Positions 1 to 64,000 of a DNA stretch of 64,000 nucleotides are shown here, in pieces; position 1 is the stretch's first letter; each line of letters begins with the position of its first letter. The notes beneath the pieces were generated by a model, which saw only the letters and a program-made list of their open reading frames with translations, ran no database searches and had not been told where the DNA came from. This stretch comes from Bradyrhizobium sp. CB82 (GTDB lineage: Bacteria; Pseudomonadota; Alphaproteobacteria; Rhizobiales; Xanthobacteraceae). Position numbers and translations under genes: made by a program. The stretch is from the NCBI RefSeq assembly GCF_029714405.1, contig NZ_CP121650.1, positions 6,205,001-6,269,000 of the forward strand, read 5' to 3'.

Positions 1-373
1 CGAATTCGCCATCATCCAGATGGCTCGTGACCATCAGTCGCAGGCGCTGCGCCTCCTCCTGATCCGGTCCTTCAGCGATCTGCACGAAGTGCTGGACCAT
101 GCCGCGGATCAGTTCGACCAGGGTTGCGGTCGACGGCTCCCGCTCCAGAAGCTCCATCAGCGCCGGATCGGCCTCGCACTCGTCGCTGAGGATTTCGGCG
201 TAGAGCGCCGCCTTGGACGGGAAATGCTTGAACAGCAGCGCTTCGGAAATGGCCGCGGCGGCCGCCACGCTCTTGGTCGTGGTGCCGCTATACCCGTGAC
301 GGGCAAAACAACGTTTGGCGGCACCGAGGATGAGTTGCCTCCTCAGGTCGCTCGTCATACGCAATGAGCTCAT
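1..373 (-). CDS. TetR/AcrR family regulator, C-terminus cut by window edge
   Basis: A reverse-strand frame open to the window edge encodes a typical TetR N-terminal DNA-binding domain. It reads LILGAAKRCFARHGYSGTT, then SVAAAAAISEALLFKHFPSK (the recognition helix-turn-helix), then the start of a ligand-binding domain. About 120 residues are visible and the rest lies outside the window. Two in-frame ATGs are possible, at 373 and 358, and neither has a clear ribosome binding site. A perfect inverted repeat at 378-393 lies just upstream, which suggests autoregulation. The ThDP decarboxylase genes lie on the same strand further upstream, so it may or may not control them. The family call is secure; the ligand is unknown. 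Confidence 0.85.
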   Translation of the reverse strand, partial: MSSLRMTSDLRRQLILGAAKRCFARHGYSGTTTKSVAAAAAISEALLFKHFPSKAALYAEILSDECEADPALMELLEREPSTATLVELIRGMVQHFVQIAEGPDQEEAQRLRLMVTSHLDDGEF

Positions 374-377
374 GCTA

Positions 378-393
378 GTGAGTAAGCACTCAC
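378..393. promoter_or_regulatory. candidate TetR operator
   Basis: GTGAGTAAGCACTCAC has perfect 6-bp inverted arms around a 4-bp centre. It lies immediately upstream of the TetR start codon, where a self-operator is expected. Arms of the TGAGT/ACTCA type are familiar in operators of this family. Binding is inferred from symmetry and position only. Confidence 0.55.
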
Positions 394-480
394 CCACGCA
401 AAAGTCAAGTAGTATGCTGCGATGCAACCAAAATGCACTGCCGATTCAGCGGATATCGCCCCTCAAGGTGCTGGACCTAG

Positions 481-1071
481 CTAGATCGGCGGGAAGCCGA
501 GGTCGCCGCGCAGCCGGTTGACGATGTAGGTGCCGTCGCGCGTAGGCAGGATCCGGGCCAACTCGGCGCTGTCGATCTTCACATTGGCAAAACGGGGACC
601 GGCCGAGACGTCATGGACGGACGCGGCGAAACTCTCGACCTCCGCCATGCTGGAGATCGCCCGGCTGTCGTGGATGCCGCAGGCCTTGGCAACGCCGACG
701 AGATCGGCGGCGGCCGAGGTGTGGCTGGTCTGGCCGCCGGTCTCGCCATAGCGCTCGTTGTCCAGCACCACGATCGAGAGGTTGGTGGGCTTCTGCAGTC
801 CGATGGTGGCAAGGCTGCCCATCCCCATCAGCATCTCGCCGTCGCCGGTGATCACCAGCACCGGCAGCTTGGGCTGGGCCAGCGCCAGACCAAGGCCGAT
901 CATCGCGGCGCCGCCCATGCCGCCCCAAAGATAGAAGTTGCGCGCATGGTCACCGGCGGCGGTGATGTCGTTGGTCGAGGCCCCTAAGCCACCGATCGCG
1001 ACCACATCCTTGCGGTTCGCAAGCAGCGCGGCGACGACCTGACGACGATCGAGCAGATTGGTCTTGCTCAT
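481..1071 (-). CDS. ThDP-dependent decarboxylase, C-terminal (pyrophosphate-binding) subunit
   Basis: This 196-aa protein resembles the beta subunit of sulfopyruvate/phosphonopyruvate decarboxylases. The ThDP/Mg2+ motif is visible as GDGEMLMGMGS followed about 25 residues later by LDNERYGETGGQ. The N-terminal domain of a normal decarboxylase is supplied by the next gene upstream, whose stop overlaps this start by 4 bp (ATGA). The two chains therefore probably form one enzyme that decarboxylates a 2-oxo acid. The substrate cannot be read from the sequence. No sulfolactate or phosphonate genes lie nearby, so the comDE-type name should not be transferred. Confidence 0.82.
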   Translation of the reverse strand: MSKTNLLDRRQVVAALLANRKDVVAIGGLGASTNDITAAGDHARNFYLWGGMGGAAMIGLGLALAQPKLPVLVITGDGEMLMGMGSLATIGLQKPTNLSIVVLDNERYGETGGQTSHTSAAADLVGVAKACGIHDSRAISSMAEVESFAASVHDVSAGPRFANVKIDSAELARILPTRDGTYIVNRLRGDLGFPPI

Positions 1072-1607
1072 TTCGTGAAAACCTTGGCGCCGATCAGGCG
1101 CTGCGACAGGAGAACGGCGGTCGGCGTCAACGCGTTGTAAGCCTGGGCTGCGGCGGCCTCTAACACGGCCGGCACTTCGGCGGCATGCGATGCGCGCAGC
1201 GCCTTAACGCCGGCGAGTTCGAACACGCCCTGTGTGGTCGATCCCATCGGCACCTGCCAGGGATTGAACTCGCCCCATTCGCCGCGCATCGTCACCAGCG
1301 TGAGGAACGGGAAACGCAGGATCGGGATCAGCGACAGCATGTTGATGCAGTTGCCGACACCGCTCGACTGCATCAGCAGCACGCCGCGCTGTCCGCCGGC
1401 CCAGGCGCCGGCGAGCAGCGCCACGCCCTCCTCTTCGGTCGTCAGCGGAATGCCGCGCATGGCGGAGGATGCGAGCACGCGCCTGATGAGTTGGGAGTGT
1501 CCGGCATCCGGCACATAAGCCACCTGGCGGACCTCGAAACGCTCCAGGACCGCGAAGATCTCGTCAGGCCATGACGGCGGAGCATCGGCATCAGTGCGTG
1601 CGTGCAT
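1068..1607 (-). CDS. ThDP-dependent decarboxylase, N-terminal (pyrimidine-binding) subunit
   Basis: A 179-aa protein matching the alpha subunit of split ThDP decarboxylases. The stretch TTEEEGVALLAGAWAGGQRG contains the Glu expected to activate the ThDP pyrimidine ring. QSSGVGNCINML and MRGEWGEFNPWQ are also typical of the family. The open frame extends upstream to 1805, but that part overlaps the oppositely transcribed P450 gene and lacks family similarity, so I take the ATG at 1607. It is translationally coupled to the C-terminal subunit and divergent from the P450. Confidence 0.8.
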   Translation of the reverse strand: MHARTDADAPPSWPDEIFAVLERFEVRQVAYVPDAGHSQLIRRVLASSAMRGIPLTTEEEGVALLAGAWAGGQRGVLLMQSSGVGNCINMLSLIPILRFPFLTLVTMRGEWGEFNPWQVPMGSTTQGVFELAGVKALRASHAAEVPAVLEAAAAQAYNALTPTAVLLSQRLIGAKVFTK

Positions 1608-1711
1608 TTTGGTGTCCAGTCGGCTAGCAAGTCGGAAGAAGTCTAGACGGACGCATGCGTCGTTCGAAGAACAATAACGGCATATCGGCTTTAACCGGTG
1701 AGTATGGCGGG

Positions 1712-2944
1712 ATGAACGCACACGCGAGAGAGCTGGCGGCGAGCTTCGATCTGGAGCGGTTGACGCCCGAATTCTACGACAACCCCTACCCGACCTATCG
1801 TGCACTGCGGGAGAACGAGCCGGTCAAGCGCCTGCCGAACGGCACGGTGTTCCTGACGCGCTATGACGATCTCGTCACCACCTACAAGAACACGAGATCG
1901 TTCAGTTCTGACAAGAAGAAGGAGTTTGCGCCGAAATACGGCGCCTCGCTGCTCTACGAGCACCACACCACGAGCCTCGTCTTCAACGATCCGCCCGCCC
2001 ATACCCGCGTGCGGCGCCTGATCATGGGCGCGCTGTCGCCGCGCGCGATCGCGAGCATGGAGGGCGACCTGGTCGCGCTGGTCGACCGGCTGCTGGACGC
2101 CATCGCGGCCAAAGGCGACTGCGAGCTGATCGGCGACTTCGCCGCCTCCATTCCCATCGAGGTGATCGGCAACCTGCTCGATGTGCCCCATGACGAGCGC
2201 GAGCGGCTGCGCGACTGGTCGCTGGCGATTCTGGGCGCACTCGAACCCGTCGTCTCGCCAGACGCTTTTGCGCGCGGCAATCAGGCGGTGAAGGATTTCC
2301 TTGCCTATCTCGAGACGCTCGTCGCGCGGCGCCGCCAGAAGCCCGGCAATCCCGAGCGCGACGTGCTGACGCGCCTGATCCAGGGAGAAGGTGACGGCGA
2401 AGACAATGGCGAACGGCTGACCGAGACCGAGCTGCTGCACAATTGCATCTTCCTGCTCAATGCCGGCCATGAGACCACCACCAACCTGATCGGCAATGGC
2501 CTCGTGGCCCTCGATCGTCATCCGGACCAGAAGCAGCGGCTGATCCAGAACCCCGACCTGATCAAGACGGCAGTCGAGGAGATGCTGCGCTATGAGAGCT
2601 CGAACCAGCTCGGCAACCGCATGACCACCGAACCGGTGGAACTCGGCGGCGTGATGCTGTCAGCCGGCACGTCGATCACGCTGTGCATCGGCGCTGCGAA
2701 CCGCGATCCCGCGCAATTTCCTGATCCTGAAGTCTTCGACATCGCGCGCACGCCGAACCGGCATCTCGCCTTCGCCACCGGCGCGCATCAATGCGCCGGC
2801 ATGGCGCTGGCGCGGCTGGAAGGCGCGATCGCGATTTCGCGCTTCCTGGCGCGCTTCCCGAACTATGCCTTGAGCGGCCAACCGCTGCGCGGCGGACGCG
2901 TCCGCTTCCGCGGATTTTTGAGCGTGCCATGCGCGATCGGCTGA
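1712..2944 (+). CDS. cytochrome P450
   Basis: A 410-aa soluble bacterial P450 (CYP). The I-helix oxygen-activation motif AGHETTTN, the K-helix ExxR in EEMLRYES, and the haem-thiolate motif FATGAHQCAG with Cys361 are all intact. The frame opens at 1655, but the ATG at 1712 (MNAHARELAAS) gives the normal family N-terminus. It would hydroxylate a small hydrophobic substrate with electrons from a ferredoxin/reductase pair. No ferredoxin is adjacent; the nearest candidate reductase is the flavoprotein at 18523-19743. It is followed after 3 bp by the K+ channel gene. The substrate is unknown. Confidence 0.93.
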   Translation: MNAHARELAASFDLERLTPEFYDNPYPTYRALRENEPVKRLPNGTVFLTRYDDLVTTYKNTRSFSSDKKKEFAPKYGASLLYEHHTTSLVFNDPPAHTRVRRLIMGALSPRAIASMEGDLVALVDRLLDAIAAKGDCELIGDFAASIPIEVIGNLLDVPHDERERLRDWSLAILGALEPVVSPDAFARGNQAVKDFLAYLETLVARRRQKPGNPERDVLTRLIQGEGDGEDNGERLTETELLHNCIFLLNAGHETTTNLIGNGLVALDRHPDQKQRLIQNPDLIKTAVEEMLRYESSNQLGNRMTTEPVELGGVMLSAGTSITLCIGAANRDPAQFPDPEVFDIARTPNRHLAFATGAHQCAGMALARLEGAIAISRFLARFPNYALSGQPLRGGRVRFRGFLSVPCAIG

Positions 2945-2947
2945 TAC

Positions 2948-3637
2948 GTGGCGAGGACTCACATGAGTATCGAGAGCTTGCGTAAGCGCTGGGGCGATCC
3001 CCTCTTGACGGCACTGACGGGACTTCTAGTCGTGATGATGTTCGTCGTTGCACCGCTCCAGGCACTCGGGATCTTCGCCTTTCAGGTGTCCGAGCTCGTG
3101 CTCGCCCTGCTGCTCGTTTGCGGGATCTTCATCATTTCCGGGAGTCCGATCGCGGTCGGCGCGATGCTGCTCGCACTCGTCATGATCGTCACCGGCGCCG
3201 TCCTGCGGTTCCACTCGCCCTCGCTGCTAGACCTCAACCTCTTCGCCGGCGCGTGGTTCATCGTCGGCGTCACGATGGCCTGGGCGGTGGCGCGCGCGAC
3301 CTTCGCGCCCGGACGCATCAACTATCATCGCGTCGTCGGCGCCGTTCTGCTCTACCTCACGGTTGCCGTGATCTTCGCAGCCCTTTTCACCTTCGTCGGG
3401 TCGCTCGTGCCGGAAGCATTTTCCGGCATGAAAGTGGAGGATAGTCCGGCGCTGGCAAGCCAGGTGATCTATTTCAGCTTCGCGACCATGACGACGACCG
3501 GCTACGGCGACGTCTCGCCCGTGCATCCAATCGTTCGCAGCCTTTGCAATCTCGAAGCCATATTCGGACAGCTCTATCCGGCCACCTTGCTCGCGAGGCT
3601 GGTGACGCTGGAGCTCGAGCACCGCGATACGGAGTAA
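2948..3637 (+). CDS. two-TM-type potassium channel family protein
   Basis: About 229 aa with several hydrophobic segments. Near the C-terminus is the K+ selectivity filter TTTGYGDVSPV, preceded by the pore-helix-like stretch ASQVIYFSFATMT, as in the Ion_trans_2 family. There is no cytosolic RCK domain after the pore. The GTG start at 2948 is 3 bp after the P450 stop; an ATG at 2963 (MSIESLRKRWG) is equally possible. Co-transcription with the P450 is likely from spacing, but no functional link is obvious. Confidence 0.85.
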   Translation: MARTHMSIESLRKRWGDPLLTALTGLLVVMMFVVAPLQALGIFAFQVSELVLALLLVCGIFIISGSPIAVGAMLLALVMIVTGAVLRFHSPSLLDLNLFAGAWFIVGVTMAWAVARATFAPGRINYHRVVGAVLLYLTVAVIFAALFTFVGSLVPEAFSGMKVEDSPALASQVIYFSFATMTTTGYGDVSPVHPIVRSLCNLEAIFGQLYPATLLARLVTLELEHRDTE

Positions 3638-3716
3638 GGCGGCCGCCCGCGGATTTTTGAACGACTCGCGCAATATCGGTTAGACTGCGCGAGGCAGACG
3701 AGCTGGAGTGACGAAG

Positions 3717-4931
3717 ATGAACCTGTCGGTCACTGATTTCCTGGCAACGGAAGCGCGCCTCGGCACCTATAACTACGAGCCGATCGGGGTCGTCCTGTCG
3801 CGCGGCGAAGGCGTTTGGGTTTGGGATACCGAAGGCAACCGTTATCTCGATTGCCTCTCCGCCTATTCGGCGGTGAGCCAGGGCCACTGTCACCCCAAAA
3901 TCCTGGCGGCGATGGTGGAACAGGCGCACCGGCTGACGCTGACCTCCCGCGCCTTCCACAACGACCAGCTCGCCCCATTCTACGAGGAGATCGCGGCGCT
4001 GACCGGCTCCCACAAGGTGCTGCCGATGAACAGCGGCGCCGAGGCAGTCGAAAGTGCGATCAAGTCGGTGCGCAAATGGGGCTACGAGGTCAAAGGCGTG
4101 CCGGACGGCCAAGCCGAGATCATCGTCTGCACCGACAATTTCCACGGACGCACGCTGGGTGTCGTCGGTTTCTCCACGGACATTGAGACGCGCAAGCACT
4201 TTGGGCCGTTCGCACCGGGCTTCAAGATCATCCCGTTCGGCGACGCCGCGGCGCTGGAGGCAGCGATCACGCAAAACACCGTTGCCTTCCTGGTCGAGCC
4301 GATCCAGGGCGAAGCCGGCGTCATCATTCCTCCTGCCGGTTATTTCACGAAGGTGCGCGAGCTCTGCACCGCCAGCAACGTGATGCTGGTGCTCGACGAG
4401 ATTCAGACCGGGCTCGGCCGCACCGGCAAGCTGCTCGCCGAACAGCACGAAGGTATCGAGGCGGACGTGACGCTGCTCGGCAAAGCCTTGTCCGGCGGCT
4501 TCTATCCGGTGTCGGCGGTGCTTTCGAACAACGAGGTGCTCGGCACGTTCAGGCCCGGGCAGCACGGCTCGACCTTCGGCGGCAACCCGCTCGCCTGCGC
4601 GGTCGCGCGCGCGGCAATGCGCGTGCTGATCGAGGAAGGAATGATCGAAAACGCGGCCAAGCAGGGCGCGCGCTTTCTCGAAGGCCTGAAAGACATCCGC
4701 GCCAACACGATCCGCGAGGTGCGCGGGCGCGGCTTGATGCTGGCGGTCGAACTGCATCCCGAGGCTGGCCGCGCGCGCCGCTACTGTGAGGCGCTACAGG
4801 CCAATGGCATCCTCGCCAAGGATACCCATGAGCACACGATCCGCATCGCTCCGCCACTGGTGATCACCGGTGATCAGGTCGACTGGGCGCTGGAGCGGTT
4901 CGCCACCGCCCTCACGCAGGATTTCTCTTGA
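3717..4931 (+). CDS. rocD: ornithine aminotransferase
   Basis: A 404-aa class III PLP aminotransferase with strong resemblance to ornithine-oxo-acid transaminase, which makes glutamate-5-semialdehyde in arginine/ornithine catabolism. Visible motifs are [18 protein letters not shown] near the N-terminus, the PLP-phosphate region [13 protein letters not shown], the cofactor Asp in [15 protein letters not shown], the Schiff-base Lys in [16 protein letters not shown], and [15 protein letters not shown] choose the ATG at 3717, preceded by GGAG. The gene stands alone between the K+ channel and a secreted protein. Confidence 0.92.
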
Positions 4932-5043
4932 GACTGGCCTGCGTCGGAACACCGCAAGGCCGGCGGCAGTCAACAAACGAACGATTTCGTCACCTGCGCG
5001 TTGAACAGTTGCGGGCGACTGGGACGAGCGTGGAGTTGCGATC

Positions 5044-6900
5044 ATGCTTCCGCGTGGCTCTTGCCTTTCGGCATTCTTGGTTGGTGTCTCGATGATCGCG
5101 GCGAGCCTGAGTGCGTCCGCCCAGGACCACCATGGACGGGGTGGTGGGCCGCCGGCACCGGCCGCACGCCCAGCCGCACCACCTGCACCACCTGCGATGG
5201 CTCGCCCGGCGGCGCCGCCTGCCATGGCGCGCCCCGCCGCACCGGCGTTCCATCCACCGGCGATGCCGCAGCGACCCGCGATGGCACCACACCCGGCGCC
5301 TCACATTGCCTCACCACCGCCGCGTCCGACCCCGCATATCGCTGCGCCGCCGCACGCGGCCCCGCACGTGGCCGCCCCGCGGCCTGAATTCCATAGGGCG
5401 CCGGCAGCGCCACAACGTCCGGCCATGGCACCGCGGCCGACGCCGCATATCGCAGCCCCCTCACGCCCAGCGCCACCGGCCGTGAGCGCGCGGCCGTCGC
5501 GACAGGAGCAGATGGAGCAGCGCGCGCAACAGCATCAGCAGCAGATCCAGCAGCGTCAGCAGATGGTGCAGCAACGGCAGCGCGAAGCGCTGTCGCGCCA
5601 GAGCGCGGAACGTCAGACCCGCATCGATCGGCTGCAACAGCGCGTACAGCAATTGCAGTCACAGAAACCGGAAGGCCAGCGGGCGCAACGCGCCCAGGAG
5701 CGGATGCTGCAGACACAGAACCGACTGCTGCAACGCGAACAGCGTTTGCAGCAAGGTGATCAGGCGCGCCTGCAGCGGCTGGGGCCTGAGCCCACCACAG
5801 TTGGGCGAGCCGCCACTGCTGCCGCCGTGCAGGCGGCCCAGCGCGGGGGATTTGCGGAGCGATTCCGCGAGCAGGCCAATCCGCAAAGCCAAGCGGCGCT
5901 GGTCACACGGCAGAGCGGCTGGGCTCCCCGGCAGGCATGGCAGCACCGCCATCCTGCGGTCTTTCTGGCGTGGCTGGGGCCGGTGTTCTGGCCGTATGCC
6001 TATTCGGACATTTTTGACTACACGTTCTGGTCATACGCGTACGAGCCCGGCTACTGGGCCTATGCCTACGACGACTTCGTCGACACCGTGTTCTGGGGCG
6101 GGGATGGTGCCTATTCCGCCTATGCCAGCACCAACCCGTATGACTATCCGCAAACCGGTGGCGGCTACCGCGCGCGGCGGGGCTCCAGCGCAAGCCCGCA
6201 GGCGCTACGGCAATTGTGTGACGCTCCGGACAAGGGTGTAACCGCCTGGCCGATCGCGTCGATCACGCAGGCGGTCCGGCCGACGCCCGAACAGCGCAGC
6301 CTGCTCGACGACTTGAAGGCCGCGGCGGCACAGGCTGCCGATGCATTCAAGCAATCCTGCAACGATTCCTATCCGCTGACGCCACCCGGCCGCTTGCGCG
6401 CCATGACGAACCGCGTCAGCGCCACCCTCGAGGCGGTGAAGATCGTTCGGCCGGCGCTCGAAAAATTCTATGGTTCGCTCAGCGACGAGCAGCAGGCGCG
6501 TTTCAACGCGCTTGGTCCCAATATCGGCGAGCCTTCGCAACAGCAGCCTCAGCAACAGGAAGCGAATGCTCAGCCCGGGGGCTGCGGCGATCCCAAATCA
6601 AGCCTGACGCAGTTGCCGATCGAACGCATCGATGCCGTCGTACAGCCGGCTGGCAAACAAAAGGAAGCGCTCGACCGCCTCAGCGACGCGACCAAACAGG
6701 CGGTTCAAGCACTGCAAGCTGCCTGCCCCAATGATGTGGCGTTGACACCCGTCGGACGGCTGGAAGCCATGCAGAGGCGTCTCGAAGCCATGCTGGAGGC
6801 GGCCAGTTGGGTGCAGCCCGTGTTGGACGAATTCTATGCGACGCTCAGCAGCGAGCAGAAGGCACGCTTCAACACGATGTCCCGGACGGCAAGCCAGTGA
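5044..6900 (+). CDS. secreted LTXXQ-motif / Spy-like protein with duplicated C-terminal domain
   Basis: A 618-aa exported protein. Residues 1-27 form a Sec signal peptide ending ASAQ. A Pro/Ala/His-rich low-complexity stretch follows to about residue 150, then a Gln/Arg-rich, probably coiled-coil segment to about 250. A Tyr/Trp-rich patch (DYTFWSYAYEPGYWAYAYDD) is next. The C-terminal half holds two copies of a helical LTXXQ/Spy-like unit, each with LTP-x-GRL-x-AM, a middle AxxxVxPxLxxFY, and a final LSxEQxARFN. Spy/CpxP relatives are periplasmic chaperones, so a periplasmic or envelope role is likely. The low-complexity front half is of unknown use. Confidence 0.8.
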   Translation: MLPRGSCLSAFLVGVSMIAASLSASAQDHHGRGGGPPAPAARPAAPPAPPAMARPAAPPAMARPAAPAFHPPAMPQRPAMAPHPAPHIASPPPRPTPHIAAPPHAAPHVAAPRPEFHRAPAAPQRPAMAPRPTPHIAAPSRPAPPAVSARPSRQEQMEQRAQQHQQQIQQRQQMVQQRQREALSRQSAERQTRIDRLQQRVQQLQSQKPEGQRAQRAQERMLQTQNRLLQREQRLQQGDQARLQRLGPEPTTVGRAATAAAVQAAQRGGFAERFREQANPQSQAALVTRQSGWAPRQAWQHRHPAVFLAWLGPVFWPYAYSDIFDYTFWSYAYEPGYWAYAYDDFVDTVFWGGDGAYSAYASTNPYDYPQTGGGYRARRGSSASPQALRQLCDAPDKGVTAWPIASITQAVRPTPEQRSLLDDLKAAAAQAADAFKQSCNDSYPLTPPGRLRAMTNRVSATLEAVKIVRPALEKFYGSLSDEQQARFNALGPNIGEPSQQQPQQQEANAQPGGCGDPKSSLTQLPIERIDAVVQPAGKQKEALDRLSDATKQAVQALQAACPNDVALTPVGRLEAMQRRLEAMLEAASWVQPVLDEFYATLSSEQKARFNTMSRTASQ

Positions 6901-7044
6901 CAGACGTGGCATAGCCGAAGTTCTGGCTGCCCGAGGAGTTGCTAGCGGGACTCCGCACTGGTCCTGTCGCTACCGATCTGTTCCAGCGAATGGAACCTCA
7001 GGAGCCACGCCCCATGCGCGCAAGGCATCCAAGCGCATATCGGC

Positions 7045-8673
7045 TCACGCATGGAGACTTCTTTGGCCATCTTCAGCAACCGCCGTGCGGCCGGATTCGC
7101 GATCAAGCAGCGCGGGGATACCGGCGGCCGGGACGGCATCACTGAACAGGTAGCCTTGTCCTTCTGTGCAGCCATTGGCCAGCAGATAGGCCAGTTGGCC
7201 TGCGTCTTCGACGCCCTCGGCCGTGGTCGTCAAGCCAAATCCTTTTGCAAGGCCAAGGATAGCACGAACGATCACCCGGCTGTCGGTGCTGTCGTCGAGA
7301 TGCGACACGAAGCTGCGGTCTATCTTGATCTTGTCGAGGCGAAACGAAAGCAGCTGGCTAAGCGTCGCATAACCCGTTCCGAAATCGTCGAGCGCGATGC
7401 GGACGCCGGCTCGACGGAGTTCATCAATCACGGCCTTCGCAACCCCGGTCTTTTCAACGAACGCGCTCTCGGTGATTTCAATCTCCAGGCGGCGCGGACT
7501 GAGCCCGGTTTGCCCAAGGATCGATAAAATGCGCTGTCCAAGCGCGGGATCACGCAATTGAATGGGCGAGATATTGAAGGCAAGCATAAACGCCTCCGGC
7601 CACGCATTGGCATCGAGACAGGCGCGGCGAAAAAGCTGATCTCCAAGCGCGTTGATGAGGCCCGTTTCCTCTGCGATCGGAATGAACACGTCGGGTGGAA
7701 TACGCCCCAACGTCCTGTTTTCCCAACGCGCAAGGGCCTCGAACCCGATGATGCAATTACCTTTGAGCGAAACCAGCGGCTGGTAGTGCGGCTCGATAAT
7801 ATCGGCCGTGATGGCGCTGCGAAGCTCTCGCTCGATCTGGATGCGCCGCTCGACATGCATGTCCATCTCTGGTTCGAAAAAGCGAACACACGACCTGCCA
7901 TCGCCTTGTGCGCGATAAAGTGCCCGATCTGCGCGCCTGACCAATTCGTGGAGATTGACGCCATTGATCGGAGCGATGGCGATGCCAATTCCCACACCAA
8001 GCTCGGCTGCCCCCGTCTCGATCGCGAAAGTGTCGGCGGCGGACGCCACAATACGGCGCGCCAGATTGGTGGGAACGTCGAGGGAGCTGATGTCTGGCAG
8101 GACAATCCCGAATTCGTCGCCTCCAATCCTCGCCAGGACACCGTCCTTGCGCAAGATGTCGGCGACCCTGTTGGCAAATTCGCATAGTGCCTTGTCCCCC
8201 GCTGCGTGGCCATGCGTGTCCTTGATCCTCTTGAAGCCATCAAGGCCAAGCATCAGAACGGCGACCTGGTGCGTGTCGCTGGCGAGGCCAAGGCACGCAT
8301 CAAGTTTTTCATCAAACAGGCGACGGTTAGGCAGGCCGGTCAACGGATCGTGTCGCGCCAGATCGCGCGCTTCTCCTTCTGCAATGGTTCGTGCTTTGGT
8401 TTCGCAGACGAGCTCCCGATAGCGGCGAACACTAAAGATTGTCAGCGCAACGCTCAGGAAGAACGCGACGAATATGAGGAAAACGATGTCGTCGGGTGCC
8501 GAATCCGCATAGCCCAGTCCCAGCTGAAACAGACGAGGGCCAAGCCCATAGACATGCGCCAAGATCGAAGCGAGAACGACGCCCCCGAAGAGAGCAATGA
8601 AATCCCTTGTGGCAGAACTACGCCAATCGAACCAATCGCCGTGCAGTACGCGCGATCGTGGAGTTGACTTCAT
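7045..8673 (-). CDS. membrane GGDEF-EAL dual-domain c-di-GMP enzyme
   Basis: A 542-aa protein with two N-terminal transmembrane helices, then a GGDEF diguanylate cyclase domain with the intact active site ARIGGDEFG, then an EAL phosphodiesterase domain with GFEALARW and the metal-binding loop LDDFGTGYATLSQL. Both active sites look complete, so it may make or degrade c-di-GMP. The residues before GGDEF read RKDG, so the product-inhibition RxxD I-site is absent. The frame extends to 8829, but the ATG at 8673 (MKSTPRSRVLHGDW) fits the first membrane helix. It is divergent from the second c-di-GMP gene. Confidence 0.92.
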   Translation of the reverse strand: MKSTPRSRVLHGDWFDWRSSATRDFIALFGGVVLASILAHVYGLGPRLFQLGLGYADSAPDDIVFLIFVAFFLSVALTIFSVRRYRELVCETKARTIAEGEARDLARHDPLTGLPNRRLFDEKLDACLGLASDTHQVAVLMLGLDGFKRIKDTHGHAAGDKALCEFANRVADILRKDGVLARIGGDEFGIVLPDISSLDVPTNLARRIVASAADTFAIETGAAELGVGIGIAIAPINGVNLHELVRRADRALYRAQGDGRSCVRFFEPEMDMHVERRIQIERELRSAITADIIEPHYQPLVSLKGNCIIGFEALARWENRTLGRIPPDVFIPIAEETGLINALGDQLFRRACLDANAWPEAFMLAFNISPIQLRDPALGQRILSILGQTGLSPRRLEIEITESAFVEKTGVAKAVIDELRRAGVRIALDDFGTGYATLSQLLSFRLDKIKIDRSFVSHLDDSTDSRVIVRAILGLAKGFGLTTTAEGVEDAGQLAYLLANGCTEGQGYLFSDAVPAAGIPALLDRESGRTAVAEDGQRSLHA

Positions 8674-9277
8674 CACAGTCGAACCTTCGCTGACGCCGGT
8701 TGTTCCAGTGATGTTCTTACAGGTAGCATAGGTGTCAACTGAACACCAGATGTTGTGCGGTGCGCCGATCGTCGGAACTCGAGTAACGCTTCGCAAAGCT
8801 GCTACGGTAAACGCGCCGTCGGATCGCATCGTCGTTCCGGCAAAAGTGGTTTGCGATCGACCCGGCCGGTTCGCACATCGTTAACGCGGCCAAGGCCACG
8901 ACTCGCGCCCTCAAGGTGCCGCTTCAAGACTTTGAGGGCTCTGGGGCGCGCGAGTGGAAGCCAACGGACGGCAGAGCATCGCAACTGTCCCAAGCGGCTT
9001 CTACCGGCCATGTCGATCGGCAGGTTGACGTGATCTGACGCCTCCATCGGCACGCCTCAACCACGAGGCCGTGCCCCCGGGCGATCGCTGCAGATCCTCC
9101 CGGGGAGGTTGCATGCTCTGGAATTGACGGGCCTGGCGTGTTACGATCGATGCCATGAATCTTTCTCGACCGGCTGCGCGACTCCCGAAAATCGTCCCGG
9201 TTTTAACCGCGTCTTGCGGCCGGCGAGCCACCGACAGTCCATGAAACGACTGCAGGTATCACCATGGGAGACGGTCT
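8674..9277. other. intergenic region, no gene recognised
   Basis: About 600 bp between the divergent GGDEF-EAL and GGDEF genes. Several short open frames cross it on both strands, but none has a ribosome binding site, recognisable motif or protein-like composition. Promoters for both flanking genes must lie here; I could not place them. Confidence 0.5.
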
Positions 9278-10687
9278 ATGCATATGAGCACCGATCTTGC
9301 GGTATCCGAACCGCCCAACGCGCTCCGGCTGGTCACACAGGCGTATATGAGCCTTCTCCTCGTCGCCTTCGCCCTGATGCCTGCCCTGTTCATCGCTTAC
9401 CTGTATTTCCAGCAGGATCCCACGCTAAAATTCGAAAATCACCTGTTCCACGAATTCGCGATCGCCGTTGCCACCCTCGAAGGGCTGTTCGTCACCTATG
9501 TGACATGGCGTTGCTACCGGTCTTCAGGCGAACCTCTGTTGCGTTGGTTGACGCTGGGTTTTCTCGGCTTCGTGCTGATCTATGCGCCGCACGGCGCCTT
9601 CACCGGGATGGCACACCGCAACATATGGCTGTTTCTGCTCTATGGACCGGCGTCGCGTCTCGCGATGTCGATTCTGCTCCTCGTTGGGCTGCTCAGCTAC
9701 AACCAGCCGTCAGACAAGGTCGAGAAGCGTTCGGATGCGCGCGCTTGGCTGATGTGGATTGGCCTGTTCCTGATGATGGACATAGCCGTCGCCGTGATCG
9801 CCTACTCCCCCTTTGCCGGACACCCGGCGGTACGCTTGTCCATGGAGGGCGGCGCACTGGTGTTCAGTACGCTGAACGTCGCGGTCATGCTCATGCGACG
9901 GATTCATTCGCCGCTCATGCTTGTTTTCGGCATTTCGGTCGCGTGGTTTGCGCTATCGTCGCTCGCATTCATTCTGGCGGGGCCGTGGAATCATATGTGG
10001 TGGCTCGCCCACGCGATCTTTGCTGGCGGCTTCTTCCTGCTCAGCTATGGCGTTGTCCAGGCTTTCCGAACGACGCAATCATTCTCGACCATCTATAGCC
10101 AGGAAGAAATGGCGGCCCGCCTGGCCGCGTCGATGGCAGACACTCAAAGGGCGCTACAGCAAGTGCAACTGAGCAATCAAAGGCTGGAACGCCTTGCTGC
10201 CACCGACCCGCTGACCGGTGCCGGAAATCGGCGCCACTTCATCGAACATATCGGCGCCGAGATCGCGCGAGCCAAGCGAAGCGGTGCTCCACTATCCCTG
10301 CTGTCGCTCGACCTCGACCATTTCAAGGATATCAATGACTCGCGTGGTCACAGTGTCGGCGATGAGGTGCTTCGCATATTCGTGCGAAAGTGTCTGGAGG
10401 CGATCCGCCCTTACGACTCTGTCGCGCGCGTGGGCGGTGAAGAATTCATGGTGTTGCTGCCGGGGGCGACGCTCGACACGGCTTGTGCTGTAGCGGAGCG
10501 CCTTCGATCGGCCATCGAAGGCACTGCATTCGACGTCGGAGCCCAACGGCCGGTCGGCGTCACCATCAGTGTTGGGGTATCGGAGTTCGGGCGCGATGGA
10601 GACACGCTTGACGGATTCCTGAGCGTCGCCGATCAGCGGCTCTATCGCGCAAAACATGAAGGTCGCAATCGTGTGATCGTCGCGTAG
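9278..10687 (+). CDS. membrane-anchored diguanylate cyclase
   Basis: A 469-aa protein with roughly seven hydrophobic helices in the first 270 residues, a short coiled linker (MADTQRALQQVQLSNQRLERL) and a C-terminal GGDEF domain. The signature is ARVGGEEFMVLLPG, preceded by RPYD, an intact RxxD inhibition site. Family knowledge says such proteins make c-di-GMP in response to a signal sensed in the membrane domain. The start could be the ATG at 9278 or 9284. It is divergent from the dual-domain gene at 7045-8673. Confidence 0.9.
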   Translation: MHMSTDLAVSEPPNALRLVTQAYMSLLLVAFALMPALFIAYLYFQQDPTLKFENHLFHEFAIAVATLEGLFVTYVTWRCYRSSGEPLLRWLTLGFLGFVLIYAPHGAFTGMAHRNIWLFLLYGPASRLAMSILLLVGLLSYNQPSDKVEKRSDARAWLMWIGLFLMMDIAVAVIAYSPFAGHPAVRLSMEGGALVFSTLNVAVMLMRRIHSPLMLVFGISVAWFALSSLAFILAGPWNHMWWLAHAIFAGGFFLLSYGVVQAFRTTQSFSTIYSQEEMAARLAASMADTQRALQQVQLSNQRLERLAATDPLTGAGNRRHFIEHIGAEIARAKRSGAPLSLLSLDLDHFKDINDSRGHSVGDEVLRIFVRKCLEAIRPYDSVARVGGEEFMVLLPGATLDTACAVAERLRSAIEGTAFDVGAQRPVGVTISVGVSEFGRDGDTLDGFLSVADQRLYRAKHEGRNRVIVA

Positions 10688-10962
10688 GCCATCGTTCATC
10701 CGCGCGCTTTGATGGTCACCGTGCTGTTTCATGATGTGAGAGTTCGCGATTTTGTTCTAGAGGGCGCACCATTCCGGTTTGAGTCCTCCAGCGACGGCAT
10801 CTCCGACGAAACGGCCACGGAACTGGTCGAACGGGCCTTGTGGTTCGAGACGGCGCGCCGTGCGCCCCGCCTCGCCATGAGGGTCTGGCATCGGGCCGAT
10901 GACCTCATCCCAAGGGGCAGCCACGCAGGCGCCGCGTCTTTGGCGTTGCTAGAGTCATGATC

Positions 10963-11826
10963 CTAAACCACGCTTCGGTGCCGCGCGATGCAGGTGCGCA
11001 GCACCTCGTCGATCGGTCTCTCCCACCAATCGTTGGAGAAGATCTCGATCTCGGAATAGCCGGCATATCCCTGGGCCTCGACTGCGGCGCGCAACCGTTT
11101 GATGTCGATGACGCCGTCGCCCATCATGCCGCGGTCGTTGAGGATATCCCTCGTTGGCACCAGCCAGTCGCAGACGTGGAACGCCAGCAGGCGGTCCCGG
11201 CCCGCGCGCGCGATCTGGGCGATCAGCTCTGGATCCCACCAGATGTGATAGACGTCGAGCGCGACGCCTAGCATGCCGGTGCGGCCCGGATCGAGACGAT
11301 CGCAGATGTCGAGCGCCTGTTTCGTCGTGTTCACGCAGGCGCGATCCGCGGCATAGGCCGGATGCAAGGGCTCGATCGCAAGCGGCAGCTTTGCTTGCTT
11401 GGCATAATCGAGCATTTCAGCGACAGCATCCTCGATTTGCGCACGCGCTGCGACGATATCTTTTGAAGTGCCGCTGCCCGGCCGCGAATATTGCGGCAGG
11501 CCGCCGACGACCAGCACGACGCAGGAGGCGCAGAGTGCCTTGGCTTCGTCCACGCAGCGGCGATTGTCGTCGCGAACCTCGGCACGACGCGCGGCGTCAG
11601 ACGTGAACATGCCGCCGCGGCAATAGCCTGAGAGTTCCAGCCCGGCATCGCGTACCGCACGTACGGCGCGATCGAGCCCGACAGCGGCGACCTGATCGCG
11701 CCAGGGATCGACGGCGCGGATGCCGTGCCGCGCGCAGGCGTCGATGATGGCGACGAGATCGCCCTGCTTGCGGACCGTCGCCGTGTTCAGCGACAGCCAG
11801 CGATGATCGGAAGAGAAGTCGCGCAT
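10963..11826 (-). CDS. sugar phosphate isomerase/epimerase-like TIM-barrel protein
   Basis: A 287-aa member of the xylose isomerase-like / AP-endonuclease-2 TIM-barrel fold. Metal-binding residues of the family are recognisable in PLAIEPLHP (Glu), GVALDVYHIWWDP (Asp and His), FHVCDW (His) and YSEIEIFS (Glu). Such enzymes interconvert keto-sugars or act on sugar-derived inosose-like compounds. Its ATG overlaps the stop of the upstream DUF993 gene (ATGA), so it is the last gene of a three-gene operon. The substrate is not known. Confidence 0.85.
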   Translation of the reverse strand: MRDFSSDHRWLSLNTATVRKQGDLVAIIDACARHGIRAVDPWRDQVAAVGLDRAVRAVRDAGLELSGYCRGGMFTSDAARRAEVRDDNRRCVDEAKALCASCVVLVVGGLPQYSRPGSGTSKDIVAARAQIEDAVAEMLDYAKQAKLPLAIEPLHPAYAADRACVNTTKQALDICDRLDPGRTGMLGVALDVYHIWWDPELIAQIARAGRDRLLAFHVCDWLVPTRDILNDRGMMGDGVIDIKRLRAAVEAQGYAGYSEIEIFSNDWWERPIDEVLRTCIARHRSVV

Positions 11827-13016
11827 CAGGCCTCGATTCCGCGCGAGGCCATCACGGTCTTCATCCGCTGTGTCGCAAGCTCGGGATTGGCGAGCAGACC
11901 GGCCTGATCGGCGAGCCGGAACAGTTCGGCGAGATGGAGCGTCGAGCGCGCGCTTTCCTGGCCGCCGACCATGGTGAAATGATCCTGGTGACCGTTCAGG
12001 TAGGCCATGAACACCACACCCGTCTTGTAGAAGCGCGTCGGCGCCTTGAAGATGTGACGCGACAGTGGGACGGTCGGTCCCAGCACATCGTGGAAGCCGG
12101 CCTCATCGCCTGCCGCCAGCCGCGACAGCGCATAGGAGGCCGCCGGCGCGATGGCATCGAAGATGCCGAGCAGCGCATGCGAAAAACCCTGCGCGTCGCC
12201 GGCGATCAGCTCCGCATAGTTGAAGTCATCGCCGGTATACATCTTGATGCGCTTGTCGAGGCGGCGGCGCATGTCGATCTCGCGCTGCTTGTCCAGCAGC
12301 GAGACTTTGACACCATCGACCTTGGCCGCATTGCCGTTGATGATCGCGACGGCGGTGTCCATCGCCTTGTCCAGATCCGTGGTGCCCCAATAGCCCGTCA
12401 GCGCCGGATCGAACATGTCGCCGAGCCAGTGAATGATCACGGGCTCACGGACTTGCGACAGCACGCGGTCATAGACCCTGGCGTAGTCGTCGGCATTGCG
12501 GGCTAGTCTTGCCAGCGCCCGCGACGCCATCAGGATGATGCGGCCGCCGACCTTCTCGATCGCCGCAATCTGCTCCTCATAGGCGCGGATCACGTCGTCG
12601 AGTCTCGCGGCATCCTCGACCGCAAGGTGGTCGGTGCCCGCCCCCGAGAACACCAGCGCATTGCGAGGCTTTGCGGCTGCGACCGAACGCGTGATCAATT
12701 CCAGCGAGGTCGGCCAGTCCAGCCCCATGCCGCGCTGCGCGGTGTCCATGGCTTCGGCAACACCAAGGCCGAGGTCCCAGATGTGCTCGCGGAACGCAAT
12801 GGTCTTGTCCCAGTCGATGGCAGCCGAGAGCCAGGGGTCGTTATCGGCGAGCGGATCGGCCACCATGTGTGCGGCCGAGAACGCAACGCGGTTCAGCGTG
12901 CCCTCGAGCTTTGCAGGGAAGCTGCGCGAGGCAGCGAGCCGATAGGTCTCGATCGAGCGATCCGTCCTGGGCAGCTTGACCGACAAGGACGACATCGGCG
13001 GGACTGGCTGGTTCAT
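11826..13016 (-). CDS. DUF993 family, dihydrodipicolinate-synthase-like protein
   Basis: A 396-aa protein matching the DUF993 family, which is annotated as distantly related to dihydrodipicolinate synthase (class I aldolase-type TIM barrel). Family-like stretches include ALVFSGAGTDHL, GGRIILMASRALARLA and VIIHWLGDMFDPALTGYWG. KVDGVKVSLLDKQREIDMRRRL contains Lys residues that could form a Schiff base. It lies 10 bp downstream of the Gfo/Idh/MocA gene and overlaps the isomerase-like gene, which suggests an aldol or retro-aldol step in the same pathway. No biochemical role is established from the sequence. Confidence 0.8.
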   Translation of the reverse strand: MNQPVPPMSSLSVKLPRTDRSIETYRLAASRSFPAKLEGTLNRVAFSAAHMVADPLADNDPWLSAAIDWDKTIAFREHIWDLGLGVAEAMDTAQRGMGLDWPTSLELITRSVAAAKPRNALVFSGAGTDHLAVEDAARLDDVIRAYEEQIAAIEKVGGRIILMASRALARLARNADDYARVYDRVLSQVREPVIIHWLGDMFDPALTGYWGTTDLDKAMDTAVAIINGNAAKVDGVKVSLLDKQREIDMRRRLDKRIKMYTGDDFNYAELIAGDAQGFSHALLGIFDAIAPAASYALSRLAAGDEAGFHDVLGPTVPLSRHIFKAPTRFYKTGVVFMAYLNGHQDHFTMVGGQESARSTLHLAELFRLADQAGLLANPELATQRMKTVMASRGIEA

Positions 13017-13026
13017 GGCTCCCTCC

Positions 13027-14178
13027 TCAGAGTTTGATCGGCGCGACGTCGATCCAGCGCCGTTCCTTCCAGCTCTTCAGCGCACATTCGGCGAGTTGGA
13101 CGCCCTTGGCGCCTTCGAGCAGCGTGAATTTGTACGGCGCATCCTCGCAGACGTGCCGGATGTACATCTCCCACTGCTCCTTGAAGCCGTTGTCGTAGGA
13201 GACATTGTCCGGCAGCTTCTGCCAGTCGCCGTAGAAATCGTGCAGCCGCTTTTCGTCGGGATTCCACACCGGCCGGGGCGTCGCCTGCCGCGCCTGGATC
13301 ATGCAGTCGGACAGGCCCGCCACCGCAGAGCCCAGCGTGCCGTCGACCTGGAAGGTGACGAGATCGTCGCGATAGACGCGCGTCACCCACGACATGTTGA
13401 TATGGGCGATGATACCGCCCTTGAGCTGGAAGGTGGCGTAGGCGGAATCGTCGGCCGTCGCCTTGTACTTCTGTCCCTGCTCGTCATAGCGCTCGCCGAT
13501 GTCGGTGTTGCCGATGCAGACCACGCTCTCGACGTCGCCAAAGAGATTGTCGAGCACGTAACGCCAGTGGCAAACCATGTCCAGAATGATACCGCCACCA
13601 TCCTCATTGCGATAGTTCCAGGAGGGCCGCTGCGCCTCCTGCCAGCCGCCTTCGAACACCCAATAGCCGAACTCGCCGCGCACCGAGAGGATGCGGCCGA
13701 AGAATCCGGAATCGCGCAGGAACGCGAGCTTCTTCAATCCCGGCAGGAACAGCTTGTCCTGCACCGTGCCGTGCTTGACGCCCTTCGCGTTGGCGAGCCG
13801 CACCACTTCCACAGCTTCCTCGAAATTGGTCGCAATCGGCTTCTCGCAATAGACGTGCTTGCCGGCGTTGATGGCGCGGGTCAGCAGGTTCGGCCGGGCC
13901 TGCGTGGTCGCCGCGTCGAAGAACACGCTGTCGTGCTTGTCGGCGAGCGCCGCATCGAGATCGGTGGTCCAGCGCGCGACGTTGAACTGTTTGGCCAACT
14001 GCTCGACCTTGTCGGCGCTGCGGCCGACCAGGATCGGATCGGGCATCACGCGAGCGCCGTTCTTCAGCTTGACGCCGCCCTGGTCGCGGATCGCGACGAT
14101 CGAGCGGATCAGATGCTGGTTGAGCCCCATGCGGCCGGTGACGCCGTTCATGATGAGGCCGAGGCGTTGGGTCGTCAT
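13027..14178 (-). CDS. Gfo/Idh/MocA family oxidoreductase
   Basis: A 383-aa NAD(P)-dependent sugar or polyol dehydrogenase. The N-terminal Rossmann fold includes GVTGRMGLNQHLIRS, and the family's EKP motif is present as YCEKPIATNFEEAVE. The substrate region GGGIILDMVCHWRYVLDN contains the conserved Asp and His of the catalytic pocket. It is the first gene of a tight three-gene operon with DUF993 and the TIM-barrel isomerase. The likely chemistry is oxidation of a cyclic polyol or sugar to its keto form. The sugar itself cannot be named. Confidence 0.88.
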   Translation of the reverse strand: MTTQRLGLIMNGVTGRMGLNQHLIRSIVAIRDQGGVKLKNGARVMPDPILVGRSADKVEQLAKQFNVARWTTDLDAALADKHDSVFFDAATTQARPNLLTRAINAGKHVYCEKPIATNFEEAVEVVRLANAKGVKHGTVQDKLFLPGLKKLAFLRDSGFFGRILSVRGEFGYWVFEGGWQEAQRPSWNYRNEDGGGIILDMVCHWRYVLDNLFGDVESVVCIGNTDIGERYDEQGQKYKATADDSAYATFQLKGGIIAHINMSWVTRVYRDDLVTFQVDGTLGSAVAGLSDCMIQARQATPRPVWNPDEKRLHDFYGDWQKLPDNVSYDNGFKEQWEMYIRHVCEDAPYKFTLLEGAKGVQLAECALKSWKERRWIDVAPIKL

Positions 14179-14252
14179 GATGCTCGCTCCCTTGCCGTTT
14201 CGTCGCCGCCCTTCTCACGGTCTTCCCTGGTTCTGGGAAGAAATTAACCTGT

Positions 14253-14269
14253 TGGATAAATACTGTCCA
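14253..14269. promoter_or_regulatory. candidate operator upstream of the Gfo/DUF993 operon
   Basis: TGGATAAATACTGTCCA is a 17-bp imperfect inverted repeat (one mismatch per arm pair) located 75 bp upstream of the oxidoreductase start. It could be a target of the neighbouring TetR regulator (14719-15426). Support is symmetry and position only. Confidence 0.3.
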
Positions 14270-14470
14270 GCGCTTTCCTTGTGACGTTTGGCTTCCGCCA
14301 GACCCGGCACCCTGCCCGACTAACCGACATTGGCGATGATGGCAGTATGCCGGTGATTTGCCCGACGCGTCAAAATTTCGGAAAATGCGCAAGGCATCAC
14401 GCCAACCGTCATCGGATCCTTTGCATGGGGTTGTTTTCGCTATTTTGTTGTGCGGCGGGGGAGCCGGCTC

Positions 14471-14700
14471 GTAGGCTGGGTTAGCCTTACTGTGCCACTA
14501 ACCCTCATGGCGAGGAGCGCGAAGCGCGTCTCGAACCATGAGGCTCCCGCCTGTGGCCCACATCCTTCGAGACGCTTGCTTCGCAAGCTCCTCAGGATGA
14601 GGAGTTAGAGCGTTTATGACGCAGTAAGGTTAGCCGAAGGCGTAACCCACCACTCAAGCCACCGCGGGAGAAGAGGTGGATTACGCCTAGCCCGCCCTAC
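14471..14700. repeat. outer palindromic dispersed repeat, interrupted
   Basis: Its ends GTAGGCTGGGTTAG and CTAGCCCGCCCTAC are imperfect inverted copies. The interior reads GCGTAACCCACC, a motif frequent in Bradyrhizobium intergenic repeats. The element is split by another repeat at 14487-14627. Confidence 0.6.
14485..14629. repeat. MITE-like palindromic repeat, copy 1
   Basis: About 145 bp with inverted ends CCTTACTG / CAGTAAGG and an internal pair of hairpins (CCTCATGGCGAGGAGCGCG and CATCCTTCGAGACGC side). It is almost identical to 62481-62624 and related to 22741-22849. Flanking GGTTAGCC occurs at 14479-14486 and again at 14628-14635, which looks like a target duplication inside the outer repeat. 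Confidence 0.75.
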
Positions 14701-14718
14701 TCACCAGAGACCTAACGG

Positions 14719-15426
14719 CTAGACCGGCTGATGCTGCGGGACGCGCGGCTTCGGCGCCTTGACCATGTCGAACAACTCCGCCGAGCGCCCGGTCAGCGCC
14801 GCCAGCACGAGACCGACCATATGCGCGAGCCGCTCCTCCTTGGCGTCTTTCGCAAGCAGGTCACGGCCGAAAATCACGCTCAGCGTAGCGCTGTTGGAGA
14901 GGTAGAAGAAGGTGAGTGCCGCGATCGAGATGTAGAGCTGCACCGGATCGACCGCGACCTGGAAGTCACCGCTCTCGAGGCCGCGGCGTACCACGGCACC
15001 GATCATCTCGACGAAGGGCGAGTGCATCGACTTGACCTTGGTCGAGCGCTTCAGATGTTTTGCGCGCGCAAGGTTCTCGGTCTGGAGCAGCGACAGGAAT
15101 TCGGGGTTTCGCAGAAAGTAGTTCCAGGTGAATTCGATCAGCCGCTTGATGGCCTCGGGCGGATCGAGATGCTCGAGATCGAGCCCCAGCTCCTCGTTGC
15201 GGATCTTCTCATAGGCGCCCTCCAGCACCGCGAGATAAAGATCGTCCTTCTTGCCGACGTGGTAGTAGAGCATGCGCTTGTTGGCGCCGGCCTTGGCCGC
15301 GATGCGGTCGACGCGGGCACCGGCAAGGCCATGGGCCGAAAACTCCTGCTTCGCCGCTTCGAGGATGCGAAGTCGCATCCCTTCCGGGTCGCGCTGCCAT
15401 TTGGGGATTCGCTTTGCCTTCGCCAA
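14719..15426 (-). CDS. TetR/AcrR family regulator
   Basis: A 235-aa TetR protein with N-terminal HTH RILEAAKQEFSAHGLAGARV followed by DRIAAKAGANKRMLYYHVGK, and a long helical C-terminal domain. It is transcribed towards the Gfo/DUF993/isomerase operon, 540 bp upstream of it, with repeat elements in between. A plausible role is control of that operon or of the VOC gene upstream. The ligand is unknown. The C-terminus is Pro-rich (KPRVPQHQPV). Confidence 0.88.
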   Translation of the reverse strand: MAKAKRIPKWQRDPEGMRLRILEAAKQEFSAHGLAGARVDRIAAKAGANKRMLYYHVGKKDDLYLAVLEGAYEKIRNEELGLDLEHLDPPEAIKRLIEFTWNYFLRNPEFLSLLQTENLARAKHLKRSTKVKSMHSPFVEMIGAVVRRGLESGDFQVAVDPVQLYISIAALTFFYLSNSATLSVIFGRDLLAKDAKEERLAHMVGLVLAALTGRSAELFDMVKAPKPRVPQHQPV

Positions 15427-15475
15427 ACCGGTTGCCCGCCAATGCTTGTCCCGATTGCATGTATCACGCGCGCGC

Positions 15476-15561
15476 CGTCATTGCGAGGAGCGAAGCGACG
15501 AAGCAATCCAGACCGCCCCCGCGGAGCGATTCTGGATTGCTTCGCTGCGCTCGCAATGACG
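15476..15561. repeat. REP-like palindromic repeat family B, copy 1
   Basis: Inverted ends CGTCATTGCGAG / CTCGCAATGACG enclose a second inverted pair, GAAGCAATCCAGA / TCTGGATTGCTTC. A second copy lies at 33135-33222 and a diverged one at 59136-59211. It sits between a TetR gene and a VOC gene on the same strand, where it could act as a terminator or mRNA-stabilising hairpin. Confidence 0.75.
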
Positions 15562-15577
15562 ATTGGAGAGATCAGCC

Positions 15578-16426
15578 TCAGTCGGCCGGCTTCGGCGTGC
15601 GTTCGAGGAGGATCGTCTGGATGCCGCAGGTACGGCTGCGCACCGTCATCACCCGCGTGCCCGGCTTTCGGCCGTTGCGTACCTCGCTGACGCCGACGCC
15701 CGCGGCGATCAGACGGGCGCGGGTCGCTTCGATGTCGGCGACGCGCCAGCTCAGGCCAAAGAGCCGGTCATGGCTGAGATCGCCGTCTGCGACCGGCCGG
15801 CGCACCACCTCGACGATGAGATCGCCGCAGCGGAAGAACATCAGCTGGCCCCAGTCGTGATGCGAGCGGTCGAGCGCCATGTCGAGCCCGAGCCGGGCGC
15901 CATAGAGCGCCGCGGCACGCTCGGAATCCTCGGTCGCGACCACGACGTGGTCGAGTCCTTCGATCGGGCCGACGTCGGTCACTGCCGAGATCGGGCGCTG
16001 CCCGGCGAGCTCGAGAAAGAACATGCGCACGCCGCGCGTGAGCTCGGTGGCCGTGCGGGTGCGCTTCCAGTGCAGCACCGCGCCACTCTCCTCGTCGCGG
16101 CTCTCGATCTCCGCGACCGGTTCCGGCTTCAGCGCCACCCGATCGAGCCGCCGGTGCATCTTGCCGATGTCTGCGACGCGGAAGCACAGGCTTGCGAGCA
16201 CGCCCTCATGGTCATCCAGCAGCGCACGCATCCGGTCGGCGGTGACGCTGAAGCCACTCGGCGCCATCAACTCCAGCGTCATATTGTCGAGGGTGAACAG
16301 CACGCGATCGGCGCCCTCGCCGGAGTTCTGCCAGGCCGGTGCCCGTGCCAACAGGGTCTGATAGGCGGCTCTGGCGGCGGCGATATTGCTGACCAGGGCG
16401 ACCACGTGATCGAGGCCGGTGATCAT
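15578..16426 (-). CDS. VOC (glyoxalase/dioxygenase-fold) family protein with two domains
   Basis: A 282-aa protein with two vicinal-oxygen-chelate repeats. The first begins ITGLDHVVALVSNIAAARAAY and the second GLDHVVVATEDSERAAALYGA; each starts with the metal-ligand His. The ATG at 16426 has a strong upstream GGGGGGAG ribosome binding site, so I prefer it to the frame opening at 16474. Such proteins include ring-cleaving dioxygenases and glyoxalases. The reaction here is unknown. It is divergent from the PfkB kinase at 16638. Confidence 0.83.
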   Translation of the reverse strand: MITGLDHVVALVSNIAAARAAYQTLLARAPAWQNSGEGADRVLFTLDNMTLELMAPSGFSVTADRMRALLDDHEGVLASLCFRVADIGKMHRRLDRVALKPEPVAEIESRDEESGAVLHWKRTRTATELTRGVRMFFLELAGQRPISAVTDVGPIEGLDHVVVATEDSERAAALYGARLGLDMALDRSHHDWGQLMFFRCGDLIVEVVRRPVADGDLSHDRLFGLSWRVADIEATRARLIAAGVGVSEVRNGRKPGTRVMTVRSRTCGIQTILLERTPKPAD

Positions 16427-16637
16427 ACTCCCCCCTATTTGACCGACAGGGAACAACGGGTCGAAATACGGCATTTGTCCGGGCTTGGCATTGCCCAGCG
16501 ATGGTCGTATTCCGGCCCTATGCTCACCTCAAGCGCTTAGGGCGGCGCCTTTGCGAATAATTTCGGCGTTCCATCGGCGGAAGCGGTGCTAATGTAATGC
16601 CGCCGGCCGGGACCACCCAGCGCATCACGGACAACCA

Positions 16638-17531
16638 ATGCAGGCTCTCTTTATCGGACAAACCTATATCGACGTCACGTTCATCACCGACCACATGCCG
16701 ACCGGCGACGAGAAGCACGTGGCGGACGCCTACGCGGTCTCCTTTGGCGGCAATGCCGTGACGGCAGCCTTCTGCTGCGCCAAGCTGGGAATCGTGCCCG
16801 ACCTGATCGCGACCGTCGCGAACGACTGGCTTGGCCGCATGTTCCAGGACATGTGCGCCAAATACGCGATCTCGCTGCACGGCAGGAAGGTCAACCAGTC
16901 CTCGCTGTCCTTCATCATGCCGAAGGACGGCAAGCGCGCCATCGTCCGCTGCCGCGACGATCACCACATCCATCCCTTCCCGATTCTCAATCTCGGCAGC
17001 TGCCGCGCGCTGCATATCGACGGCCACCAGCCGGACGCCGCGATCCACTATGCAAAGGTCTGCCGCGAGGCCGGCATCTTGACATCGCTCGACGGCGGCG
17101 GCTTGCGCACCAACACGCATGAGCTCCTGGAGTTCATCGACGTTGCGATCGTCGCGGAGCGGCTGTGCGAACAAATGGATCTGACGCCGGACAAGATGCT
17201 CGACTATCTCAAGAGCCGCGGCTGCAAGATCGGCGGCGTCACCATGGGCGAGAAGGGCCTGCTCTGGTACAACGAGACCGGGGCGGTCGATATCATGCCG
17301 GCGATGCCGATCCCGCGCGAGCGCGTGCTCGACACCAACGGCGCCGGCGACGTGTTCCACGGCGCCTACATCTATTCCCACCTCGCCCACCCCGGCAAAA
17401 GCTGGCGCGAGCATTTCGACTTTGCCCGCGCTGCCTCGACCCACAAGATCCAGCGCCTCGGCAACGAGGCCGGCTTGCCAACCCTTGTCGACATCGCCAA
17501 AGTCAGGCAGGAATTCGAGGTCAGGGTCTAG
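16638..17531 (+). CDS. PfkB family carbohydrate kinase
   Basis: A 297-aa kinase with the PfkB C-terminal signature DTNGAGDVFHGAYIYSH, which contains the catalytic Asp and anion hole. The N-terminal region GQTYIDVTFITDHMPTGDEK is followed by SFGGNAVTAAFCCAKLG. It phosphorylates a sugar or nucleoside with ATP. A second PfkB kinase follows 73 bp downstream on the same strand, so the two may be co-transcribed. The substrate cannot be inferred. Confidence 0.88.
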   Translation: MQALFIGQTYIDVTFITDHMPTGDEKHVADAYAVSFGGNAVTAAFCCAKLGIVPDLIATVANDWLGRMFQDMCAKYAISLHGRKVNQSSLSFIMPKDGKRAIVRCRDDHHIHPFPILNLGSCRALHIDGHQPDAAIHYAKVCREAGILTSLDGGGLRTNTHELLEFIDVAIVAERLCEQMDLTPDKMLDYLKSRGCKIGGVTMGEKGLLWYNETGAVDIMPAMPIPRERVLDTNGAGDVFHGAYIYSHLAHPGKSWREHFDFARAASTHKIQRLGNEAGLPTLVDIAKVRQEFEVRV

Positions 17532-17555
17532 GAGTTTCATTCGAGCCTGATCTTT

Positions 17556-17590
17556 TCGGAAAACCGCTGCACACTCTTCCGGATCATGCT
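17556..17590. repeat. short dispersed hairpin repeat family E, copy 1
   Basis: The segment begins CGGAAAACCGC and ends CTTCCGGATCATGC. It recurs nearly unchanged at 62797-62828 and in a diverged, inverted form near 57176-57240. It lies between the two PfkB genes and can fold as a small hairpin. Confidence 0.55.
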
Positions 17591-17604
17591 CCAGGGGGTC
17601 TCAC

Positions 17605-18522
17605 ATGGGGCGCGTTTTCGTCGCCGGCAGCATCAACATGGATGTGGTGGCGACCGCCGATCGCCATCCCAGGGTCGGCGAGACCGTCGCCGGCAAGCAG
17701 GTGCTGTACTTCCCGGGCGGCAAGGGCGCCAACCAGGCGGTCGCGGCTTCACGGCTCGGCGCGCGGACTACGCTGATCGGCCGGCTCGGCAAGGACTCCT
17801 TCGGCACGGAGCTGAAGGCGTTCCTCGAAGGTCAGGGCATCGATCTCGGCTATGTCCAGGAGACGGCGGAGGCCCACACCGGCACCGCCATCATCACGGT
17901 CGCCGAGGCCGACAATACCATCGTCGTCATTCCCGGCAGCAATGCACTGGTGAGCGCCGAGGATGTCGGAATCGTGCCGCTGGTGAAGGGCGATGTCGCC
18001 GTCAGCCAGTTCGAGATTCCGCTGCCCACGATCGCGGCCTTCTTCCGACGAGCACGCGCCGCGCAGGCGAGAACGCTGCTCAACCCGGCCCCGGCACAGA
18101 AATTCGGCCGCGACCTGCTCGAGCTGGTCGACGTCCTCGTCTTGAATGAGACCGAGCTCGGCCTGCTCGCGGGAACCGAGCTGTCCGATGACGACGAGCT
18201 CGCGCGGATCATCGACGTGGCGCGGCGGCTTCAGGTGAACCCGGACCAGACCATCTGCGTCACGCTCGGAAAGCGCGGCGTTGTCGCGCTCGCCGGCCGC
18301 GAGGAGCTGATCGTGCCGGGCCGCATGGTGCAGGCAGTCGACACCACCGGCGCCGGCGATTGCTTCGTCGGCGCGCTGGCCGCGCAGCTCGCCGACGGCG
18401 CCGCCTTGCACGATGCGCTCGCCTTTGCCAACGCCGCCGCCTCGATCTCCGTGCAGCGGATGGGCGCCGGCCCCTCGATGCCGACGGCCGAAGAAGTTTC
18501 CGCTGTCCTCAACAGTGGCTGA
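17605..18522 (+). CDS. rbsK: ribokinase
   Basis: A 305-aa PfkB kinase close to ribokinase. The N-terminal GSINMDVVATADRHPRVGET and FPGGKGANQAVAASRLGA motifs are the ribokinase substrate-binding signature. The C-terminal DTTGAGDCFVGALAAQL supplies the catalytic Asp. It makes ribose-5-phosphate from ribose and ATP. No ribose transporter is adjacent, so the physiological sugar could differ. It is convergent with the flavoprotein gene; the two stop codons abut. Confidence 0.87.
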   Translation: MGRVFVAGSINMDVVATADRHPRVGETVAGKQVLYFPGGKGANQAVAASRLGARTTLIGRLGKDSFGTELKAFLEGQGIDLGYVQETAEAHTGTAIITVAEADNTIVVIPGSNALVSAEDVGIVPLVKGDVAVSQFEIPLPTIAAFFRRARAAQARTLLNPAPAQKFGRDLLELVDVLVLNETELGLLAGTELSDDDELARIIDVARRLQVNPDQTICVTLGKRGVVALAGREELIVPGRMVQAVDTTGAGDCFVGALAAQLADGAALHDALAFANAAASISVQRMGAGPSMPTAEEVSAVLNSG

Positions 18523-19743
18523 TCAAGCCAGCGCACTCTTCAGATCGAAAGTCGCGTCCGCGGCCTTCTCGGGTGCGAGCGAGCGGTCCATCCCGAGCAG
18601 GCGGCGGCCGAACATGTGGTCGCCGGCGCGGTTGATCGACTCGATACCGAGCAGCTTGTCACCCTTGTAGCAGAAGGCGGAGAACGCCTTCTTGGCGGGA
18701 TCGCCGCGCAGCACGACGTGGTCGTAGCCCGTCGTGAGCCCGGCGATCTGGAGCTTGTCGTCGCCCTGATCGCTCCAGAACCAGGGCTGGCCGTCATAGA
18801 CCTTCTTGTCGCCGGTCAGCCGCGTGGCCACGCAGCGGGCATGATCGGTTGCGTTCTGCACCGACTCCAGCCGCAACGAGCCGCCGAAGCGCGGGCTCGC
18901 GAACAGCGCGCAATCGCCGACCGCCGAAATGTTGGGATCGGCCGTCAGGAGATACTCGTCGACGATGATGCCGGAGGCGACCGCAAGCCCCGCCTCTGCC
19001 GCAAGCTCGATATTGGGCAGCACGCCGACGCCGACCACGACGAGATCCGCCGGCAGATGATGGCCATCGCTGAGGCTGACGCCGGTGACCTTGCCGCCCT
19101 CGGCCTCGATGCTGGTCGCCTGCACGCCGAGATGAATGCGGATGCCTGCCTCGCGATGGCGCGCTTGAAAATACTCCGAGACCTCCACCGTCACCGCCCG
19201 CGCCATCACGCGCGGCGCGAGTTCGAGCACGTCAACCTCCAAGCCTTTGAAGCGGGCGGTGGATGCGAATTCAAGGCCGATGAAACCCGCGCCGATCACC
19301 ACGACCCGTGTCCTCGACGGGATGGTCTTTCGCAGCGCCTCGCTCTCATCGAGGATGCGCAGGTATTTTACGTCGGGCAGATTGGCGTTGGGCAGATCGA
19401 GCAGCCGGTTGCGCGCGCCCGTCGCCAGCACGAGATGGCCGTAGTCGAGCGTGTCGCCGGAGGCGAGATGAACCTTTCGCGCGGCACGGTCAATCGAGGT
19501 CGCGCGGCCCGCGATCAGCTCGATCTTCTGGTCGACATAGAATTTCTCCGGCCGGAACATCAGGCTTTCAGGGCCAGCCGAGCCCTTGATATAGGCCTTG
19601 GACAAAGGCGGCCGCTGATACGGCAGGTGCGCTTCGTCATTGATCAGGCAGACACGACCAGCAAAACCGGATTGACGCAGGGAGGCGGCGACCTGGTAGC
19701 CGCCATGGCCCGCGCCGACGATGATCACCGAACCGTCCGTCAT
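18523..19743 (-). CDS. FAD-dependent ferredoxin/rubredoxin reductase-like oxidoreductase
   Basis: A 406-aa flavoprotein of the type that feeds P450s and Rieske oxygenases. FAD binding is at VIIVGAGHGGYQVAASLR. PYQRPPLSKAYIKG is characteristic of this reductase group. NAD binding is at RVVVIGAGFIGLEFA, and SAVGDCALF is the second FAD contact. It could serve the orphan P450 at 1712-2944, though they are 16 kb apart and no ferredoxin gene was found. Convergent with rbsK. Confidence 0.88.
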   Translation of the reverse strand: MTDGSVIIVGAGHGGYQVAASLRQSGFAGRVCLINDEAHLPYQRPPLSKAYIKGSAGPESLMFRPEKFYVDQKIELIAGRATSIDRAARKVHLASGDTLDYGHLVLATGARNRLLDLPNANLPDVKYLRILDESEALRKTIPSRTRVVVIGAGFIGLEFASTARFKGLEVDVLELAPRVMARAVTVEVSEYFQARHREAGIRIHLGVQATSIEAEGGKVTGVSLSDGHHLPADLVVVGVGVLPNIELAAEAGLAVASGIIVDEYLLTADPNISAVGDCALFASPRFGGSLRLESVQNATDHARCVATRLTGDKKVYDGQPWFWSDQGDDKLQIAGLTTGYDHVVLRGDPAKKAFSAFCYKGDKLLGIESINRAGDHMFGRRLLGMDRSLAPEKAADATFDLKSALA

Positions 19744-19991
19744 CGGAACAGCCCAACTTTCTGGACACGAGCGTTACCCATGTCGTCTCCTCTCTCTCAC
19801 TGATCTTGGCTTGCTGGCCTTGTCGGTTGGCGAGCCGGCGCTCGTGTCCGTCCCCAAAACGATGGCACCGCCATTTGACCCTATCGTTCCCGGTAACGCA
19901 AGAGCGACCGACAGCATCCGGCGCTAGGGATTGTCTCCCCTCGCCTTCTGCGATTTAGTTGCGGCAAAGACCTCTTGCCGGGGATTTTGCC

Positions 19992-20789
19992 ATGTCCGCA
20001 TCCGCCGCCTCCCATTCCGACGACGCCGCCCTGCTGCGCCTCGACGGCCCCGTCGCCACCATCACGCTCAACCGCCCCGCCGCGTTCAACTCGATCAATC
20101 TCGCGATCGCTCGAAGGCTCGAGCAGTTCGCCGCTGAGATAGAGGCCTCCGACGCGATCCGGGTCGTCGTCATCGAAGGCGAAGGCCGCGCCTTTTGCGC
20201 CGGCGGCGATCTGCAGACCATCGGTGCCGCGGCCGAAGCCAACACAGTGACGCCGGTCATACGCGAGCTTTTGAAGCACTATCATGCTTTCATCGAGACA
20301 CTCAGGCGCATGCCAAAACTCTCGCTTTCGAGCGTGCACGGCTCGGCCGCCGGCGCCGGCATGGGGCTCGCTTTCGTCACCGACCTCTGCATCGCCGCAG
20401 AAGACGCCCGCTTCACGCCCGCCTATGCCAAGATCGGCGTGTCGCCGGACGGCGGCAGCACGGTCGGGATCGTCGGAACCGTCGGCACAAGGCGCGCGCT
20501 GCAGATCTTCCTCGCGGAAGAAGGCTTTACCGCGCAGCAGGCCCATGAATGGGGTCTCGTCGCCAAGGTCGTTCCAGCGACCGAATTGAAGGCTGCCACA
20601 CGGCAGCTCGCGGAACGCCTCGCACAAAACCCACCTGCCGCAATCGCAGGAACGAAATCGCTGGTCTATCAGGCCACGACGACGCCGGTGAGGCAGCAGC
20701 TCGATGCCGAGGAGCACAAGATCATCATGGCCATGCACACGGAGGATTTTCGCGTCGCCGTGAAAAAATTCACCAGCAAGGGCAAGTAG
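19992..20789 (+). CDS. enoyl-CoA hydratase/isomerase family protein
   Basis: A 265-aa crotonase-fold protein. The oxyanion-hole stretches EGEGRAFCAGGDLQ and HGSAAGAGMGLAFVTDLCIAA are intact, and AYAKIGVSPDGGST covers the usual catalytic-Glu region but has Asp instead. That change makes isomerase or hydrolase activity possible as well as hydration. The ATG at 19992 gives the standard N-terminus; the frame opens slightly upstream. It is convergent with the TRAP transporter genes and may be unrelated to the sugar-acid cluster. Confidence 0.85.
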   Translation: MSASAASHSDDAALLRLDGPVATITLNRPAAFNSINLAIARRLEQFAAEIEASDAIRVVVIEGEGRAFCAGGDLQTIGAAAEANTVTPVIRELLKHYHAFIETLRRMPKLSLSSVHGSAAGAGMGLAFVTDLCIAAEDARFTPAYAKIGVSPDGGSTVGIVGTVGTRRALQIFLAEEGFTAQQAHEWGLVAKVVPATELKAATRQLAERLAQNPPAAIAGTKSLVYQATTTPVRQQLDAEEHKIIMAMHTEDFRVAVKKFTSKGK

Positions 20790-20799
20790 CCGCAAGCCC

Positions 20800-22140
20800 T
20801 CATTGAGGGCAGATGTAGCCCGTGCCCGCCGGCGACTTGAAGCAGCCGACCGATTCGGGAAGCACGTGCCGCGGCAGCCACAGCACCACGCTCGGGAAAT
20901 AGATCGCAAAAGCGATGGTGGCGAAGAACACGACGTAGATCGGCAATGCCGCACGCAGCGCCTTGGCAAAGCTGATGCCGACGAATTTCGAGGCCATCAG
21001 CAGCACGAGGCCATAAGGCGGCGTGATCAGGCCGAACGCGAGCGTTGCGATCAGCACCACGCCCATATGCACACCATTGATGTCGCCTGCTTCCGTCAGC
21101 GCGTTGACCAGCGGCATGAAGATGATGATGGTCGGCACCGGCTCGATGAAGTCTCCGACCACGGTGAAGAGCAGCACCATCAGGAGCATGATCAGATGCG
21201 GATCGTTGCCGGCGATGGAGGTGATCCAATCCGCGATGTAGTTCGCGCCGCGCAAATAAGCGAGCATCCAGCCGAAGGCGTTGGCGGCGCCGATCGTGAT
21301 CAGCGGCAGCGAGAAGATCAGCCCGGCAAGGCAGAAGTCGTACGGAATCTTCCTGAAGTGGCCGCGGTTCAGCGCGGGAATCACGACCAGGATAATCCAG
21401 GCCACGGCGACGACGCCGGCTTCCGTCGGCGTGAACCAGCCCGTCAAAATGCCGCCGAGCAGGATCACCGGGATCATCAGCGGCAGTGCCGCATCGCCTG
21501 CGGCAAACACCACCTGCCGCAGCGGCGCGCGCGGCTTGCGCAGACCCGAGGGGCCGAAGAAGTAACAGTAGATCATCAGGCCGAAGCCGATCATCAGGCC
21601 CGGCACGACGCCCGCCATGAACAGGCCGGCGATCGACACGTTGCCGACGGCGCCATACACCACGGCGGTGATGCTCGGCGGCACCAGCGCCGCAATCGTC
21701 GAGGCCGACGCAATGATCGCGGCGATGAACGCGGGCTCGTAGCCTTCGCGCTTCATCGGGCCACCAAGAGCGCGGCTCATCACGGCAACGTCGGCCGTGG
21801 TCGAGCCCGACATTTCCGAGAAGAACATGCTGAAGACGACGACGACCTGGGACAGCCCGCCCCTGATATGCCCGACCAGCGATACCGACAGGTTCGCGAT
21901 CCGCACCACCACGTTCGCCGAACTCATGAGCTCGCCGACCAGCAGGAAGAACGGGATCGCCAGCAGAGCCTCGGAATCCACACCGTCGAAGATCTTCTGG
22001 ATGATGGCCGCAAGCGAGACGTCGGACAGGATCGCGCCGATGAAGACGCCGGCCATCAGCGAGAACGGCACGGGCACGCCGAGATAGCCGAAGAACAGGA
22101 AGCAGAACGACATCAACGCGAGCACGACGGGTGCGCTCAC
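20800..22140 (-). CDS. dctM: TRAP transporter large permease
   Basis: A 446-aa protein with about 12 hydrophobic helices and the TRAP DctM look: FSEMSGSTTADVAVMSRALG, IASASTIAALVPPSITAVVYG and ALAFGLITPPYGLVLLM. It forms the Na+-driven channel of a tripartite carboxylate transporter. Its ATG overlaps the dctQ stop by 4 bp. With dctQ, dctP and ilvD/edd it forms one reverse-strand operon, so the cargo is probably a sugar acid or uronate. Confidence 0.93.
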   Translation of the reverse strand: MSAPVVLALMSFCFLFFGYLGVPVPFSLMAGVFIGAILSDVSLAAIIQKIFDGVDSEALLAIPFFLLVGELMSSANVVVRIANLSVSLVGHIRGGLSQVVVVFSMFFSEMSGSTTADVAVMSRALGGPMKREGYEPAFIAAIIASASTIAALVPPSITAVVYGAVGNVSIAGLFMAGVVPGLMIGFGLMIYCYFFGPSGLRKPRAPLRQVVFAAGDAALPLMIPVILLGGILTGWFTPTEAGVVAVAWIILVVIPALNRGHFRKIPYDFCLAGLIFSLPLITIGAANAFGWMLAYLRGANYIADWITSIAGNDPHLIMLLMVLLFTVVGDFIEPVPTIIIFMPLVNALTEAGDINGVHMGVVLIATLAFGLITPPYGLVLLMASKFVGISFAKALRAALPIYVVFFATIAFAIYFPSVVLWLPRHVLPESVGCFKSPAGTGYICPQ

Positions 22141-22715
22141 GGCTGCACCCTCGCCTGCGCATGAGCATCCGGCGGCGCGACGCTCTCGTTCGGCGGTTCG
22201 GGATGATCAAACCCGTTGCGCAGACCGTTGACGAGCTGCTCGATGGTGAACAGCCCGATCAGGACGCCCGACACCGGAATGACGGCATAGAGCGATGCGA
22301 TCGGCGTACCCGACGGCAGGCGAAAGCTGCCGAAGCCGCGGAGATAGTTGAGATAGCCGTACCAGATCAGGCAGGCGGCGACGCCGAGCACGACGATGCG
22401 GATGACGACCTCGACGATCAGCCGCGGCGGGCCGTGCATCGCCTCGGAGATCGCGGTGAGATAGAGGTGGTCGTTGCGCCGCGTCGCGGCCGCCGTGCCG
22501 ATGAAGATCGCGTAGATGAACAGCGTCGAGGTGACCTCCTGAAGCCACAGCCAGGGATGACCGACGGTACGGGTGACGATGTCGGCGGTCACCGACAGCG
22601 AGAAGCCGAAGCACAGCACGCCGCAAAGCATCATCAGCGCAAGCTCGAGCCAGTCGAGCGAGCGCCACTTCAGGTGACGCTGCCGCGTCAGGACGAGCTT
22701 GTCGGCGATGGCCAT
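22137..22715 (-). CDS. dctQ: TRAP transporter small permease
   Basis: A 192-aa protein with four transmembrane helices, including LALMMLCGVLCFGFSLSV, VTSTLFIYAIFIGTAAATRR and LIVEVVIRIVVLGVAACLIW. The WLQEVTSTLFIYAIFIGTA segment is a typical DctQ motif. It bridges the binding protein and DctM. About 130 bp containing a palindromic repeat separates it from dctP, which could reduce membrane-component expression relative to the binding protein. Confidence 0.9.
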   Translation of the reverse strand: MAIADKLVLTRQRHLKWRSLDWLELALMMLCGVLCFGFSLSVTADIVTRTVGHPWLWLQEVTSTLFIYAIFIGTAAATRRNDHLYLTAISEAMHGPPRLIVEVVIRIVVLGVAACLIWYGYLNYLRGFGSFRLPSGTPIASLYAVIPVSGVLIGLFTIEQLVNGLRNGFDHPEPPNESVAPPDAHAQARVQP

Positions 22716-22740
22716 TGGAGTTCCTGAACCGAGGGGTGAT

Positions 22741-22849
22741 GCTTGCTCCTCATCCTGAGGAGCGGCGTCTTCGCCGCCTCTCGAAGGATGAGGCTAGAGA
22801 CGGGCCTGGTTCGAGACACCGCTTCGCGGCTCCTCACCATGAGGGTTCA
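22741..22849. repeat. palindromic repeat related to the MITE-like family, copy 2 (diverged)
   Basis: It contains CTCCTCATCCTGAGGAG and, on the other side, CTCCTCACCATGAGGG, with GTTCGAGACACCGCTTCGCG between, in the reverse orientation relative to 14485-14629. It fills the dctP-dctQ gap and should form strong hairpins in the operon mRNA. Confidence 0.65.
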
Positions 22850-23842
22850 GTTGATCGACCGGATCAGGTTCTTGATCTTCTCGGCGTGCGGGCCGAGATC
22901 CTTGGCGAGCTTGTCGAGATAAGGATCAGAAATCGCGATGAAGCCGGACTTGTCAACGTCGGTCACGACCTTAACGCCGATCGATTTCAGTTTGACTTGC
23001 GATTGATGCTCAAGCTCGATCGCCTTAGCCGGCTGAGTTTTGTTGACCTCGTCGGCTGCGGTCTGGACCCACCCCTGCTGCTCGGGGGTGAGGCCGTTCC
23101 AAAGCTTATCACTGACCCAGACCAAACTGTTGTTGGCCTCATGCTCGGTCATCGACAGAACCGGCGCCACCTCGTAGTGCTTGTTGGCGAGATAGACGTT
23201 GACGCCGTTCTCGGCGACATCGACTACGCCGGTTTGCAGGGAGGTGTAGACGCTACCGAACGGCATATGCACGATCTGCGCGCCATAGGCCGGAAACATG
23301 GTGTCCTCGGTCGGCGTCGCCTGTACCCGCACCTTCAGGCCCTTCATGTCGTCGACCTTCTTGATCTCCCGCTTGGAATACATGTTGCGCAAACCAAGAG
23401 TCGCGAGCGCGATGACGTGGGCGCCCTGAACCGTATCCGAAATCATTGACTTGACGGCGCTGGCCACGGCGGAATCCGCCATCGCCTTGATGAGATGGTC
23501 TTCCGAGCGGAACAAGTAATGCATTGACATCACGCCGGCCTGCGGCGAGAGCGTCGCGGCGTTTGCGGATGACGAGATGCAGAACTCGAGATCCCCCGCC
23601 TTGACGAGCTGCAGGACTTGCGGTTCCTGTCCGAGCTGAGCGCCGGGATACTGGTCGATCAGCATCGTCCCCTTGCTCAGCGCCTTCAGCTTCTCGCTGA
23701 AGATGTCACCGAGGATTCCATAGCCGGTGGTCTTCGGCTGGTCGTAGGCGAAGCGATAGTGCTTCACCTCCTGCGCCGATGCGCTGGTTGCGAACAGGAT
23801 CGCGGCCGTTGCCGCCAGCCCAAGCATGGATCGTGCAATCAT
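22847..23842 (-). CDS. dctP: TRAP transporter substrate-binding protein
   Basis: A 331-aa periplasmic protein. The signal peptide is MIARSMLGLAATAAILFATSASA. The DctP fold is visible in PGAQLGQEPQVLQLVKAGDLEF and MKGLKVRVQATPTEDTMFPA, the latter holding the conserved Arg that binds the ligand carboxylate. It lies 60 bp downstream of the IlvD/Edd dehydratase gene. An acidic sugar derivative is the expected cargo. Confidence 0.92.
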   Translation of the reverse strand: MIARSMLGLAATAAILFATSASAQEVKHYRFAYDQPKTTGYGILGDIFSEKLKALSKGTMLIDQYPGAQLGQEPQVLQLVKAGDLEFCISSSANAATLSPQAGVMSMHYLFRSEDHLIKAMADSAVASAVKSMISDTVQGAHVIALATLGLRNMYSKREIKKVDDMKGLKVRVQATPTEDTMFPAYGAQIVHMPFGSVYTSLQTGVVDVAENGVNVYLANKHYEVAPVLSMTEHEANNSLVWVSDKLWNGLTPEQQGWVQTAADEVNKTQPAKAIELEHQSQVKLKSIGVKVVTDVDKSGFIAISDPYLDKLAKDLGPHAEKIKNLIRSIN

Positions 23843-23902
23843 CGTCTCCCCCTGTTTTATGGTTCGCCGCTGTTGCGGCTGAACGTTTTTGCGGGTGGTC
23901 GC

Positions 23903-25621
23903 TCACCCCTTCTCGGTCTTTGGTCCTGTCCTCTGCATGAAATCGAAGTCGCAGCCCTCGTCGGCCTGCAAGATGGTCTCGTTGAACAGCCAGGCATAGC
24001 CACGCCTGGCTTCGTCCGACGTCGCGGGGAGCTTCAAGGCCGAGCGCCGCCGCGCCAGCTCCGCATCATCAACCAGAAGCTCGATGCTGCGCTTGGCAAC
24101 GTCCAGCGAGATCATGTCGCCGTTCTCCACCAGCGCTAACGGACCGCCGACCGCGGATTCCGGCGTGATGTGGAGAACGATGGTGCCGAACGCAGTGCCG
24201 CTCATGCGCGCGTCCGAGATGCGCACCATGTCCTTGGTGCCGCCCCGCGCGAGCTTCTTCGGGATCGGCAAGTAACCCGCCTCCGGCATGCCGGGCGCGC
24301 CCTTCGGACCCGCATTGCGCAGCACCAGCACGTCATCCGCACTGACTTCGAGATCGGGATCGTCGACCCGCAAGGTCATGTCCTCGACGGATTCGAACAC
24401 CACCGCGCGCCCAGTGTGCTGGAGCAGTTTCGGGCTCGCGGCCGATTGCTTGATGACCGCACCGCGCGGCGCCAGATTGCCGTGCAGGACGGCAAGCCCG
24501 CCCTCGGGCTTGATTGGATTGTCGCGCGGACGGATCGCGTCCTGTCCAGGCACGTCTTCCGCATTGGCAACGACGTCGCGGAGCGTCTGCCCCGAAACCG
24601 TCTTGGTGTCGAGGTCGATGAGATCGCCGAGCTGCGCCAGCAGCTTCGGCACGCCGCCGGCGTGATGGAAATGCTCCATGTAGTGCTCGCCGGACGGTTT
24701 GAGGTCGACCAGCACCGGGACCTCGCGGCCGAGCTTGTCGAAGGCATCGAGATCGAGTCGGTGCGGCGAGCGATGCGCCATCGCAGTCAGATGGATCAGG
24801 CCGTTGGTCGAGCCGCCGATCGCCTGGAGCACGACCTGGGCATTCCTGAAGGAGGCCGGCGTCAGCAATTCGCTCGGCTTAGGACCCTTGGTCTTGGCCA
24901 TCTCGGCGGCCACCTTGCCGCTCGCCTCCGCCAGGCGGAAGCGCTCGGCATGCGGCGCCGGGATCGTCGCGCTCATCGGCAGCGAAAGGCCGAGCGCCTC
25001 GATCATGCAGGCCATGGTCGAGGCCGTGCCCATTACCATGCAGGTGCCGACCGACGGCGCAAGCCGGCCGTTGACCGCCTCGATCTCGGCATCGTCGATG
25101 TCGCCGGCGCGGTACTTTGCCCACAGCCGCCGGCAGTCGGTGCAGGCGCCCAGCACCTCACCCTTGTGATGGCCGACCACCATCGGTCCCACGGGAATGA
25201 CGACGGTCGGCAGGTCGGCGCTGATCGCGGCCATCACCTGCGCGGGCAGCGTCTTGTCGCAGCCTCCGATCACCATCACCGCATCCATCGGCTGGGCGCG
25301 GATCATCTCCTCGGTGTCCATCGCCATCAGATTGCGCAGGTACATCGAGGTCGGATGCGCAAAGCTCTCCGCGATCGAGATGGTCGGGAACACGAACGGC
25401 ATCGCGCCCGACAGCATCACGCCGCGCTTGGCCGCCTCTATAATCTGCGGCACGTTGCCATGACAGGGATTGTAATCACTGTAAGTGTTGGTGATGCCGA
25501 CGATCGGGCGCTCGAGCGCGTCGTCGGAATAGCCCATGGCCTTGATGAAGGCCTTGCGCAGGAACAGCGAGAAGCCGGCATCGCCATAGCTCGTCAGCCC
25601 TTTGCGCAAGCCACTCGTCAT
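23903..25621 (-). CDS. IlvD/Edd family sugar-acid dehydratase
   Basis: A 572-aa dehydratase. Three Cys placed to hold a [2Fe-2S] cluster are present: Cys53 (YNPCHGN), Cys120 (VIGGCDKTLPAQ) and Cys193 (SVGTCMVMGTAS). This is the pattern of the sugar-acid branch (L-arabinonate/D-xylonate dehydratases) rather than a guess at valine biosynthesis. The catalytic Ser region is SDARMSGTAFGTI. The frame runs on upstream to 26350, but that part overlaps gntR and lacks homology, so I use the ATG at 25621. It leads the ilvD-dctPQM operon and is divergent from gntR. The exact acid is inferred as an aldarate or aldonate. Confidence 0.9.
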   Translation of the reverse strand: MTSGLRKGLTSYGDAGFSLFLRKAFIKAMGYSDDALERPIVGITNTYSDYNPCHGNVPQIIEAAKRGVMLSGAMPFVFPTISIAESFAHPTSMYLRNLMAMDTEEMIRAQPMDAVMVIGGCDKTLPAQVMAAISADLPTVVIPVGPMVVGHHKGEVLGACTDCRRLWAKYRAGDIDDAEIEAVNGRLAPSVGTCMVMGTASTMACMIEALGLSLPMSATIPAPHAERFRLAEASGKVAAEMAKTKGPKPSELLTPASFRNAQVVLQAIGGSTNGLIHLTAMAHRSPHRLDLDAFDKLGREVPVLVDLKPSGEHYMEHFHHAGGVPKLLAQLGDLIDLDTKTVSGQTLRDVVANAEDVPGQDAIRPRDNPIKPEGGLAVLHGNLAPRGAVIKQSAASPKLLQHTGRAVVFESVEDMTLRVDDPDLEVSADDVLVLRNAGPKGAPGMPEAGYLPIPKKLARGGTKDMVRISDARMSGTAFGTIVLHITPESAVGGPLALVENGDMISLDVAKRSIELLVDDAELARRRSALKLPATSDEARRGYAWLFNETILQADEGCDFDFMQRTGPKTEKG

Positions 25622-25666
25622 GATGCCACTCCATTCGCCTCGCCACTGTCGTACAGGCTGCCCCCC

Positions 25667-25678
25667 GATTGTCAATAA
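25667..25678. promoter_or_regulatory. candidate GntR operator, copy 1
   Basis: GATTGTCAATAA, whose core ATTGTCAAT is itself a 9-bp palindrome. An exact reverse-complement copy lies at 25732-25743. Both are in the ilvD-gntR divergent region, about 65 bp apart centre to centre, close to six helical turns. Confidence 0.6.
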
Positions 25679-25731
25679 CGGAGGCCGCCATTTGACCTTC
25701 TTACGATCAAGACACCGCCGCATGCGGCAAA

Positions 25732-25743
25732 TTATTGACAATC
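25732..25743. promoter_or_regulatory. candidate GntR operator, copy 2
   Basis: TTATTGACAATC is the exact reverse complement of the site at 25667-25678, with the same palindromic core. Its position 62 bp upstream of gntR suits autoregulation and, with copy 1, cooperative or looping control of the dehydratase/TRAP operon. Confidence 0.6.
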
Positions 25744-25804
25744 CATTCCCTCCCTGCTCCACAGGAGCGACCGAACCACGAGCCTGGCCCGGGAGGCCAA
25801 GGGG

Positions 25805-26491
25805 ATGACGGAGACTTTGAGCGCGAGCCCGGCAGCAGTTCGGCGCGACGATCCTGACGACGTTGTCGCGCGGCTCGAGGAGGACATCATCTTCGGCCGG
25901 TTTGCGCCGGCGGCGCGCCTGACCGAGGACGCGCTGATGTCGCGCTACGGTACCTCGCGGCATTTCGTTCGGCAGGCTCTCGTGGAAGCCGAGCGGCGCG
26001 GCATCGTCTGGCGCGAGAAGAACGTCGGCGCCACCGTTCGCTACTATTCGGCCGAGGAGGTCCGGCAGATCTACGAAGTGCGGGAGATGCTGACTCGGCA
26101 AGCCGCGCTGATGATCCCCCTGCCCGCGCCGCAAAGCCTGGTCGAAGGACTGACCGAGCTGCAGCGGCAATACTGCGCGAAGGCCGATGTGCAGGACCTG
26201 CGCGGCATCCACGAAGCGAATGACGCCTTCCACGTCGCGCTGTTCTCGGCTTGCGGCAATCCCTATCTCGTGCGCTCGCTCCAGGACTACATGAACCTGA
26301 CGCTGCCGATGCGCGCCAAGAATCTCGCCGACCGCGAGGGGCTCGCGCAATCACGGCGCCAGCACGAGCTGATGATCGAGCTATTGAAGGGCCGCGATAG
26401 CTGGGCCTTGGCCCAGCTCTGTGTCGATCACATGCAGTTCAGCAAGTCGGATTATCTGAAGCGGATCGCCGACGAAGAGCCCGCCCGTTAG
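25805..26491 (+). CDS. GntR family regulator, FadR/FCD subfamily
   Basis: A 228-aa regulator. The N-terminal winged helix contains LEEDIIFGRFAPAARLTEDALMSRYGTSRHFVRQALVEAERRG (shown here only as a marker: LTEDALMSRYGTSRHFVRQA is the recognition region). The C-terminal FCD domain carries the metal/ligand His and Asp residues in HEANDAFHVALFSACGNPYL and RRQHELMIELL. FCD regulators usually respond to organic or sugar acids. It is divergent from ilvD-dctPQM, and its stop overlaps the convergent udh stop by 4 bp. Confidence 0.9.
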   Translation: MTETLSASPAAVRRDDPDDVVARLEEDIIFGRFAPAARLTEDALMSRYGTSRHFVRQALVEAERRGIVWREKNVGATVRYYSAEEVRQIYEVREMLTRQAALMIPLPAPQSLVEGLTELQRQYCAKADVQDLRGIHEANDAFHVALFSACGNPYLVRSLQDYMNLTLPMRAKNLADREGLAQSRRQHELMIELLKGRDSWALAQLCVDHMQFSKSDYLKRIADEEPAR

Positions 26492-27312
26492 CGCTTGCTC
26501 CAGTCGATGATGCGGCTCGGGTCGGCATCGAACTCGATGCTGCAGAACGTGCCGCCCTGGTAGTAGTCGCCGACCGGATCGGCCTTCAGCTTGGCCTGCT
26601 CGGCCATCGCGTGTTGCCAGAAGTCCTCGGCGCGGCCCGTGGGGCGATAGCCGAACGTGTAGGCGCGACTGTTGTCCCACCAGGTGCGCTCGTTGAGCGA
26701 TGCGCCGTAGAAGATCTCGAAATGGATGTCGGGGTGCTCCAGGCCAATGCGGCAAAGCTGCAAGAGATCCTCGGGCTTCAGCCAGATCGCGAGCCGGCGC
26801 TGGTCGAGTGGTTTCTCGCCGAAATTACCGATGCGGATGCAGGTGACCTTCAGCCCGTGCTTGTCGGCATAGAGCGCGCCGACCGCTTCGCCAAACACCT
26901 TGCTGACGCCGTAGCGGCTGTCAGGGCGCGGGGTGACGTCGGTGCCGATCCTGTGGTGGCGCGGATAGAAACCGACCGCGTGGTTGGACGAGGCGAAGAC
27001 CACACGTTTGACGCCCCTCTTACGGGCCGCCTCGAACAGATTGTAGCCACCGATGATGTTGGCCTGCAAAATGTCGTCCCAGGAGCCCTCGACCGAATAG
27101 CCGCCGAAATGCAGGATGCCGTCGACGCCCTCGCAGATCGCCTCGCACTGCGCGAGATCGGACAGGTCCGCCGCCTTGAATTTTTCGTTGGCGCCAAGAT
27201 CGGCGGGCGGCTTGATGTCGGAGAGCAGGAGATCCGGATAGATCGGCAGCAGCAATTTACGCATCGCACTGCCGATTCCGCCCGAAGCTCCCGTCATTAA
27301 AATACGCGGCAT
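26488..27312 (-). CDS. udh: uronate dehydrogenase-like NAD(P)-dependent SDR
   Basis: A 274-aa extended SDR closely resembling Agrobacterium-type uronate dehydrogenase. It has the cofactor loop LMTGASGGIG, the family stretch ILHFGGYSVEGSWDDILQAN, VVFASSNHAVGFYP with the active-site Ser/Asn, and the catalytic YGVSK. The enzyme oxidises D-glucuronate or D-galacturonate to an aldarolactone. The ATG at 27312 follows GAGGGAAGAA; the frame extends upstream without similarity. It is divergent from the SMP-30 lactonase, which would open the product. Confidence 0.87.
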   Translation of the reverse strand: MPRILMTGASGGIGSAMRKLLLPIYPDLLLSDIKPPADLGANEKFKAADLSDLAQCEAICEGVDGILHFGGYSVEGSWDDILQANIIGGYNLFEAARKRGVKRVVFASSNHAVGFYPRHHRIGTDVTPRPDSRYGVSKVFGEAVGALYADKHGLKVTCIRIGNFGEKPLDQRRLAIWLKPEDLLQLCRIGLEHPDIHFEIFYGASLNERTWWDNSRAYTFGYRPTGRAEDFWQHAMAEQAKLKADPVGDYYQGGTFCSIEFDADPSRIIDWSKR

Positions 27313-27403
27313 TTCTTCCCTCGCAGGTGGCGACCGGTTTGCGGTCGTAAGGCTCCAATGATAGCAGACCTGACCAGAGGGAACGCAACAACGAGAACCG
27401 CAC

Positions 27404-28372
27404 ATGTCCGATGCATCGTCCCATTCCCCACGTTGGTGGCCGACGACCTATTACCCCGATCCGGCGATCAGTGCACTAGACCCAAGGTTTGAGAAATACT
27501 GGCTGAAGCTCTCGGCTGTGGAACGCCTCACGACCGGCCTGCGCTGGGCCGAGGGCCCGGTGTGGTTCGGTGACGGGCGATATCTCCTCTGCAGTGACAT
27601 CCCCAACCAGCGCATCATCAAATGGGAGGAGGAGACCGGAGCGGTTTCCGTTTTCCGAAAGCCCTCCAACTTCGCCAACGGCAACACAAGGGATCGCCAG
27701 GGTCGGTTGATCACCTGCGAACATGGCGGCCGCCGCGTGGTGCGCACCGAATATGACGGCGCGATCACGGTGCTGATGGATTCGTTCGGCGGCAAGCGAC
27801 TGAACTCGCCGAACGACGTCGTCGTGAAGTCCGACGGTTCGATCTGGTTCACCGACCCCGTGTTCGGGCTGCTCGGCAATTACGAGGGCTACAAGGCGGA
27901 ATCGGAGATCGATCCGAACGTGTACCGGCTCGATCCGGCGACCGGAAAGGCGACCATTGTCGCCGAGGGCGTGCTCGGGCCGAACGGGCTATGCTTCTCG
28001 CCGGACGAGAAGATCCTCTACGTGGTGGAATCGCGCGGGCAACCGAACCGCAAGATCCTCGCCTATGACGTAGCGCCCGATGGCACCACGATCTCCAACA
28101 AGCGCGTCTTCATCGATGCGGGGCCCGGCACGCCGGACGGCATGCGGTGCGACATCGACGGCAATCTCTGGTGCGGCTGGGGCATGGGCGACCCCGAGCT
28201 CGACGGCGTCGTGGTGTTCGCGCCCGACGGCGTCATGATCGGCCGCATCGCCCTGCCCGAACGCTGCGCCAACCTCTGCTTTGGCGGGCTGAAGCGCAAC
28301 CGGCTGTTCATGGCCGCGAGCCAGTCGATCTACGCGCTCTATGTGAACACGCAGGGCGCACTGGGCGGATAG
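27404..28372 (+). CDS. SMP-30/gluconolactonase family lactonase
   Basis: A 322-aa six-bladed propeller. The metal ligands of the family are visible: Glu in LRWAEGPVWF, Asn in RLNSPNDVVV, Asn in GPNGLCFSPD and Asp in GTPDGMRCDIDG. It hydrolyses sugar-acid lactones. Next to udh it fits the second step of the oxidative uronate pathway, opening glucaro- or galactarolactone. It is convergent with the aldehyde dehydrogenase gene. Confidence 0.87.
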   Translation: MSDASSHSPRWWPTTYYPDPAISALDPRFEKYWLKLSAVERLTTGLRWAEGPVWFGDGRYLLCSDIPNQRIIKWEEETGAVSVFRKPSNFANGNTRDRQGRLITCEHGGRRVVRTEYDGAITVLMDSFGGKRLNSPNDVVVKSDGSIWFTDPVFGLLGNYEGYKAESEIDPNVYRLDPATGKATIVAEGVLGPNGLCFSPDEKILYVVESRGQPNRKILAYDVAPDGTTISNKRVFIDAGPGTPDGMRCDIDGNLWCGWGMGDPELDGVVVFAPDGVMIGRIALPERCANLCFGGLKRNRLFMAASQSIYALYVNTQGALGG

Positions 28373-28380
28373 GCCCGGGC

Positions 28381-28417
28381 GCGTAGGGTGAGCAAAGCGA
28401 AGCGTGCCCACCCTACG
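28381..28417. repeat. small palindromic repeat after the lactonase gene
   Basis: CGTAGGGTGAGC and GCCCACCCTACG are near-perfect inverted ends enclosing AAAGCGAAGC. It is a frequent hairpin type in related genomes and may serve as a terminator for the lactonase mRNA. Confidence 0.5.
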
Positions 28418-28439
28418 AGCTCCTCACTGAAAACGACAA

Positions 28440-28465
28440 CGCCGGAGCGGTTTCCCGCTCCGGCG
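28440..28465 (-). terminator. intrinsic terminator of the aldehyde dehydrogenase gene
   Basis: A perfect 11-bp stem, CGCCGGAGCGG / CCGCTCCGGCG, with loop TTTC. On the reverse strand it is followed by TTGTCGTTTTC. It lies 21 bp beyond the aldehyde dehydrogenase stop. Confidence 0.7.
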
Positions 28466-28486
28466 CTGCAATTGTTCGTGACGTGC

Positions 28487-29917
28487 TTAGGCCGCGTTGA
28501 ACCCGGCGACGGCCTTCACCTCGAGGAAATCCTCGAGACCGTACTTGCCCCACTCGCGGCCGTTGCCGGACTGCTTGTAGCCGCCGAACGGCGCGCTGCG
28601 GTCATTGGGCACGCCCTGGAGGTTGACGTTGCCGGCGCGGATCTGGCGCGCGACCTTCTTGGCGTTCTCGACCGTGTCAGCCGAGACGTAGCCCGCGAGA
28701 CCATAGGGCGTATCGTTGGCGATGCGCACGGCGTCGGCCTCGTCCTTGGCGCCGATGATGGTCAGCACCGGTCCAAAGATCTCCTCCTTCGCGATCGTCA
28801 TCTCGTTGGTGACGTCGGCGAAGATGGTCGGGCGGACGTAGAACCCCTTGTTGACGCCCTCGGGGAGGCCCGGGCCGCCGGCGACGAGGGTAGCGCCCTC
28901 GTCGATGCCCTTCTTGATCAGCGCCTGGATCTTGTCCCACTGGCCGCGGTTGACGACCGGGCCGATGGTGGTGCCTTCGCCGCGCGGATCGCCCGCCTTG
29001 GTCTTGTCGGCAACCGCCTTCGCGATCGCGGCAACTTCCTTCATCTTGGACAGCGGCACGATCATGCGCGAGGGCGCATTGCAGGACTGGCCCGAGTTGT
29101 TGAACATATGCATCACGCCGCCGGTCACCGCCTTCGTGAGGTCGGCACCTTCGAGGATGACATTCGGCGACTTGCCGCCGAGCTCCTGGCTGACGCGCTT
29201 CACGGTGGGAGCCGCGCGCTTGGCGACATCGATGCCGGCGCGGGTCGAACCGGTGAACGAGATCATGTCGATGTCCGGATGCTCGCTCATGGCGGCACCA
29301 ACCTCGGGGCCGAGACCGTTGACGAGGTTGAACACGCCCTTCGGCACACCGGCTTCATGGAGGATTTCCGCGAAGATCAGCGCCGAGGTCGGCGTGAACT
29401 CCGACGGCTTCAGGATCATGGTGCAGCCGGCGGCGAGCGCGGGCGCCACCTTGCAGGCGATCTGATTGAGCGGCCAGTTCCACGGCGTGATCATGCCGAC
29501 CACGCCAACCGGCTCACACAGCACCATGGCGGTGCCAACCGGTTCCTCGAAATGATAGTTCTTGAGCACCTCGAGCGTGGTCATGAGGTGGCCGAGGCCA
29601 GCGCCGGCCTGAAGCTTCTCCGCCATCGGCAGCGGCGCGCCCATCTCGTCGGAAACGGCCGCGCCAATCTCCTTGAGGCGGCCCTTGTAGATCTCGATGA
29701 CCTTGGAGAGCAGCGCGACGCGCTCCTCGCGGCTGGTCTGGGAATAGGTGGCAAAGGCGCGCTTCGCGGCAGCCACAGCCTTGTCCACGTCGGCCTTGGA
29801 GCCGAGCGCAACCTCATACATCGCCTCTTCCGTCGCCGGATTGACGACCGGCGTGGACTTCTTGACGGCGGGATCGACCCAAGCGCCGTCGATGTAGAAT
29901 TGCATGCGATTGACCAT
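28487..29917 (-). CDS. NAD(P)+-dependent aldehyde dehydrogenase
   Basis: A 476-aa ALDH superfamily enzyme. NAD binding is at PWNWPLNQ and SFTGSTRAG, the general-base Glu at SQELGGKSPN, and the nucleophile Cys at NNSGQSCNAPSR. The ATG at 29917 follows AAGAGG at good spacing. In the sugar-acid cluster it could oxidise 2-oxoglutarate semialdehyde, the last step from KDG-type intermediates, but other aldehydes are possible. It is convergent with the lactonase. Confidence 0.88.
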   Translation of the reverse strand: MVNRMQFYIDGAWVDPAVKKSTPVVNPATEEAMYEVALGSKADVDKAVAAAKRAFATYSQTSREERVALLSKVIEIYKGRLKEIGAAVSDEMGAPLPMAEKLQAGAGLGHLMTTLEVLKNYHFEEPVGTAMVLCEPVGVVGMITPWNWPLNQIACKVAPALAAGCTMILKPSEFTPTSALIFAEILHEAGVPKGVFNLVNGLGPEVGAAMSEHPDIDMISFTGSTRAGIDVAKRAAPTVKRVSQELGGKSPNVILEGADLTKAVTGGVMHMFNNSGQSCNAPSRMIVPLSKMKEVAAIAKAVADKTKAGDPRGEGTTIGPVVNRGQWDKIQALIKKGIDEGATLVAGGPGLPEGVNKGFYVRPTIFADVTNEMTIAKEEIFGPVLTIIGAKDEADAVRIANDTPYGLAGYVSADTVENAKKVARQIRAGNVNLQGVPNDRSAPFGGYKQSGNGREWGKYGLEDFLEVKAVAGFNAA

Positions 29918-30075
29918 TGTAGACCTCTTCTTTTCGCAAATGGAGCGGGCGTTTCGGCAGGCATCCTTGCACGAAAGCCGGGGGAGTTGAACCCGCCCCC
30001 ATGCTTGACCTGCGATGCGGCGGACGCGCGGGAATATGATCGCGGGACGAAGCCGTGGCAAGGTCTCTCGCTGTG

Positions 30076-30154
30076 GTCATTCCGGGGCGTGCGTTAGCGC
30101 GAACCCGGAATCTCGAGATTCCGGGTTCGATGCTTCGCATCGCCCCGGAATGAC
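30076..30154. repeat. palindromic repeat family C, copy 1
   Basis: Inverted ends GTCATTCCGGGGCG / CGCCCCGGAATGAC surround a perfect 28-bp palindrome at 30101-30128 with arm GAACCCGGAATCTC. It lies between the aldehyde dehydrogenase and the E1 gene. Confidence 0.7.
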
Positions 30155-30163
30155 GGCGGGCTG

Positions 30164-32527
30164 CTATACCGCCATCTTCCGATGCAGCACCGGTGCGCCG
30201 GTGGTGAGGCTTTCGGCCGCATCGATGATGGCGTTGGCATCGAGTCCATGGTGGCGGTAGAGATCCGCGATGGTGCCGGTCTGGCCGAACTGCTCGACGC
30301 CCAGCGCCTCGACGCGATGGCCGCGGACGCTGCCGAGCCAGCCAAGCGTGGCCGGATGGCCGTCGATCACGGTCACGAGACCGCAATCGCGCGGCACCGG
30401 CGCCAAAAGCTTTTCGATATGGCTCAAATGCTGCACGCCGCGGCGATCACGCCGCAATTTCCGCGCGGCGGTCCAGCCAGCATGCAGGCGGTCGGCCGAG
30501 GTGATCGCAAGCAGGCCGACGTCGCGGCGGCTCTCGCCGATGAAGCCGGTCGCCTCGATCGCCTCCGGCGCCACCGCGCCGGTATAGGCGATCACGACTT
30601 CGGCATTGGGTCCCGGCTTGCGCAACCAATAGGCGCCGTCGGTGATGCCCTGCGCGAGCTCGGGAGTCATAATCCGCTGCGCCTGCTCGATGCTGCGCGT
30701 CGACAGACGCAAGTAGACCGAGCCGCCCTCGCCCGCCTCGCGCTGCATGTGGTCGAACCCCCAGCCCATGATCACGGCGAGTTCGTCGACAAAGGCCGGC
30801 TCGAAGGATGAGAGCCCGTCCTGCGCCATGCCGATCAAAGGCGTTGCGATCGACTGATGCGCGCCGCCTTCGGGGGCGAGCGTGATGCCCGAGGGCGTCG
30901 CAGCCACCATGAAGCGAGCATCCTGATAGCAGGCATAATTCAGCGCATCGAGGCCGCGCTCGATGAAGGGATCATAGAGCGTACCGACCGGCAACAACCG
31001 CTCGCCGTTGATCTGATGCGAAAGGCCCAGGGCCGACATCATGATGAACAGGTTCATCTCGGCAATGCCGAGCTCGAGATGCTGCCCCTTGGGCGATGCA
31101 TCCCAGTTGAAGGTCGATGGAATTTTCTCACTGCGGAATAAATCGGCCTTCTCGGCGCGCGCAAACAGGCCGCGGCGATTGACCCAGGGACCGAGATTGG
31201 TCGAAACGGTGACGTCGGGCGACGTCGTGACGATGCGCTTCGCAAGCTCGCTGTCGCTGCGCGCGATCTCGTTCAGCACCAGCCCGAAACCCTGCTGGGT
31301 CGACATTTGCTTCGACGGCTTGAAGGTGAGCTGAGCGGGCACCTCGACAACAGGCGCGGTCAGCCGGCGGCCGTCCTGGTTGAAGGGAACGTGCGCGAGG
31401 AAGGCTTCGAGCCCGGCAGCGTCCTGCGCCATGCCCTCGAACTTGTCCCACTCATGTCCAGGGCGGATGTTCTGAATGCTGCGAAACTTCTCTATCTGCG
31501 CGACCGTCATCAGGCCGGCGTGATTGTCCTTGTGGCCCTGGAACGGCAGGCCGACACCCTTGATGGTGTAGGCGATGAAGCAAACGGGCCGATCGTGATC
31601 GATCTTTTCGAACGCCTCCAGCATGCTCGCCATGTCGTGACCGCCGAGGTTCGACATCAGCGCCAGCAGATCATCGTCGCTGCGGCGGTCGATCAGCTTG
31701 GTGATCGGCCCCTGGTCGCCGATCTCGTCGTGCAGATGCTTGCGGAAGGCCGCCCCGCCCTGAAAGCACAGCGCCGCGTAGAGCGCGTTCGGGCAGTTGT
31801 CGATCCACGCTTTCAGCGCCTCGCCACCGGGCTCGGAGAAAGCCTCGCGCATCAGGCGGCCGTATTTCACGATCACCACGTCCCAGCCGAAATTGCGGAA
31901 CATGGTCTCGAACTTTTCCCAGAGCCCTTCGCGCACGACGGCATCGAGCGACTGCCTGTTGTAGTCGACCACCCACCAGGTGTTGCGCAGGCCGTGCTTC
32001 CATCCCTCGGCCAATGCCTCGAAAATGTTGCCCTCGTCCATCTCGGCGTCGCCGACCAGCGCGATCATCCGCCCCTCGCGGCGATCCTTCATCCAGCCAT
32101 GCGCCTTGACGTAATCCTGCACCAGCGAGGAGAACAGCGTCTGCGCAACGCCGAGGCCGACCGAGCCGGTCGAGAAGTCGACGTCGTCGATATCCTTGGT
32201 GCGCGAGGGATAGGACTGCGCGCCCTTGAAGCCGCGAAAATTCTCCAGCTTCTCGCGGGTTTGCCGACCGAACAGATACTGGATGGCGTGGAACACCGGG
32301 CTCGCATGCGGCTTCACCGCGACGCGATCCTCAGGTTTCAGCACGTGGAAATACAGCGCCGACATGATGGTCGCGAGCGAGGCGGAAGAGGCCTGATGGC
32401 CGCCGACCTTCAGGCCGTCCGCGTTGGGGCGGACGTGGTTGGCGTGATGGATGGTCCAGGACGACAGCCACAGCACCTTGCGGGCGAGCGCGGACAATGT
32501 GTCGAGGCGAGCGGAATCAACGGGCAT
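30164..32527 (-). CDS. AceE/MdeB-like 2-oxo acid dehydrogenase E1 (transketolase family)
   Basis: A 787-aa homodimeric-type E1. The ThDP motif is GDAEMDEGNIFEALAEGW with VVDYNRQS about 30 residues on. HHANHVRPNADGLKVGGHQA near the N-terminus and HLELGIAEMNLFIMMSALGL in the second half are AceE-like. It is about 100 aa shorter than typical AceE, as in MdeB-type 2-oxobutyrate dehydrogenases. No E2/E3 genes are adjacent. The ATG at 32527 is chosen; the frame extends 20 codons upstream. A divergent Lrp gene probably regulates it, mirroring the mdeR/mdeB arrangement known in Pseudomonas. Confidence 0.85.
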   Translation of the reverse strand: MPVDSARLDTLSALARKVLWLSSWTIHHANHVRPNADGLKVGGHQASSASLATIMSALYFHVLKPEDRVAVKPHASPVFHAIQYLFGRQTREKLENFRGFKGAQSYPSRTKDIDDVDFSTGSVGLGVAQTLFSSLVQDYVKAHGWMKDRREGRMIALVGDAEMDEGNIFEALAEGWKHGLRNTWWVVDYNRQSLDAVVREGLWEKFETMFRNFGWDVVIVKYGRLMREAFSEPGGEALKAWIDNCPNALYAALCFQGGAAFRKHLHDEIGDQGPITKLIDRRSDDDLLALMSNLGGHDMASMLEAFEKIDHDRPVCFIAYTIKGVGLPFQGHKDNHAGLMTVAQIEKFRSIQNIRPGHEWDKFEGMAQDAAGLEAFLAHVPFNQDGRRLTAPVVEVPAQLTFKPSKQMSTQQGFGLVLNEIARSDSELAKRIVTTSPDVTVSTNLGPWVNRRGLFARAEKADLFRSEKIPSTFNWDASPKGQHLELGIAEMNLFIMMSALGLSHQINGERLLPVGTLYDPFIERGLDALNYACYQDARFMVAATPSGITLAPEGGAHQSIATPLIGMAQDGLSSFEPAFVDELAVIMGWGFDHMQREAGEGGSVYLRLSTRSIEQAQRIMTPELAQGITDGAYWLRKPGPNAEVVIAYTGAVAPEAIEATGFIGESRRDVGLLAITSADRLHAGWTAARKLRRDRRGVQHLSHIEKLLAPVPRDCGLVTVIDGHPATLGWLGSVRGHRVEALGVEQFGQTGTIADLYRHHGLDANAIIDAAESLTTGAPVLHRKMAV

Positions 32528-32611
32528 GGCAATGCTCCGGAAAATGATGCCCCATGATACGCCTGCGGGAGCCGGCAAAATTCTCAATTTTTCGCGCCAT
32601 ACCCGCCAATA

Positions 32612-32628
32612 TTGGGATATTTTACCAA
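32612..32628. promoter_or_regulatory. candidate Lrp-type binding site
   Basis: TTGGGATATTTTACCAA, an AT-rich inverted repeat (TTGG/CCAA arms) in the 132-bp divergent region between the E1 gene and its Lrp neighbour. Lrp/AsnC proteins favour such AT-rich palindromes. Confidence 0.4.
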
Positions 32629-32659
32629 AGAATAGTCACCCCATGCAGGTTTCATCCCA

Positions 32660-33121
32660 ATGCCCGAGCTCGACGCCATCGACCGAAAGATCCTTGCCCT
32701 GCTCCAGACGGACAGCCGGCTGACCATGCAGGAGCTCGCCGACAAGGTCGGGCTGTCGGTCTCGCCCTGCCACCGCCGGGTGAAGCTTCTCGAAGAGCGC
32801 GGCGTCATCACGCGCTACATCGCGACCGTCGACCAGAAGGCGCTGGGGCTGCATGTCAGCGTCTTCATCTCGATCAAGCTGGCACGGCAGAAGGAGGAGG
32901 ACCTCAACCGCTTTGCGCGAGCGATCTCTAAATGGGATGAGGTTTTGGAGTGCTATCTGATGACCGGCAATCGCGACTATCTCTTGCGCGTGGTCGCCGC
33001 CGATCTCTCATCCTATGAAGCATTCCTGAAGAACAAGCTGACCCGGCTCGACGGCATCGCCTCGATCGAGTCGAGCTTTGCACTGAGCCAGGTGAAATAT
33101 TCGATCGCGCTGCCGGTATAA
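32660..33121 (+). CDS. Lrp/AsnC family transcriptional regulator
   Basis: A 153-aa regulator. The N-terminal HTH is LDAIDRKILALLQTDSRLTM then ELADKVGLSVSPCHRRVKLL. A C-terminal RAM ligand-binding domain includes WDEVLECYLMTGNRDYLLRV. Such proteins sense amino acids. The divergent arrangement with the AceE/MdeB-like E1 suggests it switches 2-oxo acid oxidation on in response to an amino acid such as methionine or a branched-chain one. Confidence 0.92.
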   Translation: MPELDAIDRKILALLQTDSRLTMQELADKVGLSVSPCHRRVKLLEERGVITRYIATVDQKALGLHVSVFISIKLARQKEEDLNRFARAISKWDEVLECYLMTGNRDYLLRVVAADLSSYEAFLKNKLTRLDGIASIESSFALSQVKYSIALPV

Positions 33122-33134
33122 GGCAACTCCCTCC

Positions 33135-33222
33135 CGTCATTGCGAGCGAGGCGAAGCAATCCAGAGGTATTTCCACGGATACGGTCTGGATTACTTCGTC
33201 GTTTCGCTCCTCGCAATGACGG
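33135..33222. repeat. REP-like palindromic repeat family B, copy 2
   Basis: Ends CGTCATTGCGAG and CTCGCAATGACG with inner CGAAGCAATCCAGA / TCTGGATTACTTCG, matching 15476-15561. It separates the Lrp gene from the alcohol dehydrogenase remnant. Confidence 0.75.
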
Positions 33223-33228
33223 CTTTCC

Positions 33229-33766
33229 TACCTCCACGGCTGCACGATGATCTTGGTGTGCGCCTCGGGATTGGCGAGGTCGGTTCTGCGCGTGCTCGGC
33301 CCAGGCCGCATAGGGCTGCGACGCGCGGGAATCGATGACAATGTCGGCGCCGAGCTTTGCCGCAAGCGCGCGCCGCGCCGGCGAATAATCCGCAGCGACG
33401 ATCGGGCGCAGGCCCTTGATCCTCAGCGCCGCGATGACCGCTAATCCCACAGGTCCGCAACCGATGACCAGCGGCACCTCGCCGCCGCGCACGTTTGCCT
33501 TGGCGACCGCATGGACGCCGACCGCGAGCGGCTCGGTGAGCGCGGCGTGCTCCGCGGCGAGGCCGTTCGGCACTTCGAGCAGGAGGGGTTCGCTGAACAG
33601 CATCGCCTCGGCATAGCCGCCGATGTTGTCGTTGGAATAGCCGATGCCCTGGATGCCCGCCGGCGTCAGCAACGCCGGCAGCGAGCACACGCGCGCACCT
33701 CGCTTCAGCTTGCGTTCGGTGCCCGGACCGTAATCGACGATCTCGCAGCAGAACTCGTGGCAGCCC
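33229..33766 (-). pseudogene. decayed zinc-type alcohol dehydrogenase
   Basis: The frame preserves GCHEFCCEIVDYGPGTERKLK, then GGYAEAMLFSEPLLLEVPNG and the NAD region GCGPVGLAVIAALRIKGL. It then breaks after QPYAAWAEHA. The normal C-terminus, DLANPEAHTKIIVQPWR and stop, follows in another frame right after, so roughly 120 residues of the catalytic domain are deleted. The N-terminal ~65 residues are also missing at the junction with the EamA gene. No start codon remains. It is a remnant without a complete active site. Confidence 0.8.
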
Positions 33767-33778
33767 TGAGATATTGCG

Positions 33779-34714
33779 TCAGGCGTTCGGTGAACGCTCT
33801 TCGAGCACCAAAAGCTGGGCGCGGCGGACGCGCTCGCGATGGGCGATATAGAGTCCGCTCGCGACGATGAACGCGGCGCCCGTGATGGTCCAGACATCCG
33901 GCAGTTCGCCGAAGATGAAGAAGCCCAGAATGCTGACCCACAGCAATTGCGTGTAGGAGAACGGAGCCAACACCGAAGCATCACCATAGCGATAGGCGAG
34001 CACGATGATCCACTGGCCGACCGTAGAGGCGATGCCGATGAAGATACCGAGCCCAATGGCAGTCCAGCTCGGCGTGACCCAGACGAACGGCACCATCGCA
34101 GTGAGGATCGCAAGACCTGTCAGCGCGGAATAGGCCATCGTGGTGACGACGGCTTCCCGCCCGCTTATCATGCGAGTCAGGATCAGCGCGGCCGCCCAGC
34201 AGAACGCCGAGACGATCGGGAAGAACGCGGCGACGTGAAACGCGTTCGAGCCCGGCCGCAGGATGATCATGACGCCGACGAGGCCCAGCGCGGTTGCGAG
34301 CCAGCGGCGCAGGCCGACCTTCTCGCTCAGGAAGATGATCGACAGCGCCGTGACGAACAGCGGCGAGACGAAGCCCGTGGCGGATGCCTCAGCGATGGGG
34401 AGAAAGCGCAAGCCGGTGATGAAGAACAGCGAGGAGCCGAGCAGCGCGGCGCCGCGCATCAACTGAAGGCCGAGCCGCTCGGTACGCATCGCATAGAGCG
34501 GCGAGGCCGGCAGCATCACCGGCGTGAACATCAGTGCGAAAGTCAGGAAGCGGATCCAGGTAATCTCGATCGAAGGCAGGCTCGTCGAAAGATATTTCGC
34601 TGTGACGTCGGAGCAGCCGAGGAACACGGTCGACAGCAGGACCAGCGCAATGCCTTTGAAAGGATGGTCGACGCGCGCGAGTGCGCGGCGTGCGGCCTGC
34701 TTCTTCTCGGGCAT
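33779..34714 (-). CDS. EamA/DMT family transporter
   Basis: A 311-aa protein with ten hydrophobic helices forming two EamA repeats (LVLLSTVFLGCSDVTAKYL and IVSAFCWAAALILTRMISG open the two halves). Members export amino acids or metabolites. I choose the ATG at 34714 (MPEKKQAARRAL); the frame opens at 34870 but the added residues are not membrane-like or conserved. Its stop abuts the alcohol dehydrogenase remnant. The substrate is unknown. Confidence 0.82.
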   Translation of the reverse strand: MPEKKQAARRALARVDHPFKGIALVLLSTVFLGCSDVTAKYLSTSLPSIEITWIRFLTFALMFTPVMLPASPLYAMRTERLGLQLMRGAALLGSSLFFITGLRFLPIAEASATGFVSPLFVTALSIIFLSEKVGLRRWLATALGLVGVMIILRPGSNAFHVAAFFPIVSAFCWAAALILTRMISGREAVVTTMAYSALTGLAILTAMVPFVWVTPSWTAIGLGIFIGIASTVGQWIIVLAYRYGDASVLAPFSYTQLLWVSILGFFIFGELPDVWTITGAAFIVASGLYIAHRERVRRAQLLVLEERSPNA

Positions 34715-34909
34715 GGGCACGGAAATACTGTCGAGCCTTGCGGCTGCGGCGGGCGGCGGTGTCACGGCTGGAACTCGGGAAAATGCGAATCTTATGAGCC
34801 CTATAGAAACGACAATTGCGCCGCGTTCACAACGCCCGAAAACAGGAAGCCGATATGCGCTGATGGGCACGCATGTGAACGCTCCATTAATAAAGTTCGC
34901 TTTTTTGCG

Positions 34910-35755
34910 CTACAGCATCGGCAGGCTGCGCGGCTTGCTTCCGCGTGGAAACGCCGCGTCCAGCGCGGCGATGTCGTCTCTGGTCAATACGAGATCACCA
35001 CTTGCCGCATTCTCGCCAGCATGTTCGGCGGACGACGCCTTCGGGATCGCGAACACCGTAGTTGCACGGGTGAGGAAGCCGAGCGCCACCTGACGCGGCG
35101 TCGCGCGGTGCGCCTCTGCGATGCGCGCGAGCACCGCGCCGCCCTTGCTCGAGCTTGCCGGAAAATCGTCATGGCCGAACGGCGAATAGGCCACCACCGC
35201 GACACCGTGCCGCTCACACCACGGGATCACCGCATGCTCGATCGCGCGCTCCTTGAGATGATACAGCACCTGATTGCAGGCGATTTTGCCGTCGCCGGCG
35301 ACGCCGAGGATGTCGTCGAGATCGTCGGCGTCGAAGTTGGACACGCCCCAGGATTTGATCTTGCCGGCCTTCACCAGCTCCTCGAACGCGGCAACGGTGT
35401 CCTCCAGCGGATAGGAACCGCGCCAGTGCAGCAAATAGCAGTCGAGCCGGTTCGTTTTTAGCCGTTTGAGCGAGCGCTCACAGGCGGTGACGGTGCCGCG
35501 GCGCGAAGCATTGCTCGGCAGCACTTTCGAGACCAGGAACACCTCGTCGCGGCGGCCGGCAATCGCATCCGCAATGACGAGCTCCGCATCGCCGTACATC
35601 TCGGCGGTGTCGATGTGCGTCATCCCAAGATCAAGCCCGCGCTGAAGCGCCGCAATCGCGCGCTTGCGGTCGCCGTGGTCGAGATACCAGGTGCCCTGTC
35701 CGATGGCGGGGACATTGGCGCCGGTGCGGCCGAAGGGCTTTGTGTTCACGATCAT
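34910..35755 (-). CDS. aldo/keto reductase
   Basis: A 281-aa (alpha/beta)8 NADPH reductase. The catalytic tetrad is readable: Asp and Tyr in THIDTAEMYGDAE, Lys in FLVSKVLPSN, His in YLLHWRG. WGVSNFDADDL and the C-terminal FAIPKASS are the cofactor-binding stretches. It reduces aldehydes or ketones; the physiological substrate is open. It lies on the same strand as the EamA gene, about 200 bp upstream of it. Confidence 0.9.
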   Translation of the reverse strand: MIVNTKPFGRTGANVPAIGQGTWYLDHGDRKRAIAALQRGLDLGMTHIDTAEMYGDAELVIADAIAGRRDEVFLVSKVLPSNASRRGTVTACERSLKRLKTNRLDCYLLHWRGSYPLEDTVAAFEELVKAGKIKSWGVSNFDADDLDDILGVAGDGKIACNQVLYHLKERAIEHAVIPWCERHGVAVVAYSPFGHDDFPASSSKGGAVLARIAEAHRATPRQVALGFLTRATTVFAIPKASSAEHAGENAASGDLVLTRDDIAALDAAFPRGSKPRSLPML

Positions 35756-36003
35756 CTCCGATGTCTATTTCCCTCTCCCCGTCCTTACGGTGAGAGGGTT
35801 GGGGTGAAAGGGGCTGCTTCAGCAATTCGATGGCAGAGAAGCTCGCGGAGGCTGCCCATCACCCGGATCGGAGCACAGCTTTGTCTCGATCAGGCGGGGC
35901 GGCGCTTTCCAGGTACGTCATGGTTGTTCGTTTTGTTCGACCAGACAATAACGCCAGCATATGCGACTGAACCGGTACGTCACAGCGACTTTTACAACAA
36001 CCT
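35756..36003. other. intergenic region with a degenerate repeat
   Basis: It holds CCCTCTCCCCGTCCTTACGG followed by GTGAGAGGGTTGGGG, a remnant of the CTCTCC-type hairpin repeat also present near 57296 and 62660. No gene was seen. Confidence 0.45.
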
Positions 36004-37875
36004 TCACCGGTCGCGCAGCACCCGCAGCGCGTTCAGGATCACGGCGACGTCAATCACCTCCTGCAAGATCGCGCCCTCGACCGGCGTCAGGTAGCCGAAC
36101 GCAGCGGCGATCATGCCAAGCGTCGACAGGCCGATGCCGGCAATCACGCTTTGAAGCGCGATGAAGCGTGCGCGGCGCGCGATCTCGATCGCGGGCAAAA
36201 TGCGGTCGAGCGTGTCGACCAGCAACACGGCGTCGGCTGCTTCCGCCGACGCGGCGGCACCCGTCGCGCCCATGGCGACGCCGATGTCGGCAGCCGCAAG
36301 CGCCGGGGCGTCGTTGACGCCGTCGCCCACCATCATCACCGGACCGGCTTTGCGTTCCGAAAGCACCACCATGACCTTCTGGTCCGGGGTCAGCTCGGCA
36401 CGAACCGCATCGAGGCCGAGGCCGGCCGCGATGGCCTCGGCCACATCGCGGCGGTCGCCGGTGGCGAGCACAATGCGCTCGACACCGAGGCGCCGCAACT
36501 TGGCGAGCAGTCCCTCGATGCCGGCGCGCAGCTCGTCGGCGAGCACGATCCGGCCGGCAAGCCGTCCGTCAAGCGCGAGCCATACGGCGACCGCGCCCGG
36601 CGCGGTCTGCGCGGGCTCGGTTGCGCCCTGGTTCGGATCCGGCAATTGCGACCGCACATAGCGGCGGCCACCGACGGCGACGAAGCGCCCCTGCACGCGT
36701 CCCTTGACGCCTTCACCGGGCGTCTCCGCGACATCGGCCGGAATCAACAGGGCGAGCTTGCGGCGCCGCGCCTCGGCGACCAGAGCCTGCGCGATGACGT
36801 GCTTGGAGGCCTGATCGAGCGATGCGGCGATGCGCAGTACGTCGTCCTCGCCGAATCCTTCCGCGGCGTGGACGGCAACCACCCTCGCCCTGCCGTCGGT
36901 GAGCGTGCCGGTCTTGTCGACCACGAGCGAGCCGATGCGCGCCATCGTCTCGAGCGCCTTGCCGCCTTTGATCAGGATGCCGTGATGCGCCGCGCGCGAC
37001 AGGCCGGCCACGATGGCGACCGGCACAGCGAGGATCAGCGGGCATGGCGTCGCCACCACCAGCACCGCCACCATGCGGATCGGATCCCGCGTCCAGGCCC
37101 AGGCCGCGCCCGCGATCGCGAGCGTGGCGATCAGGAACACGATCGCATAGCGATCGGCGAGCCGCGCCATCGGCGCCCTGGCGCGCTGCGCGGCCTCGAC
37201 CAGTCGGACGATACCCGCATAGGTGCTTTGCGCCGCCGGGCGTGTGGCGACGATGTCGAAGGCTTCGCCGGCATTGGTCGCTCCGCTCATCACGGCTTCG
37301 CCGGCCTTGCACTGTACCGGCAGAGATTCCCCCGTCAGCGCAGACTGGTCAAGCACGGCAAGCGGGCTTGCGAGCGTGCCATCGGCCGGCACGATCTCGC
37401 CCTGGCGGATCAGAAGACGGTCGCCCGTTGCGACCAGCTCGACGTCGATCTCCTCAAGCCGATGGTCGCGATGACGCATCGCCTTGCGCGGGGCACGGGC
37501 GAGCAGCGCCGTCATCTCGCGACGCGCATGGCCTTCAGCAAGGTCCTCCAGGTATTGCCCGCCGGCATACATCAGCGCGACCACGGCGGCCGCCAGCTCC
37601 TCGCCGACCACCAGCGCCGACGTCATCGAGAGCGCTGCCACGATGTCGAGCCCGAGATCGCCGCGTTTCAGTCGCAGCACGATCTCGACCAGAAGTGCAA
37701 GCAGCACCGGCAGCGTCGCGATCGCCCAGACCAGGTCCGCCCACGCCGAAAAGCCGGATGCGCGCAGCACGAAGCCGAGCACGAGCCCCGCGGCAGGAAA
37801 GCCGATCAGGAAGGGTCGAATGGGAACGTCGGATGCGGACACGAAAAAACGCCGGCAGGGTTGCGCGGGCGGCAA
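36004..37875 (-). CDS. P1B-type metal-transporting ATPase with a TPCP motif
   Basis: A 623-aa heavy-metal P-type ATPase. The phosphorylation site is DKTGTLT (Asp320), the actuator loop LTGESLPV, and the hinge GDGVNDAPALAAADIG. The metal-selectivity motif in the membrane reads Thr276-Pro-Cys-Pro279 rather than CPC, SPC or CPH; TPC(P) is the signature I associate with P1B-5 pumps (Ni/Fe, rhizobial Nia). There is no N-terminal metal-binding domain and no C-terminal haemerythrin domain. The usual nucleotide-domain HP dipeptide is changed (SKHVIA). Start uncertain; a GTG at 37842 is also possible. Confidence 0.88.
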   Translation of the reverse strand: MPPAQPCRRFFVSASDVPIRPFLIGFPAAGLVLGFVLRASGFSAWADLVWAIATLPVLLALLVEIVLRLKRGDLGLDIVAALSMTSALVVGEELAAAVVALMYAGGQYLEDLAEGHARREMTALLARAPRKAMRHRDHRLEEIDVELVATGDRLLIRQGEIVPADGTLASPLAVLDQSALTGESLPVQCKAGEAVMSGATNAGEAFDIVATRPAAQSTYAGIVRLVEAAQRARAPMARLADRYAIVFLIATLAIAGAAWAWTRDPIRMVAVLVVATPCPLILAVPVAIVAGLSRAAHHGILIKGGKALETMARIGSLVVDKTGTLTDGRARVVAVHAAEGFGEDDVLRIAASLDQASKHVIAQALVAEARRRKLALLIPADVAETPGEGVKGRVQGRFVAVGGRRYVRSQLPDPNQGATEPAQTAPGAVAVWLALDGRLAGRIVLADELRAGIEGLLAKLRRLGVERIVLATGDRRDVAEAIAAGLGLDAVRAELTPDQKVMVVLSERKAGPVMMVGDGVNDAPALAAADIGVAMGATGAAASAEAADAVLLVDTLDRILPAIEIARRARFIALQSVIAGIGLSTLGMIAAAFGYLTPVEGAILQEVIDVAVILNALRVLRDR

Positions 37876-37954
37876 GGATGGCAGAGGGAGTATCGTGCGG
37901 CGATGACCTAGATCAAGGCGTCAGATGCTGGAAGGTCGTTGCAACACCACTGCT

Positions 37955-38053
37955 GTCATGCCCCGCGAAAGCGGGCATCCAGTACCACGCAGCCTATCAA
38001 TTGATCTCAGGCGTCTCGGAGGACTGGATCGCCCGGCCAAGCCGGGCGATGAC
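37955..38053. repeat. palindromic repeat family C, copy 2
   Basis: GTCATGCCCCGCGAAAGCGGG at the left (CCCGC/GCGGG hairpin) and CCCGGCCAAGCCGGGCGATGAC at the right (read as two hairpins GTCATG...CGATGAC). It separates the P-type ATPase from nasC and may terminate the nasC operon. Confidence 0.65.
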
Positions 38054-38068
38054 GCCGGAGTATTTGGC

Positions 38069-40771
38069 TCAGCTCGCAGCACCCGCGAACTTTGCCTCCT
38101 TCGCGGCGCCACCCGTCTCCGCAATCAGCCGCTTCAGCTCGGGAATGCAGGAGCCGCAATTGGTGCCGGCTTTGAGTTTTGCGCCGATCTCGGCCGCGCT
38201 GCGCGCGCCGGCAGCAATGGTGTCGCAGATGGTGGCGCGCCCGACGCCGAAACAGGCGCAGACCACGGGACCGGTCGAGGCGACGCCCTCGGTCGACTTG
38301 CCGGAGAGCAGGAGACGGCGCTGCTCGTCGCTGACGGTGTTTGCCGCGAAAAGGCTCTTCACTACCTCCCAGTCACCGGCATCATGGGCAGGGCCGATGA
38401 ACAGGCAGGCCTCGATGCGATCGCCGACGAAGGACGCGGCGCGATAGACGCCGCCGCCGAAATCACGGTACTCGGCGACATCCTCGCCAGCAACGCCGTG
38501 CAACCACGCCGGCCAGCGCGACAGGTCCGCGTTGTCGGCGAAGAGATAGCCATAGCCGCCGCCGATCGCAACACGCGCCCACCACAGATGCGGCGGCAGC
38601 ATCAGCTGCTTGCGCGACAGCGCAAAGCCGCGGAAGACGTATTCATATGGCGCGATCGCGGCCGGCGTCGCCTTGGTTTCCGGCTGCCCCGAAAACGGAT
38701 CGTTGAACGACTGCACCAGCGCGCCGATGCGGCCGTGCGAGGTGTTCATCGCGCTCCAGTGGATCGGCGCGAACAGCGTGCCGCGCTGCTGGCGCTCGCT
38801 GACCACGACCTTCAAAATGCACCGGCCATAATCGGTGGTGACGCGGGCAAAGCTGTCGTCAGCGACGCCGTATTTGCCGGCGTCATCCGGATGAATCTCG
38901 ACGAACGGCTCCGGCAGATGCGCCCCGAGCCGCTGGCTGAGGCCGGTGCGGGTCATGGTGTGCCACTGGTCGCGGATGCGTCCGGTGTTCAGCCGCAGGG
39001 GTCGCGCCGCATTGGTCTCGCTGCGCAGCGCCGGCACTTCTGGCGCAACGAAACGGCCCTTGCCGTCATTGGTGAAGAAGCCGCCGTTCGCAAAGAAACG
39101 CTCTCCGGACGGCTGGCCCTCGCGCGCCGGCCATTGCAGCGGCACCAGCGCGTCATAGGCTTCGTCGGACACCGATTGCAGCGCGCCGATGTCGAAGTCA
39201 CGGCTGCCATCATTCTCGAACGCGGAAAGCGCAGCATGCTCGCGGAAGATCTCGGCAGCCGATTTGTAGTTGAAGCCCTCGCCGAAGCCGAGGCGCCTTG
39301 CGACCTGGCTCAGAATCCACCAGTCCGGCCGCGCCTCGCCCGGCGCCGGCAGGAACGATCGCTGCCGCGAGATGCGGCGCTCGGAATTGGTCACCGTGCC
39401 CGACTTCTCGCCCCAGGCGAGCGCGGGCAACAGCACATGGGGCCCCGCCTCGACCGTGTCGTTGGAGAGTACGTTCTCCGAGACCACGAACAGCTCGAGC
39501 TTCTTCAGCGCCTCACGCACGAGATCGGCATCCGGCAGCGACACCGCAGGATTGGTGCCCATGACCCACAACGCCTTGACCTCGCCGCGGTTGATCGCGT
39601 CGAACAGCTGCACCGCCTTGAGCCCCTCATGGGTGGCGATGCGCGGCGCCTTCCAGAACCGGCGCACGCGATCGATCTCGGGCGGCGTGAACATCATGTG
39701 CGCAGCGAGCTGATTGGCGAGCCCGCCGACTTCGCGCCCGCCCATCGCATTGGGCTGTCCCGTGAGCGAGAACGGCGAGGCCCCGGGCTTGCCGATCCGG
39801 CCCGTGGCGAGATGGCAGTTGAGGATGGCGTTGACCTTGTCGGTGCCCTGCGCCGACTGGTTGACGCCTTGCGAGTATAGCGTGACGACGCGCTCCGTCT
39901 CGCGGAACATCGCGAAGAACGCCGCGACGTCCTGCTCCGACAGGCCGGTCGCGAGTGCCGTAGCCGTGGCGCTGCCGGCGATGCTGCGTGCGCGCGCCAG
40001 CGCATCGTCGAAGCCCGACGTATTGTTCTCGATGTAGTCTTTGTCGAGAGCGCCGTTGTCGGCGAGATGAACGAACAGGCCTGAGAACAGCGCGGTGTCG
40101 GTTCCGGGCTTGACGCCCAGGAACAGATCGATATCGCTCGCAGTGTCGGTGCGGCGCGGATCGATCACGACGATCCGCGCACCACGCTCCTCCTTGTTCC
40201 TGCGCATGCGCTGGAACAGGATCGGATGGCACCAGGCGGCATTGGAGCCGACCAGCACGAGCAGATCGGCCTGGTCGAGATCCTCATAGCAACCGGGCAC
40301 GGTGTCGGCGCCGAACGCGCGGCGATGGCCCGCGACCGATGACGACATGCAGAGCCGCGAATTGGTGTCGACATTCGCCGTGCCGACAAAACCCTTCATC
40401 AGCTTGTTGGCGACGTAATAGTCCTCGGTCAGCAGCTGGCCGGAGAGATACAAGGCGACCGCATCCGCGCCGTCGCGCGCAACGATATGCTGCATGCGAT
40501 GGGCGACATGGTCGAGCGCGTCGCTCCAGGCGACGCGTTCGAGCGTGCCCTTGCAGCGGATCATCGGATAGAGCACCCGGCCCTCGAGCCCGACGGTCTC
40601 GCCGAGCGCCGAACCCTTGGAGCAGAGCCGGCCGAAATTGGCGGGATGCTCGGGATCGCCGGCGATCGCAGCCCCACCCTTGCCGTCGGGCGTCGCCAGC
40701 ACGCCGCAGCCGACGCCACAATAGGGGCAGGTCGTGCGGGTGGTGCGAAGCGTCGGATCGATTGCGGTCAT
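38069..40771 (-). CDS. nasC: assimilatory nitrate reductase, catalytic subunit
   Basis: A 900-aa molybdopterin oxidoreductase. An N-terminal [4Fe-4S] site is formed by Cys15, Cys18, Cys22 (CPYCGVGC) and the Cys in GRLCSKGS. NSRLCMSSSVAGH holds the Cys that ligates Mo. A C-terminal BFD-like [2Fe-2S] domain is present (VCACFGVGR and GTNCGSCIPELKRL). There is no signal peptide, so it acts in the cytoplasm, reducing nitrate to nitrite. It ends the narK-bjgb-flp-nasC operon and likely takes electrons from Flp 15 bp upstream. A 4-codon longer start exists. Confidence 0.94.
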   Translation of the reverse strand: MTAIDPTLRTTRTTCPYCGVGCGVLATPDGKGGAAIAGDPEHPANFGRLCSKGSALGETVGLEGRVLYPMIRCKGTLERVAWSDALDHVAHRMQHIVARDGADAVALYLSGQLLTEDYYVANKLMKGFVGTANVDTNSRLCMSSSVAGHRRAFGADTVPGCYEDLDQADLLVLVGSNAAWCHPILFQRMRRNKEERGARIVVIDPRRTDTASDIDLFLGVKPGTDTALFSGLFVHLADNGALDKDYIENNTSGFDDALARARSIAGSATATALATGLSEQDVAAFFAMFRETERVVTLYSQGVNQSAQGTDKVNAILNCHLATGRIGKPGASPFSLTGQPNAMGGREVGGLANQLAAHMMFTPPEIDRVRRFWKAPRIATHEGLKAVQLFDAINRGEVKALWVMGTNPAVSLPDADLVREALKKLELFVVSENVLSNDTVEAGPHVLLPALAWGEKSGTVTNSERRISRQRSFLPAPGEARPDWWILSQVARRLGFGEGFNYKSAAEIFREHAALSAFENDGSRDFDIGALQSVSDEAYDALVPLQWPAREGQPSGERFFANGGFFTNDGKGRFVAPEVPALRSETNAARPLRLNTGRIRDQWHTMTRTGLSQRLGAHLPEPFVEIHPDDAGKYGVADDSFARVTTDYGRCILKVVVSERQQRGTLFAPIHWSAMNTSHGRIGALVQSFNDPFSGQPETKATPAAIAPYEYVFRGFALSRKQLMLPPHLWWARVAIGGGYGYLFADNADLSRWPAWLHGVAGEDVAEYRDFGGGVYRAASFVGDRIEACLFIGPAHDAGDWEVVKSLFAANTVSDEQRRLLLSGKSTEGVASTGPVVCACFGVGRATICDTIAAGARSAAEIGAKLKAGTNCGSCIPELKRLIAETGGAAKEAKFAGAAS

Positions 40772-40786
40772 TCCAGGCAGCATCCA

Positions 40787-42004
40787 TCAAGCGGCTTTCG
40801 GGGGAAGCGCGAGTGCGCGGCCGAACATCATGTCGGTGCGGATCGCGGCGACCTTCTCGCGATTGCGGATCAGTTCGAGATACCAGAGCGCGTCCACGGT
40901 ATCGCCGATCAGCACGGCGCCGGTGAGCCTGCCGTCGGCGATCACCAGCTTCTTGTAGGTGCCGCGCCTGCGATCGGAGAGCACGAGGCTCTCGCTGCCC
41001 TCGCCGCCGACGAAATCGCCAGCCGAGAACACGCTGACGCCGGACACCTTCAGATTGGTCGAAACCACGCTGCCCTGATAGGCGGCACTCTTCCCGGCAA
41101 GATGCCGCGCCAGCACACGCGCCTGCTCATAGGCCGGCTCGACCAGCCCGTAGCAGGTGCCGCGATGCTCGGCGCATTCACCGAGCGCGAAGATGCCGGA
41201 CTCGCTGGTCTGGAGGCAATCGTTCACGACGATGCCGCGGTTGACCGCAAGCCCCGCCTCCTTCGCGATCGTGACGTTCGGCCGGATGCCAGCAGCAAAG
41301 ATCACGGCATCGGCCTCGATACGGCTGCCGTCGGCAAGCTCGACGGCCTCGACGTGGTCCTCGCCATGAATGCACTTGGTGCTCGCGTTCAGAAGGACGT
41401 GGATGCCCTTGCGCTCGACCAGCGTCTTGAGCAGCTCGGCCGCCGGCAGATCGAGCTGGCGCTCCATCAGGCGGTCCATGAGGTGCAGCAGCGTCACCGG
41501 CGCGCCCGCTTTCGCAAGACCGTAGGCAGCCTCAAGTCCCAGCAAGCCGCCGCCGACCACGACGACGCGCTTCTTGGCTGCCGCGAGCGTCAGGAGCAGG
41601 TCGACGTCGCGGCTGTCGCGAAACGTGTGAACGCCCGTGAGATCCGCGCCCTGCACGTTCAGCCGCAGCGGCGTCGAGCCAGTGGCGAGGACGAGCTTGG
41701 AATATTCCATGCTCTCCTCGCCCGCAATCTTCAGCTCGCGCCGGCCAATATCGATCTCGGTGACGCGATAGCCATAGCGTACGGTGACGCCACGCTGACG
41801 CCACCAGTCGGCGGGCCTGAGCTCGATCTCGTGCGAGCCGGTCTCGCCCGCGAGCACGGACGAGAGCAGCACGCGGTTGTAAGCGAGCCGCGGTTCTTCG
41901 CCGATCACAGCGACTGCGTAACGGCCGAGCGCGGTCTTGGCGAGTTCATCGACCAGACGCGCGGCCGCCATACCGTTACCGACGATGACGAGCGGTTCAC
42001 TCAA
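40787..42004 (-). CDS. flp: NAD(P)H/FAD flavoprotein of the nitrate assimilation operon
   Basis: A 405-aa flavoprotein resembling the N-terminal reductase part of NirB/NasB. FAD binding is at LVIVGNGMAAARLV, NAD at RVVVVGGGLLGLEAAYGL, and the second FAD contact at IFALGECAEHRG. The start is a TTG at 42004, supported by AGGAGA six bases upstream; the longer ATG frame would run into bjgb. In Bradyrhizobium this protein (Flp) is known to donate electrons to NasC and to the haemoglobin Bjgb. It is sandwiched between those genes with gaps of 10-15 bp. Confidence 0.9.
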   Translation of the reverse strand: MSEPLVIVGNGMAAARLVDELAKTALGRYAVAVIGEEPRLAYNRVLLSSVLAGETGSHEIELRPADWWRQRGVTVRYGYRVTEIDIGRRELKIAGEESMEYSKLVLATGSTPLRLNVQGADLTGVHTFRDSRDVDLLLTLAAAKKRVVVVGGGLLGLEAAYGLAKAGAPVTLLHLMDRLMERQLDLPAAELLKTLVERKGIHVLLNASTKCIHGEDHVEAVELADGSRIEADAVIFAAGIRPNVTIAKEAGLAVNRGIVVNDCLQTSESGIFALGECAEHRGTCYGLVEPAYEQARVLARHLAGKSAAYQGSVVSTNLKVSGVSVFSAGDFVGGEGSESLVLSDRRRGTYKKLVIADGRLTGAVLIGDTVDALWYLELIRNREKVAAIRTDMMFGRALALPPKAA

Positions 42005-42014
42005 CTTTGGTCTC

Positions 42015-42443
42015 CTATTCTGCGGCCTGCGGCCGCGCGCCATAGGCCTTGGAAATCATGAAGTTCGACAGCACGCCGTAAGCCGCGGTCCACGCCGCCG
42101 CGACGTCGGGCGTCCAGGCATCGCCCAGGCCCTTCTCCAGCGTCCACAACAGCGTTGAGCCCACAACCGGATAGTGTTCGGGCTTGGCACCGTAGGCGAC
42201 GTGACGTTGCGCGAGCGCAGAGGCGGCCGGCAGGATCGAGTCGAGATTGGTCAGACCGTTCACGACGACGGCAAGCGTCGCCATCAGCTTCTTGCGCTGC
42301 TCGGTCATGTCAGCAGGAAACATCGCCTTCACGGATGGCGCGACCTCGAACAGGCGGTCGTAGAACAGCACCGCAGCCGCTTCCGAAATCGGCGCGACCT
42401 TGGCGAAGCTCTGCTGGACGAGGTTGATCTGTTCGGGCGTCAT
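42015..42443 (-). CDS. bjgb: single-domain haemoglobin
   Basis: A 142-aa globin of the flavohaemoglobin N-domain type. LFYDRLFEVAPSVKAMFP, the E-helix region and AQRHVAYGAKPEHYPVVGSTL (proximal His) are visible; there is no reductase domain. It begins at the ATG at 42443 after AAGGAGA. In Bradyrhizobium the equivalent protein detoxifies nitric oxide formed during nitrate assimilation, working with Flp encoded next to it. Confidence 0.93.
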   Translation of the reverse strand: MTPEQINLVQQSFAKVAPISEAAAVLFYDRLFEVAPSVKAMFPADMTEQRKKLMATLAVVVNGLTNLDSILPAASALAQRHVAYGAKPEHYPVVGSTLLWTLEKGLGDAWTPDVAAAWTAAYGVLSNFMISKAYGARPQAAE

Positions 42444-42525
42444 GTTGGTCTCCTTGCTGGTTTGAAGTCTGCACTTTGTCCGCGCCATTGCGGATAAGGT
42501 TCATGGGGCAAACTCTCCGGCAAAA

Positions 42526-42549
42526 CTTCTCCCCGTGTACGGGGAGAAG
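42526..42549 (-). promoter_or_regulatory. hairpin between narK and bjgb
   Basis: CTTCTCCCC / GGGGAGAAG arms with GTGTAC between them (which itself can pair further) form a stable hairpin 20 bp after the narK stop. No T-run follows, so it more likely stabilises or processes the mRNA than terminates it. Confidence 0.5.
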
Positions 42550-42568
42550 CGAGATTCGTACCAACGCG

Positions 42569-43960
42569 TCACACGCGCGCTTCGGCGAGGCTCGGCGCGC
42601 CTTCGGCCTGCGGGCCGCGACGCAGGTAGAACCACCAGGTCAGCCCGAGACAGGAGGCGTAGAACACGAGATAGACCGCGAGCGCGAGCTGCGGTCCGCC
42701 GGTCATCGCGATCGACTTGCCGAAACCGCTCGGGATCAGATAGCCGCCGACCGCGCCGACCGCTCCGATGAAGCCGACTGCCGCACCACTCTCGATGCTC
42801 GCCGTCTTCAGCGCGAGCGCGCGCGCCGCGTCGCCCTTGCCGCGCACCTTGAACAGATTCTCCTCGCGGAAGATCGAGGGGATCATCCGGTAGGTCGAAC
42901 CGTTGCCGATGCCTGTCGTGACGAACAGGATCAGGAACATCGAGAGGAAGCCGATGAAGTCCTTCTGACCGACGAAATAGAGCACGCCGATCGTCGCCGC
43001 CGCCATCGCGATGAAATTCCAGAACGTGATGATGGAGCCGCCGACCTTGTCGGCCAGCCAGCCGCCGAACGGCCGCGACAGCGAGCCGACCAGCGGACCC
43101 AGGAAGGCGATCGAGATCGTCATCGCGGGAAACTGGGTCTTGATCAGCAGCGGAAATGCCGCCGAGTAGCCGATGAACGAGCCGAAGGTCCCGATATAGA
43201 GATAGGCCATGATCCAGGTGTGCTTGCGCTTGACGATCGCGAGCTGGTTCTTCACCGACGACTTGGCCGAGGTCAGGTTGTTCATGAAGAACACGGCCCC
43301 GAACACGGCGATCGCGATCGGCAGCACCCACATCAAGCCGGCGTTCTGCAGAAAGGTGCCGTCGACGGGCGTCGCCTGGAACAGATTGATGACGCCGAGC
43401 GTCATCAGGATCGGCGTCAGGAGCTGCACGCTGGAGACGCCGATGTTGCCGCCGGCGGCGTTCAGACCGAGCGCCGATCCCTTCATCCGGTCAGGGAAGA
43501 AGAAGGAGATGTTGGTCATGCTGGAGGCGAAATTGCCGCCGCCGAGGCCTGCGGTCGACGCAACGAGCAACATCAGCCAGAACGGCGTGTCGGGCTGGCT
43601 CACGAAATAGGCAAGCGACAGCGTCGGAATGAACAGGATCGCCGCGCTGAAGATGGTCCAGTTGCGGCCGCCAAAGGTCGTGACCGCGAAGGTGTAGGGG
43701 AAGCGCATCAGGGCGCCGATCAGGCCCGGCACGGCGACGAGCTGGAAGAGCTGGTCAGTCGTGTAGTGGAAGCCTGCCTGCGGCAGCTTGGTGGTGACGA
43801 TGCTCCAGATCAGCCAGACCGAGAAGCCGATATGCTCTGCCACGATCGACCAGATCAGGTTGCGTCGCGCGATAGTCTTGCCAGTCGCATTCCAGAACGC
43901 CTCGTCTTCGGGGCGCCAGTCTGAAATCCAGGCCGGATTTCCAGTCGGATTCTTCGTCAT
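42569..43960 (-). CDS. narK: NarK-type nitrate/nitrite transporter
   Basis: A 463-aa major facilitator with 12 hydrophobic helices. The nitrate signature GGGNFASSMTNISFFFPDRMKG and its second-half counterpart TTGIGNGSTYRMIPSIF are present, with the conserved Arg in ALMRFPYTFAV. It imports nitrate or exports nitrite. It is the first gene of the nitrate reductase operon and follows a structured leader with a sigma54-like promoter. Confidence 0.93.
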   Translation of the reverse strand: MTKNPTGNPAWISDWRPEDEAFWNATGKTIARRNLIWSIVAEHIGFSVWLIWSIVTTKLPQAGFHYTTDQLFQLVAVPGLIGALMRFPYTFAVTTFGGRNWTIFSAAILFIPTLSLAYFVSQPDTPFWLMLLVASTAGLGGGNFASSMTNISFFFPDRMKGSALGLNAAGGNIGVSSVQLLTPILMTLGVINLFQATPVDGTFLQNAGLMWVLPIAIAVFGAVFFMNNLTSAKSSVKNQLAIVKRKHTWIMAYLYIGTFGSFIGYSAAFPLLIKTQFPAMTISIAFLGPLVGSLSRPFGGWLADKVGGSIITFWNFIAMAAATIGVLYFVGQKDFIGFLSMFLILFVTTGIGNGSTYRMIPSIFREENLFKVRGKGDAARALALKTASIESGAAVGFIGAVGAVGGYLIPSGFGKSIAMTGGPQLALAVYLVFYASCLGLTWWFYLRRGPQAEGAPSLAEARV

Positions 43961-43984
43961 TGATAATCCCTTTTGGTCTCACCG

Positions 43985-44021
43985 CTGCGTCGTTGCAGGC
44001 TCAGCCTCCACGCACGGAGGC
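43985..44021 (-). promoter_or_regulatory. paired hairpins in the narK leader (candidate NasT/ANTAR target)
   Basis: Read on the reverse strand, a GCCTCC/GGAGGC stem with six-base loop GTGCGT (44004-44021) is followed after five bases by a CTGC/GCAG stem with hexaloop AACGAC (43985-43998). AACGAC fits the A-N-N-G-N-N loop recognised by ANTAR antiterminators; the first loop does not. The pair ends 25 bp before the narK start, the same layout as at nrtA. Confidence 0.55.
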
Positions 44022-44079
44022 GCGCTCCGGGGCTCGTTCCCCAGTGGCGAGTTCACGATGCTGATTGATGATGTTGAGG

Positions 44080-44097
44080 GACGTCGTCGTTGGCGTC
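44080..44097 (-). promoter_or_regulatory. first leader hairpin of narK
   Basis: On the reverse strand GACGCC / GACGTC arms, with a single mismatch, enclose hexaloop AACGAC. It begins at the predicted transcription start and aligns with the first hairpin of the nrtA leader at 47533-47550. Confidence 0.5.
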
Positions 44098-44109
44098 GCA
44101 AAATGACAT

Positions 44110-44125
44110 ATCAAATTCCATGCCA
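44110..44125 (-). promoter_or_regulatory. sigma54-like promoter of narK-bjgb-flp-nasC
   Basis: On the reverse strand TGGCATGGAATTTGAT matches the consensus TGGCAC-N5-TTGCW with correct GG-to-G spacing. The -12 doublet is GA, not GC, which weakens the call. The same deviation occurs at nrtA. Confidence 0.5.
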
Positions 44126-44217
44126 AGTGCGCGTGTCCTGGAAATAGAGGGATTTCAGCGAGTTATTCGCGTCGCCCGAAATTCTTGCAGGACTTTTTCG
44201 CACGCAAATTTTGCGAT

Positions 44218-44254
44218 TCGCTCAATCCTTGTGCGACGCACAAGGATTGAGCGA
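44218..44254. promoter_or_regulatory. 17-bp inverted repeat upstream of narK (enhancer-like or nrtC terminator)
   Basis: Perfect 17-bp arms (TCGCTCAATCCTTGTGC and its complement) around GAC. Its core CTTGTGCGTCGCA is shared with 47681-47693 upstream of nrtA, and in both cases lies about 119 bp upstream of the sigma54-like element. As a hairpin 48 bp after nrtC it could also end the nrt transcript. Confidence 0.55.
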
Positions 44255-44301
44255 GATGTCGATTATTTAGGCGCGGACAGTTTGTGGCCTTAACCATTCG
44301 T

Positions 44302-45096
44302 TTACGCGGCTTCGACGAAGCGGTGACGCTCGTAGAGGAATTCGAGTACGCGCTGGCGACACTTCAAGTAAGTGGCATTCGACGCGAGCTCGAGCCGTTT
44401 GCGGGGACGCGCGAGCGGTACGTCGAGCACTTCGCCAATGCGCGCGCTCGGCCCATTGGTCATCATCACGATGCGGTCGGACAACAGCACGGCCTCGTCG
44501 ACGTCGTGGGTGATCATCAGAATGGTGTTGCCGAGCTTCTGATGCAGCGCCATCACCGAGTCCTGTAAATGCGCGCGGGTCAGCGCGTCGAGCGCGCCGA
44601 AGGGCTCGTCGAGCAGGAGAACCTTCGGCTCCATCGCGAGCGCGCGGGCAATGCCGACCCGCTGCTTCATGCCGCCGGAGATTTCCGACGGACGCTTGTC
44701 CTTGGCATGGGCCATCTGCACGAGGCTGAGATTGTGCATTACCCAGGCCTCGCGCTCGGCCCGCGTCTTGGTCCTGGTAAAGACCTTGTCGACACCAAGC
44801 TTGACGTTCTCGAACACGGTCAGCCAGGGCAACAGGCTGTGGTTCTGGAACACCACGGCACGATCGGGGCCGGGCGAGTTGACCTCGCGGTTCTCCAGCA
44901 GCACGCCGCCGGTCGAGGCGCCGGTCAGACCTGCGATGATGTTGAGCAGAGTCGACTTGCCGCAGCCGGAGTGGCCGATGATAGAGACGTACTCGCCCTT
45001 CTCGATGGCGAGCTCGATATCCTTCAGCACCTCGGTCGTGGCGGCACCGCGGGTAAAGATCTTGTCGATGTGATCGAGCTTCAGATAGGCGGTCAT
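44302..45096 (-). CDS. nrtC: nitrate ABC transporter ATP-binding protein
   Basis: A 264-aa ABC ATPase: Walker A GHSGCGKST, signature ISGGMKQR, Walker B VLLLDEPFGALD and the switch His in ILMITHDVDEAVLL. It follows nrtB by 12 bp. It is NrtD-length, without the extra NrtA-like domain found in cyanobacterial NrtC. It energises nitrate uptake with NrtA and NrtB. Confidence 0.93.
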   Translation of the reverse strand: MTAYLKLDHIDKIFTRGAATTEVLKDIELAIEKGEYVSIIGHSGCGKSTLLNIIAGLTGASTGGVLLENREVNSPGPDRAVVFQNHSLLPWLTVFENVKLGVDKVFTRTKTRAEREAWVMHNLSLVQMAHAKDKRPSEISGGMKQRVGIARALAMEPKVLLLDEPFGALDALTRAHLQDSVMALHQKLGNTILMITHDVDEAVLLSDRIVMMTNGPSARIGEVLDVPLARPRKRLELASNATYLKCRQRVLEFLYERHRFVEAA

Positions 45097-45108
45097 GTGC
45101 CCTCTCCT

Positions 45109-46008
45109 TCAGTTCTGCGCGGTGCCGTGGGTGACGAACTTGCCGAGGCCCGCGATCAGGCGATCGAGCACGAAGCCGATGATGCCGACATAGAACAGTG
45201 CCAGGATGATCTCGCTGATATGCGAGGAGTTCCAGGCGTCCCAGATGAAGAAGCCGATGCCGACGCCGCCGATCAGCATTTCGGCCGCGACGATCGCGAG
45301 CCAGGAGAGACCGATGCCGATGCGCAGGCCGGTGAAGATGTAGGGCGCGGCCGCCGGGATCATGATCTTGCCGAAGAACTCCAGCGGATTGAGCTGCACG
45401 ACGGCCGCGACGTTGCGGTAGTCCTGCGGGATGTTGCGGATGCCGACCGCGGTGTTGATGATGATCGGCCACACCGAGGTAATGAAGATGACGAAGATCG
45501 CCGAGGGCTGGCCGTCGCGGAAGGCAGCGAGCGAGAGCGGCAGCCAGGCGAGCGGCGGGATGGTGCGCAGGACCTGGAACAGCGGATCGAGTCCGCGCAT
45601 TGCCCAGATCGATTGCCCGACCAGCGTGCCGAGCGCGATGCCGACGATGGCCGCGATCGCGTAGCCATAGGCGACGCGCTGGAGGCTGGCGGAGAGATGC
45701 CAGAACAGGCCCTTGTCGATGCCGCCATGATCGAAGAACGGATCGAGGATCAGCTCCTTGGTATCCTTGAACACTTTTGATGGCGGCGGCAGCGTCGAGC
45801 CGGCGCGGCGGCAGATGAGCTCCCAGACCAGCGTCAGCAGCGCGAGCACGACAAGCGGGGGGATGACGCGGACCGCAGTCTCCTTCGCCATCCTGGCATA
45901 AGCCTCGGCGCGCGGCGGGCGCTTCGGTGTCATCGCGACGACCGGCGCGGCGGCGGCGACGGAAGGCGCAACACCTTCAGCATTGATCTTCTTCACGGAC
46001 ATGTTCAT
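45109..46008 (-). CDS. nrtB: nitrate ABC transporter permease
   Basis: A 299-aa BPD-type permease with about six transmembrane helices after a soluble N-terminus. ALGTLVGQSIWAMRGLDP and AAAPYIFTGLRIGIGLSWLA contain the ABC-contact (EAA-like) region typical of nitrate/taurine permeases. The start is the ATG at 46008; an internal ATG at 46002 is equally usable. It lies between nrtA and nrtC. Confidence 0.92.
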   Translation of the reverse strand: MNMSVKKINAEGVAPSVAAAAPVVAMTPKRPPRAEAYARMAKETAVRVIPPLVVLALLTLVWELICRRAGSTLPPPSKVFKDTKELILDPFFDHGGIDKGLFWHLSASLQRVAYGYAIAAIVGIALGTLVGQSIWAMRGLDPLFQVLRTIPPLAWLPLSLAAFRDGQPSAIFVIFITSVWPIIINTAVGIRNIPQDYRNVAAVVQLNPLEFFGKIMIPAAAPYIFTGLRIGIGLSWLAIVAAEMLIGGVGIGFFIWDAWNSSHISEIILALFYVGIIGFVLDRLIAGLGKFVTHGTAQN

Positions 46009-46037
46009 CGAAACTGTTCTCCGGCTGCAATGGCGAT

Positions 46038-46059
46038 GCGGCCGCCCATGGGCGGCCGC
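46038..46059 (-). promoter_or_regulatory. hairpin in the nrtA-nrtB gap
   Basis: GCGGCCGCC / GGCGGCCGC arms with a four-base loop, 9 bp after the nrtA stop. Such a stem between a binding-protein gene and its permease usually protects the upstream mRNA and raises binding-protein yield. No T-run follows. Confidence 0.55.
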
Positions 46060-46067
46060 GGGACCAA

Positions 46068-47384
46068 TCAGACTTCGACGCGCTTGATCGCGAGCGACTT
46101 CAGATAGGCAGCCGGATTTTCGGGGTCGAACACCTTGCCGTCGAAGAAGGTCTCCTTGCCGCGCGAGGTGGACGTCGGGATATCCGAGGCCGCAACACCG
46201 AGTGTCTTGGCCGCATCCTTCCAGAGATCCTCGCGGTTGACCTTGGCGATCAGCGCCTTGCTGTCGAACCCAGGCTCGTACTTGCCCCAGCGGATGTCCT
46301 CGGTGAGGAACCAGAGATCGTGGCTCTGGAACGGATAGGAGGCATTATCTTTCCAGAAGCGCATCTGTTGCGGCGAGTTCTCGACGACACGGCCGGTGCC
46401 GTAGTCGAACTTGCCCTTCATGCGGTCGGCGATGTCTTCGACCGGGCAATTGATCCACTGGCGCTTGGCGCAGATCGTCGCCGCCTCCTCGCGGTTCTCG
46501 ACCTTCTCAGCCCATTGCTGGGCTTCCATCACCGCCATCAACAGCGCTTTCGCCGCCTTCGGGTACTTGTCAACGAAGGCCGCGCGCATGCCGAACGACT
46601 TTTCCGGATGCTTGTCCCAGAGCTCGCCGGTGGTGATCGCGGTGTAGCCGATCTCCTGGTGGATGAGCTGGAGATTCCAGGGCTCGCAGACGCAGAAGCA
46701 ATCCATGGTGCCAACCTTCATGTTGGCGACCATCTGCGGCGGCGGCACGACGATGGTTTCGATGTCCTTGTCGGGATCGATGCCGCCGGCGGCGAGCCAA
46801 TAGCGGATCCAGAGATCATGCGTGCCGCCGGGGAAGGTCATCGCGGCCTTCACGGCCTTGCCGGAGGCTTTCTTCCTATCCAGCGCGACCTTGAACGGCG
46901 CAGTGTCGATGCCAACTTTGACGTCGGCATATTCCTTGGCGACCGAGATGCACTGGCCGTTCAGGTTGAGCCGCGCCAGGATGTACATTGGCGTCGGCTG
47001 GTTGTTCTGCGTCACCTTACCGGCGGAAATCAGATACGGCATCGGCGTGAGAATGTGCGCGCCGTCGATACCATTGCCTTCGGAGCCGAGCACGAGGTTG
47101 TCGCGCGTCGTGCCCCACGAAGCCTGCTTCTGCACCTCGACGTCGGGCATGCCGTACTTGGCGAAGATGCCCTTCTCCTTGGCAACGAACAGCGGGGTCG
47201 CGTCGGTCAGCGCGATGAAGCCCAGCTTGGCGCCCTTGACCTCGGGGCCTGCTTCTTGCGCGAACGCTCCGGCGGGGAAATTCAGCTTGGCGGCGGCGAG
47301 AAGTGCAGCGGTGCTGCCGGTCGCCTTCAACAATTGACGGCGGCTGAGGCCGCTCTCTGAGGGGCGGCGAATGCGCTTGGTCAT
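46068..47384 (-). CDS. nrtA: nitrate ABC transporter substrate-binding protein
   Basis: A 438-aa periplasmic protein with a twin-arginine signal (SRRQLLK at residues 14-20, then a hydrophobic stretch ending AGAFA). VKGAKLGFIALTDATPLFVAKEKG, MPYLISAG and DCFCVCEPWNLQLIHQ are typical of NrtA. It captures nitrate for NrtBC. It heads nrtABC and is preceded by a roughly 165-nt structured leader. Confidence 0.93.
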   Translation of the reverse strand: MTKRIRRPSESGLSRRQLLKATGSTAALLAAAKLNFPAGAFAQEAGPEVKGAKLGFIALTDATPLFVAKEKGIFAKYGMPDVEVQKQASWGTTRDNLVLGSEGNGIDGAHILTPMPYLISAGKVTQNNQPTPMYILARLNLNGQCISVAKEYADVKVGIDTAPFKVALDRKKASGKAVKAAMTFPGGTHDLWIRYWLAAGGIDPDKDIETIVVPPPQMVANMKVGTMDCFCVCEPWNLQLIHQEIGYTAITTGELWDKHPEKSFGMRAAFVDKYPKAAKALLMAVMEAQQWAEKVENREEAATICAKRQWINCPVEDIADRMKGKFDYGTGRVVENSPQQMRFWKDNASYPFQSHDLWFLTEDIRWGKYEPGFDSKALIAKVNREDLWKDAAKTLGVAASDIPTSTSRGKETFFDGKVFDPENPAAYLKSLAIKRVEV

Positions 47385-47400
47385 AGGTCGTGTCGTCCTT

Positions 47401-47432
47401 TGCGTCGTTGCAGAAGTGGTGCGTCAGTGCAC
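47401..47432 (-). promoter_or_regulatory. dual-hexaloop leader element of nrtA (candidate NasT/ANTAR target)
   Basis: On the reverse strand a GTGC/GCAC stem with loop ACTGAC (47419-47432) is followed after six bases by a TGC/GCA stem with loop AACGAC (47401-47412), extendable outward past one mismatch. Both loops fit A-N-N-G-N-N, and the spacing is as described for ANTAR antiterminator targets. It ends 17 bp before the nrtA ATG. Confidence 0.65.
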
Positions 47433-47532
47433 ACGAGCCCGTCCGGCGACGCCGCCTTTGGCGCATGCGAACGCATGACGGGAGGGACCCCCGTCCGGTG
47501 GCGTCGGCAAATTCGGATGAGAAATCTCGTGG

Positions 47533-47550
47533 GACGGCGTCGATGGCGTC
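47533..47550 (-). promoter_or_regulatory. first leader hairpin of nrtA
   Basis: On the reverse strand GACGCC / GCCGTC arms with one mismatch enclose hexaloop ATCGAC. It starts at the predicted transcription start, as the matching hairpin does at narK (44080-44097). Confidence 0.5.
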
Positions 47551-47561
47551 GACACAAACTA

Positions 47562-47577
47562 TTCAAGCTTTGTGCCA
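47562..47577 (-). promoter_or_regulatory. sigma54-like promoter of nrtABC
   Basis: On the reverse strand TGGCACAAAGCTTGAA carries a perfect -24 box (TGGCAC) and a TTG at the right distance. The -12 doublet is GA rather than GC. The predicted start is near 47551. Confidence 0.55.
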
Positions 47578-47680
47578 GGCCCGGCGGGATCAATATTTAA
47601 GTTATATCAATATCTTGATGGGGATTGACAGATTGTCGCAGGCCTCTTCTCCGCACGCGGAACTTGCGACCTGCCCGGTT

Positions 47681-47695
47681 CTTGTGCGTCGCATA
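47681..47695. promoter_or_regulatory. upstream palindromic element of nrtA
   Basis: CTTGTGCGTCGCATA, an imperfect palindrome whose first 13 bases are identical to the core of the inverted repeat upstream of narK. Its centre is about 119 bp from the sigma54-like site in both cases, as expected for an enhancer-binding protein site. The binding factor is not identified. Confidence 0.45.
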
Positions 47696-47724
47696 TAAAC
47701 TAGGCAGGGCTAGGGAGGACCTTC

Positions 47725-48642
47725 TCAAGCGTGTTCCGCGACCTTCACCCCGAGCGGCTTGGGAGCCAAACCGTTGCCGGGCTTGAGGTGGAATTCATAG
47801 GTCATCAGGTGCCAGGGCGCGGCCGCCTTGCCGCCGTCGGGCATCGCCGGATCGGTGCGTTTCTCGACCTTGGCGATCAATTCGTCCTTGACCCCGAACA
47901 CCACGTCGGAATCGAGATATTTGTCGCCGCCGATGAAGACGTGGGTGATCAGGGGCTCATAGCCCTTGGCGTTGACAAGGAAATGCACGTGCGCAGGGCG
48001 CATCGGGTGGCGGCTGGTCTGCATGATCATCTCGCCGACCGGGCCGTCGGTCGGGATCGGATAGCTGCATGGCAGAATGGTGCGGAAGAAGAAGCGGCCG
48101 TCGTCATCGGTGATGAAGCGCGCCCGCGCCGAGGCGCCAATCTCGTCGTAGTTCGGCTTCTGGGAATCGTAGAAGCCGTCATCGTCGGCGTGCCACACGT
48201 CGACGGGAACGTTGGCGAGCGGCTTGCCGTTGAGGTCCGTGACGCGGCTCTGCACGAACATCTTCTCGCCGGTGAGATTATGCGGCGAGATGTCGGTGCC
48301 ATGCGCGGCCACCTTGTGCTCGCCGACATAGAAGGGGCCGAGCACCGTGGTCTCGGTGGCGCCGCCGCGGTCGCGATGGTTCACGGCGTCGACCAGCATG
48401 GAGACGCCGAGCACGTCGGAGAGCAGGATGAACTCCTGGCGGGTATTGGTGCACTTTTGTCCGGTCCGGGTCAGGAAATCGATCGCATAGTCCCATTCCT
48501 CGAAGGTGAGACCGGTCTTACTCACGTAATCGTGCAGCGACTTCACCAATTCCTGGAGCAGGAATTTCGCGCGCGGGCTTGGGGTGTTGTCGAAGCTCTT
48601 GACGACGGCCTCGGTGAGCTCGCTCTCGCTGAATTGGGTCAT
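47725..48642 (-). CDS. intradiol ring-cleavage dioxygenase (hydroxyquinol/catechol 1,2-dioxygenase type)
   Basis: A 305-aa non-haem Fe(III) enzyme. The two Tyr ligands lie in DGFYDSQ and CSYPIPTDGPVG, and the two His ligands in RPAHVHFLV. The N-terminal helical dimerisation domain and the stretch TTVLGPFYVGEH resemble hydroxyquinol 1,2-dioxygenases. It would open an aromatic diol or triol to a muconate/maleylacetate-type product. No maleylacetate reductase or regulator is adjacent. Divergent from the serine hydrolase. Confidence 0.88.
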   Translation of the reverse strand: MTQFSESELTEAVVKSFDNTPSPRAKFLLQELVKSLHDYVSKTGLTFEEWDYAIDFLTRTGQKCTNTRQEFILLSDVLGVSMLVDAVNHRDRGGATETTVLGPFYVGEHKVAAHGTDISPHNLTGEKMFVQSRVTDLNGKPLANVPVDVWHADDDGFYDSQKPNYDEIGASARARFITDDDGRFFFRTILPCSYPIPTDGPVGEMIMQTSRHPMRPAHVHFLVNAKGYEPLITHVFIGGDKYLDSDVVFGVKDELIAKVEKRTDPAMPDGGKAAAPWHLMTYEFHLKPGNGLAPKPLGVKVAEHA

Positions 48643-48799
48643 TTCTCTTTCCCGCTGTCCGATTTTCTCGTTGTTTGGCCTGACGGCGCTCCGCGACGGA
48701 GCCTACACCAGTCGGGTAGGCAGCGTTAAGCGCGACCGGCTTGGAATGGGGTCCTCATTTCGGCTATCACCTGTCCATAAAACCAGTCCGGAGGAACTG

Positions 48800-50074
48800 A
48801 TGCTCGCCCCCAGCCCCGCCTCGCCCGAATCCGTCGGCATGTCCAAGGCCGCGCTCGACCGCGTCGATGCGCATCTGAAGAACCGGTATATCGATGCCGG
48901 CCGCTTTCCTGGAACGCAGCTCCTGGTCTATCGCCGCGGCAAGGTCGCCCACCGCTCGATGCTGGGCCTTGCGGATGTCGAGCGCGAGGTGCCGGTCAAG
49001 GACGATACCATCTACCGCATCTATTCCATGACCAAGCCGCTCACCAGCGTCGCCTTCATGATGCTGGTCGAGGAAGGTCTCGTCGCGATCGACGAGCCCG
49101 TCGCCAAATACATTCCAGAGTGGAAGGACCTTGGCGTGTTCGTCGCCGGCACGAATCCCGCCTTCCTGACGCGGCCGCCATCCCGGCCAATGCAGATCGT
49201 CGACCTTCTGCGCCACACGTCCGGGCTGACCTACGCCTTCCAGCAGCGATCCAATGTCGACGCGGCCTATCGCGAGCAGAAGATCGGCGAGGTGGAGAAG
49301 GCCGGCACACTCCAGAGCATGATCGAGGGACTGGCCAAGATCCCGCTGGAATTCTCGCCGGGCGATGCCTGGAACTACTCGGTCTCCACCGACGTGATCG
49401 GATATCTCATCGGCAAGATCTCAGGCATGCCCTTCGAGCAATTCCTCAAAGCACGCATTCTCGATCCGCTCGGTATGACCGACACCGATTTCCACGTGCC
49501 GGCCTCCAAGGCGCACCGCTTCGCGGCCTGCTATTCAGCCGACCCGCAAGGCGGCATGACCTTCCACGCCGGGCAGCGCCGTCAGGGCCTGACCCTGCAA
49601 GACGATCCGGCGACGAGCTCGTTCCTCACCCCGCCCTCCTTCATTTCGGGCGGCGGCGGCCTGTGCTCGACGGTGGCCGACTATCTCACCTTCTGCCGCG
49701 CGCTGCTGGGTGGCGGTGAGCTCGGCGGCGTCCGCCTGATCGGGCCGAAGACGCTGGCCCTGATGGCAACCAACCACATCCCGGGCGGCCGCTTCTTGCC
49801 GGAGGTCTCGCGCTCGCTGTTCTCCGAAGCGACCTATAACGGCATCGGCTTCGGCCTCGGCTTTGCCGTTACCATGCGCCCGGCAGAGACGCTGATAGCG
49901 GGCAGCCCCGGCGAGTATAGCTGGGGCGGCGCCGCAACGACCTCGTTCTGGATCGACCCGGCCGAAGAATTGATCACGATCTTCATGACGCAGGTGGTGC
50001 CCTCGAGCGCCTATCCGATCCGGCGCGAGCTCCGCAGCATGATCTACGCCGCGATCACCGAGAGCAATCTGTAG
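48800..50074 (+). CDS. beta-lactamase-fold serine hydrolase
   Basis: A 424-aa penicillin-binding-protein/class C beta-lactamase-like enzyme. The nucleophile motif S-x-x-K is Ser76-Met-Thr-Lys79 (IYSMTKPL), and the Tyr motif lies in DAWNYSVSTDVIGYL. There is no signal peptide, so it is probably a cytoplasmic esterase or lactonase. The ATG at 48800 has GGAGGA 5 bases upstream; the much longer frame would overlap the dioxygenase gene. The substrate is unknown. Confidence 0.87.
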   Translation: MLAPSPASPESVGMSKAALDRVDAHLKNRYIDAGRFPGTQLLVYRRGKVAHRSMLGLADVEREVPVKDDTIYRIYSMTKPLTSVAFMMLVEEGLVAIDEPVAKYIPEWKDLGVFVAGTNPAFLTRPPSRPMQIVDLLRHTSGLTYAFQQRSNVDAAYREQKIGEVEKAGTLQSMIEGLAKIPLEFSPGDAWNYSVSTDVIGYLIGKISGMPFEQFLKARILDPLGMTDTDFHVPASKAHRFAACYSADPQGGMTFHAGQRRQGLTLQDDPATSSFLTPPSFISGGGGLCSTVADYLTFCRALLGGGELGGVRLIGPKTLALMATNHIPGGRFLPEVSRSLFSEATYNGIGFGLGFAVTMRPAETLIAGSPGEYSWGGAATTSFWIDPAEELITIFMTQVVPSSAYPIRRELRSMIYAAITESNL

Positions 50075-50136
50075 GTTTCGCGCGATCACATGAGACGGGC
50101 CCCGGCGAATTGCCGCCGTGGCCCGACGTGTCGGCC

Positions 50137-50226
50137 TCAGTGCATATGACCAATCAGATAGATGCCGCCGCCGATGACGAGAATCGTCGGCACGGCCCAC
50201 AGAATGAACACTGGAATGATTGGCAT
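50137..50226 (-). CDS. 29-aa single-span membrane protein
   Basis: An ORF too short for usual gene finding. It starts at the ATG at 50226 with an excellent GGAGGTGACG ribosome binding site. The peptide is one hydrophobic helix (PVFILWAVPTILVIGGGIYL) ending IGHMH. It lies 11 bp downstream of a secreted small protein gene on the same strand, so it is probably the second gene of that mRNA. No function is known to me. Confidence 0.6.
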   Translation of the reverse strand: MPIIPVFILWAVPTILVIGGGIYLIGHMH

Positions 50227-50237
50227 CGTCACCTCCG

Positions 50238-50471
50238 TCAGTTGGATGTGCAGACCTTGACGGTCTTCATGCCTGCCTCGGCCTCGGTGCGCGACTTGTA
50301 GACGGTGCCGGCCGGGCCGACGACGGTCATCGAGGATTCCGTCGGCTTCTTGTCGACGATGGTGCATTTCTTGGTCTTGACGTCCTGCACGACGTAGAAT
50401 TCGTCGGCGGCAAAGGCTGGAACGACGAAGGCAGCGATCATCAGCGCCGCGGTCGCGGTTTTCAGTTTCAT
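50238..50471 (-). CDS. small secreted protein of unknown function
   Basis: A 77-aa protein with signal peptide MKLKTATAALMIAAFVVPAFA. The mature part begins ADEFYVVQDVKTKKCTIVDKKP and ends with a second Cys in VKVCTSN, so a disulfide is possible. The start at 50471 follows GGAGAGG. It resembles small periplasmic proteins common in Bradyrhizobium. It is divergent from the DUF1236 gene. Confidence 0.75.
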   Translation of the reverse strand: MKLKTATAALMIAAFVVPAFAADEFYVVQDVKTKKCTIVDKKPTESSMTVVGPAGTVYKSRTEAEAGMKTVKVCTSN

Positions 50472-50609
50472 GGTCCCTCTCCTCCAATCGCCGAAGTCGT
50501 TGCTTCGGCAATTCGACAACGGGAGGAAGCGTCAGGTTGTTCCTCGTCGTTTGGAACGCGGTGCGCTTTGCAGGGTTGTTGCCGCGATCGCTTCAACGAG
50601 GAGGATATC

Positions 50610-50951
50610 ATGAAGAAGCTGTTGCTGCTTTCCGCAGCCGCCGCGCTGATCTCGACTGGCGCCATCGCGCAATCGACGGTCACCACCACGACCGGAACCG
50701 GTCACGCGACGGTTCAGATCGAGCCGGAATACCGAACCAAGATCAAAACCTACGTCACCGAGCACCATGTGCAGCCAGTGAGGACAAAGGAGAAGATCAT
50801 CGTGGGCGCGACGGTCCCGAGTGATGTGGAGCTCGAAGCGGTTCCTACGGACTGGGGCCCCTCGCTCACGAAGTACCGTTACGTTTATTCTGGCGATCGC
50901 GTGATGCTAGTGGATCCGGGCACGCGCACTGTGGTGCAGGAAGTCGAGTGA
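50610..50951 (+). CDS. DUF1236 secreted protein
   Basis: A 113-aa exported protein. The signal peptide is MKKLLLLSAAAALISTGAIA; the mature chain is Thr-rich at first. It then has VQIEPEYRTKIKTYVTEHHV and closes YVYSGDRVMLVDPGTRTVV, the DUF1236 layout. The ribosome binding site GAGGAGG precedes the ATG. A strong terminator follows 11 bp after the stop. Function is unknown; paralogues are numerous in this genus. Confidence 0.82.
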   Translation: MKKLLLLSAAAALISTGAIAQSTVTTTTGTGHATVQIEPEYRTKIKTYVTEHHVQPVRTKEKIIVGATVPSDVELEAVPTDWGPSLTKYRYVYSGDRVMLVDPGTRTVVQEVE

Positions 50952-50962
50952 TCGTCTGAGAT

Positions 50963-50990
50963 GAACGGGCCGCCGAAAGGCGGCCCGTTC
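50963..50990 (+). terminator. terminator hairpin after the DUF1236 gene
   Basis: A 12-bp perfect stem, GAACGGGCCGCC / GGCGGCCCGTTC, with GAAA tetraloop, 11 bp after the stop. The T-run is poor (TTC only, within the stem base), so termination efficiency is uncertain. Confidence 0.65.
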
Positions 50991-51194
50991 GCCGGAGGAT
51001 GAGGTGACGAGCTTGCCTGCATCGAATGCGGTGCAAAATCGATCGCGCTCGAAGAAGCGATCATTTGGAAAATGCCTTGGCGCTGGCGCGCCGCAGACCG
51101 TATGCTGACCCGTAGCTCGACGCCGTCGCGCCGAAACCGGGACGTCCGCGTTTGCCAAAGTTGACCCTGCCCGTACGGCTCGCTCTCCGGCGGC

Positions 51195-51851
51195 GTGCTG
51201 CTCCTGACCGGGCTTGCCTTCGCCTTGCGCATGGCCGCCACCATCGCGCGCGGCGAGATGCTGCACAATCTTTTGGTCGAAGAGCTCAACCACCGCGTCA
51301 AGAATACCCTCGCCTTGATGCAGGCGATCGCGGTGCAGTCGTTCCGCAGCGCGAGCCGCAACGAGCGCGTCAAGTTCGAGGGACGTCTCGGCGCGCTTGC
51401 GGAAGCGCACAATCTCCTGAGCCAGAAGAAGTGGCAGGGCTCAGAGTTGAAGGACGTCATTGCCCGCGCACTGGACCCGTTCCTGCTGAACAATCCGGAT
51501 CGCATCCGGATGAACGGACCGGCGGTGCCGCTGTCGCCTCGCCTCGCCCTTGTGCTTTCGATGATCGTGCACGAGATCGCGACCAACGCCGCCAAGTACG
51601 GCGCGCTGTCCAACGAAACCGGGACGGTGACGCCGGACTGGGAGGTCACGGCCGATACGCCCAAGCCGCGGCTGCGACTGATCTGGACCGAGCGGGGCGG
51701 CCCGCCGGTGACCGCTCCGGTACAACGCGGCTTCGGCTCGCGCCTGATCGAGCGCAGCGCGCGCGATCAGCTCGGCGGCGAAGCCACGGTTGACTTCCTG
51801 CCGCGCGGCGGCGTCTGCACGATCAGCTGCGCGCTGGACGAAACGCGGTAG
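51195..51851 (+). CDS. HWE-type sensor histidine kinase, N-terminally truncated
   Basis: The 218-aa frame holds the HWE kinase core: phosphoacceptor His in EELNHRVKNTLALMQAIA, the N-box HEIATNAAKYGALS and the diagnostic W-x-E in LIWTERGG. In front is only one hydrophobic helix (GVLLLTGLAFALRMAATIA). Reading upstream in frame meets a TGA at 51162, and no ribosome binding site precedes the GTG at 51195. A full-length relative would carry a sensor domain and a second helix. It is probably a 5'-deleted remnant, though the kinase domain itself looks intact. Confidence 0.7.
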   Translation: MLLLTGLAFALRMAATIARGEMLHNLLVEELNHRVKNTLALMQAIAVQSFRSASRNERVKFEGRLGALAEAHNLLSQKKWQGSELKDVIARALDPFLLNNPDRIRMNGPAVPLSPRLALVLSMIVHEIATNAAKYGALSNETGTVTPDWEVTADTPKPRLRLIWTERGGPPVTAPVQRGFGSRLIERSARDQLGGEATVDFLPRGGVCTISCALDETR

Positions 51852-51873
51852 CGAAAGACCCTCCCGACCTGTC

Positions 51874-52605
51874 CTAACCGATGCTCTGGAGCACCGGAAA
51901 AGTCTCGAGCAGCCAGATGCTCATGTTGCTGATCGCGCCGGTGAGAAAGAAGATGCCGGTGATCACCATGAGCACGCCCATCGCGCGCTCCACATTGACG
52001 AGATGGCCCTTCATGCGCGCGAACAGCGCCGAGAACTGCTCGATCAGGAGCGCTGCAATCAGGAAAGGAATGCCGAGCCCCGCGGAATAGACCGCGAGCA
52101 GGCCGGCGCCCTTGGTCACCGTCGCCTCCGCCGCGGCGATCGAAAGGATTGCCGCGAGGATCGGCCCGATGCACGGCGTCCAGCCGAAGGCGAAGGCGAG
52201 CCCCATGATATAGGCCCCCCACAAGCCGACCGGCTTGGGGATCGGCAGCCGCCCTTCCCGCATCAAAAGGCTGATGCGTGTCAGCCCAAGGAAGTGCAGG
52301 CCCATCACGATGATGACGACACCGGCGAGGATCGAGAGCTCGGTCGACCAGGCACGGATCACGCTGCCGATCAGGGAGGCGCTGGCGCCCAGCGCGATGA
52401 AGATGGTCGAGAAGCCAAGCACGAACAGCAGAGCCGACATCATGACCGCGCGCCTGGAGGCGGACGGCTGCTCGTCGCTCTCGACGTGCTCGATCGTGGC
52501 GCCCGTCAGATAGATCAGATAAGGCGGAACCAGGGGCAGGACGCAGGGCGAGAGGAAGCTGACGAGGCCGGCAAGCAGCGCCGCCGTAATCGAAACATTT
52601 TGCAT
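51874..52605 (-). CDS. ccdA: cytochrome c biogenesis protein CcdA
   Basis: A 243-aa membrane protein with six hydrophobic helices and the two redox Cys of the DsbD/CcdA family: Cys21 in FLSPCVLPL and a second in GWTPCIGPIL. It carries reducing equivalents across the inner membrane to thioredoxin-like proteins that keep apocytochrome c cysteines reduced. No thioredoxin gene is adjacent. Convergent with the HWE kinase remnant. Confidence 0.92.
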   Translation of the reverse strand: MQNVSITAALLAGLVSFLSPCVLPLVPPYLIYLTGATIEHVESDEQPSASRRAVMMSALLFVLGFSTIFIALGASASLIGSVIRAWSTELSILAGVVIIVMGLHFLGLTRISLLMREGRLPIPKPVGLWGAYIMGLAFAFGWTPCIGPILAAILSIAAAEATVTKGAGLLAVYSAGLGIPFLIAALLIEQFSALFARMKGHLVNVERAMGVLMVITGIFFLTGAISNMSIWLLETFPVLQSIG

Positions 52606-52809
52606 GATGCAGTCGGGGCCATCTCAAGGCCCGCACCGTGCGCAAGGGGGCGCGACGGAATTTGGGCCTACCGGCCTTTGGTGTAACCGATGCAGGGCAA
52701 TGCGCAACAGAGGCGCGGAAATCCAAGGCTCCTCCCGATGCCGCCTCTGATCACAGATGCGGCATCGGGACGCGCACAAATCTCGCGGCTGCGAGAGATG
52801 GCGGCGTGG

Positions 52810-53076
52810 TTATTTCACCACGCGGAGCAGCGGACGCCGGGGCTGGTCCTGCGTCTGCTTGGAACGGAAGGCGGTGTCGCTGGCAGCGCCCCGCAGCATT
52901 TCGTCGCACAACGCCCGCAATTCGCCATTGTCGATGCCTTTGAGTTTCATCCGCAAATCGAGGATGGCGATTGACAGCAATTCGACCGTCTCGCGGACCT
53001 GGTTCTGACCGAGAACCCGACGGCACTCCTCAAGCGTTTCGAGCACCGACTGCAATTGTTCATCTGAATGCGGCAC
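52810..53076 (-). CDS. hypothetical protein, 88 aa
   Basis: A small, probably helical soluble protein: LQSVLETLEECRRVLGQNQV, then ETVELLSIAILDLRMKLKGI, then a basic tail (PRRPLLRVVK). The best start is a GTG at 53076; the frame extends to 53577 but that part has no protein-like character. Codon choice fits its neighbours. I do not recognise the family. Confidence 0.55.
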   Translation of the reverse strand: MPHSDEQLQSVLETLEECRRVLGQNQVRETVELLSIAILDLRMKLKGIDNGELRALCDEMLRGAASDTAFRSKQTQDQPRRPLLRVVK

Positions 53077-53525
53077 CGGCGTACTTTCCGTTAGTTCAAC
53101 CTGTGAGAATGAATGGCAACGATCCCCGCGGCCCATCGTCGCCGGCGAGGATAGCATGACGAATTCGGGGCTTCGAACACGATTTCGCCGCGTCCGGAGC
53201 GAAATACAGCGTCCCATCAGAAATATGGCGTCGTTTGAGCGAGGAATGGGAGGCAACGCCAAGCCTCGCCAAGTGCCTCGACTTGGGGTCGATGCTCTCC
53301 AGCTTCGGAGAACCCGATATCCACCCAGTCCTCTCAAGGCTCGCAACGAAACGCACGCGATACCCCTCTTCCGGACGATCGTCTGCCCGATTCCCAACCC
53401 TTGGCACACTGCGATACCACAAAACCATAGGTGAGGATGACGTAAAAAAACTCGCCACCCCCGCAACCCGCCGTGGTTGTGGTTTGTCCAAGATTCTGCC
53501 AGTTTAGCCAGCCGAAAGGACTTGT
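53077..53525. other. intergenic region, no gene recognised
   Basis: About 450 bp of lower protein-likeness between the 88-aa protein and the LysR gene. The open frames here (for example 53096-53491 reverse) lack ribosome binding sites and plausible composition. Confidence 0.45.
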
Positions 53526-54569
53526 ATGCACCTCTTGGCGGAAAGGGGCGTTCCTCTGGAAGAACGCCAGAAAGCACTCCTCGGCGGCCTCTCGGATTGG
53601 GATGCGGCCAGGATATTCCTTGAGGTCGTGCGTTGCGGCAGCTTCCGCTCGGCCGCCGAGCGCCTTTCGCTCTCCATTAATGCCGTCCGGCGACGAATCG
53701 ACGATTTCGAGCGCCAGATCGGCGCCACCCTGTTCACCCGCGACGTCCACGACACCCATTTGACCGATGAAGGTGCGCTGGTGGTCTCGGCCGTCGAGCG
53801 TATGGAGGCCGCGACCTTCGACGTGCTGCGCGCCAGCGATACGCTCGCGGGCACGTCCGGCGAGGTGCGGGTCGCCATCACCGAGGGACTCGGCACCTTC
53901 TGGCTCGCGCCGCGGCTGGTCGAATTCCAGCAGAGCTATCCAAATATCCTTGTCGACCTGCACTGCGCGATGCGCTCGGCCGACGTCTCCCGTCACGAGG
54001 CCGACGTCGCCATCCATCTGTCGCGCCCCTCAGCGCTGGACATCAAGCTGGTGCGGCTTGGCCGCATGCATCTGATGTTCTGGGCGGCCGAAAGATACAT
54101 TCAGAAACATGGCGCACCACGCACGGCCCACGAATTGATCAAGCACCGCCTGGTGCTGCAATTCGCCGATCAGATCGCCGCCAAGGAGACATTCGAGAGC
54201 TTCTTCCCGGGCGTTGCGGAGCGTGACCTTCTGGTCATGAAGACCAACGTCTCAAGCGCCAACTACTGGGCTGTCGCGAACGGCGCCGGAATCGGCGTAT
54301 TCCCGAGCTATGCCATCGCGCTTGGCGGGAAGTTGATTCCACTGGAGGTCGCGTTGAAGCGACCGTTGGATATCTGGTTGTCCTACCATCCCGGTAGCGG
54401 CCGGATTCCAAGGGTGCGGCACATGATTGACTGGCTGATCGAGGCCTTCAATCCGGCGCGCTTCCCGTGGTTCAAGGATGAATTCGTGCATCCGCGCGAA
54501 TTCAAGGAAGTGTACATGGGCGAACCCCTGACCCAACTCTTCGGGGGATTTTCAACCGAGGAACGGTGA
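53526..54569 (+). CDS. LysR family transcriptional regulator
   Basis: A 347-aa LysR protein. The N-terminal HTH is ARIFLEVVRCGSFRSAAERL then SLSINAVRRRIDDFERQIGA, followed by LFTRDVHDTHLTDEG. The effector domain follows (GEVRVAITEGLGTFWLAPRL). It has about 25 extra residues before the HTH. Its stop overlaps the start of an XRE regulator (GTGA), so the two are translated from one mRNA. Targets unknown. Confidence 0.88.
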   Translation: MHLLAERGVPLEERQKALLGGLSDWDAARIFLEVVRCGSFRSAAERLSLSINAVRRRIDDFERQIGATLFTRDVHDTHLTDEGALVVSAVERMEAATFDVLRASDTLAGTSGEVRVAITEGLGTFWLAPRLVEFQQSYPNILVDLHCAMRSADVSRHEADVAIHLSRPSALDIKLVRLGRMHLMFWAAERYIQKHGAPRTAHELIKHRLVLQFADQIAAKETFESFFPGVAERDLLVMKTNVSSANYWAVANGAGIGVFPSYAIALGGKLIPLEVALKRPLDIWLSYHPGSGRIPRVRHMIDWLIEAFNPARFPWFKDEFVHPREFKEVYMGEPLTQLFGGFSTEER

Positions 54570-54970
54570 AAAAAAGTATGAAAACAGCGGCGAAGAGAAT
54601 GAAGCAGCGCAGTGCCGGCAAACCGGACATTGAGCTTGGCAAACGGATCAGGTTGCGGCGCGTCGAGATGAAAATCTCGCAGGCTGAGCTTGGCGAGAAG
54701 CTGGGTGTCAGCTTCCAGCAGGTCCAGAAGTACGAAAAGGGCGTCAATCGCGTCGGCGCGGCCCGTCTGCAGCAGATCGCTTCGGCGCTCGACGTGCCCG
54801 TGACCTTCTTCTACGACGGCGACAACAAGGCGCGCGAAGTCGAGAGCCTTCTGTTCCTCGACAGCGCCTTCAGCCTCCGGCTGCTGCGCGCCTATAGCAA
54901 GATCAAGGACCAGACGGTGCAGCGTCAGCTCGTCTCGCTGATGGAATCGATCGCGGCGAACGAAAGCTGA
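54566..54970 (+). CDS. XRE family HTH regulator
   Basis: A 134-aa Cro/C1-type regulator. LGKRIRLRRVEMKISQAELG then KLGVSFQQVQKYEKGVNRVG is a textbook HTH_3. It continues LQQIASALDVPVTFFYDGD and a helical tail. The start may be the GTG at 54566, overlapping the LysR stop, or the ATG at 54578. This protein type is common in rhizobia as a chromosomal regulator without a toxin partner. Confidence 0.88.
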   Translation: MKKSMKTAAKRMKQRSAGKPDIELGKRIRLRRVEMKISQAELGEKLGVSFQQVQKYEKGVNRVGAARLQQIASALDVPVTFFYDGDNKAREVESLLFLDSAFSLRLLRAYSKIKDQTVQRQLVSLMESIAANES

Positions 54971-55010
54971 GCGATCGACGGCTGGGCAGTCGGCCGTCCA
55001 TCGATTTGAT

Positions 55011-55050
55011 GTTCAATCCGCCGCGTCGCGGGGGCGCGGCTGGATTGAAC
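55011..55050 (+). terminator. hairpin after the XRE gene
   Basis: GTTCAATCCGCCGCG pairs with CGCGGCTGGATTGAAC with a single bulged base. It lies 40 bp after the XRE stop; no T-run follows. It may be a transcript end or a small repeat. The remaining 300 bp up to 55341 hold no recognised gene. Confidence 0.4.
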
Positions 55051-55341
55051 GGGACTTCGAGCGCGCCTGATGCGCGGCAGTTGCTTTTTTGGGCCTCCTC
55101 TGAACGGGCCCGCTTGCTGCTTTTCGTTCCTCTCCGACGCGTTTTTCACGAACCGATCCGAGCCGTCGAACGACCAAATCGAGGGCGGATGGGCCGGGAC
55201 GCCTGCGTTTAATCGGACCTCAACCCCCATGCCCTAGGATGCCACCGCCTCGCCGAACGCCGCGCCCGCGGCACTGCTGCAAGAAGAACGTCATGCGAGC
55301 GCCCGTCCGGGCCTCGGCTTTCCAAGGGGAAGATCAGGAAT

Positions 55342-56697
55342 ATGTTGAAGCGCCAAGCCATCATTGTTGCGGTTGGCCTGTTCGCGAGCGCCTCGGCCCT
55401 TGCGCAAACCGAAACCACCGGCCAGGCTGGTCCCGCCAAGCCCGGCGCCACAGCGCCGGCCGGCACGACGCCCGCGACGGCCAATCCGGCCCACATTGCG
55501 GTGCCGAAGGCCGCCGCAACGTCCGCCTCGACCCCCGAGTCACGCTCAGCCGCCGCACTTGCGCTGTCGCACGAGCCGATCCTCGACGAGGGCTCGGTCC
55601 AGCGGATCAAGGACGCTGCGCTGAGCTATTCCGACCTCGCCGTGCGCGGCGGCTGGCCGATGATCCCTGCGGATGCGAAATTCACGCTCGGCGCGCAGGG
55701 GCCCAGTGACGAGTTGCTACGCAAGCGCCTGATCGTCTCCGGCGATCTCGCCGCCGACCAGACAAGCGGCGCCTTCGACGAGACGCTGGCGGAGGCCGTG
55801 AAGCGCTTCCAGGCACGCCATGGCCTGGCGCCGACCGGCACGGTGACGCCGCGCACGATCGCGGCCATGAACGTTCCCGTACAAAAGCGTATCCGACAGC
55901 TCGAGGCGTCGCTGGAGCGGCTCCAGAACATGAACTTCGGCTTCGGGCAACGCTATGTCGTGGTCAACATCCCCGCGGCCTTTGCCGAAGCGATCGAGAA
56001 CGACGTGGTGGTACGGCGCTATCGCGTGATCGTCGGCAAGACCGAGAAGCCTTCGCCGACGCTGACGGCCGAGATCACCGGCGTCATCCTCAACCCGACC
56101 TGGACCGTGCCCTCCTCGATCGCCAAGACCGAAATCTCCGCGCATATGCGCAAGGATCCGACCTATCTGTCGCGCATGCACATGGAGGTGCTGGACGGCC
56201 ACGACAATCCGATCGATCCGCATTCGGTCGACTGGTCGGGCACGCACACGCCGAACTTCACCCTGCGCCAGCAGAACGGCACGTTTAACGCACTCGGCGC
56301 GGTCAAGATCGACATGCCGAACTCCTATTCGGTCTACATGCACGACACCAACCAGCGCAATCTGTTCAGCGACGACTACCGCTTCGATTCTCACGGCTGC
56401 TCGCGCGTGGACAATGTTCGCGATCTCGCAGCCTGGCTGTTGAAGGACCAGCCAAGGTGGAACCGCGCCGCGATCGACGCTGAAATTGCCACCGGACAGC
56501 ATCTCGAAGTCGCTATGGCCAGGAAGGTGCCGGTGGCCTGGATCTATCTCACGGCATGGATGACCAAGGACCAGACCATCCAGTTCCGCAACGACGTCTA
56601 CAATCAGGACGAACAATTGCTGGAGGCCACGGCCGAAGAGGCCGCGTTCTTCAGCAATGCCGCCAACCATCCGCTGACCGCGCATCTGGCGCAGTAG
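55342..56697 (+). CDS. L,D-transpeptidase, YcbB/LdtD-like
   Basis: A 451-aa periplasmic protein. The signal peptide is MLKRQAIIVAVGLFASASALA, followed by an Ala/Pro/Thr-rich linker. A peptidoglycan-binding domain contains LAEAVKRFQARHGLAPTGTV. The YkuD catalytic domain is at 200-400, with the active-site motif SHGCSRV preceded by YMHDTNQRNLF. It forms 3-3 crosslinks in peptidoglycan or attaches proteins to it. It is shorter than E. coli YcbB. Stands alone. Confidence 0.9.
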   Translation: MLKRQAIIVAVGLFASASALAQTETTGQAGPAKPGATAPAGTTPATANPAHIAVPKAAATSASTPESRSAAALALSHEPILDEGSVQRIKDAALSYSDLAVRGGWPMIPADAKFTLGAQGPSDELLRKRLIVSGDLAADQTSGAFDETLAEAVKRFQARHGLAPTGTVTPRTIAAMNVPVQKRIRQLEASLERLQNMNFGFGQRYVVVNIPAAFAEAIENDVVVRRYRVIVGKTEKPSPTLTAEITGVILNPTWTVPSSIAKTEISAHMRKDPTYLSRMHMEVLDGHDNPIDPHSVDWSGTHTPNFTLRQQNGTFNALGAVKIDMPNSYSVYMHDTNQRNLFSDDYRFDSHGCSRVDNVRDLAAWLLKDQPRWNRAAIDAEIATGQHLEVAMARKVPVAWIYLTAWMTKDQTIQFRNDVYNQDEQLLEATAEEAAFFSNAANHPLTAHLAQ

Positions 56698-56816
56698 GCA
56701 CGGAGCGGCCCTCGGGGGGCGTCCCAGCTGGCGCTCCCCATCAAAATCTGAAAAACAACCCCATGCAAAGGCGCGGGACGGTCGCCGCGGGCCATTGCGG
56801 ATTTTACGAAAATGAC

Positions 56817-56845
56817 TTGACGCGTCGGGCAAATCACCTGTAAAC
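56817..56845 (+). promoter_or_regulatory. candidate housekeeping promoter of a short transcript
   Basis: TTGACG at 56817-56822 and GTAAAC at 56840-56845 are 17 bp apart, near the alphaproteobacterial sigma70 pattern. The predicted start near 56852 is only about 16 bp before a terminator-like stem. Confidence 0.4.
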
Positions 56846-56851
56846 ATGCAT

Positions 56852-56901
56852 CATCGCAAGAATCATCAAGCCCGCACCGCCCCCGCTCGCGGGCTTTCTT
56901 G
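56852..56901 (+). ncRNA. possible short RNA or leader ending in a terminator
   Basis: Between the promoter above and the stem AAGCCCGC / GCGGGCTT (56868-56896) with TTTCTT after it lies only a ~50-nt transcript. A 19-codon ORF starting MHHRKNHQ at 56846 runs through the stem. It could be a tiny peptide, a small RNA or a leader for the 55-aa gene downstream. Evidence is structural only. Confidence 0.3.
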
Positions 56902-57005
56902 TTGAGGCGGCTGGAGCTGCCACCGGTTGGAAGCAACGGCGCACGGCGAGTCGCCGCTGCGTAAGCAGCAATGGCACCTCATGACGGTTTGTGCATTGAA
57001 TCGGT

Positions 57006-57173
57006 ATGACCGCGACCGATGCAGCACAGTTCCGTAAGGAAGCGGAGGAATGCCAGCGGCTGGCCGATCGGGCCATGAGCGAGACCGAACGAGATGCCTG
57101 GCTGAGACTGGCTGACGATTGGACCAAGCTTGCGGAAGCCGCCGAGCGCGGAACGATCTTCTCACGACGCTAA
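57006..57173 (+). CDS. 55-aa conserved small protein
   Basis: MTATDAAQFRKEAEECQRLA begins a short helical protein ending ADDWTKLAEAAERGTIFSRR. The pattern (F/Y)RKxAxExxxLA...WLRLAxxWxKLAExAE is very common in Bradyrhizobium small hypothetical proteins, which supports it as real. It lies after a terminator-like stem. Function unknown. Confidence 0.7.
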   Translation: MTATDAAQFRKEAEECQRLADRAMSETERDAWLRLADDWTKLAEAAERGTIFSRR

Positions 57174-57345
57174 AGCATGGATCGGAACAGTTTTCCCTCG
57201 CGACAAACCCGGAACGCGTTTGCGCCGAGATCATGTGCAAACAACAACCTAAAGCGCGATGAGTTTTGGTTGAATCGGTGCGATGCCGAGTGATTCACCT
57301 CTCCGGGAGGGAGAGGTGTCCCCATATGACTACCTGATCTCACCG
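57174..57345. repeat. cluster of degenerate dispersed repeats
   Basis: It includes an inverted, diverged copy of the GGAAAACCGC/TTCCGGATCATGC element (57176-57240) and CTCTCCGGGAGGGAGAGGTG with TCCCCATA after it (57298-57325), related to 62660-62695. No gene. Confidence 0.5.
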
Positions 57346-57399
57346 CGCTTAGCCTATCGCCACGCTGCAGAGACTGCTTCTCGCAGGACACAGCCAAGG

Positions 57400-57507
57400 A
57401 ACGAAGGCGCGCCTGCCGGATTGTTTCACGAACCGGTTTGGCCCCCCGCAACACCGGTGGAAAGCGAAACCCCCGGCCGCTCCTCCCCCCAGCGGCCGGT
57501 TTTTTTT
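57400..57507 (+). ncRNA. candidate alpha-r14/suhB-type small RNA
   Basis: Two hairpins with C-rich loops are followed by a strong terminator. The first stem is CCGGTTTG/CAACACCGG (57433-57457) with loop of C residues. The second is CCGGCCGCT / AGCGGCCGG (57473-57499) with loop CCTCCCCCC and eight T's. Exposed CUCC-rich loops and this exact arrangement are the hallmark of alphaproteobacterial trans-acting RNAs of the alpha-r14 (suhB) group that pair with ribosome binding sites. The 5' end is a guess. Confidence 0.6.
57473..57507 (+). terminator. strong intrinsic terminator of the candidate small RNA
   Basis: A 9-bp GC stem (57473-57481 with 57491-57499) followed by T8. The best intrinsic terminator in the window, with no protein gene ending just before it. 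Confidence 0.8.
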
Positions 57508-57624
57508 GCCGGCTTCTCCGATCCGCGCCCGAGTCGATCGTCGCGAGGCGTTGTCTCACGGCCCGCGCCAAACTGCGCCGGTGGTAGCGACCTGCAAATT
57601 GAAAGTTGCGTCCACTGTTGGCAC

Positions 57625-58070
57625 TCAAGTCACCCACTGAACGGGTGCGCGTGCAGCGGTCACCAGCCGCCAAACCATTCGCGACGCTCCAGGGCCAGCC
57701 GCCTCGCCGGCAATCTTTGCGTCGTTCTGGTTGAGCGTTTCCCGTGCCGCTCGCGACGGCCCACGCCCGCTGACGATGTCTGCGCCGGTTGGCCGGGGTG
57801 GCAACGAGGGAGCTACCATCGCGAATGCATCCCTTGGCTCGGCTTCACGTCCCCGGTCATGAATGGGAGTCGAAGAGGACACGACAGTCGGCCTGTTCGT
57901 GTCGAGACGATCTTCTCAGGAACGCTTCGCGCCGAGCGAATGCGGATGACAGATCGGTCAATGTCCGTGGCGACAGCGTGATCGCCTTGAGGAGGCCAAT
58001 ACCAAACCGCTGCGAACAGAAGCACCAGCAACAGGCTTGCTGTGAACAGGAAACATCTGACGATCGGCAT
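57625..58070 (-). pseudogene. small membrane-anchored protein, frameshifted
   Basis: The start at 58070 gives MPIVRCFLFTASLLLVLLFA (a membrane anchor or signal) then YWPPQGDHAVATDIDRSVI and SARSVPEKIV. At about 57905-57909 the frame shifts. One missing T would restore IVFDTNRPTVVSSSTP, continuing EPRDAFAMVAPSLPPRP in the other frame to 57625. IVFDT-x-x-PT is the usual continuation in this type of rhizobial small protein. A sequencing error would look the same. Confidence 0.5.
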
Positions 58071-58305
58071 GAGACCCCGCGAGAGCGTTGGCCCTTCCAG
58101 GGCGGCGCGTTAACACAGGCACTTGGCAGATGTTCCCGAAATGCCGCGAAGGCTGTGCTTTGCTCGAAGCGTTCTGACGCGACCAGTCGCAGCGACGCCG
58201 ACGAAGCGCGACGGGAACGGCGATGCGCGGCGGGCGTTGAGCGTTACCTTGCGGAGAAAACGTCAACGGGAGCATGAGGGGCCGCCCGAGCGGGTGGCGG
58301 CGAGA

Positions 58306-58554
58306 GTGGGCAATATTTTGGTTAGCCGAGATCAGTTCAATGTCACGCCTGAAGGCATTACGCACAAGCCGACCGGCGCTTCCTTTATTCCTGACATCGA
58401 CAACCCTCTCTCCGGGAGCATTCGAGCGGGCCAGCTGAAAGGCGAGCCTCGAACCGGCGACCGATACGATCCAGAGACCGTGAAGAGGATGATGGAAGAG
58501 CTCTGGGCCGAGTACGTCGAGGCAAATCCGACTCTGTTCAAGACGTCACGCTAA
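58306..58554 (+). CDS. conserved hypothetical protein, 82 aa
   Basis: Probable GTG start at 58306. VSRDQFNVTPEGITHKPTGA is followed by FIPDIDNPLSGSIRAGQLKG and a helical C-terminus (PETVKRMMEELWAEYVEANP). The upstream frame to 58123 is not protein-like. Polar, no signal peptide or membrane helix. Family not recognised. Confidence 0.6.
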   Translation: MGNILVSRDQFNVTPEGITHKPTGASFIPDIDNPLSGSIRAGQLKGEPRTGDRYDPETVKRMMEELWAEYVEANPTLFKTSR

Positions 58555-58574
58555 ACACGTCCCGCCAGACCTGA

Positions 58575-58593
58575 GCGGGCTCGGAGAGCCCGC
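58575..58593 (+). terminator. hairpin after the 82-aa protein gene
   Basis: GCGGGCTC / GAGCCCGC with loop GGA, 20 bp past the stop. Followed by CGCGATTTC, a weak T-tract, so it is a modest terminator candidate. Confidence 0.5.
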
Positions 58594-58768
58594 CGCGATT
58601 TCATTGGCTAGATGGACGCCAGCTTTTGACCCTGCCTATGGCACGTCCTGACGGCGCAATCCAAGAAGAACAGCCGTGGTCCGGTCTGAGATCTGGCCCC
58701 CCTGCCATGGTTGACCTCGCCGCACAGCCTGCCGCAAATTGCCATCCGCCAACACAAGCGGGTGCGCG

Positions 58769-59260
58769 ATGCCAGACGTTCTCCAGCCGGATACTTCATT
58801 CGCCGACGGCAACATCCTCAGGACGACCACCGACGGCGTTGGCGTGATCGCCTTCAACAATCCCGACAAGCACAACGCGATGTCGCTCGAGATGTGGGAG
58901 GGATTTGGCCAGGCGCTGACGAACCTGCGCGACGATGACGCGGTGCGCGTGGTGATCCTGCGTGGCGCCGGCGGCAAGGCTTTCGTGTCGGGTGCGGACA
59001 TCAGCCAGTTCGAGAAGCAGCGCCACAACGCGGCGGCCTCCGAAGACTACGCGAAGCGCAGCGCCGCGCAGCGGGCGATGCTCGCCGACTACCTCAAGCC
59101 GATTATCGCCTGCATCCAGGGCTTCTGCCTCGGTGGTGCGAGGGGCACCGCGACGAAGCGATCCAGACTGCCTCCTCGGAACGACCTGGATCGCTCCGCT
59201 GCATCGCGCACGACGTTGAGCGCGCTGATCTGGAACCGCTCGCACCATCAAATGACGTGA
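58769..59260 (+). pseudogene. enoyl-CoA hydratase, 3' end lost at a palindromic repeat
   Basis: The first ~125 residues are normal crotonase sequence: VGVIAFNNPDKHNAMSLEMW, LRGAGGKAFVSGADISQFEK and KPIIACIQGFCLGGA. Homology stops in the second oxyanion-hole motif. From 59136 a repeat of family B reads through as RGTATKRSRLPPRNDLD to a chance stop. The second half of the enzyme, including the catalytic Glu region, is gone, so no activity is expected. Confidence 0.8.
59136..59211. repeat. palindromic repeat family B, copy 3 (diverged, inside a broken gene)
   Basis: GTGCGAG and CTGCATCGCGCAC form the ends; ACGAAGCGATCCAGACTGCC and GGATCGCTCCGCTG the inner inverted arms. It matches the design of 15476-15561 with substitutions and coincides with the point where the enoyl-CoA hydratase gene is broken. 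Confidence 0.6.
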
Positions 59261-59359
59261 ACCGATATTCAGGAAGATTAAATTCCTCTCGGGCCCGTTT
59301 GCACATTGCAACCAACTGATCTCGCGACGGTTCTCTCGACACCAACGAGGGAGATTGTG

Positions 59360-59635
59360 ATGAAACTCAGATTTGCTGTGCTTGGCCTGGCGGCTATGGG
59401 CGGTGTGGCGCTCGCGTCAGGGCAGGCTCTGGCGGCAATGCCGAATGGCATTCCGCAGGCCGATCGTATCGCCAGCGGCCCGGCTGCCAATGTCGATCAG
59501 GTGCGCTGGGTCTGTAACCCCTGGGGCCGTTGCTGGTGGCGCCCGAACTACTATGGCGCCTACGGCTTTTATGGTCCGCGGCGATTCTACGGACCCGGGT
59601 GGGGCTGGGGCCATCGTCACTGGCGCCGCTGGTGA
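59360..59635 (+). CDS. small secreted Trp/Tyr/Gly-rich protein
   Basis: A 91-aa protein with signal peptide MKLRFAVLGLAAMGGVALAS ending GQALA. The mature part has two Cys (VCNPWGRCWWRPNYY) and a C-terminal Tyr/Gly/Trp/Arg-rich tail (GPGWGWGHRHWRRW). The ATG at 59360 follows GGGAG. A clear terminator follows. Similar small exported proteins are frequent in Bradyrhizobium; function is unknown. Confidence 0.78.
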   Translation: MKLRFAVLGLAAMGGVALASGQALAAMPNGIPQADRIASGPAANVDQVRWVCNPWGRCWWRPNYYGAYGFYGPRRFYGPGWGWGHRHWRRW

Positions 59636-59641
59636 TCGACG

Positions 59642-59665
59642 AAGGGGCCCAAGGGGCCCCTTTTT
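59642..59665 (+). terminator. intrinsic terminator after the small secreted protein
   Basis: AAGGGGCCC / GGGCCCCTT, 9-bp stem, loop AAG, followed by more T's. It begins 7 bp after the stop. Confidence 0.8.
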
Positions 59666-60065
59666 CGTGAAACGTTCTGCACTCACAAAAAACGCTCTGA
59701 CGGCCCAGCGTAATTCTTCCGATCAGGGCATTGCCGCTCTCAGGCCCAAGATCGACATACAGACGTATCGGCTTCAACGTCGCCTTCTGTCGTCCGCTGA
59801 ATATATGCCAGTGACTATGACCTAAGGGCGATTGCCGGTTTATCGCCCTGCGTGCTCTGAAAGCATGCGCCGCTGCCGCACCCACTTGGCAAATCGGTAC
59901 TGCAACGCACGCTGATTTGGCGGCCGCGAACGGCGAAGGCTTAAACGCCCGCAACGCGCTCCCTATGGCTTTCTCCTTGTCAAATAGGTTTCGCAAGATC
60001 AGAATTCAGGAACCGGTGTGCATGAGTGCCGGCTCTGATAATTCGAATAATAAGGGGCTGAAGCC
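59666..60065. other. upstream region of the PQQ dehydrogenase
   Basis: About 400 bp without a recognised gene. It contains the small hairpin GGGCGAT/ATCGCCC (59826-59848). The ribosome binding site AAGGGGC precedes the ATG at 60066. No promoter could be assigned with confidence. Confidence 0.45.
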
Positions 60066-61778
60066 ATGAACAGACATTCTATTACATATGCCACGTTGTT
60101 TGGCCTGGGCTGCACGCTCGCAGCATCAGGCCATGCGCAAGAAGTCAAGGAGCAGGATCAGTGGTCGCCTCCGCGCGAGGCGAAGATTTCTCCAGTCACT
60201 CAAGAGCAGCTCAATGCAGCAGACAAGAATGCAACGAACTTTCTGCTGACCAACGTCAATTACGCTCAGACGCGCTTTCACCCTGCAAAGCAGATCAACC
60301 GCGACAATGTGAAAAACCTGCGCGTCGCCTGGATCTTCCAGACGGAGGTCAAGGAATCCCTGGAAACGTCGCCCATTGTGATCGATGGCGTGATGTACGT
60401 GACAACATCGTTCAGCCATGTCTATGCGATCGACGCCAAGACGGGCGAACAGCTCTGGCACTATAATCACAAGATGGGGCCCGTAACGACCTACTGCTGC
60501 GGTCCCAATAATCGCGGTGTCCAGGTCCTCGGTGACAAGGTTTATCTCGCCACGCTGGACTCCAAGCTGGTGGCATTGAATGCAAGGACTGGCGATGTCG
60601 TCTGGAGCACCGATATCGCCGATCCCGAGCTCGGCTACAGCGAGACGATGGCTCCGACGGTCATCAAGGACAAGGTCTTGATCGGCACCAACGGCGGCGA
60701 GTACGGCATCCGCGGCTTTGTCAGGGCCTATGATGCGAAGACCGGCAAGCAGGTCTGGAATTTCGATACCATCCCGGAAAATACCGTCGGCGTCTGGGCA
60801 ACCAAGGACGCCACGGGGCGGGACATGCATCGGGACATCCAGGCCGAAAAGGACCAGCTCGCCAAGATCGGTGACCCCTACCAGAAGCTGGGCGGCGGCG
60901 TCTGGCAAAATCCCGCTGTCGATCTCGCCACCAACCGGATCTACTTCGTGGTCGGCAATCCATCTCCCGACCTCGACGGCACGCCGCGCCCCGGCGACAA
61001 CCTCTACACCGACTCGCTGGTATCGCTTGACCTGGATACCGGAAAATTGGCCTGCTACTTTCAGTACATTGCCCACGACGTCTGGGATCTCGATGCCGCG
61101 AGCCCGCCGGTTCTGGTGGATGTGAAGGACAAGAACGGCAGGACCATTCCGGGCGTGATCCATGCCGGCAAGACCGGTCACATCTATGTTCACGACCGGA
61201 AAGACTGCAGCATGATCCGGTTCTCCGAGGCGATGGTGCCGCAGGAGAACATGTGGACCTTGCCGACCAAGGAAGGCGCGCGCATGCTTCCAGGGGCAAA
61301 TGGCGGCGTCGAATGGTCGCCGATTGCCACGGACCCCGGACAGGAGCTGGCCTACGCCATCAATCTGCATCAACCCATGCACTACCGGGTCGAGAACTCG
61401 CCCTATCCAAACGGCAAGCTCTGGCTTGGTGGCGCGTTCACCGCCATTCCGGGTGAGAGACAGTCGGGAAACATCACCGCCGTCAACTACAACACCGGCA
61501 AGATCAGATGGAAGGTGAACACGCCAGAGCCGATGATCGGCGGCATTCTCGCCACCGCGGGCGGTCTGGTCTTTGCTGGCGAAGGCAACGGTAAGTTCGC
61601 GGCCTACAACTCGTCCAACGGCAAGGAATTGTGGAGCTTCCGCGCCGGTGCGGGCGTCAATGCACCGCCGTCCAGCTATTCGGTGGGCGGCAAGCAATAT
61701 ATCGTGGTCGGCGCCGGGGGTAACACCCAGGTGAACTTCAGGCGCGGCAACAACATCATCGCCTTCACGCTCGAATGA
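60066..61778 (+). CDS. PQQ-dependent alcohol/methanol-type dehydrogenase
   Basis: A 570-aa periplasmic quinoprotein with an eight-bladed propeller. The signal peptide ends ASGHA. The adjacent-Cys disulfide of the family is Cys144-Cys145 (TYCCGPNN). W-motif repeats such as [14 protein letters not shown] and [15 protein letters not shown] are evident. At the metal site the catalytic Asp341 is followed by Asp343 ([10 protein letters not shown]). The second Asp two residues on is the mark of lanthanide-dependent enzymes (XoxF/PedH) where calcium enzymes have Ala or Ser. The electron acceptor is likely the dihaem cytochrome encoded 70 bp downstream. Substrate not determined. Confidence 0.9.
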
Positions 61779-61848
61779 GCGAACTTGCATCACGTGCGAT
61801 CACTCAAGCGGGGCCGGTTGCGGCCCCGCTTCTGTTAATCTCGCCGGA

Positions 61849-62439
61849 ATGAACTCCATGGTCGGCAATTTGAGCTGGGTGATTTCGGGCGGGATGATCC
61901 TCGGGGCATTGTTGATGGCAGCCCCCACCTTCGCACAAAGCATCGCGGAAAAGGTCGAGGTCTGCGCCGGCTGCCACGGCCAGGACGGCAAGCCGAGCGA
62001 CAAGTCGATTCCCATCATCTGGGGACAGCAAGCCGGCTACATCTACATCCAGCTGCGCGACTTCAAACGCGGGGACCGCAAGAGCGAGATCAAGCAGCCG
62101 ATCGTGTCGTCTCTCGATAAGCAGGACATGCTGGCGATCGCGCAGTATTTCGCGCAAAAGCCGTGGCCTGATCTGGGCCAGCCCCGCGCGCCGAAGCAGG
62201 TGGCCCAGCAGGCGCTCAGCGCCGAGCACTCGGTAGGCTGCACCGGCTGTCATCTCGATCGGTTTCAAGGCAGTGGCACCACACCGCGCCTGGCCGGACA
62301 GAGCAGGGAATACCTCGCCAAGACAATCGCGGATTTCCGCACCCGTGCGCGCGGCAACAATCCTGGCATGACCGATCTGATGCTCGCCACGCCTGTCGAC
62401 GATCTTACGGCGCTCGCGCAATATCTCGCCGGTCTCTAA
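61849..62439 (+). CDS. dihaem cytochrome c (c4-like)
   Basis: A 196-aa exported cytochrome. A hydrophobic signal ending AAPTFA precedes two haem-binding motifs: CAGCH (Cys39-His43) and CTGCH in the second half. Each domain has a Met ligand candidate late in its sequence (for example RARGNNPGMTDLML). The two-domain layout fits cytochrome c4. Position directly after the PQQ dehydrogenase suggests it carries electrons from that enzyme to the oxidase. Confidence 0.88.
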   Translation: MNSMVGNLSWVISGGMILGALLMAAPTFAQSIAEKVEVCAGCHGQDGKPSDKSIPIIWGQQAGYIYIQLRDFKRGDRKSEIKQPIVSSLDKQDMLAIAQYFAQKPWPDLGQPRAPKQVAQQALSAEHSVGCTGCHLDRFQGSGTTPRLAGQSREYLAKTIADFRTRARGNNPGMTDLMLATPVDDLTALAQYLAGL

Positions 62440-62480
62440 AGCGCGACGGTCTTAAAAGTTGAATCGTCATCGCGCTTTAA

Positions 62481-62624
62481 CCTTACTGTGTCACTAAACC
62501 TCATGGTGAGGAGCGCGAAGCGCGTCTCGAACCATGAGGCCCGGCCTGTGGCCCACATCCTTCGAGACGCTTGCTTCGCAAGCTCCTCAGGATGAGGAGT
62601 GAGAGCGTTTATGACGCAGTAAGG
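62481..62624. repeat. MITE-like palindromic repeat, copy 3
   Basis: Nearly identical to 14485-14629, with 10-bp inverted ends AACCTTACTG / CAGTAAGGTT. It lies 40 bp after the cytochrome c gene. Unlike copy 1 it shows no flanking direct repeat. Confidence 0.75.
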
Positions 62625-62632
62625 TTGCTGCG

Positions 62633-62828
62633 GCCCCTCACCCGGATTGCTTCGCATTCCGACCTCTCCCCGCTGGGGAGAGGTGTCCCCATGCGACTGA
62701 TCGTACTTTGCGACTGATCGTACTTAATGTCATCGCTCCTTTAGCTCTTTGTTTGCGCGCGATCTCCGCGCAAACGCGTTCCGCGTTTGTCGTGAGGGAA
62801 AACCGCCGTACACTTTTCCGGATCATGC
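62633..62828. repeat. tandem cluster of two other dispersed repeats
   Basis: First a CCTCACCCGGATTGC...CTCTCCCCGC TGGGGAGAGG hairpin (62636-62685), then the GCGCAAACGCGTTCCGCGTT and GGAAAACCGC...TTTTCCGGATCATGC element (62757-62828) also seen at 17556-17590. No gene in 62440-62850. Confidence 0.55.
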
Positions 62829-62850
62829 GCCAGACCACAACGTGCCCGAG

Positions 62851-63792
62851 CTACGGCCCAGCCAGTCGATCACGCAGCAACGATAGTGAGGTGAGATCCG
62901 CGGCGCGTTTGCCCGCGTTGTCCATGAGCGAGGGATCAGCGCCTCGCGCGAGCAGGAGGCCGGCGATCTCAGCACGCCCACCTTCGGCGGCGATCATGAG
63001 AGCCGTCCGGCCGCGGGCATCGCGATCGTCGACGTGCGCGCCTGACTCCAGCAGATATCTCACAACCTCGACAGCCTCCGTCTCCGGAACTTTTTCATCC
63101 GGACCCGCAGCCCACATCAACAGCGTCAGACCATTCGGATAGCGGGCATTGATATCGATGTTTCGCGAAAGCAAACGCTTCACAATGTCGAGCCGGGCGC
63201 GGGCCGCCGCGTAGACGATTGGCGGTTTCCCGGTGTCGTCGGGCACGCCTTCGTCGGCCCCATTCGCGAGTAGCGTTTCGACGATTGCGTCACTGCCCGC
63301 ATAGGCGGCGGCCGCGACCGGTGAAACGCCGCTGCGTCCGGTGAGCTTGACGTCGGCGCCCCGTTCAACAAGTCGCCGGGCGACCGCGACATGGCCGCGC
63401 TCGGCCGCGAAGTAGAGCGCCGTTGCGCCGGCGAGATTGCGCGCATCAATTGGAGCGCCACGCGCAAGCAAAAGATCGACCATCTCCAGATGCCCAGATC
63501 GCGCGGCGTGGCTGAGCGGGCGGGCTCCAAACCGGTCGCGCGCATCCACTGACGCGCCATGGTCCAGCAGCGCGGTCGCCAGCTCGGCACAATTCTCGTC
63601 CGCTGCTGAGAATAGAAGCAACGATACCTCCATTGCAGTGATCTGAGATTGCGCGGTTTGAAACCGACGGCCGATTTCTTGACACTTTTCCGAGTCGCCG
63701 GCCAGGGCGGCTGACGTAGCGCCAACCACGAGCATTGCAGCCGAGCCTAGAGCTCCAACGTGCCAGGACAAGAGACAACCCTCCCTCGCCAT
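62851..63792 (-). CDS. secreted ankyrin-repeat protein
   Basis: A 313-aa protein. An N-terminal export signal (WHVGALGSAAMLVVGATSAA) precedes about seven ankyrin repeats with the usual G-x-TALMxAA...V-x-LLL-x-x-GA pattern (for example GARPLSHAARSGHLEMVDLL and GRTALMIAAEGGRAEIAGLL). One repeat carries a short insertion around PDEKVPETEAVEV. Ankyrin domains bind other proteins; a periplasmic partner is likely but unknown. I choose the ATG at 63792. Confidence 0.85.
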   Translation of the reverse strand: MAREGCLLSWHVGALGSAAMLVVGATSAALAGDSEKCQEIGRRFQTAQSQITAMEVSLLLFSAADENCAELATALLDHGASVDARDRFGARPLSHAARSGHLEMVDLLLARGAPIDARNLAGATALYFAAERGHVAVARRLVERGADVKLTGRSGVSPVAAAAYAGSDAIVETLLANGADEGVPDDTGKPPIVYAAARARLDIVKRLLSRNIDINARYPNGLTLLMWAAGPDEKVPETEAVEVVRYLLESGAHVDDRDARGRTALMIAAEGGRAEIAGLLLARGADPSLMDNAGKRAADLTSLSLLRDRLAGP

Positions 63793-63823
63793 TTCATGCA
63801 AAATGACACAGCGCGCGGTTGAT

Positions 63824-63875
63824 GCCAAGTCGCCCGGCCAAGTCACCCGGTCAAGTCACCCGGCCAAGTCGCCCG
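63824..63875. repeat. 13-bp tandem repeat, four units
   Basis: Unit GCCAAGTCGCCCG at 63824-63836, then GCCAAGTCACCCG, GTCAAGTCACCCG and GCCAAGTCGCCCG, head to tail with no spacer. The unit length is not a multiple of three. It lies just upstream of the ankyrin gene start. The remaining bases to 64000 show no gene. Confidence 0.85.
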
Positions 63876-64000
63876 GCATCACCAAGGTCGACGCCAATGT
63901 ACCAACCTGCCGAAGCGCGAACATCTGCTTCTGGCAGGTTTGAGACCTCCCCCGGGGTGAGCTGCAAATTCCGAGGCGATCGGCCTTGACGTCGAGCTTG

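Follow-up and report, generated by a model that had tools for sequence, protein, structure and literature searches.

Leader RNAs bound by ANTAR regulators have been defined as two hairpins with stems of at least 3 bp, each closed by a hexaloop that carries A at position 1 and G at position 4 (A1/G4), and in the eut operons the linkers between the hairpins measure 5-12 nt (PMC3369931). A 2022 structural study of EutV redefined the minimal ANTAR target as a single hexaloop, and left open to what extent single-hexaloop sites occur in nature (PMC8934654). Nitrate genes provide the closest described cases. In Paracoccus, nitrate liberates the ANTAR protein NasT from NasS (PMC3795266), and the hairpins HI and HII of nasA are located 137 and 91 bp upstream (PMC5424462). 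In Bradyrhizobium, dependence of narK on NasT has been published, together with hairpin predictions (PMC6759348, PMC4724949): a narK-lacZ fusion in B. japonicum USDA110 was undetectable without nasT and constitutive without nasS (PMC4724949), and NasT hairpins were predicted for both narK and bjgb (PMC6759348). Expression of narK-bjgb-flp in denitrifying cells, as described in the latter source, rose in the nasT mutant (PMC6759348). Of the titles, abstract beginnings and open-access texts that we covered, none names nrtA as a target of NasT in Bradyrhizobium. The main text of PMC6759348 contains neither “nrt” nor blr2803-2805, and where nrtA is named in the parts consulted of PMC3795266 and PMC6712156, it is just the cyanobacterial protein compared with NasS. 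Deletion of nrtABC is described as having no effect on growth with nitrate (PMC4724949).

The stretch analyzed here (the window) consists of 64,000 nucleotides, C1:6205001-6269000, of the 10.14-Mb genome of Bradyrhizobium sp. CB82. The genes of interest are all on its minus strand, in the order nrtA, nrtB, nrtC, narK, a gene for a single-domain haemoglobin (bjgb type) and one for a flavoprotein (flp type). nrtA (46068-47384) encodes a nitrate-type ABC substrate-binding protein (NMT1_2; Pfam PF13379, E 4.1e-109), nrtB (45109-46008) the permease and nrtC (44302-45096) the ATPase (NCBIfam TIGR01183 and TIGR01184, respectively, both over the cut-off), and narK (42569-43960) an MFS nitrate/nitrite transporter (NCBIfam NF011608, E 5e-131, and TIGR00886, E 1.2e-87; neither reaches its cut-off). 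The order of these genes is identical to that of blr2803-2808 of B. japonicum (PMC4724949). The closest named nrtA among the best 80 of 535 loci is that of Bradyrhizobium neotropicale (97%). Immediately upstream of the nrtA promoter, and in the same orientation, is a gene for an intradiol dioxygenase (47725-48642, minus strand). One of the retrieved contigs (L035) is labelled Streptomyces sp. AcH 505 and encodes an NrtA that is 89% identical to the window protein, which is probably due to assembly contamination.

The promoter-proximal hairpin P1

A sigma54-like -24/-12 promoter, TGGCACAAAGCTTGAAT, is located upstream of nrtA (47561-47577, minus strand). According to the spacing rule for sigma54 promoters, the transcript is predicted to start about 11-12 nt downstream, just before a hairpin that we named P1 (GACGCC-AUCGAC-GCCGUC; 47533-47550, minus strand; loop at 47539-47544). 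A first-pass annotation of the window had placed a third hexaloop, ATCGAC, at the very 5' end of the leader; the hairpin is indeed present near the predicted 5' end, and its stem turned out to be imperfect, in that a C x C mismatch adjoins the closing pair.

The sequence GACGCC-N6-GCCGTC, preceded by a TTGA -12-like box, was found in 61 of the best 80 of the 535 nrtA loci; the other 19 consist of 17 loci from outgroup genera or MAGs, with different leaders, and two truncated loci (L059 and L081). For 26 of these 80 loci, narK was present in the fetched stretch. To this set, 40 places were added that had been picked by hand from a first genus scan, favouring unusual loops and lineages. After removal of L074 (misplaced start) and L144 (no start by our rule) and merging of identical leaders, 86 nrtA-type leaders, window included, and 36 narK leaders were obtained; one of the 86, L130, seems by eye to head narK directly. 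The nrtA loci (L series) and the genus genomes (G series) overlap in part. A genome search with bare P1 and three mismatches allowed was much too permissive (402 and 391 matches) and was abandoned. The first genus scan, performed without the -24 element, gave many chance matches and was therefore repeated with GGCA..TTGA.

With the loop left free, the combination of the GGCA..TTGA promoter and the P1 arms matched in 253 of the 265 genus genomes, and the control, in which the pattern was read backwards, gave 0 in every row. In the window genome, two minus-strand matches were obtained; from the sequence, they belong to nrtA and narK. Among the 150 matches listed from this loop-free scan (G001-G109, part of all matches), A1 and G4 are kept in 149 by an eye count; G002:C3, the one that departs, lies in GC-rich sequence and seems to have matched by chance. 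Across these 150 rows, the position facing the second-last C of the 5' arm is occupied by C, A or T, and never by G. The regular expression used for the first set required G4 and excluded a G at the latter position, so the statements on A1/G4 and on the absent G rest on the loop-free scan, on the clade alignment and on the leaders fetched via the loop-free pattern; A1 and G4 are retained in all 34 distinct leaders of this last group. Loop positions 2, 3, 5 and 6 vary among the 86 nrtA-type and 36 narK leaders, which have 17 loop types overall, 15 of them nrtA-type (ATTGAA 40, ATTGAT 12, ATCGAC 8, ATTGTA 7, ATCGAT 6 and ten rarer types) and two narK. The mismatch base is C in 85 of the 86 nrtA-type leaders and T once, and in the narK leaders it is A (32/36) or C (4/36). 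Since it is never G, P1 would stay weak, as expected of a hairpin gated by a protein.

All five P1 pairs are invariant in the 34 nrtA leaders of the window clade (window included), and therefore covariation neither supports nor refutes P1 as an RNA element. In another reading, P1 is not RNA at all but a DNA operator that an unnamed transcription factor would bind as a GACG-N10-CGTC dyad located at about +2 to +20. Such an operator would be in keeping with the absence of compensatory changes in the stem and with arms that are invariant and stand at an almost constant distance from the promoter. Its conserved centre, however, is asymmetric, being A1 plus G4 rather than A1/T6 or C3/G4, which resembles an RNA hexaloop, and folding predicts, on average, more pairing of the P1 arm with downstream RNA than in shuffled sequences (see below). 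We consider this operator improbable.

Hairpins near the ATG and the regulator NasT

The first-pass annotation had put its weight on two hairpins near the ATG. Both are present on the minus strand, six bases apart: GTGC-ACTGAC-GCAC (47419-47432), with a stem of 4 bp, and TGC-AACGAC-GCA (47401-47412), with a stem of 3 bp that abuts the Shine-Dalgarno (SD)-like AAAGGA of nrtA (47396-47401, minus strand), which forms part of AAAGGAC, invariant in the alignment of the 34 clade leaders. The statement that all three loops fit A-N-N-G-N-N held as well, and the comparison with relatives that it called for showed A1 and G4 to be invariant in the 34 leaders, window included. C2 of the ACTGAC loop and A2 of the AACGAC loop are likewise invariant (34/34). 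The clade stretch holding the loops has a mean column identity of 86%, and as it is conserved anyway, invariant A1/G4 in these 34 leaders carries little weight by itself.

The stems are less well kept. For ACTGAC, the inner two pairs are retained in 32 and 34 of the 34 clade leaders and the outer two in 3 and 11; for AACGAC, the pairs are retained in 15, 32 and 32. Across the clade, both stems are thus mostly reduced to 2-3 bp. Two A1/G4 hexaloops on stems of 3 bp or longer, joined by a linker of at most 15 nt, were found in 8 of the 34 clade leaders and in 2 of the 52 other nrtA leaders, numbers that are upper bounds because the rule also admits hairpins other than ACTGAC and AACGAC. By the same rule, a pair occurred in 1.6% of 2000 dinucleotide shuffles of the 171-nt window leader (about 1.4-1.6% for shuffles overall), so the pair in the window exceeds chance; the window leader also contains four single hexaloop hairpins, against a shuffle mean of 0.45.

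These data bear on the textbook reading, in which NasT would bind the ACTGAC and AACGAC hairpins beside the ATG. The above-chance pair in the window and the invariant A1 and G4 of both loops speak for it, as does the narK hairpin of which AACGAC seems to be the counterpart (narK P2, see below), whose 4-bp stem is kept in 36 of 36 leaders. With its 6-nt linker, the window leader itself has the published dual form; the clade as a whole does not, given that the published description requires stems of at least 3 bp (with linkers of 5-12 nt in eut; PMC3369931) and that such pairs are confined to the few leaders just mentioned. We therefore give this reading little credence. The dual hexaloop put forward by the first-pass annotation is not supported as a conserved feature, and the emphasis on the ATG-proximal hairpins was misplaced: P1, the supposed third loop, is together with the rod described below the conserved ANTAR-like core of the predicted leader RNA.

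The genome contains a single ANTAR match (PF03861, E 3.0e-19), in a 196-aa protein that corresponds to NasT. Its ORF overlaps a 389-aa substrate-binding-type ORF (L001/L098), which is taken as NasS by position and length; its NCBIfam assignment is SsuA-like, below the cut-off. NasT aligns with EutV (6wsh, E 2.2e-19) and with NasR (4akk, E 1.8e-8). In EutV, the hexaloop is reported to be contacted by R142, K143, K147, K149, E160, Y164 and M172 (PMC8934654), and the residues of NasT at these positions are R, K, R, K, E, Y and M, with K147 to R as the sole change; they were assigned by position relative to the EAY motif, in agreement with the EutV alignment. Hence, the regulator type named by the first-pass annotation was confirmed, and the search for nasS and nasT that it had advised returned both genes, overlapping. 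The proposed link between P1 and NasT is well supported at the level of sequence.

An ANTAR gene was detected in 259 of the 265 genus genomes. P1 is missing from three of the six genomes without an ANTAR match, two of these three being only 72-75% complete, and from 9 of the 259 with one. The complete genome G115 lacks both, and G047 (93% complete) has P1 and no ANTAR match. The co-occurrence of P1 and NasT across genomes is only suggestive. NapD and FMN_bind (NosR) gave no match in the window genome, and the published denitrification targets of NasT seem to be absent from it.

The rod, the P1 3' arm and terminators in nrtA leaders

Downstream of P1, the linker (47514-47530) is predicted to pair with the sequence preceding the SD (pre-SD, 47433-47445), forming a rod (47433-47530, minus strand) that encloses helix T and the hairpins H1 (47477-47495) and H2 (47461-47474). 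Because aligning all 86 nrtA-type leaders together yielded little consensus structure, clades were treated separately: the 34 leaders of the window clade, the 36 narK leaders, and 22 of the 52 leaders outside the window clade (cluster 1 and five leaders selected by eye). The remaining 30 outside-clade leaders entered only the duplex, linker-helix, arm-folding and hexaloop-pair comparisons, some of them via representatives.

In the window clade, the linker/pre-SD helix has 12 pairs, with 100% of the cells paired and one two-sided change (C-G to A-U in L136). Helix T is paired in 83.6% of the cells, and its inner two pairs in just 26.5%. Other clades form a linker helix with different letters, CCAUCGG/CCGAUGG (L018), CAUCGG/CCGAUG (L020), CAUCCG/CGGAUG (L022) and UCAUCC/GGAUGA (L131), and no linker helix of this form was found in the basal group (L132 and kin). 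Two-sided changes in the window-clade alignment affect four pairs, against 1.1 in shuffles (2 of 500 shuffles). They are not above chance in the alignment of 22 outside leaders (two against 1.1; 150 of 500 shuffles), and the narK alignment has one such pair (59 of 500 shuffles). When matched duplexes were compared with mismatched ones, the linker had a mean rank of 0.335 (0.01 for cluster 0, 0.04 for cluster 2 and 0.81 for cluster 1), and no signal was obtained for helix T (0.508) or for the P1 arm (0.469). Folding of the entire 219-nt leader region gave no sign of unusual stability (z -1.12, with 27 of 200 shuffles being equally or more stable). Rfam gave no match for the whole window at gathering thresholds, and for positions 47000-47900 at E up to 10 it gave three weak matches to unrelated families.

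The 3' arm of P1 has a second potential partner. In the minimum-energy fold of the window leader, CGUCC (47532-47536, minus strand), which is this arm plus one base, pairs with GGACG of the nrtA SD (47394-47398). In 22 elkanii/jicamae-type leaders, the arm GCCGUCC faces GGACGGC, with 97.4% of the cells paired and no two-sided change. In partition-function folds of 30 representative leaders (16 clusters), the arm was paired with the 3'-terminal 80 nt at 0.59 on average, against 0.30 when everything after position 40 was shuffled (20 shuffles per leader), and P1 itself formed at 0.09, against 0.21 in the shuffles. Pairing of the arm was above the shuffle mean in 24 of the 30 representatives and below it in L015, L017, L132, L134, L138 and L069. 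Taken singly, only 8 of the 30 beat their shuffles (at most 5% reaching the value), and on average 23% of the shuffles reach it; for the window leader the values were 0.76 and 0.39, with 15% of the 20 shuffles reaching the former. When P1 was forced to form, the mean accessibility of the nrtA SD was not raised, going from 0.49 to 0.50 over the 86 leaders and from 0.38 to 0.27 in the window. These values give no support to the idea that forming P1 exposes the nrtA SD in every leader.

A simple terminator scan of the minus strand between 47200 and 47800 detected no intrinsic terminator with a U-run, and the window leader was not among the matches of a fold-based scan either. A simple terminator rule missed outgroup terminators with imperfect stems (it gave hits in 7 of 17 leaders, not all at the P2 site described below) and was for this reason replaced by the fold-based rule (hits in 9 of 17). 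With the latter, terminators were found in 4 of the 86 Bradyrhizobium/Tardiphaga-type nrtA leaders, all different and some spanning several hairpins, and in none of the 36 narK leaders. The observation of the first-pass annotation that no clear U-run terminator precedes the ATG therefore applies to the window and extends to 82 of the 86 nrtA-type and all 36 narK leaders. By the simpler rule, a run of four or five U comes after H2 in 8 of the 34 clade leaders, the window not being one of them, so a degenerate or non-canonical terminator is possible.

The outgroup leaders are organized differently. Nine of the 17, from Rhodopseudomonas, Afipia and related bacteria (L028, L032, L033, L037, L042, L048, L066, L071 and L072), share the gene and the promoter type with Bradyrhizobium and carry a hexaloop hairpin, P2, with G4 in all nine and A1 in eight (by eye). 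Unlike in Bradyrhizobium, the P2 loop or 3' stem begins the 5' side of a strong U-run terminator, for example in L042 (-36.5 kcal/mol, eight U). This overlap of P2 and terminator is the canonical ANTAR layout. A search of the window genome for the outgroup P2 (GACAGC-AACGCY-GCTGTC, three mismatches) gave 26 and 32 matches, close to the 22 and 26 of the control. In the outgroup leaders of L028, L033, L035 and L079, inspection by eye shows P1 and P2 to be preceded by an additional hairpin, the 5'-most one, whose loop has eight bases.

The narK leader and the proposed switch

The narK leader has the same layout as that of nrtA, with a sigma54-like promoter, TGGCATGGAATTTGA (44111-44125, minus strand), followed by P1 (GACGCC-AACGAC-GACGUC; 44080-44097, minus strand) and, about 80 nt further and before the SD, by P2 (CUGC-AACGAC-GCAG; 43985-43998, minus strand). 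A1 and G4 of P1 are kept in all 36 narK leaders (AACGAC 35, ACCGAC 1). The four P2 pairs are invariant in the same 36, and the P2 loops are AACGAC (30), AACGGC (3), AACGAA (2) and AAAGAC (1). The P1 architecture is also present in the narK leaders of L025 and L026, loci named B. japonicum and B. diazoefficiens. GUCCCU, which overlaps the 3' arm of narK P1 (44077-44082, minus strand), is complementary to AGGGAU at the narK SD (43966-43971), with 99.5% of the cells paired over the 36 leaders; no pair shows a two-sided change, and five of the six are invariant. The narK leaders are close in sequence, and the most divergent one, L139, breaks this pairing. Pairing of the P1 arm with the 3' 60 nt was above the shuffle mean in eight of the nine narK leaders tested and failed in L139. 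Forcing P1 to form raised the predicted mean accessibility of the narK SD from 0.24 to 0.50 (35 leaders, one having been lost for lack of an SD by our rule).

From these results we tentatively propose, as a reading that falls somewhat short of probable, that NasT captures P1 and frees its 3' arm from the 3' end of the leader, and so likely switches nrtABC on. Without protein, according to the folding predictions, P1 would be mostly open and its 3' arm paired with the pre-SD or SD region. Nitrate would free NasT from NasS, and NasT would then capture the P1 hexaloop, with help from the 3' hexaloop in narK and close relatives. Capture would pull the 3' arm off the 3' end of the leader, a strand exchange that would free the SD in narK and the pre-SD/SD region in nrtA. 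As the release of the arm would expose the ribosome-binding end, the output would be mainly translational. Against the proposal stand the small number of leaders that singly beat their shuffles in arm pairing, the increase of narK-bjgb-flp expression in the denitrifying nasT mutant (PMC6759348), the unaltered growth of the nrtABC deletion strain with nitrate (PMC4724949) and G047, in which P1 occurs with no ANTAR match. The flat accessibility of the nrtA SD upon forced P1 formation speaks against it as well; for nrtA, the output may be translational or may consist of read-through past a non-canonical terminator, both being candidates.

The second of these outputs is the core of a rival reading, in which NasT also binds P1 but acts on transcription, with the GC-rich rod (H1 and H2) serving as a non-canonical or Rho-assisted terminator that NasT disrupts, as described for nosR. 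For B. diazoefficiens nosR, a published target of NasT antitermination, a two-hairpin terminator has been described, with NasT binding to the nosR H1 (review PMC6712156). The nosR leader of L173 contains by eye UC-AUCGAC-GA and a GC-rich hairpin without an adjacent U-run, and the U-runs after H2 in some close nrtA leaders would fit as well. Moreover, the NasT-dependent narK-lacZ fusion was a transcriptional one (PMC4724949), which points to the transcript level rather than to translation. However, neither the window nor most of the clade has the U-run after H2, and the great majority of nrtA-type leaders, like all those of narK, lack a strong intrinsic terminator. We regard this rival as possible, without considering it the probable one.

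The proposal that NasT captures P1 can also be phrased in a stricter form, as a terminator-free strand-exchange switch in which a single weak 5' hexaloop, with a rod joining the two ends of the leader, lets ANTAR binding activate translation. P1, kept weak by the conserved mismatch, and the ribosome-binding end, located about 100 nt from it, would compete for the P1 3' arm; in Bradyrhizobium, the switch would have been rebuilt from a classic ANTAR antiterminator, with activation instead of repression. In this full form, the proposal is doubtful.

Comparison with described systems places the leader as follows. Like the ANTAR antiterminators (EutV/eut, NasR/nasF and AmiR/amiE), it has an A1/G4 hexaloop, a regulator with the hexaloop-contacting ANTAR residues and a position in front of a nitrogen operon. 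Unlike them, Bradyrhizobium P1 has neither a conserved second hexaloop nearby nor an overlapping intrinsic terminator, and the rod sets it about 100 nt from the 3' hexaloops. Since the hexaloop and the regulator are shared, and a conserved dual arrangement and a conserved terminator were not found, we regard the leader as a variant rather than as a member of the antiterminator class. With the NasS-NasT control of nosR, narK and nirA in B. diazoefficiens and of nasA in Paracoccus it shares the regulator pair and the kind of target gene. The actinobacterial ANTAR RNAs that extend over the ribosome-binding site resemble it in having a hexaloop beside or over the SD and mostly no terminator, but there binding is reported to repress translation (PMC8164766), whereas NasT binding would activate here. 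The arrangement of P1, rod and SD and its conservation throughout the genus are described here from sequence.

P1 thus represents a candidate single-hexaloop class, present in 253 of 265 genomes before operons with published (narK) and likely (nrtA) NasT dependence, and related lineages keep the textbook arrangement of hexaloop and terminator on the same nrtA gene. Together, these two circumstances make the question of natural single-hexaloop sites directly testable in a laboratory strain, with a bearing on nitrate use and nitrogen-oxide handling in soybean symbionts.

The gene that follows nasTS (L098:5600-6440, minus strand) resembles those of formate/nitrite-family transporters (TIGR00790, E 3.7e-48, below the cut-off). 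Its leader contains no clear U-run, and has a sigma54-like promoter and a hexaloop hairpin, CAGC-AACGAG-GCUG; this transporter-like gene is perhaps a third target of NasT.
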